DNA of 20,103 bases from a virus. The position numbers and the translations under genes were made by a program. Location of the stretch: the IMG/VR virus record IMGVR_UViG_3300006924_000281, positions 1 to 20,103 of that record; one strand, written 5' to 3'. Under the pieces are notes generated by a model. That model searched no databases and was not told where the DNA came from. It saw only the letters and a program-made list of their open reading frames with translations. The number at the start of each line of letters is the position of its first letter. Position 1 is the stretch's first letter. Positions 1-20,103 of the stretch are shown here, piece by piece.

Positions 1-810
1 TGTTTCGTAAACTACCACAGAACCTACTAATGCGCTAGTGCTAACACCCGTAACTTCTGCTTTACTAATCGTAGCCACCGTCACTGTACCTACAGAACCT
101 GTTGCAATCAAGTTATCTGATGACAACGGAACAACCTGTGATGTTAATACCGTAACAGGGCCAACTGTTCCTGTTGCCGCAATACCCGTCACCGCAACAT
201 TTGGTGCCGTACCAATTATAGTTGGTTCAGTTACACCGCCCGTAGCTGCAATGCCTGTGGGCGTTACATCAATTCCTGCACCTTCGCTTATTGTGACAGA
301 GCCAACACCGCCCGTAGCTGCTAGACCTACAGGTGGAACGTTAACACCAATAATAATACTTGTACCTGTTCCAACAGTCGCTGTTACAGATAGTCCTGTC
401 ACGACAACATCAACGCCACCACCTTGAACCACTGTGGCAGTGCCTACAAAACCTTGCCCCTGTAATCCTGTAAGTGGAACATTCTGTTCTGTCACAAGAG
501 TGACTTGTCCAACACCTCCTGTAGCCGCAAGACCAACAGGATTGACAGTGTTATTACCTTGTACAGTTACGCTACCAACACTTGCGGTAGCACTTAGACC
601 CGTAACAGATGTAGATATATCTTCTCGAACAACAGCGGTGCCAACCTGACCTTGCATTGCAGCAACGGTAGATTTCTCACCACCCCAAGAAGTTTCACCC
701 CAAGTTAACTCACCCCAACCATTAAGAGTGTGACCAACACGAACAGGGACCGCTTCATTCCAAGCGCCCTCGCCCCATGTTCCACGGCCCCAACCTGTGA
801 TGTTTGTCAC
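1..810 (-). CDS. Repeat-rich tail-fibre-like structural protein (3' end outside window)
   Basis: The frame is open from a GTG at 808-810 to the left edge (270 codons), so the C-terminus is missing. The N-terminus (residues 6-45) has two tryptophan-glycine blocks of the form GWGxxTWGExxW. From about residue 50 there are about nine units of 21-25 residues built on T/V-G-L/I-x-A-T-x-x-VG-x-V-T-V, with almost no charge between turns; this suggests a beta-rich fibre or solenoid. The same unit closes the protein at 2879-3355. The gene lies last in the virion-protein series, fitting a fibre or appendage. A weak AAGG precedes the GTG by 10 bases. The preceding gene's TAA (823-825) is in the same frame with no other stop between, so readthrough is formally possible. 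The fibre role is inference. Confidence 0.8.
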   Translation of the reverse strand, partial: MTNITGWGRGTWGEGAWNEAVPVRVGHTLNGWGELTWGETSWGGEKSTVAAMQGQVGTAVVREDISTSVTGLSATASVGSVTVQGNNTVNPVGLAATGGVGQVTLVTEQNVPLTGLQGQGFVGTATVVQGGGVDVVVTGLSVTATVGTGTSIIIGVNVPPVGLAATGGVGSVTISEGAGIDVTPTGIAATGGVTEPTIIGTAPNVAVTGIAATGTVGPVTVLTSQVVPLSSDNLIATGSVGTVTVATISKAEVTGVSTSALVGSVVVYET

Positions 811-822
811 GGGAAGACTGCC

Positions 823-1272
823 TTATGCTATACGGATAATCGCGCTACTTGCGTCAGCCGTTGGAAAAACAATCTGAAAGTCGCCAGATGTAGAAGACTT
901 GTTAGAGCCAAAGTCTAATACGACAACGGTATCAGTGGTTCCTGATCCTGCGGCTGTAGTTGTGTTGTATATCAACGCACCACGAGCGGTAATTGTTGCA
1001 GAAGTATATGTCTTATCTGCAAAATCCGTAAGAGCAGTCGTTCCAGAAGTTGTTGGCGTTACGTTTGTCAACGCTCCACCACCCGCTGTATATGAGCCAG
1101 AGTTGCTTACCTCATTGGATGAAGTATATGCTGTTGTAGCAGCAGTAAACGTAGCATTGTTATCATACAGAGCTAGTTTAAAGGTGTCGCCACTTGAGTT
1201 TGTAAAATTATGACTACCTACAAGCAATTGTTGCTTAAAAGAAGTACACATAAAGTTTCCAGAAAAGGCCAT
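823..1272 (-). CDS. Conserved marine-phage virion protein, function unknown
   Basis: 149 residues, rich in Thr, Ser, Ala and Gly, with alternating hydrophobic stretches typical of a beta-sandwich and no membrane segment. Key pieces are MAFSGNFMCTSFKQQLL at the start, GDTFKLALYDN near residue 28, TARGALIYN near 95 and VVVLDFG near 116. I recognise this pattern as a recurrent protein in marine phage genomes, always beside fibre or adaptor genes, but no function is known to me. The start is secure: AAGGAGA lies seven bases before the ATG. It ends in RIA and a TAA that is in frame with the downstream fibre gene. A role in the tail or fibre is inferred from position only. Confidence 0.85.
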   Translation of the reverse strand: MAFSGNFMCTSFKQQLLVGSHNFTNSSGDTFKLALYDNNATFTAATTAYTSSNEVSNSGSYTAGGGALTNVTPTTSGTTALTDFADKTYTSATITARGALIYNTTTAAGSGTTDTVVVLDFGSNKSSTSGDFQIVFPTADASSAIIRIA

Positions 1273-1273
1273 G

Positions 1274-1570
1274 TCAAAGTCTCCTTATAAGTTCAGCCAG
1301 TTGGGGATGACCCGCATCTTTAATTGCATTGTGCACTGTTGTGCGGTCACTACGGATAGCCTGTCTCATGTAATATGCAACAAGCTTCTCAACATGCTTT
1401 GAGAAAGCATGAGCTTGATCTCTGATACCTGGATGGGCATTTTCAGAAACCGAAATAATCTTTTCTACACATTGTTCTGCCAGTTCTTCAGGAGTAAATC
1501 CCCTGTTCTCTGTAGTTCTAACGCCTACAATCTGTTCATTCTGTGGTACACTTACATCTATTTTAAACAT
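1274..1570 (-). CDS. Small conserved phage protein, function unknown
   Basis: 98 residues, mostly helical by composition. A short beta-like start (FKIDVSVP) is followed by a helix-rich body containing FTPEELAEQCVEKI and VEKLVAYYMRQAIRSDRTT. No membrane segment or enzyme motif is visible. Its ATG overlaps the stop of the adaptor-like gene upstream in a TAATG, so translation is probably coupled to it. I recall similar short proteins next to adaptor genes in marine phages, without an assigned role. It could be a chaperone or minor component of the neck or fibre; this is a guess from position. Confidence 0.8.
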   Translation of the reverse strand: MFKIDVSVPQNEQIVGVRTTENRGFTPEELAEQCVEKIISVSENAHPGIRDQAHAFSKHVEKLVAYYMRQAIRSDRTTVHNAIKDAGHPQLAELIRRL

Positions 1571-2220
1571 TATTGGTTAGCCCTTATAACTTTCCCAGTA
1601 CGGTATTCATCTGTAACCTCTTTGTTTTCTCCCATCATTTTGAGAGGAAGTAAACTTTCTTGAAATCTTTTATCATAATAACCCATCATGTCTTGCTCAC
1701 CTTTCATGTAAAGATAAGCCTCTACCAAAGCTCCGTATAAAAGTGTAAGTTCGGCGTTATCACTTAGCCATGTAGTGCCACTGCCAGATCCGGCAGTCAG
1801 ACTTGCAGGACGATAAAAGTAATGAAGTTCTGCGGTAAAGGTGGTGTTAGGAGTTGGAGCCAGTATAAAGTTATCTACGTCAAAAACAGCATAATATCTT
1901 GGTGATCCTGTAGTTGTGGCATCTGGAGTATAAGTCTGTATAAAGCTAGGATCTTTAAAATCTATAAAAAACTTGTCTCCATCTGTCCCTGCAAGGCTTA
2001 GAGAGAAGGGTGCCAAAAAATCTCCAGGACACGCTAAAAACTTATTACTAGCTGTGCATGACGCTGTTGCATTTTTACGAAACAAACTTAATTGCACGTT
2101 TTTCAAAATACGCTCTTCAGATAATCTTATAAACGTAGAAAGATTATTGACAAAAGTTGTTTCGTCATTTTCCGTGTAATCTTGAATAGCTGTTTTAAGT
2201 TGATCGTATGTAAAGCTCAT
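1570..2220 (-). CDS. Head-tail adaptor-like (neck) protein
   Basis: 216 residues. The start MSFTYDQLKTAIQDYTEN followed by FIRLSEERI is typical of phage neck or adaptor proteins of the T7 gp11/P22 gp4 type, in which helices dock under the portal and a beta domain faces the tail. The middle has GSPRYYAVFDVDNFILAPTP, a pattern I associate with this family, then ELHYFYRP. The C-terminal helix region LLYGALVEAYLYMKGEQDMMGYYDKRF also fits. It lies within the virion block and is followed by a TAATG overlap. A second adaptor-like protein with a similar layout is at 3355-4023, so the two may form successive rings or have split roles. The family call is from remembered sequence patterns, not a search. 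Confidence 0.7.
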   Translation of the reverse strand: MSFTYDQLKTAIQDYTENDETTFVNNLSTFIRLSEERILKNVQLSLFRKNATASCTASNKFLACPGDFLAPFSLSLAGTDGDKFFIDFKDPSFIQTYTPDATTTGSPRYYAVFDVDNFILAPTPNTTFTAELHYFYRPASLTAGSGSGTTWLSDNAELTLLYGALVEAYLYMKGEQDMMGYYDKRFQESLLPLKMMGENKEVTDEYRTGKVIRANQ

Positions 2221-2224
2221 GTCA

Positions 2225-2875
2225 TCACACTATTGTTATGTTTCCTACCATAGCACTATGATTAGTGCATTGATATACTAGAGAAGTATCACTGGGTTCA
2301 TGCGGCACAATAAATTGGGTTAATCCTGTGGTTGAATTATAATTATCAGTTACACCTGTCGTAAAAGCAGAGCCACCATCAGACGTTCTTATCTGCAAGG
2401 GGTGACTACCTACATTAGCGGTATTGTCTATAAGATAAGTATGACCTTTGTAAAAAGTAAAGTTTGGGTTATTACCTGCCGTAGCACCGGGACCTGTAAA
2501 GGTATATGCAGATGAACCGCTTGTGCCTGCGGTGTATTTAGTTACAGGGCCAGTTGTCTCATCATTCAAACGAATCCACGCTCCACCGTGTGCAAAATAT
2601 AATCCTCCAGTTGCATGAACATGGGCCACAGCCCCATGATATGTAGAGGCACTTGGAAGATCGCTTAAACCCGCGTAATAAAACACAATCTTGTTTGCAC
2701 CTGAACTTACATTCAATAAACCATTTGAATCAATTATATCGGTAAGAGCGGTTCCATTACCTAAAGCAGCATACACCTCATTAAAGTTATCGTTTATTTT
2801 ATCCGCACCCGCACGTAAGGTGTCTCCTGATCCGTCGTTTGCAGATGATCCAATGCCTACTGTTTGCTTTGCCAT
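2225..2875 (-). CDS. Structural protein with C-terminal cupredoxin-like copper motif
   Basis: 216 residues in three parts. Residues 6-36 (IGSSANDGSGDTLRAGADK, then INDNFNEVYAALG) match the N-terminal attachment segment used by many T4-like and marine phage baseplate or fibre proteins. Residues 80-104 carry a His-rich stretch, AHVHATGGLYFAHGGAW. Residues about 123-216 form a beta domain (YTFTGPG, FTFYKGHTYLIDN, SHPLQIR) that ends with YQCTNHSAMVGNITI. His158, Cys203, His206 and Met209 reproduce the spacing of type 1 copper ligands, with C-x2-H-x2-M as in amicyanin. This domain recurs in marine phage structural proteins; whether copper is bound is unknown. GAGGG sits six bases before the ATG. 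A virion location is inferred. Confidence 0.8.
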   Translation of the reverse strand: MAKQTVGIGSSANDGSGDTLRAGADKINDNFNEVYAALGNGTALTDIIDSNGLLNVSSGANKIVFYYAGLSDLPSASTYHGAVAHVHATGGLYFAHGGAWIRLNDETTGPVTKYTAGTSGSSAYTFTGPGATAGNNPNFTFYKGHTYLIDNTANVGSHPLQIRTSDGGSAFTTGVTDNYNSTTGLTQFIVPHEPSDTSLVYQCTNHSAMVGNITIV

Positions 2876-2878
2876 TTT

Positions 2879-3355
2879 CTATCCCTCATCAAAGGTGTCT
2901 GTTGTTGAATCTAAAGTTACCGACGTACTATCGAATCTTGGTGCAAATAATAAGGACCCAACTTGACCTGTTGCAGAAAGCCCTGTCACGGTAATTTGAT
3001 TCTCATTTACTAATACTTGTCCAACCTGACCTTCTAAAGCAGTAGTTGTTTCAATTTTACTAGGTAATTCAGCCACCCCGGAAGTAGACCAGTTTCCGTT
3101 TCCAAGATAAGTAATACCGTTTGTGGTCTTTACTTCAAAAGTTTGAACGGGGTCTACTTGATTTGGTCTTGCATCCCGCAAAGCCTGAGCGTCAATAACC
3201 TTTCTAAAAGGACCTAGTTGTGGCTGCTTTGCCTCAAACTCGTCTCTCCCAACTAATAGCCCATTCCACTCACGACGCATATCTTTGTATCGATACCGAA
3301 AACCAGATCGATCTGATATAGCGTAAGCGTTTTTTCCAGAAGCAAACTTTGACAT
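2879..3355 (-). CDS. Virion protein with C-terminal fibre-type repeat
   Basis: 158 residues. The N-terminal 70 residues include YAISDRSGFRYRYKDMRREW, EFEAKQPQLGPFRKV and ALRDARPNQ, a conserved block I recognise from marine phage virion clusters. A middle part contains a weak beta hairpin (NGITYLGNGNWSTSG). Residues about 107-140 repeat the unit of the fibre protein at 1-810: EGQVGQVLV, then ITVTGLSATGQVGSLLF. The shared unit suggests that the two proteins assemble together or share an ancestor. Its ATG overlaps the previous stop in a TAATG, with AGGAC upstream. The function is not known; a minor tail or fibre-attachment protein is the best guess. Confidence 0.8.
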   Translation of the reverse strand: MSKFASGKNAYAISDRSGFRYRYKDMRREWNGLLVGRDEFEAKQPQLGPFRKVIDAQALRDARPNQVDPVQTFEVKTTNGITYLGNGNWSTSGVAELPSKIETTTALEGQVGQVLVNENQITVTGLSATGQVGSLLFAPRFDSTSVTLDSTTDTFDEG

Positions 3356-4023
3356 TAATTTGTCCTAAAATATTGGAACTGGGGCACAACATTGAAAGAA
3401 GCTCTGTCACGATCTTCGGTCATAGCTCTTTCAAACTCTTCTTCATAAATCGCTTTTAACATCTGAAGACGATTAGGTGCCCGTTTCAGAGCAATGTAAT
3501 AAGCTAAACCCGCAGCTAAACACGGATAAAACCTAAAAGGCATGTCCAAAGTATTAACTTGAGCATCCGCATCATCCATTCTAGTCAAAGCGTCATAAAC
3601 AATTACATCTGTGCTATTTTCGGGGACAGGCCAAACTTTAAGATTAGGTGTAATCTGTCTATCTAAAAAAAACTGTGAAGGTCTTCCTTGTGTTGTTTTA
3701 ACAGGTATCGATAAAAAGGTATCGCGGCTTACACGGGTCAAAGCATAATCAGTATTACTTCTACGAACTACCACAGATAAAACATCAATTACATCCGCAC
3801 CAAGATCATACTCTCCATCTGCTTGAGTGACCGTTTGAGTTCTTTGTTTTATAGTCCACTGATTCAAGCCTCTATTTGCCCACTCCGCAAGCATAAGATT
3901 TAAAGATCGTTTTGCAGTCTTTAGATCATAGCCAGTACGAACTTCTAAACCGCAACGTTCAAAAGCTTCTTCAATGTATTCTGCTACATCTAACTCAAAA
4001 TCTTTACTGCTAGAGACAGTCAT
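3355..4023 (-). CDS. Head-tail adaptor / tail tubular A-like protein
   Basis: 222 residues. The segment YDLKTAKRSLNLMLAEWANR followed by GLNQWTI is a hallmark I associate with P22 gp4 and T7 gp11-type adaptors of marine podoviruses. It is followed by a beta region (DGEYDLGADVIDVLSVVVRR), then QGRPSQFFLDRQITPNLKVW and a C-terminal helical part with PCLAAGLAYYIALKRAP. These proteins form a ring beneath the portal and seal the packaged DNA. GAGG stands seven bases ahead of the ATG, inside the last codons of the upstream gene. Together with the adaptor-like protein at 1570-2220 this gives two such proteins in one genome. Confidence in the adaptor role is good, lower for the exact ring position. 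Confidence 0.78.
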   Translation of the reverse strand: MTVSSSKDFELDVAEYIEEAFERCGLEVRTGYDLKTAKRSLNLMLAEWANRGLNQWTIKQRTQTVTQADGEYDLGADVIDVLSVVVRRSNTDYALTRVSRDTFLSIPVKTTQGRPSQFFLDRQITPNLKVWPVPENSTDVIVYDALTRMDDADAQVNTLDMPFRFYPCLAAGLAYYIALKRAPNRLQMLKAIYEEEFERAMTEDRDRASFNVVPQFQYFRTN

Positions 4024-4025
4024 AT

Positions 4026-4700
4026 TTAATCCTCATTATAAAGGTTATCAAACACCCTATTTACGTCTAGTGTATAGTCTAAATCACTTTTTGAATAGTG
4101 TATATGTTGTGACGGTTTGAAATCAGGCGCTCCCTCCCCTGCTGCAAACCAAGCCGGATGCGTAACTCGCACTCTGTTATTTGGCAAAGCCACTATATTT
4201 CCAGTCCACTCCCCTGCATCCAGTAATTGCAAAACATGACTTTGTTTGTGTTGCGCCGGATCGTCTGCAATTTCGCTTTCAGAATAATCCACAGTAAACA
4301 AATACTTTGCAGGATGCATTTTACCATCAATCTTAGCAAGCCACGGACAAGGCGTAGCCCGGTCCATAACAAACACCGAATTGTGATAAGACGCACAATC
4401 CCAGGGTTGAGCATCATATGTTTCCATAGGTTCAGGCCATTCCTCAAAAGGAATATCCGCAACTAATGCAGTTATAGGCATTCTTGCCCACATCGCTCCC
4501 CCATGAACTGTATCCTCTTCCTCACCTTCAGCTTCATTCCCAGTAAATATAACTTGAAAACTCAAACATCTATTTGGCATCGTGGTCACACCAATGACCA
4601 TCGCGTGTAAAAATTCGCCGTGGTACTTCTCATGGTTGTGAGTGTATTCACGGCGAACCCATGCCTTGAAGTAAGGCACATTAGAATGTAAATACGCCAT
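4026..4700 (-). CDS. Conserved marine-phage protein, function unknown
   Basis: 224 residues, rich in His, Trp, Asp and Glu, with no signal peptide or membrane segment. It begins AYLHSNVPYFKAWVRREY and contains HGEFLHAMVIGVT, HGGAMWARMPITALV, QPWDCAS, AKYLFTVDYSESEIADD, HKQSHVLQLLDAGEWTGN and PNNRVRVTHPAWF. This long, strongly patterned sequence recurs almost unchanged in marine phage genomes I have seen, always without a function. Conserved His, Asp and Trp could suit a metal or sugar site, but I see no known catalytic motif. It sits between the basic-protein cluster and the adaptor genes, and a TAATG overlap ties it to the lysine-rich gene before it. A virion role is inferred from place. Confidence 0.85.
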   Translation of the reverse strand: MAYLHSNVPYFKAWVRREYTHNHEKYHGEFLHAMVIGVTTMPNRCLSFQVIFTGNEAEGEEEDTVHGGAMWARMPITALVADIPFEEWPEPMETYDAQPWDCASYHNSVFVMDRATPCPWLAKIDGKMHPAKYLFTVDYSESEIADDPAQHKQSHVLQLLDAGEWTGNIVALPNNRVRVTHPAWFAAGEGAPDFKPSQHIHYSKSDLDYTLDVNRVFDNLYNED

Positions 4701-4984
4701 TATTTTTTCTTTGCGGCTCCGCCTTTTGCTTTCTTCATGGGACTTAAACTCATTCCCCTTTGTTTTGCGGCGCTTCGTAGTTGTGCCATAGTCATTGCAC
4801 CGCCACCAGACATCATTTTTGCAGGTTTTTTGCCGCCCGCTGCGCCACCTTTAGACATGCGGCGCTTTTTACCGCCCATAGCTCCACCTTTAGACATACG
4901 CTTCATTTTACCGCCCGCTGCGCCACCTTTAGACATGCGCTTTACTTTACCACCTGATCGGTAACCTTTCTTCTTCATTGCCAT
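4700..4984 (-). CDS. Lysine/glycine-rich repeat protein
   Basis: 94 residues, extremely basic and low in complexity. Three tandem copies of a 14-residue unit, of the form (K/R)RMSKGGAAGGK, fill residues about 15-54. A short helical segment, MTMAQLRSAAKQRGMS, precedes a lysine-rich tail. No Asp or Glu is visible, so it should bind nucleic acid or another polyanion strongly; DNA condensation in the head or ejection with the genome are possible, neither shown. It has a strong AAGGAGA ribosome site seven bases before the ATG and overlaps the next gene by one base. It is the last of four basic small genes in a row. Confidence 0.8.
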   Translation of the reverse strand: MAMKKKGYRSGGKVKRMSKGGAAGGKMKRMSKGGAMGGKKRRMSKGGAAGGKKPAKMMSGGGAMTMAQLRSAAKQRGMSLSPMKKAKGGAAKKK

Positions 4985-5001
4985 TTTTTTCTCCTTTTAA
5001 G

Positions 5002-5412
5002 TTATGCAGATACAGAACCACTGGTTCTTTTTCTACGGTTGGACAATACTGCACCACAGCCTCTAGCTACGATTCCTTTTTTACCTTTTTTGTTTTTGGG
5101 GGACGGCCTCTTGGCTTTTTGCCTTTCGATTGCGCCGCCGTTGCTTGCAAATTTGACTTCCGCTTCTTTTGTGTTTTTGACAAAGGTTTTGCCTTTACTG
5201 CCTTCACTTTTCTTTTTTCGGGCAGTGGCTGCTCTTTCGGCTTTCGAAAGACTATTCGCTTTAGACCTTGGAAGACACCTGTCAGGATTCTTTTTATCCT
5301 TTGAAGTGCCGCATTTACCTTTGATTTTACCATCAGTACCAATCCTTACCCAATCTTGATCTCGCCACTTTTTAAGCTCACCCACTTTTCTTCCCCTTTG
5401 CCCCTTTGGCAT
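5002..5412 (-). CDS. Basic protein of a conserved viral family (DUF5872-like)
   Basis: About 136 residues, Lys- and Arg-rich. The core reads WRDQDWVRIGTDGKIKGKCG, then KKNPDRCLPRSKANSLSKAE and RAATARKKK, a pattern I remember from a domain of unknown function in phages and giant viruses (DUF5872, unverified). The tail has GAIERQKAKRPSPKNKKGKK. Two conserved Cys could bind metal or form a disulphide. The frame is open up to 5475, but the ATG at 5412 or the GTG at 5385 is more likely: the GTG has AGGGGAAG just before it and overlaps the previous gene by only eight bases. It belongs to the basic-protein cluster; no function is known. Confidence 0.75.
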   Translation of the reverse strand: MPKGQRGRKVGELKKWRDQDWVRIGTDGKIKGKCGTSKDKKNPDRCLPRSKANSLSKAERAATARKKKSEGSKGKTFVKNTKEAEVKFASNGGAIERQKAKRPSPKNKKGKKGIVARGCGAVLSNRRKRTSGSVSA

Positions 5413-5566
5413 AATTAGGATCTTTACAGTATTTAGATGCCGCCATGTTGGCATATGCACTAGGGTAGGTATCAAAAGTTCTTTCTGCCCACGCTTTTCC
5501 GGCAGGGCAGATCTTGCTTCCTTTACTTTTCTTTGAAGCTTTTTTTGATTTCTTTGAATAAGCCAT
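5378..5566 (-). CDS. Small basic conserved phage protein
   Basis: 62 residues. The first 18 are a serine-lysine stretch (AYSKKSKKASKKSKGSK), followed by KAWAERTFDTYPSAYANMAA and SKYCKDPNYAKG. The YPSAYANMAASK motif is one I recognise from short basic phage proteins of unknown function. I place the start at 5566 rather than at the longer open frame (5620), because the ATG shares one base with the stop of the membrane-protein gene upstream (TAATG) and has AGGAAAG eight bases before it. The gene overlaps the downstream basic gene. Two Cys are present. The role is unknown. Confidence 0.75.
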   Translation of the reverse strand: MAYSKKSKKASKKSKGSKICPAGKAWAERTFDTYPSAYANMAASKYCKDPNYAKGAKGKKSG

Positions 5567-5724
5567 TATAAAAACTTTCCTGCAATTGCGGTAGCTACGA
5601 TTAGAATCGCTATTCCCCATAGACGCATGTCTAATTTATCAAGTTGTTTATCTATTTTTTTGTATCGTTCGTTACATTCAGCTTCATGTCTTTCCAAACG
5701 ATTTAAAAGATCATTTATATTCAT
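5566..5724 (-). CDS. 52-aa coiled-coil plus membrane-anchor protein (XhlA-like)
   Basis: This short gene is linked by TAATG overlaps at both ends, which fixes both borders. The product starts MNINDLLNRLERHEAECNER and continues with an amphipathic helix (YKKIDKQLDKLDMRLWG) that runs into one membrane segment, IAILIVATAIAGKFL, at the very C-terminus. The layout, a short coiled coil then RLW and one helix, resembles the haemolysin XhlA family that acts with holins in some prophages. That link rests on the layout alone. It could instead be a small virion membrane or ejection protein, since it lies inside the basic-protein cluster far from the lysis cassette. GGAAG lies five bases before the ATG. 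Confidence 0.75.
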   Translation of the reverse strand: MNINDLLNRLERHEAECNERYKKIDKQLDKLDMRLWGIAILIVATAIAGKFL

Positions 5725-6044
5725 TAACACTTCCATCTTTTTCGAGCTTGTCTCAAACGTGAATTAGGATTTTTTGCAGCTTTTGGAAATTTTTTCATTT
5801 GTCCTGCGGACCTAGCACAAAATGATTTACGCCGTTTATCATCCTTACTTCCTTTTTTAACTTTTCCTGTAACCGCCGTTTTTAATTTTGACCCAGGGTT
5901 TTTTCTTCTATAGGCTTTAACTCCGTCTTCCGTCATTCCCGCCCCCTTTTCTGTAGGGCGGAAATTCTTTTTATTACGCTTCGGCATACTGTCGCTTTTG
6001 CGTTTCTTTTCTTTAGACGACGTTGTTTTTACCTTAGACGCCAT
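5724..6044 (-). CDS. Basic conserved phage protein (DUF6321-like)
   Basis: 106 residues, strongly basic. After a lysine-rich, probably disordered start, the conserved part reads GMTEDGVKAYRRKNPGSKLK, TAVTGKVKKGSK, RRKSFCARSAGQM and ends with NPNSRLRQARKRWKC. I recall this arrangement as a phage domain of unknown function (DUF6321, unverified). The two Cys (in SFCAR and the last residue) are part of the pattern. AAGGTGA lies five bases before the ATG. It is the first of the basic proteins after the beta-type virion genes, and its TAA overlaps the start of the 52-aa membrane protein. It may accompany DNA or form part of the capsid; neither is shown. Confidence 0.8.
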   Translation of the reverse strand: MASKVKTTSSKEKKRKSDSMPKRNKKNFRPTEKGAGMTEDGVKAYRRKNPGSKLKTAVTGKVKKGSKDDKRRKSFCARSAGQMKKFPKAAKNPNSRLRQARKRWKC

Positions 6045-6053
6045 AGGGTCACC

Positions 6054-6329
6054 TTAACTATGGAAAATAGTCAATGCGGTGACGTTAGTAGCCACTGAAA
6101 CATGAATATCGCTAGTAAACAAAATACCTTCGTCAGGGATGTTCACCGAATGAGTTTCAGATGCAGAAAAATCAATATCTAAAACTGTTGAACCACCGTT
6201 TCCGTCAGTTAAGGTAAGTCTACCCGCGCCACCGCCTGTAAGAACTTGTATCTGCCGTAAACGTGCGCGACCAACTGCTGCCGCGCCTGTTCCCGTCAGA
6301 CGTTTGCTTTTTACGTCTGAATTAGCCAT
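6054..6329 (-). CDS. Small beta-type virion protein
   Basis: 91 residues. The sequence KSKRLTGTGAAAVGRARLRQ is followed by LTGGGAGRLTLTDGNGGSTV, LDIDFSASETHSVNIPDEG and ILFTSDIHVSVATNVTALTI. Alternating hydrophobic residues and Gly/Thr turns indicate an all-beta fold. Similar proteins occur next to capsid genes in marine phages, and a decoration or minor head protein is the most likely role, inferred from position. AGAGGA lies seven bases ahead of the ATG. Unlike the next four genes it is not strongly basic. Confidence 0.8.
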   Translation of the reverse strand: MANSDVKSKRLTGTGAAAVGRARLRQIQVLTGGGAGRLTLTDGNGGSTVLDIDFSASETHSVNIPDEGILFTSDIHVSVATNVTALTIFHS

Positions 6330-6344
6330 CTAAAAATCCTCTTA

Positions 6345-6815
6345 TTAAGCTTGAACAGCAGTGTTAAAAGCCTGAGCATACATTACGGTTATGACAACTG
6401 ATCCCGCATTTGTACCCGCGCTTGAGGTAGCTGTTAATTTTAAATCGGATGTACCTGTGTTCTTCCATGTAAGTGTACCACCACCAGAAGCGCCTAACGC
6501 TTTAATACCTACAGTGGTTCCAGAAGCAACAGCATTAACCAGAGTCGCTGCACCGCCTACAGTATCACCAACACTAATGTTTGTTGTGGTGTTAGCAGCC
6601 ACTTCCAAATCAATAATTATGTCTACGATTTTTGAGTTAGCGGGAATCACTACGTTTGTGGCTTCTGCTGCAACAGCGCCGCCGGAAATGTCCATTACAT
6701 GTTGTTGAGTCATTACAACATAGCCAACGTTTGCTATGTCGGTTCCAACGGTAGTACCCGTTGTATTTCTAATATTACCTGCCCGAATCGGACCTGAAAA
6801 AGTTGTAGTACCCAT
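6345..6815 (-). CDS. Putative capsid decoration or head-fibre protein
   Basis: 156 residues, rich in Thr, Gly, Ala and Val. It opens with TTFSGPIRAGNIRNTTGTTV, then VGYVVMTQQHVMDISG, VVIPANSKIVDIIIDLEVAA and a beta-rich end (SVVITVMYAQAF). The start resembles proteins I know only as hypothetical from the capsid region of marine phages; the pattern suits an oligomeric surface protein. A strong AGGAGA stands five bases before the ATG. It is the first gene after the terminator at 6880-6919 and the promoter-like site at 6873-6878, so it may be made from its own transcript. Confidence 0.75.
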   Translation of the reverse strand: MGTTTFSGPIRAGNIRNTTGTTVGTDIANVGYVVMTQQHVMDISGGAVAAEATNVVIPANSKIVDIIIDLEVAANTTTNISVGDTVGGAATLVNAVASGTTVGIKALGASGGGTLTWKNTGTSDLKLTATSSAGTNAGSVVITVMYAQAFNTAVQA

Positions 6816-6872
6816 GTGGATCTCCTGTCTTGGGTTACGTCAGCAGCCTCATGCCGCTGTCAGGGATAATTT

Positions 6873-6878
6873 ACTATA
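6873..6878 (-). promoter_or_regulatory. Extended -10 promoter-like site
   Basis: On the minus strand the sequence reads TGTTATAGT, a TGn followed by TATAGT (five of six bases of the -10 consensus). It lies directly behind the capsid-gene terminator and about 60 bases ahead of the gene at 6345-6815. No good -35 box is visible, as the bases there are the terminator's T-run. The logical position supports it; it is not proven. Confidence 0.35.
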
Positions 6879-6879
6879 A

Positions 6880-6919
6880 CACATAAAATAAAAAAAGAAA
6901 GAGCCGCAAAAGCGGCTCT
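6880..6919 (-). terminator. Rho-independent terminator after the major capsid gene
   Basis: Positions 6900-6907 and 6912-6919 form a perfect 8-bp GC-rich stem (AGAGCCGC/GCGGCTCT) with a four-base loop. On the minus strand it is followed by a T-rich run (TTTCTTTTTTTATTTTAT). It lies 24 bases beyond the stop of the capsid gene, so it should end or thin out the head-gene transcript there. Confidence 0.9.
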
Positions 6920-6942
6920 CTCCCATAAAATTGTATTGAAAC

Positions 6943-7854
6943 TTAGGCTGCGCCTGGAGTCCCAAAAACTGTACGCCAGTCGGATACACCGAAGCTGTAA
7001 CGCTCACGAGCTTTGAATCGCATGTTACCTGTATCAAAATCGCCTTCCATAGCTGTTTTGATTGGGGCACGATTAAAGTACTTAAACCCGTTAGGTGCGT
7101 CTGTCTTTATGAAATACGCATCTGTGTCTGTTAAAAAGTGGTTAACAACAGCGCCTTGAGGAATCATTCCCATGTTCTTCATTGCGTTTGCGTCGTTATC
7201 CGCTGTTCCCGGACGTAGGTTTGAGTTAAGCACTCGTTCTGCAATAAACTGCAATTCTTTTGGTATGATTAATTTCACACCGCTGACTGCAATTTTAAGA
7301 CCACGCTCATCAGTAAAACCTGCAATATCAATGAGCATTTGCTCTAAAGAGGTTTCGTTGAGGTCTGCCGCAGTTGCCAAAATATTGGTTTGGTTACCTG
7401 ACAGAGAAGGGTGTGCGTTTGAGCATAATGCTGCGCCATCCCCTATAGCGTTTGCACCTGTGTTGAACGCATTGTTCAATATAGATGCCGCCTTGATTTG
7501 CTTTGTTTGAGCCATCGAACGTGCAAGAGCTTTCGTATAACGAGAAGCTAGACGATCATATAGGTTGTCCTCAATTGCTTCCTCTGTAATTGAGAAAGCC
7601 AAAGCAATGGTTTCGTGAGTGTAACGAGCAGTGTATGTTTCTTTTGCATCGTCAAAACTGATAGCTCCGCCTTCAGATTTAACAGGTGCAGTTGAGAAAC
7701 CACCAAGCATTACTTCTTCTTCGAAAGCACGGTCAGATGACTCTTCTTCAAAGATTTCAGAATGCTCGTTCTCGTAACGATTATATTCTAACCCAAACAA
7801 TGCATTTAGGCCAGGTTCTAGCTCTTTAGCTAGTTGTGCGCGTGATATAGCCAT
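6943..7854 (-). CDS. Major capsid protein (Mu gpT-like, HK97-fold)
   Basis: 303 residues, a usual length for an unprocessed HK97-fold shell protein. Features are an acidic N-terminal arm (EHSEIFEEESSDRAFEEE), the E-loop region with ARYTHETIALAFSITEEAIED, a long spine helix (LASRYTKALARSMAQTKQIK), a central domain with GDGAALCSNAHPSLSG and PKELQFIAERVLNS, and a C-terminal beta region (MRFKARERYSFGVSDWRTVFG). The motif set matches the Mu gpT-like major head subunit family as I remember it. It follows the scaffold and putative decoration genes, as in many phages. AAGGAGA precedes the ATG. No head protease is visible nearby, so it is probably not matured by cleavage. Confidence 0.9.
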   Translation of the reverse strand: MAISRAQLAKELEPGLNALFGLEYNRYENEHSEIFEEESSDRAFEEEVMLGGFSTAPVKSEGGAISFDDAKETYTARYTHETIALAFSITEEAIEDNLYDRLASRYTKALARSMAQTKQIKAASILNNAFNTGANAIGDGAALCSNAHPSLSGNQTNILATAADLNETSLEQMLIDIAGFTDERGLKIAVSGVKLIIPKELQFIAERVLNSNLRPGTADNDANAMKNMGMIPQGAVVNHFLTDTDAYFIKTDAPNGFKYFNRAPIKTAMEGDFDTGNMRFKARERYSFGVSDWRTVFGTPGAA

Positions 7855-7866
7855 ACTACGCTCTCC

Positions 7867-8517
7867 TTATGTGCCTGTTGTAGTCGCAGTGGTTTGAGAA
7901 TCAAACCGCGACGTGGTTGCATTGAAATGAGCGTTGATTCTTACAATCAATGGAATACCCGCAGCAGCGAAATCGCTGTTTGCTTCGTCATCCATTATAC
8001 CGACAATACGCAACGGAAGTGTTGCAGTAGTGGCGATTGAAGACACGCTCAAAGCTGAGTTTGAATTACCCGTATTGGTAGAACCAGTACGTGCAGATGT
8101 GCCTAAAGACGCATTTGCAAAAACAGCCGTTAGGGCTGTCGCACGATCTGTGATCGTTGCGTCAGTTGCTACCTTGAACAACTGATTTGGATTGTCAGCT
8201 ACAAAAGCCTTAACAGGGTGGTTAGTATCCACGCTGACACTGTTCGAACCAGGCCAATAACTAAGAAAGGTTGGTTTTTTCGAAACTGAGTCAACGTATT
8301 CTACGCCCATCAGAACACCAAGAGCGGGAGTAGTACCCCCACTAGTCGCTCCCGCATGATCTATTACGCCTGCCGCAGTGGGCACACATAAAGAGTATTG
8401 GAAGATCGGATTGGTGTTGTTAGAAGCGATTTCATACTGAGTTACCCCAGTAGAATTAACACCGTTTCCAACAAGCCCGATAGGACGTAAACCGAAGGCA
8501 GTATTTTGATTTGCCAT
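7867..8517 (-). CDS. Putative head decoration protein
   Basis: 216 residues, Thr-, Ser-, Ala- and Asn-rich and beta-like. It begins MANQNTAFGLRPIGLVGNG and VNSTGVTQYEIASNN, a start I recognise from proteins encoded just ahead of the major capsid gene in marine phages. A middle part, PALGVLMGVEYVD and FLSYWPGS, is followed by PVKAFVADNPNQLFKV and a C-terminal PLRIVGIMDDEANSD. Its place between scaffold and capsid genes suggests a capsid-surface protein made in high amount; AGGAGA lies eight bases before the ATG. The role is inferred; no enzymatic motif is present. Confidence 0.75.
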   Translation of the reverse strand: MANQNTAFGLRPIGLVGNGVNSTGVTQYEIASNNTNPIFQYSLCVPTAAGVIDHAGATSGGTTPALGVLMGVEYVDSVSKKPTFLSYWPGSNSVSVDTNHPVKAFVADNPNQLFKVATDATITDRATALTAVFANASLGTSARTGSTNTGNSNSALSVSSIATTATLPLRIVGIMDDEANSDFAAAGIPLIVRINAHFNATTSRFDSQTTATTTGT

Positions 8518-8543
8518 TTTAGTTTTCTCCTAATGGGGCGACC

Positions 8544-9023
8544 CTAATTTTTACGAGGGCCACCGAAGGTTACACGAGATTGACGATTGGCTTTTTCAAT
8601 CGTCATGGTTGAATGTTGATTCTCTCTCATCATATCGTAGTCAACTGCATCCATTTGATCCCTCGATTTACTATTAAAGTAATGAGTTCTCTCCTGAACC
8701 GTCTCAACGGGAATCCGAGCGAGTATCAGTCCGCCTACTCCAAACACACCTTTATATTTACCTGATTCTACGACGGGAGATTCAAAGTCAGGGTATTCGT
8801 CCTTACGAACAAGTTCCCAACCCTCCCGCATTTTAGCACTGATGTTTTTTGTATCATCAAATCCTCGCGTTTCGGCTCGAATCCAACGATGCGCAAACCC
8901 ATCAGGGGCAGGCGGTGCATCTAACATTGACGGGGGTGCCCACGGACGCCTTTGCGCCGTTTTTTCCCTTGTTTGATTAGCGCGAGAAGTACGCTTGATT
9001 GAATCGTTTGTGCTATCAGTCAT
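8544..9023 (-). CDS. Conserved phage protein of the capsid module, unknown
   Basis: 159 residues. A basic, probably disordered start (about 35 residues) is followed by FAHRWIRAETRGFDDTKN, KMREGWELVRKDEYPDF and GKYKGVFGVGGLILARIPVE, then a helical C-terminus with DQMDAVDYDMMREN and a basic tail. I recognise this as a recurring protein between scaffold and capsid genes in marine phages. The charged ends and helical middle would suit a capsid-assembly factor or minor head protein, but no fold is recognised. It has an AAGGAG ribosome site seven bases before the ATG and starts four bases after the scaffold gene. Confidence 0.75.
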   Translation of the reverse strand: MTDSTNDSIKRTSRANQTREKTAQRRPWAPPSMLDAPPAPDGFAHRWIRAETRGFDDTKNISAKMREGWELVRKDEYPDFESPVVESGKYKGVFGVGGLILARIPVETVQERTHYFNSKSRDQMDAVDYDMMRENQHSTMTIEKANRQSRVTFGGPRKN

Positions 9024-9027
9024 TGTG

Positions 9028-9906
9028 TTACTCCTTCACGTATTTCGCATATTCTTCTAGCGGCACACCCAATTTTTTCGCGATTGCGACTTGGCTAGGG
9101 GTGAGTCTAACCTTTTTCCCACTGCTGCGCCCAGAATTGGATCTTGATACGCCTGCAACCGTCTGAGCGGGTCGTTTGCTTGCGTTTTTCGCGTTACCTC
9201 CGAATGTGTCGGAAATGCGGCGATCAAGTTCAGTATAGTACTCATCGCTCGTGGGGTCAAACCCTTCGTCTTCGACAAGCTTCTTATGTATGCCAAAAGC
9301 TGCAAAAGTTTTGGCTTCATCCTGCCCAAACCAGTCATTTCTAGCAGCCCAGTCTTGAGCTTTTGGGTCAGGTCGTTTGATTTGTTGCTGCTGTGCCTGT
9401 TGCTGCTGTGGAGCAACAGATTGCTGTTGTTGCTGTTGCTGCGCCTGTTGCTGCTGCCTCTCTTGAGCAACTTTAGCTTGGTTAGCCCTTTCGTTTTCAG
9501 CAGATAAAGCAATCATTTTCTTGTTAGCCTCAACAACCGCAGTTGTATCTCCAAGCTCCATAGCTCGTGCTAATTCTTTTTCCGTCTGCTCCATTTGAGT
9601 TTGCACTCTATTGGTGTATTCAGAAACATAATTGCTGTCCAAGGCACTAAATCTTTGCTTTAATTGCGCAGCCTCTTGTTGAACTTGTTTTGCGTAGTTA
9701 ACAGCCTCTTCCTCGCGACGCTGTGCATCCCGCATCTTTTTAGTAAGCCTATCAATACGTTTTTGAGTGGAACTTTGAGCCTTATCAAATTGATCTTCTT
9801 CTACGATCTCAACATTTTCTTGATCAGACTGCTCTTCCGAAGCTTCTACCTCAACTTCAGTTTCAGTATCTACTTCCATCTCTAACTGTTCTTGTTGTTC
9901 TGCCAT
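9028..9906 (-). CDS. Capsid scaffolding protein with glutamine tract
   Basis: 292 residues with the layout of a phage scaffold. A very acidic start (residues 6-45, almost all Glu, Asp, Val and Thr) leads into long charged coiled-coil helices (about 45-150: QKRIDRLTKKMRDAQRREEE and so on). Next comes a glutamine tract (about 148-176, interrupted by SVAP and A), then a helical part with RPDPKAQDWAARNDWFGQDE and a basic C-terminus ending LTPSQVAIAKKLGVPLEEYA. The basic C-terminal helix is the usual capsid-binding end in scaffolds such as those of P22 and phi29. The gene precedes the decoration and capsid genes, and AGGAGG lies five bases before the ATG. The role is inferred from layout and gene order. 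Confidence 0.8.
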   Translation of the reverse strand: MAEQQEQLEMEVDTETEVEVEASEEQSDQENVEIVEEDQFDKAQSSTQKRIDRLTKKMRDAQRREEEAVNYAKQVQQEAAQLKQRFSALDSNYVSEYTNRVQTQMEQTEKELARAMELGDTTAVVEANKKMIALSAENERANQAKVAQERQQQQAQQQQQQQSVAPQQQQAQQQQIKRPDPKAQDWAARNDWFGQDEAKTFAAFGIHKKLVEDEGFDPTSDEYYTELDRRISDTFGGNAKNASKRPAQTVAGVSRSNSGRSSGKKVRLTPSQVAIAKKLGVPLEEYAKYVKE

Positions 9907-9915
9907 AAAATCCTC

Positions 9916-10368
9916 CTAGTAGTGCAAAATGTCTTCCGGCTCATTAATTCGAGCCAAAATCTCGTCATCATTCAAAATACGAACCTCTCCACCGTCAATG
10001 GCAAAGCGTGAACCCGCATAACGTGCAAACATCACCCATTCTTTCTCCGCGCACCAAGGGCCAGAAGGAAATTTTTCTGGGTCTTGATAGGCCAGAGGGC
10101 CAACCTTCAACACATAACCAACCTGTGTTGAAATTTTTTGTTGTTCCACAGCAGAATCCGGCAAAAATATACCGCCTTCAGTCTTTCCCTTACCGCGATA
10201 AGGTAAAACCAAAATTCTCCATCCTGTAGGATTGGGCATTCTTTCTAGAAGTGACCCGCTTATAGCATTTGGGTCTAAAACTTTAACTGACGGCTCTTTA
10301 TAAGCCTCTCCAAGGCTTGCGATAGCCTCTTTTACTCCAGTTAAATCAACTTTTGCGCTCTCAGTCAT
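9916..10368 (-). CDS. GroES-like co-chaperonin
   Basis: 150 residues. Residues about 48-143 align by eye with Cpn10/GroES: GWRILVLPYRGKGKTEGG begins the barrel, and a mobile-loop-like stretch (about 59-79) carries GGIFLP where GroES has GGIVLT, the hydrophobic triplet that binds GroEL. QVGYVLKVGP follows, then EWVMFARYAGSRFAIDGGEV and LNDDEILARI, as in GroES. A 45-residue N-terminal extension is extra. T4 gp31 is the known precedent: it replaces GroES so that the large capsid protein fits the chamber. Its place just ahead of scaffold and capsid genes fits folding of the phage head protein with host GroEL. AGGAG is seven bases ahead of the ATG. Confidence 0.85.
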   Translation of the reverse strand: MTESAKVDLTGVKEAIASLGEAYKEPSVKVLDPNAISGSLLERMPNPTGWRILVLPYRGKGKTEGGIFLPDSAVEQQKISTQVGYVLKVGPLAYQDPEKFPSGPWCAEKEWVMFARYAGSRFAIDGGEVRILNDDEILARINEPEDILHY

Positions 10369-10558
10369 TGCTTCGCTCCTGTTTATCTAGCAGGCCCTTG
10401 AGTTCCTGTTCCACATGATTCAGGGCTTCCATATTGCCCATAAGCTCACGATATTGCTCCATAGACTTGATATTGCCATACTGCATTAAGTCAACAACAC
10501 CTTGCCTACGATCTCTTATAATGCGAAAAACTGCTTCCGCAACATATATCTCATCCAT
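10361..10558 (-). CDS. Small helical conserved phage protein
   Basis: 65 residues, all-helical by composition: DEIYVAEAVFRIIRDRRQGV, VDLMQYGNIKSMEQYRELMG and NHVEQELKGLLDKQE. No membrane segment or motif is visible. It overlaps the co-chaperonin gene by eight bases, so the two are probably translated together. I have seen similar short proteins beside scaffold genes in marine phages; the function is unknown. Confidence 0.75.
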   Translation of the reverse strand: MDEIYVAEAVFRIIRDRRQGVVDLMQYGNIKSMEQYRELMGNMEALNHVEQELKGLLDKQERSND

Positions 10559-10591
10559 TCTTAGATATTCCCACCTTTTCTTATATGAGAG

Positions 10592-10620
10592 ATACTAGGA
10601 TATTTTGAGATAATATGCAA
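10592..10620 (-). promoter_or_regulatory. Promoter-like site ahead of the head-assembly genes
   Basis: The 62-base gap between the endolysin and the 65-aa gene is AT-rich. On the minus strand it has TTGCAT (10615-10620), 17 bases, then TAGTAT (10592-10597). The TTGCAW box at 17-18 bases recurs at the repeated early modules. Each hexamer has only four consensus bases, so this is a weak call. Confidence 0.3.
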
Positions 10621-11232
10621 TTATATATTAAGCCACTTATAAATTTTTTGTGTTTCTTCTTTTCGGTGCTTTAAACCGTTGTAACCACCATTAACTCTTT
10701 TAGTAATTGTTTTAATGGTATCGTCATCAACCCCATTATCACAAATATCCCACAATTTGTTTCTATGAAAGAACCAAATAGCACTTTCCATAGGGAATTT
10801 TGAAGCAACAAGGTCAGGATCCTTCATTATCTCCGGCAAATCCATGTCCGCCGCAAACTGAGAATAGTTATTTTTCCCGGTACATTGTAAAAATCCGCGT
10901 CCCCGCCACAGATATCCTTGTCCATCATTGCCCATTCTACCGCCATATACGCGATCTGCCAAAGCTTGGGGGTTTCTAGCACATTTTTCTGCGTCACTCT
11001 CTGAGTCAAAGTATTTACCAAACACTTTGAGAATAGATTCCATAGAATAATTTAAATTTTCTTCCGTGTAACGAAAGGTTCCGCTCTCATGTACAAGCTG
11101 ACCAAGAAAATGTGCCCCTCGTTCTGGATTTAAAGCATAATGATTACATATTTTCTTTGCAGTGTTGGGACCAAAAGCACCGTCAGGTGAAGATCCTATC
11201 TTTTCCTGTAATGTTTTTAATGCTTCACTCAT
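10621..11232 (-). CDS. GH19-type endolysin (chitinase-like lysozyme)
   Basis: 203 residues. The first 28 residues (LKTLQEKIGSSPDGAFGPNT, AKKI) look like a trimmed peptidoglycan-binding motif. The catalytic domain follows with GQLVHESGTFRYTEENLNYS, where Glu49 and Glu58 are the likely acid and base of the GH19 family. KVFGKYFD, LADRVYGGRMGNDGQGYLWR and GRGFLQCTGKNNY are the family's substrate-cleft motifs. It should cut the glycan strands of the cell wall at the end of infection. No signal peptide is visible, so it needs the holin to reach the wall. Its ATG overlaps the stop of the 40-aa gene before it (TAATG). The enzyme class is secure; specificity is inferred. Confidence 0.93.
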   Translation of the reverse strand: MSEALKTLQEKIGSSPDGAFGPNTAKKICNHYALNPERGAHFLGQLVHESGTFRYTEENLNYSMESILKVFGKYFDSESDAEKCARNPQALADRVYGGRMGNDGQGYLWRGRGFLQCTGKNNYSQFAADMDLPEIMKDPDLVASKFPMESAIWFFHRNKLWDICDNGVDDDTIKTITKRVNGGYNGLKHRKEETQKIYKWLNI

Positions 11233-11354
11233 TACTTCTTACCTTTTATAACTTTCTTTAGTTTCCTTGCCTGACTAGCATGAAGCTTAGAAGCTTTATT
11301 CAAACCCTTGATGACTTTCTTCACCGTAGCTTTTTTCTTTCTGTTTAATGTCAT
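11232..11354 (-). CDS. 40-aa lysine-rich micro-protein of the lysis cassette
   Basis: The gene is bounded by an ATGA overlap with the gene before it and a TAATG overlap with the endolysin, so both ends are well supported. The product starts MTLNRKKKATVKKVIKG and goes on LNKASKLHASQARKLKKVI, ending in lysines. It has no acidic residue and could form one amphipathic cationic helix. KASKLHASQAK-like motifs recur in small phage proteins. A membrane-active or regulatory role in lysis is a guess from place and charge. Confidence 0.75.
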   Translation of the reverse strand: MTLNRKKKATVKKVIKGLNKASKLHASQARKLKKVIKGKK

Positions 11355-11620
11355 TGTTGTACAACCTCTTTTGATCCACAAACACGTTCATATACCATAT
11401 CGTCTATATAGGCTTCTGCCCATTTATTCTCTGTGAAGGTACAAAATACCCACAGATCGTTTACATCATCATTTAATAAATTAATAATATCTTGTTGCGC
11501 GGATACTTGGCCTTGTAAATGCTCAATATCATGCACAATGTTGCTGATATACCACACCAAACCAACTAATTGCACTGCCATAGCAAACACTAACGCAACA
11601 GGTATTTTCATATCAGCCAT
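11351..11620 (-). CDS. One-helix membrane protein of the lysis cassette
   Basis: 89 residues. One N-terminal membrane segment (IPVALVFAMAVQLVGLVWYI) is followed by a coiled-coil-like stretch (HDIEHLQGQVSAQQDIINLL) and a charged C-terminal part with two Cys (VFCTF and RVCGS). The layout, with a membrane anchor and periplasmic coiled coil, fits an inner-membrane spanin or an accessory holin. No lipoprotein partner is visible. AGAGG lies five bases before the ATG, and the stop overlaps the next gene (ATGA). It is placed between holin and endolysin. The spanin idea is inference. Confidence 0.75.
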   Translation of the reverse strand: MADMKIPVALVFAMAVQLVGLVWYISNIVHDIEHLQGQVSAQQDIINLLNDDVNDLWVFCTFTENKWAEAYIDDMVYERVCGSKEVVQQ

Positions 11621-11622
11621 AA

Positions 11623-12003
11623 TTACCTCTTAAAGAATTTTTGTACGCCTCTGACACCAAACGAGGCAGAGATTGCGATACCTAAACTGTAAAAATACCA
11701 GTCGGGTGCTTTGGAAAGCTGTTCAAAGCCTTTATCCACCCAACCTTCAGTCCCTGGAATGAACGCCAAAACAAGCGGAATAGACAGAACAATTACAAAC
11801 CACTCGTCTTTCCAACTTGATTGAGAGCCTTGCGCCATGATACGCTCCCAGTCTGCGACTGATGTCTCTTTTGAGAGCATTATCTTAGCTTTCGCTTCTG
11901 CTTCCGTAAGTTTTAACTTTGCACTTGCTGCCTGTGCTTGAGACTTTGCATCAAGCCAACTGCCCGCCAGACCCGCAATAGGTCCAATTATAGACTGTAA
12001 CAT
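11623..12003 (-). CDS. Holin, three-helix type (GTA_holin_3TM-like)
   Basis: 126 residues. A hydrophobic N-terminal segment (LQSIIGPIAGLAGSWLDA) is followed by an Ala- and Lys-rich amphipathic helix and the conserved SWKDEWFVIVLSIPLVLAFI, PGTEGWVDKGFEQL and PDWYFYSLGIAISASFGVRG. The run from SWKDEW to SFGVRG matches the three-helix holin family found in alphaproteobacterial gene transfer agents and phages, as I remember it. It should form the inner-membrane lesion that frees the endolysin. It overlaps the EF-hand protein before it by one base (TAATG). This family fits an alphaproteobacterial host. Confidence 0.85.
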   Translation of the reverse strand: MLQSIIGPIAGLAGSWLDAKSQAQAASAKLKLTEAEAKAKIMLSKETSVADWERIMAQGSQSSWKDEWFVIVLSIPLVLAFIPGTEGWVDKGFEQLSKAPDWYFYSLGIAISASFGVRGVQKFFKR

Positions 12004-12350
12004 TAGTTTTCCTCCATCTGTATACTGGTTTTCTTGCTCTCAGCCTTTGCGCTGTATGCATTAAAACCCATAAAAGCCGCCACCACCCCGGAAGCCGCTA
12101 TAACGTACACACTTGCTATATCTGTAATTAAACTTGCCGCTTTGTCAAACCCAAGGACAGAAGCAAGCAGTATTATAAACGGGTAAATTAACATTCCCAT
12201 CAAAGCAAAACCTGTAAAACGACGCTCTGCATTGCGCTTGAGATCGCGATCAATCATCTCTAACCGACGATCTTCCAAAGCAATCTTATTCCACTCTGCT
12301 TTTTCTATAACACCATTTTTATTTGTATCGGCCTTATCAAATTCTGTCAT
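12003..12350 (-). CDS. EF-hand membrane protein of the lysis cassette
   Basis: 115 residues. Residues 8-19 form a complete EF-hand loop (DTNKNGVIEKAE), with Asp8, Asn10, Asn12, Glu16 and Glu19 as calcium ligands. A charged helical linker (EDRRLEMIDRDLKRN) leads to two membrane segments at about 46-67 (FALMGMLIYPFIILLASVLG) and 78-98 (IASVYVIAASGVVAAFMGF). The C-terminus is polar. I recall this EF-hand plus two-helix arrangement from other marine phages, where it is unnamed. Lying directly before the holin, it may be an antiholin or a calcium-sensing pore partner; this is inference. A single EF-hand often needs pairing, so it may act as a dimer. Confidence 0.85.
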   Translation of the reverse strand: MTEFDKADTNKNGVIEKAEWNKIALEDRRLEMIDRDLKRNAERRFTGFALMGMLIYPFIILLASVLGFDKAASLITDIASVYVIAASGVVAAFMGFNAYSAKAESKKTSIQMEEN

Positions 12351-12460
12351 CTTTTCGCCCTCGCATACGCAATCGCTATTCTTTTTTCCCGCGTTATTAT
12401 AACAACTTTCCCCGATTTGTCATATATTATGTATTTTCCGCGCCGCTCGACTACAATCAC
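12347..12460 (-). CDS. 37-aa micro-protein
   Basis: A GTG start overlaps the stop of the 53-aa gene (GTGA), and the TGA stop overlaps the ATG of the EF-hand gene (ATGA), so the frame fills the gap exactly. The product reads VIVVERRGKYIIYDKSGK, then VVIITREKRIAIAYARAKR. The pattern, a short beta hairpin (GKYIIYDKSGKVVIIT) then a basic helix, recurs in marine phage genomes I have seen. Its function is unknown. GAGGGCGAAAAG at its end serves as the ribosome site for the next gene. Confidence 0.7.
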   Translation of the reverse strand: MIVVERRGKYIIYDKSGKVVIITREKRIAIAYARAKR

Positions 12461-12618
12461 AGTTCTATTTTAATGCACACAACTTTTGATTTATCGCTCG
12501 TTACAAGGACTTTAGCTTCCTCTTTGGCAATCTCACACACTTCTTGCTTGGTGTAGCTTCCAATATGATAGTGCTCAAAGCCTTGCGTTGCTAATTGAAC
12601 CCATAACAATACCCACAT
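12457..12618 (-). CDS. 53-aa small protein, possibly exported
   Basis: The ATG follows the previous stop directly (TGGTAGATG), with AGGTGG upstream. The product starts MWVLLWVQLATQGFEHYHIG, a short hydrophobic start that might be a weak signal or membrane anchor, then SYTKQEVCEIAKEEAKVLVT and ends with VVCIKIEL. Two Cys could form a disulphide in the periplasm. The overlap with the downstream micro-gene supports the frame. I do not recognise a family with confidence; a spanin-like or lysis-related role is possible only by position. Confidence 0.65.
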   Translation of the reverse strand: MWVLLWVQLATQGFEHYHIGSYTKQEVCEIAKEEAKVLVTSDKSKVVCIKIEL

Positions 12619-13095
12619 CTACCACCTACCTTGCTTACTTCCCCAAAGATAAAACAACCCAAACAATAAAGCGGCCCCTATACCAAATATAACAAACCCT
12701 ATTGCAAAATTTATCAAAGCATCTACCTGCTCTTGTTTTCTATATAACTCATCTTTTCTCTGTTTACGCATCCTTGCCTCAATAGCTAAAACTTCTTTCC
12801 AAGCACTCGGCCCATAGTTCCAAGAGATGTGATCTTTTATCTCTTCTCTCATCTGTTCCATTTTTTTCTTGTTCGCAAAGATCTCTAAAGCAGTCTCTTC
12901 GTCAGACCCCCTAAACGTCTTCTTCCAAAACGGAGGATTCTTCTCCCGCTCTTCTATGTTTGTGAAATCACTGAACGCCTTGCCCCAATTGGCAAGCTGT
13001 CCCGTCATGTCTTGTAAATCTTTGCCTGCACCAATAGCCGCCTTTAATCCCTTAAAAGCGCCCGTTGCCATAGCCACACAAGTTATGGGGTCCAT
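12619..13095 (-). CDS. Membrane-anchored phage protein, possibly internal virion protein
   Basis: 158 residues. The start MDPITCVAMATGAFKGLKAA is Gly/Ala-rich and mildly hydrophobic. The central part (NPPFWKKTFRGSDEETALEI, NKKKMEQMREEIKDHISW and NYGPSAWKEVLAIEARM) is helical and charged. A clear membrane segment, FAIGFVIFGIGAALLFGLFY, stands near the C-terminus. I recognise the YGPSAW and NPPFWKK blocks from marine phages with a P22-like portal, where the gene follows the portal. A role in DNA ejection or lysis is possible; neither is shown. The start follows the previous stop by three bases. Confidence 0.8.
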   Translation of the reverse strand: MDPITCVAMATGAFKGLKAAIGAGKDLQDMTGQLANWGKAFSDFTNIEEREKNPPFWKKTFRGSDEETALEIFANKKKMEQMREEIKDHISWNYGPSAWKEVLAIEARMRKQRKDELYRKQEQVDALINFAIGFVIFGIGAALLFGLFYLWGSKQGRW

Positions 13096-13098
13096 AAC

Positions 13099-13257
13099 TT
13101 AGCCCATGTGAGTGGTGCCCTTGATTGCCGCGCCTGTACCACGAGTCTTCACTTTCTTCATGGTGTCACTCGCCATTGGCGGTGTTTTAGGCTTACCGAC
13201 TGTCTCAGGCTTGGGAGCTTTTGTAGGCGTATTTACTACAATTTTTACCTTGGACAT
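13099..13257 (-). CDS. 52-aa basic protein following the portal
   Basis: This short gene has AGAGGAAAG five bases before its ATG, inside the end of the portal gene. The product starts MSKVKIVVNTPTKAPKP and ends with KKVKTRGTGAAIKGTTHMG. The ending VKTRGTGAAIKG is a motif I recognise from small phage proteins of unknown function. The middle is Pro- and Lys-rich and likely disordered. It could be a small virion or DNA-associated protein; only its place next to the portal suggests this. Confidence 0.75.
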   Translation of the reverse strand: MSKVKIVVNTPTKAPKPETVGKPKTPPMASDTMKKVKTRGTGAAIKGTTHMG

Positions 13258-13258
13258 T

Positions 13259-15673
13259 TTACTTTCCTCTTTGTTTTAATAGTTCTCGCTGCATTGCACT
13301 ATCAATTCGAGCCGCGGTCTGCTGTTCTTGACTTGCCAACCTCTTCTCAAACTGCTCTCCACGCATCTGCTGATTCTGCGCGTCAAGCTGCAATTTCTGT
13401 TGGTCCAGTTGAGCATCCGTTTGCTCTGACTGTGCCCGTATCTGTAACTCTTGCTCTTTTAACTTTACTAACGGATCCGGCTGATTTGCACCAGACACTT
13501 GCGCCGATAGCTGCTTCGCCTGCTGCATACCCTCTGCCACAAACTGTGCAACCAAAGCCTCAAATTGTAACTCCTGCTGATCCGCATCCATAGGACCCAT
13601 TTGTGACATTTGTGCCATAGCCTGTTCCTGTGCCGCTATCTTCACATGCTCCATAACGTGCTTCTGCATACCCAAAGCAACTGGCGGCATCTGAGCAACC
13701 ATAGGACTCGCGCCAAAAACCAAATGAGACATAATATGCGCCTGATGATTCTGACCCTGAAACGCAAACAACTTCATGTTGTCCAATGCGTTGATGTTCT
13801 CTTGTGCAGGGTCCGTGGGCAACGGCTCCTCGTCCGGCATCGATTTCAATATCCTGTCGGTATCTGTAACACCCAACGCCTCATACATATCCCTGAACAC
13901 TTCGTGCATGTTATGCATCTCAGGCGCTTGAGCCGCTAACTGTAACTTAGTCTGAGCTAACGCAATCCGCTGCGCCTGACTAAATACATTCGGATTAGAA
14001 ACAGGTATAATATCCACACGGTCATCAAAATCGCTCGCCATAACCGCCTGATCACTGCCCGCGATACTATACGGATACTCCTGCGGTAAACTCTCCGACA
14101 TAACCCGCGCAAGGATCTTAAACTCCTGCCGCATCGCATAATGCATCCGCTTATGTACAGCACTCATTACCCGCGAACCCTGCTCCAACATAGCTATCGT
14201 TGTACCAACAGCAGCTTGCTGATTACCGTCGCCAACCTTCATGTCAGTAATAGTCGCGAACCGCTGACCCGCCTGAACCACAAAACCCAACAAGTTAAAC
14301 AGGGTCTGGTCAGGACCCTTAAACGGCAACGGCATGAGACTATCCCGAATAGCCCCACCCGGAGCGTCCACGTCACGGAACTCTCCAGGCTGAAGAGGAT
14401 CGTCATCGTCTCTGATACGTAGTCCGCGGGCCTTGAAACCCGCAGGGAGGTTGGACAACGTACCCGCGTCGATCAACTGCCTCAGTGCCGCCGTGGCAGA
14501 CCTAGAGAGTCCGCCAATAGTGTGAATCAAACCCAATCCGTAAAAACCAAACCCCGGCAAAAACTTGTAATGCACAAAGTAATTGATCTTCTTACGCATC
14601 TCGTCTTCTTCACGATAATTCCGCCGAATAGACAATATTTGCCCGTTATCCTGCGAAATCGTCACCACATAAGGCAATTTAATGCCCGTTGGTTCGCCAT
14701 CTTCCCCCGTATCCTCGTAACCCTCTAGGTCCAAATCAACGTGGCATTCCAACAAAGTACAGTCATAATCTATCTGTGACGGCTCAAAACCTCCGATTCT
14801 GTTCACTTCCTCCGTCACATTGTCCATCTCCTGCTGCGCAGGAATCACAGGTATGTCTAAATAAAATCCCCCGACCTGCATCTTGCGCAAATCGTTCAAA
14901 TCCATCTTCACAACCTGTGTTACATTCGGACATGTCTCCAAATCTGAAGTCTCGTAAGGAACCACAAGATGCTCCGCAGGAACAAACTTAGATACAATCC
15001 GACCCAGATTCTCATCGTAATACACCTTCTTAAACGTACTGCCCGCTAACGGTAAATAAAACAGCATCTGATCCATGTCAGGCGTGTAATCCTCCATGAC
15101 ATTAGTCAGATAGTAATTCATAAACTGCTTAACACGCTCCGCCTGATCAATCTTCTTGCGGTCTTCCTGACCCATAACAACAGTTCTGACAGGACCCGAA
15201 GGGGGCAATAACTCATTAAACGCCTGCGCCTGAAACTGCGTCGCCGCCTCCGCCAATAACGGATGAGTCACACCAGAGGCTCCACGAAACGGTTGCGTCC
15301 TGTCCTCGTAACTAAAACCAAGAAGCTCCAACCCATTGGAATAAGTATCTTCCCAATCCTGCCTAGACGCCTTGTTCCCCTCAAACTCACTAACCAAATC
15401 ACCAGAGATCCTAGCCAACTCACTATCCGATAATGATTCCGCTAAGTTGTCGTCAAACCCCATGTCCCCCATAATCTCAGAGCCAGGGTCAAAATCAACA
15501 ACAACGTCTCCACCCTCCTCCTCAATTATCTCTATCTCATCTCCAAGTTCCGTGAGCAACGGTTCCTGCCCAGAGTCTGGTATCTCAAGCTCAACCTCCG
15601 CTCTCAAGTCGTCCTCATCCATCTGAGAAGGGACCCCAGAATCCATTAATCCCGCAATTGGTTCTCTAGCCAT
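13259..15673 (-). CDS. Portal protein (P22 gp1-like)
   Basis: 804 residues, the size of large podovirus portals. An acidic N-terminus (about 80 residues) precedes the wing and stem region: WEDTYSNGLELLGFSYEDRT, QPFRGASGVTHPLLAEAATQ, FQAQAFNELLPPSGPVRT. INYFVHYKFLPGFGFYGLGL, LSRSATAALRQLIDAGTLSN and GDGNQQAAVGTTIAMLEQGS are conserved portal motifs as I remember them. The last 140 residues are a Gln-rich coiled coil, comparable with the barrel helices of the P22 portal. Twelve copies should form the DNA gate at the head vertex, working with the terminase encoded just before it and the adaptors at 3355-4023 and 1570-2220. GGAG lies six bases before the ATG. Confidence 0.93.
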   Translation of the reverse strand: MAREPIAGLMDSGVPSQMDEDDLRAEVELEIPDSGQEPLLTELGDEIEIIEEEGGDVVVDFDPGSEIMGDMGFDDNLAESLSDSELARISGDLVSEFEGNKASRQDWEDTYSNGLELLGFSYEDRTQPFRGASGVTHPLLAEAATQFQAQAFNELLPPSGPVRTVVMGQEDRKKIDQAERVKQFMNYYLTNVMEDYTPDMDQMLFYLPLAGSTFKKVYYDENLGRIVSKFVPAEHLVVPYETSDLETCPNVTQVVKMDLNDLRKMQVGGFYLDIPVIPAQQEMDNVTEEVNRIGGFEPSQIDYDCTLLECHVDLDLEGYEDTGEDGEPTGIKLPYVVTISQDNGQILSIRRNYREEDEMRKKINYFVHYKFLPGFGFYGLGLIHTIGGLSRSATAALRQLIDAGTLSNLPAGFKARGLRIRDDDDPLQPGEFRDVDAPGGAIRDSLMPLPFKGPDQTLFNLLGFVVQAGQRFATITDMKVGDGNQQAAVGTTIAMLEQGSRVMSAVHKRMHYAMRQEFKILARVMSESLPQEYPYSIAGSDQAVMASDFDDRVDIIPVSNPNVFSQAQRIALAQTKLQLAAQAPEMHNMHEVFRDMYEALGVTDTDRILKSMPDEEPLPTDPAQENINALDNMKLFAFQGQNHQAHIMSHLVFGASPMVAQMPPVALGMQKHVMEHVKIAAQEQAMAQMSQMGPMDADQQELQFEALVAQFVAEGMQQAKQLSAQVSGANQPDPLVKLKEQELQIRAQSEQTDAQLDQQKLQLDAQNQQMRGEQFEKRLASQEQQTAARIDSAMQRELLKQRGK

Positions 15674-15685
15674 GAATTACTCCAA

Positions 15686-17146
15686 TCAATAATATGCCCT
15701 CACCCTAACAGATTCTTCACCGTCTTGCCAATCATCTGTTGGTAATTGTACAAAATTACCCTGACGATACCTCATTAACGCCTGTGTCATGCTATCTACA
15801 AGGTCGTCATACTCCCCATTCGGAAACGCCGCAACCTCCTCAATCATCTCGTCAGCAAACGTCGTGTCAGGTGCCCAAACCATCCCCGCCTCAAATAATG
15901 GACTCACACTGTGTACCCTCGTTACCTTATCATTACCACGACTCGGTGTAAAATTCACTACAGGAATCCCCATATTCCGTAATTCATGCGTCAATGGCAT
16001 CCCGCTCGCCTTCGCCTCCACAATGACAGTGTCGGGGTCCCAAAACTCATACTCCTCCAACGCAATCCCCTTCAACTCAGGAAAATCCCACCGACCCTTC
16101 TTACTGTCCAACAATATTAAATTAGGTCCGCTTCCACCCTCATTAGGATAAAATACTCCCCACGTCGTAATCGCACTGTAATCCGCAGTCTCCCGCTTGC
16201 TAAACGCCGTATCGTAACTCTGTATCACATACTCTAACTGCGGAACCTCCTTCTTCTCCCACTTGTTCCACCACTCCCGCTTGATAATCGCATTCTCTTC
16301 TCCAGTAGGCCGCTGCTGATACTGCGCATTCCACTTGCTCGGAGGTATAGATGCGCGGACCGCGGTCAAATCCTCAAGACCCCAAAACTCAGGCCAACAC
16401 GGCGTCCCATCCTCAAATATAGCAGGTAACTCCACAACCTCCCACTGATCCGCTAAATCATCCTTCGCCATCGCCCGCAACAACTGACCCGTCATGTCCT
16501 TCTCCGACCAACGAGTCTGTACCAAAACAATGCTGCCCCCAGGCTGTAACCTCTGTCGGGGACCCCCAGTATACCAATCCCACGCATCCTCAAATCCACT
16601 GCTCGACATCGCAGTCTGCTCCGAATGCGGATCGTCAATAATAACTAAATCACCACCACGGCCCGCTAAGTTCGATCCAACACCAACAGCATAGTACATC
16701 CCGCCACGGCTCGTGTCCCACCGACCAGAAGCCTTGCTGTCCGCCGCTAACTTAACCTCCGGGAACACAGTCTTGAAACCATCACTGTCAATCAAGTTCT
16801 TCGTCTTACGACCAAAGTTTACAGCAAGCTCCGTCGTGTGCGTCGCCTGGATTATCTTCATCCCAGGATTCTTGCCCATCATCCACGCAGGAAACAAAAA
16901 AGATGCGAACTCACTCTTCGTGTGCCGCGGGGCCATATTGATGATCAATCTCTTGAGTTCACCCCTCGCAACACGCTCTAGTTTTTCAGCTATAATTCGA
17001 TGATGCCTTCCTGATATAAAATCAGGCCACATTGCGCCAACAAAATCTAAAAAATTTTCACGGCAGGATTCCTGCCTCTCAAGCTGCGCGAGCCTTAATT
17101 GAAGCTTCAAAAGCCTGTCTTCTACTGAATTTGCCTGAACACTCAT
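15686..17146 (-). CDS. terL: Terminase large subunit
   Basis: 486 residues from the chosen ATG. The ATPase half has a Walker A-like loop APRHTKSE (72-79), Walker B LVIIDD (167-172) and a coupling QTRW (210-213). The nuclease half has YDTAF (Asp312), VIVEAKASG (Glu377) and DDLVDSM (Asp448, Asp451), the three-acid site of the RNase H-like fold. It cuts concatemers and drives DNA through the portal encoded next. The frame is open 13 codons further (17185), but that ATG touches a promoter-like -10, and the ATG at 17146 has AGGG nine bases upstream, so I prefer 17146. No small subunit is seen upstream, where it usually lies. Confidence 0.95.
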   Translation of the reverse strand: MSVQANSVEDRLLKLQLRLAQLERQESCRENFLDFVGAMWPDFISGRHHRIIAEKLERVARGELKRLIINMAPRHTKSEFASFLFPAWMMGKNPGMKIIQATHTTELAVNFGRKTKNLIDSDGFKTVFPEVKLAADSKASGRWDTSRGGMYYAVGVGSNLAGRGGDLVIIDDPHSEQTAMSSSGFEDAWDWYTGGPRQRLQPGGSIVLVQTRWSEKDMTGQLLRAMAKDDLADQWEVVELPAIFEDGTPCWPEFWGLEDLTAVRASIPPSKWNAQYQQRPTGEENAIIKREWWNKWEKKEVPQLEYVIQSYDTAFSKRETADYSAITTWGVFYPNEGGSGPNLILLDSKKGRWDFPELKGIALEEYEFWDPDTVIVEAKASGMPLTHELRNMGIPVVNFTPSRGNDKVTRVHSVSPLFEAGMVWAPDTTFADEMIEEVAAFPNGEYDDLVDSMTQALMRYRQGNFVQLPTDDWQDGEESVRVRAYY

Positions 17147-17175
17147 GCCGGGGGACCCTAAACGATTATATGCGA

Positions 17176-17204
17176 TATATATCATATAGTTATATCTCGT
17201 TCAA
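17176..17204 (-). promoter_or_regulatory. Promoter-like site ahead of the terminase gene
   Basis: On the minus strand TTGAAC (17199-17204), a 17-base spacer and TATATA (17176-17181) stand about 30 bases ahead of the terminase ATG. A further TATAAT (17165-17170) and a TTGCAA (17207-17212) lie in the same AT-rich patch, so the exact boxes are uncertain. The site follows the GC-rich gap and would start the late transcript. Confidence 0.4.
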
Positions 17205-17504
17205 TTTTGCAAATGATTATTTGAGAGAAACATGGCCCATGCTCTCGTGCCACAGCGCCACGGGCCGCGAAAATTTGCGCATAAATCGCTGTTTTTGCTG
17301 CATAAAACTTGACCCGATATCGGGAGGCTCATGGGAAAAAATAATGGACATCGATGCAGTAAACGCGGCTCGCGGACCGCAAAAAAACCCAGCAGTCAAA
17401 TTGCCCGGGCATTTCGAACCTTCGACCTTGCGGCACGGTTCGCGGCTCGCGGTACGTTTGGGAGGCACGACGGACGGCGGTCCGAAGTAAGTATTAAATA
17501 CAAA
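17205..17504. other. GC-rich, palindrome-rich intergenic region, no convincing gene
   Basis: This stretch is visibly richer in G and C than its neighbours and separates the right-hand gene block from the terminase gene. It holds a 12-bp perfect palindrome CCCGATATCGGG (17313-17324), a 10-bp one TGCCCGGGCA (17402-17411), a hairpin CGGAC-GGCG-GTCCG (17471-17484) and a direct repeat CGCGGCTCGCGG (17364-17375 and 17441-17452). Short open frames exist on both strands, but the 83-codon minus one starts with GTG without a ribosome site and resembles nothing. A packaging start (pac or cos), an origin or a structured RNA are possible; its place next to terL favours packaging. This is inference. Confidence 0.5.
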
Positions 17505-17529
17505 TAAAAAGCCCGCTCGAAGGCGGGCT
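17500..17529 (-). terminator. Rho-independent terminator of the right-hand gene block
   Basis: Positions 17510-17516 and 17523-17529 form a 7-bp stem (AGCCCGC/GCGGGCT) with a six-base loop. On the minus strand it is followed by TTTTTATTTG. It lies just after the gene at 17557-17781 and should end the transcript before the GC-rich gap. Confidence 0.88.
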
Positions 17530-17556
17530 AATCAGTTTTAAAGGTAGGTAAAAGGT

Positions 17557-17781
17557 TTAAGGCTTGTAGTCTTCGAAGGTGTTCAAACAGCGACTATGGC
17601 GGGCATATTCGGCTAACACTTCCATAAGCCCGCTGTATTCGTTCCACATAAGAGATAGATTAGATCTATCCATTGCACCAACAGAACTATGCAACTGGTC
17701 GATAGCTCGCACCAAACTAGCCGAACGGGTCGAGGCCATGCCTTTAGCCTCGAGCGTTTCTTTAAAGGTTTTATTCGTCAT
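17557..17781 (-). CDS. Small protein, function unknown
   Basis: 74 residues, helical: TNKTFKETLEAKGMASTRSA, SLVRAIDQLHSSVGAMDRS and LMWNEYSGLMEVLAEYARHS. No motif or membrane segment is recognised. It overlaps the previous gene by 11 bases, with GGAG ten bases ahead of its ATG, so it is likely co-translated. It is the last gene before a strong terminator. I checked it as a small terminase subunit because it is the nearest gene upstream of terL, but it lacks a DNA-binding helix-turn-helix I can see. Confidence 0.7.
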   Translation of the reverse strand: MTNKTFKETLEAKGMASTRSASLVRAIDQLHSSVGAMDRSNLSLMWNEYSGLMEVLAEYARHSRCLNTFEDYKP

Positions 17782-17998
17782 CTGTTACAAACTCCGCCAT
17801 GTTACAATCAAGAGAATGCATAACACCTAACCAATCTTGAATACCCTCCGATAGATCAGAATGAAATTCATCGTGTAATTCGTTGATAACGATATCATCA
17901 CCTATGTTTTCTAACTTAGCTCGCACATCATCCAGAACGTGATACGCTTTCAAAAGTTGTTTGCTGATATCTTGTTGCGCTTCATTTAAATTTTCCAT
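17771..17998 (-). CDS. Small acidic protein, function unknown
   Basis: 75 residues with a strong excess of Asp and Glu: ENLNEAQQDISKQLLKAYHV, LDDVRAKLENIGDDIVINEL and LSEGIQDWLGVMHSLDCNM. It is probably helical and cytoplasmic. GAGG lies seven bases before the ATG, inside the shared leader TTTTTATGAGG that also precedes the genes at 18802 and 19603. Small acidic proteins of this kind in phages can be DNA mimics or host-takeover factors, but nothing specific supports this here. Confidence 0.7.
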   Translation of the reverse strand: MENLNEAQQDISKQLLKAYHVLDDVRAKLENIGDDIVINELHDEFHSDLSEGIQDWLGVMHSLDCNMAEFVTDDE

Positions 17999-18011
17999 AA
18001 TTTAACCTCAT

Positions 18012-18039
18012 AAAAAAACGGGCGGAATTGCCCGCCCGT
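18012..18039 (-). terminator. Rho-independent terminator inside the early block
   Basis: An 8-bp GC-rich stem (18018-18025 with 18032-18039, ACGGGCGG/CCGCCCGT) with a six-base loop is followed on the minus strand by seven T. It stands between the repeat module at 18042-18071 and the ribosome site of the gene at 17771-17998. A transcript started at the repeat's -10 would begin inside the first stem arm and so escape it. Confidence 0.85.
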
Positions 18040-18041
18040 CT

Positions 18042-18071
18042 CTTATCCGATATTATCGCATACTTTGCAAG
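18042..18071 (-). promoter_or_regulatory. Repeat module copy A, promoter-like
   Basis: Positions 18043-18071 are identical over 29 bases to 18845-18873. On the minus strand the module reads TTGCAA, 17 bases, GATAAG, with an inner TGCGATAAT that is also an extended -10. The spacer holds an 11-base inverted repeat, CGATAATATCG, which could be an operator. It follows the stop of the gene at 18078-18332 and precedes a hairpin and the gene at 17998. Confidence 0.5.
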
Positions 18072-18077
18072 TTTATT

Positions 18078-18332
18078 TTATTCTATCCAATCATCGGCGT
18101 GTTCTGATAGCTCTTGATTAACAAAAGCTTTTAATGCGGCGTCATCATCATAAACAGCATTTGTACACTTCGAAGGCGAAGAAAAGATATTGAACGCGCC
18201 ACAACCGTACTTTGCAAATAGCGCCGTCGCTTCCTTAAACGTTCTTTTCTTTTCCGTGTTTGGGTCGCGTAAATCATGCAATTCGTAAATGTCCGTCGGT
18301 TCGCCACAATGCGAGCAATAAATATCTGGCAT
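18078..18332 (-). CDS. Small zinc-ribbon-like protein
   Basis: 84 residues. The start PDIYCSHCGEPTDIYELHD has a CxxCGEP knuckle (Cys6, Cys9), and a second pair lies at Cys44 (KYGCGAF) and Cys56 (SKCTNA), together a plausible four-Cys zinc site. The C-terminus is acidic (VNQELSEHADDWIE). I recall short proteins of this type near the cysteine-cluster protein below on phages and plasmids, without a function. Its ATG shares a base with the stop of the gene before it (TAATG). It could bind nucleic acid or a partner protein; this is not shown. Confidence 0.8.
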   Translation of the reverse strand: MPDIYCSHCGEPTDIYELHDLRDPNTEKKRTFKEATALFAKYGCGAFNIFSSPSKCTNAVYDDDAALKAFVNQELSEHADDWIE

Positions 18333-18802
18333 TAATCGAACCTCCCAAATTTAACGTCGTTAGGCTTGCCAATAATACGCAAGGCAACAAGCCCATATTC
18401 ATAAATAAGAACTTCTAAAAACTTAAAAGAAAATTTTCCAAGCGGGTTTAAATCTGGCTCGCCGTCCGTGCCAAAAATGATGCCAAAATCGGAGGGCTTA
18501 TTTGTCATAACTGAATTACCAAAAGCGGGATATCCATACACTTCGTCCATTCTATCGGCTACCTTAGATAAAACAGAATTTTGCAAATAGTCTTTTTTTA
18601 AATCAGTAGGATTATCAAGTTTTTCTACTTCCTCAATTTCGATTTCATTATCTAAAACAGCTTTACAAAAGAAATCTGGAATAACACCGCACCATTCATT
18701 CAATTGATCGGGCCGATAATTTCCATAGTCTTTATCTTTAAGCGGGTTCAAAACCTTATTTAAAATAAAGTCGCTAGTTCTAACAGTAAATAAAGTGTTC
18801 AT
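18332..18802 (-). CDS. Phage protein, function unknown
   Basis: 156 residues. It contains NTLFTVRTSDFILNKVLNPL, WCGVIPDFFCKAVLDNEIEI, VADRMDEVYGYPAFG and KPSDFGIIFGTDGEPDLNP, with a mixed alpha/beta look and no membrane segment or catalytic motif I can name. I chose the ATG at 18802 because the longer frame's first codons (ATGAGG at 18814) are the ribosome-binding sequence itself, six bases ahead of this ATG. It lies after repeat module copy B and couples to the zinc-ribbon gene by a TAATG overlap. Confidence 0.78.
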   Translation of the reverse strand: MNTLFTVRTSDFILNKVLNPLKDKDYGNYRPDQLNEWCGVIPDFFCKAVLDNEIEIEEVEKLDNPTDLKKDYLQNSVLSKVADRMDEVYGYPAFGNSVMTNKPSDFGIIFGTDGEPDLNPLGKFSFKFLEVLIYEYGLVALRIIGKPNDVKFGRFD

Positions 18803-18843
18803 TTCATACCTCATAAAAACGTACCAAAATTAGTACAATTAAA

Positions 18844-18873
18844 GTTATCCGATATTATCGCATACTTTGCAAG
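18844..18873 (-). promoter_or_regulatory. Repeat module copy B, promoter-like
   Basis: The second exact 29-base copy (18845-18873). On the minus strand it gives TTGCAA, 17 bases, GATAAC, about 40 bases ahead of the ATG at 18802. Between it and the gene lies a weak hairpin with GTAC arms (18821-18836), then GTTTTTATGAGG. It sits right after the stop of the 240-aa gene. Confidence 0.5.
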
Positions 18874-18880
18874 CTTTTAT

Positions 18881-19603
18881 TTAATGCTCAACAATTGCGA
18901 TTGATTTTGCAAGGCTCGAACCTTTGCAAAGTTTACACGCCGTGCATTGTACACGCCGTTCCATTTCTTTTGACGCGGGGCATAAAACCTCATTTTTTTT
19001 GTCTATGTCCAAAACGTTTTTTATAACGCGAAATGTACGACGCTTGTTTTTCCAATGGTTTTTTGCTTCCGAATAACTATCGGCGCTTTGCATCGCTATA
19101 TCTGGCCTCCAAGGTTTTTGATGAGTATACGCCGTCCAAGTATCGCATCCAGATAAAAGACTATCCCATATTTCGGACGGAACGGCGGCGGGATCGCCAT
19201 ATGTTCCAATCCGAATAAAACGACCATAACCCATTTCGACGGCATCACCAATTTGATAAACTCCGCGTTTGTAAGCTTTCCATACAATCAAAACACCTTG
19301 CCCTAAGTTAACATAGCATATACGATTTTTCGCTTGTTTTCTATCTGGGTCGTTTGTTACTTCGCCGCGCATTGGGCAATTGCCACAAATAGAATAATCT
19401 TCGCCAGTTTTACTTGCTTCTAATGGGTTTTTGTCGCCGTCGCACAAAATATAAGTTTGCACGACGTGACCAGTTTTAGTGTTGCGATCCGAATAAATGG
19501 CAATAACTACAATAGGCTTTTGATCTATCAAGCTTGGGCCTTTGTAAATAATCGCCGACTTAATTTGTGTTTTAAAAACATTCTCATTTATAACATCAAG
19601 CAT
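18881..19603 (-). CDS. Cysteine-cluster phage protein, function unknown
   Basis: 240 residues. The conserved pieces are IVVIAIYSDRNTKTGHVVQT, YSICGNCPMRG (Cys73, Cys76), RICYVNLGQG (Cys96), GRFIRIGTYGDPAAVPSEIW, TFRVIKNV and, at the C-terminus, VLCPASKEMERRVQCTACKL with Cys208, Cys220, Cys223 and Cys226. This arrangement recurs on marine phages and some plasmids in my memory and has no assigned role. The Cys groups at both ends could hold an iron-sulphur cluster or zinc, bringing the ends together. GAGGG lies six bases before the ATG, behind the third repeat module. It is the largest gene of the right-hand block, which suggests a main early or middle function, perhaps in nucleic-acid handling; this is inference. 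Confidence 0.85.
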   Translation of the reverse strand: MLDVINENVFKTQIKSAIIYKGPSLIDQKPIVVIAIYSDRNTKTGHVVQTYILCDGDKNPLEASKTGEDYSICGNCPMRGEVTNDPDRKQAKNRICYVNLGQGVLIVWKAYKRGVYQIGDAVEMGYGRFIRIGTYGDPAAVPSEIWDSLLSGCDTWTAYTHQKPWRPDIAMQSADSYSEAKNHWKNKRRTFRVIKNVLDIDKKNEVLCPASKEMERRVQCTACKLCKGSSLAKSIAIVEH

Positions 19604-19615
19604 TTTTTACCCTCA

Positions 19616-19647
19616 TAAAAAAAACGGGATCAGTTCCCCAATCCCGT
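19616..19647 (-). terminator. Rho-independent terminator after the 32-aa gene
   Basis: A 7-bp stem (19624-19630 with 19641-19647, ACGGGAT/ATCCCGT) with a ten-base loop is followed on the minus strand by a run of eight T, then ATGAGGG, the ribosome site of the next gene. It has the same relation to the repeat module as at 18012-18039. Confidence 0.85.
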
Positions 19648-19675
19648 ATAATCTTATATTATCTTATAATGCAAG
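19645..19675 (-). promoter_or_regulatory. Repeat module copy C (diverged), promoter-like
   Basis: This gap shares the GCAAG end, the central ATATTATC and the following T-rich bases with copies A and B but differs elsewhere. On the minus strand it reads TTGCAT, 18 bases, TATACG (or 17 bases, TTATAC), overlapping the first arm of the terminator. It lies just beyond the 32-aa gene's stop and ahead of the 240-aa gene. Confidence 0.4.
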
Positions 19676-19677
19676 TT

Positions 19678-19776
19678 TTATTTTTTACGGCGTCGCGTTC
19701 TTTTATTAGTATGCTTTTTTAATTCGGCGTAATCTTCGCCGTATAACAACCGCCCGATAATCTCAAATATAAACAT
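19678..19776 (-). CDS. 32-aa basic micro-protein
   Basis: A short open frame with a good ribosome site (CGGAG, seven bases before the ATG) fills most of the gap between the 90-aa gene and repeat module copy C. The product reads MFIFEIIGRLLYGEDYAELK, then KHTNKRTRRRKK. A hydrophobic helix followed by a strongly basic tail suggests membrane or nucleic-acid contact. It is followed at once by the repeat module and a terminator, as a real last gene of a transcript would be. I do not know a family. Confidence 0.65.
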   Translation of the reverse strand: MFIFEIIGRLLYGEDYAELKKHTNKRTRRRKK

Positions 19777-19793
19777 TTTTTATCTCCGTTTCA

Positions 19794-20066
19794 TTAGTAT
19801 AGATCCTGTTCATCACGATCATAAATATCTTGCCACTTGTCACGAAACCGTGTGTCTCTATTAACTTGCATTTCATTATGTCCGTCAATCGCTTGATCTA
19901 ATTGACGTTGTAATTCAGCTTTAATTAAAGAAAACGCAGCCATAAATTCTGAATGATCAGAATCCTGTTCATGCTGTGGTAAACCATTACTGTTTAAATA
20001 ATCATCAATAACATTTAAACGGGTCGCATCCAAAACCGCCATAGCATTTTTAATTTCCAGTACCAT
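19794..20066 (-). CDS. Small helical protein, function unknown
   Basis: 90 residues: VLEIKNAMAVLDATRLNVID, DYLNSNGLPQHEQDSDHSEF, AAFSLIKAELQRQLDQAIDG and a charged end. It is helical and acidic, with no motif recognised. The ATG at 20066 is preferred over the one at 20078 because the intervening GGGGAG is a ribosome site four bases ahead and because the partial gene before it stops one base upstream. Confidence 0.72.
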   Translation of the reverse strand: MVLEIKNAMAVLDATRLNVIDDYLNSNGLPQHEQDSDHSEFMAAFSLIKAELQRQLDQAIDGHNEMQVNRDTRFRDKWQDIYDRDEQDLY

Positions 20067-20067
20067 T

Positions 20068-20103
20068 TTACTCCCCATAATTCTGATTAAGAAAATCGCG
20101 CAA
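20068..20103 (-). CDS. C-terminal end of a gene entering from the right edge
   Basis: The minus frame from the right edge gives LRDFLNQNYGE and a TAA at 20068-20070, one base ahead of the next ATG, with the next gene's ribosome site (GGGGAG) inside its last codons. This tight packing is like the other junctions, but only 11 codons are visible, so the call is tentative. Confidence 0.4.
   Translation of the reverse strand: MRDFLNQNYGE

Follow-up and report, generated by a model that had tools for sequence, protein, structure and literature searches.

Repeated promoter-hairpin modules with a putative spacer operator in the early genes of a phage related to Pelagibacter phage HTVC027P

Introduction

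Three copies of a promoter-like sequence, each standing right after a stop codon and each followed by a hairpin, lie among the small orphan genes of the viral DNA studied here (a 20-kb fragment, 20,103 nucleotides, of virus record IMGVR_UViG_3300006924_000281, hereafter the window), and they raise the question of how a promoter and an apparent terminator can share the same few bases in front of a gene. The terminase, portal and capsid proteins place the window phage near Pelagibacter phages HTVC027P and HTVC023P, the former being, by terminase (64%), its closest relative in culture. Composite promoter-terminators have a precedent in the promoter-early stem-loops of T4-like myoviruses (PeSLs; Arbiol et al. 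2010, Comeau et al., via PMC4503421). A PeSL is a cassette between early orphan genes that joins a sigma70-type promoter and a stem-loop, the 5' arm of which lies upstream of the transcription start, so that the full stem forms only in read-through RNA. Our analysis leads us to propose, with somewhat more confidence than doubt, that each copy in the window is a composite early-gene module made up of a promoter, a spacer operator, a start-straddling terminator and a leader. The wider reading, to which we give roughly even chances, is that an uncultured marine phage family independently evolved PeSL-like self-bypassing insulators, that one ribbon-helix-helix (RHH) repressor silences all the early cassettes and its own gene, and that only a module's own transcripts pass the start-straddling terminator.

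Results and Discussion

Layout of the early block

The small orphan genes form a three-unit block between the terminase gene and the end of the fragment, and the genes of interest all lie on the minus strand. Read on that strand, each unit has the order stop codon, TTGCAW, 17 bp, A-rich -10-like hexamer, hairpin, T-run, TATGAGG and start codon, the last of these about 70 nt from the -35 element in modules A, B and C; each unit closes at the next module, and the last one at a plain terminator. The first bases of the modules, in descending minus-strand coordinates, are 19675 (C), 18873 (B) and 18071 (A), and the features are as follows.

19669..19674, minus: module C -35 element, TTGCAT
19652..19668, minus: module C putative operator TATAAGATAATATAAGA, a direct repeat, 2 nt closer to the -35 element than in A and B
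19646..19651, minus: module C -10-like element, TTATAC (17 bp from the -35) or TATACG (18 bp); predicted +1 near 19639
19638..19647, minus: module C predicted terminator, 5' arm ACGGGATTGG, across the predicted +1
19616..19633, minus: module C predicted terminator, 3' arm CTGATCCCGT (19633-19624) and T-run
18881..19603, minus: unit headed by C, a 240-aa phrog_2554 protein of unknown function
18867..18872, minus: module B -35 element, TTGCAA
18848..18864, minus: module B putative operator, identical in sequence to that of A
18844..18849, minus: module B -10-like element, GATAAC, 17 bp from the -35; predicted +1 near 18837
18815..18836, minus: module B weak hairpin, arms GTACTA/TGGTAC at 18836-18831 and 18826-18821, with a T-run; all of it past the predicted +1
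18078..18802, minus: unit behind module B, encoding two orphan proteins of 156 and 84 aa
18065..18070, minus: module A -35 element, TTGCAA, 7 nt past the stop codon of the upstream gene
18046..18062, minus: module A putative operator TATGCGATAATATCGGA, two TATNNGA half-sites with a 10-bp period, in the spacer
18042..18047, minus: module A -10-like element, GATAAG, 17 bp from the -35; predicted +1 near 18035
18032..18039, minus: module A predicted terminator, 5' arm ACGGGCGG, across the predicted +1
18012..18025, minus: module A predicted terminator, 3' arm CCGCCCGT (18025-18018) and T-run
17557..17998, minus: unit behind module A, encoding two orphan proteins of 75 and 74 aa
17510..17529, minus: predicted stand-alone terminator ending the last unit of the early block

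Apart from an inverted repeat discussed below, the anatomy described in the original prediction was confirmed: an exact 29-bp repeat, without a single mismatch, occupies 18043-18071 and 18845-18873 on the minus strand, with a diverged third copy at 19645-19675, each copy begins 3-8 nt past a stop codon, TTGCAW stands 17-18 bases from a -10-like hexamer in A, B and C, and a hairpin, a T-run and a common TTTATGAGG leader follow in all three modules. For the unit headed by B, a start codon at 18802 suits the leader better than one at 18814. The -35/17/-10 layout is conserved; the hexamers of the window are weak by the E. coli consensus and went unlisted by a simple promoter scan. Related record G002 has a near-consensus promoter bearing the operator (TTGACA-17-TATAAA, at 38528), as well as TTGACT-17-TATAAG ahead of its replication genes (at 31001). 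Promoters of host type fit what is reported of HTVC027P, which has no RNA polymerase of its own and relies on that of its host, and the early genes of which are of unknown function (PMC12753301).

A search of the early block against phage DNA gave no match. Among the related viral contigs, gene content changes at the modules, i.e., one upstream gene end and its module precede different genes in the window and in L004, L007, L009, L010 and L011. The end of a small upstream gene with a C-type module leads to phrog_2554 in the window, to another gene in L004 and to a third in L010; in most relatives module A stands behind the same upstream gene end and leads to one of several genes; and the phrog_2554 gene itself occurs behind three module types.

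A putative operator in the promoter spacer

The inverted repeat that had been taken as the shared spacer element, CGATAATATCG, is present only in A and B and is missing from C; the core common to A-C and to the relatives consists of TATNNGA repeated directly every 10 bp. A pattern for this pair of half-sites (TATNNGANNNTATNNGA) gave 24 matches in 13 related records, against 0 for a reversed control, and the search for further copies that had been suggested was thereby successful, the core occurring many times in related viral contigs; modules in these relatives were found both with and without the operator as a search criterion. The pair occurs there as a forward direct repeat, a reversed direct repeat or an inverted pair, and the spacing from -35 to -10 is constant (16-18 bp) whatever its orientation. 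Because the element flips inside a constant promoter frame, the likeliest reading of the TATNNGA pair is an operator within the promoter, to which a repressor would bind.

A further promoter, with a reversed operator and without a hairpin (TTGATH-17-TANNNT), occurs in L004 (1728-1765), L010 (5515), L023 (842), L036 (1919) and others; it overlaps the end of a nuclease-like gene, and the entire early block of the relatives apparently starts from it. At about 25.9-28.8 kb of L069/G005 there are inverted half-sites (TATGGGATCGATCCCATA); the terminator there is a separate one placed ahead of the promoter, and the hairpin near +1 lacks a T-run.

A probable terminator across the predicted start

The position of the hairpin was compared in 22 modules of the window and relatives (18 distinct 5' arms, window module B left out). 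In 22 of 22, which are kin by descent and so do not count as independent observations of the shared geometry, the 5' arm begins 27-33 nt and ends 35-43 nt from the first base of the -35 element, +1 being expected at 35; the overlap of the first arm with the predicted start, originally described at A and C, is thus upheld for these two and likewise found in all the modules examined. Arms folded with their own partners had a mean energy of -16.4 kcal/mol as against -10.6 kcal/mol for swapped partners, and 0 of 2000 permutations were as stable. RNAalifold returned no pairs for the mixed hairpin alignment, in which the arms of different length are probably misaligned. Hairpin energy drops from about -17 to about -9 kcal/mol when the RNA is made to begin at the predicted +1, and this drop, with the position of the arm across +1, suggests that the terminator can fold completely in read-through RNA but only in part in newly started RNA.

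A and C have the G+C-rich stem and following T-run expected of an intrinsic terminator; the hairpin of B, at -5.2 kcal/mol, is weak; it starts about 1 nt past the predicted +1 and would be wholly transcribed. The idea that new transcripts lack the first arm therefore holds in part: about half of the stem would be lost rather than all of it, and none at B. The shortened RNA of module A can re-form a shifted 6-bp stem (-10.6 kcal/mol, against -17.5 kcal/mol for the full stem), so that read-on of a module's own transcripts is likely but not assured, and a GGGG/CCCC remnant is retained in the shortened RNAs of many relatives. Promoter and predicted terminator stand fused in a single module at each unit, and the proposal of a compact insulator that resets transcription at every unit is supported for A and C; the hairpin of B, weak and predicted to be fully transcribed, speaks against it there. 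In an operator-blind scan of the relatives for terminators directly before a ribosome site and start codon, 27 of 31 distinct sites had the operator immediately upstream, and relatives that keep the hairpin without the repeat, which had been named as evidence against the scheme, are thus the exception.

A candidate RHH repressor

In relatives, a gene for a predicted 48-residue RHH protein sits downstream of the DNA polymerase region, and the spacer of its own promoter holds the operator. The gene was found in five of six larger relatives; as it lies outside the 20-kb fragment, its occurrence in the window phage is presumed from these. A search for relatives of the protein identified 80 loci with 37 distinct upstream regions, and each of the 37 contains the operator, with 9-10 of 10 positions matching, a level reached by 1.2% of shuffled controls. 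An AlphaFold2 model of the protein has a beta-alpha-alpha fold (E9-12, H13-26, H30-47; pLDDT 90), and its Foldseek matches, none of them at E≤0.001, were mostly to RHH proteins, with Arc, CopG, MatP and AmrZ among them. RHH_5 matched 19 of 19 aligned members at E≤0.1, the best at 4.5e-8; the member closest to the window scored 17.6 bits for RHH_5, below the Pfam cut-off of 26. No homologue of the protein was identified in a collection of cultured phages. Like the Arc, CopG and MetJ repressors, the candidate is a small beta-alpha-alpha protein with paired short half-sites, to which binding is predicted, and an operator at its own promoter; its sequence kinship to them is, however, distant.

Based on the association between gene and operator, it is likely that this protein reads the operator in the same phage family. 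The earlier suggestion that one repressor could control all three modules gains from their common operator and from a candidate the own gene of which bears it, with the correction that the element is a direct and not an inverted repeat. PF00589 integrases were detected in none of six relatives (the positive control was detected, and the records may be incomplete), which makes a repressor of the lysogeny type less likely. So far as our literature search found, the TATNNGA half-site and its regulon are new.

Proposed working and alternative explanations

In the working that we propose, a host-type (sigma70) promoter placed right behind the stop codon of the previous gene would carry, within the 17-bp spacer, two TATNNGA half-sites acting as operator for the phage RHH repressor, followed by an intrinsic terminator with its 5' arm across the predicted start and then by a Shine-Dalgarno leader. 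Polymerases arriving from upstream would copy both arms and then stop, and those initiating at the module would skip roughly half of the 5' arm and in most cases continue. Repressor, once accumulated, would cover the -35/-10 spacer of all modules simultaneously, together with its own promoter.

This working depends on where transcription begins. If the real promoter were an extended -10 (TATGCGATAAT) within the operator, the start would move upstream by about 10 nt and every message would include the whole hairpin, which would then attenuate its own unit. In most forward modules TGCGATAAT suits an extended -10; A and B are among them, and in both the -10 at 17 bp is poor. A start from the extended -10 would retain the full hairpin (-17.5 kcal/mol in A). 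However, the extended -10 is missing from C and vanishes where the operator is reversed (L010 7739 and 8695, L011 692), and these L010 and L011 sites keep TTGCA, the 17-bp spacing, a CATTAT -10 and the hairpin position; the -35-to-hairpin distance also stays fixed although the operator is shifted in C, which argues for the -35/-10 reading. We thus regard attenuation as unlikely. It is rather improbable that an ordinary terminator of the upstream gene merely stands beside an ordinary promoter of the next gene, without functional overlap: a separate terminator does lie upstream of the promoter in G005 and in parts of G003 and G004, but all 22 fused modules have the terminator past the -10 with an arm across the predicted start, and a terminator serving the upstream gene alone would more naturally stand before the promoter.

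The remaining explanations concern what the hairpin or the repeat is for. That the hairpin chiefly stabilizes the 5' end of the mRNA, rather than terminating, is brought to mind by G005, where the hairpins that follow the promoters near +1 lack a T-run, but the T-run typical of terminators is present in most modules, A and C included, and the first arm would be largely untranscribed from a module's own predicted start; we consider this very improbable. The exact switching of gene content at the modules between relatives might suggest that the repeats are kept mainly as recombination sites between early-gene cassettes. Conserved promoter spacing, operator and arm pairing nevertheless call for a regulatory explanation, and shuffling is more probably a by-product, as has been proposed for PeSLs, so that recombination as the main reason has hardly any likelihood. 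Promoters for a phage-encoded single-subunit RNA polymerase would also be conserved sites (here 29 bp) repeated beside genes, and we take TATAGGA to resemble part of the T7 promoter core. Against this, the orientation of the element and its number of copies inside the spacer vary, and there was no PF00940 match in six larger relatives, a result of little weight as the positive control went undetected too. HTVC027P has no such polymerase and uses that of its host (PMC12753301), and to this last explanation we give next to no credence.

Comparison with PeSLs and HTVC027P

PeSLs (PMC4503421) and the window modules are alike in being small cassettes of a promoter and a stem-loop at which genes are exchanged, and the presumed principle on which they work is shared. 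The geometry of 24 intergenic PeSL cassettes, measured on the sequence of RB49, differs from that described above: the start is preceded by the entire 5' arm in 24 of 24 and by the whole hairpin in 23, one has a T-run, the hairpins occupy the spacer or span the -10, and a scan of RB49 for hairpins downstream of the -10 found almost none. In the modules of the window and its relatives, by contrast, the arm straddles the predicted start (22/22, window B standing outside this count) and a T-run follows, and it is the putative operator that occupies the spacer, where the PeSL hairpin takes up the spacer or the -10. By terminase, portal and capsid the window phage belongs to an unrelated family that is not T4-like, and based on this descent we view its modules as an operator-bearing variant and not as members of the PeSLs.

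Composite promoter-terminator cassettes in unrelated phages suggest a convergent solution, one that would permit accessory early genes to be added or swapped with their neighbours undisturbed. For a widespread group of uncultured marine phages the analysis provides a candidate for the master repressor, with its operator, and the compact design (spacer operator and start-straddling terminator) could serve as a template for insulated expression units under repressor control.

HTVC027P (L099) has repeated early promoters of the form TTGACAATAGGRC-17-TAGGATARTCCTA before successive small genes at about 17.6-19.3 kb. They resemble the window in being repeated promoters (TTGACAATAGGRC-17-TAGGAT) in the corresponding region, and differ from it in having no module-type hairpins by eye and no TATNNGA pairs, nor did the search of cultured phages yield a homologue of the RHH protein; they are possibly an analogous operator system.

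Other features of the window

The phrog_2554 protein (18881-19603, minus) has relatives in 147 phage records, including those of Mycobacterium, Klebsiella, Gordonia and Roseobacter phages. Just upstream of module C, at 19679-19774 (minus), there is a small, very basic protein (MFIFEIIGRLLYGEDYAELKKHTNKRTRRRKK), the C-terminal end of which is kept just ahead of a module in L004, L010, L023, L049 and L052. A long non-coding stretch (17185-17510) separates the early block from the terminase gene; parts of it (e.g., CATTTGCAAAATTGAACGAGATATAACTATATGATATA, minus) recur in L004 near 6030-6065, and it could contain a late promoter or a packaging signal. At 4828-4954 a 39-nt tandem repeat is present in three copies within a gene, the product of which is a lysine/arginine/glycine-rich repeat protein (KKMRGGGM in relatives).
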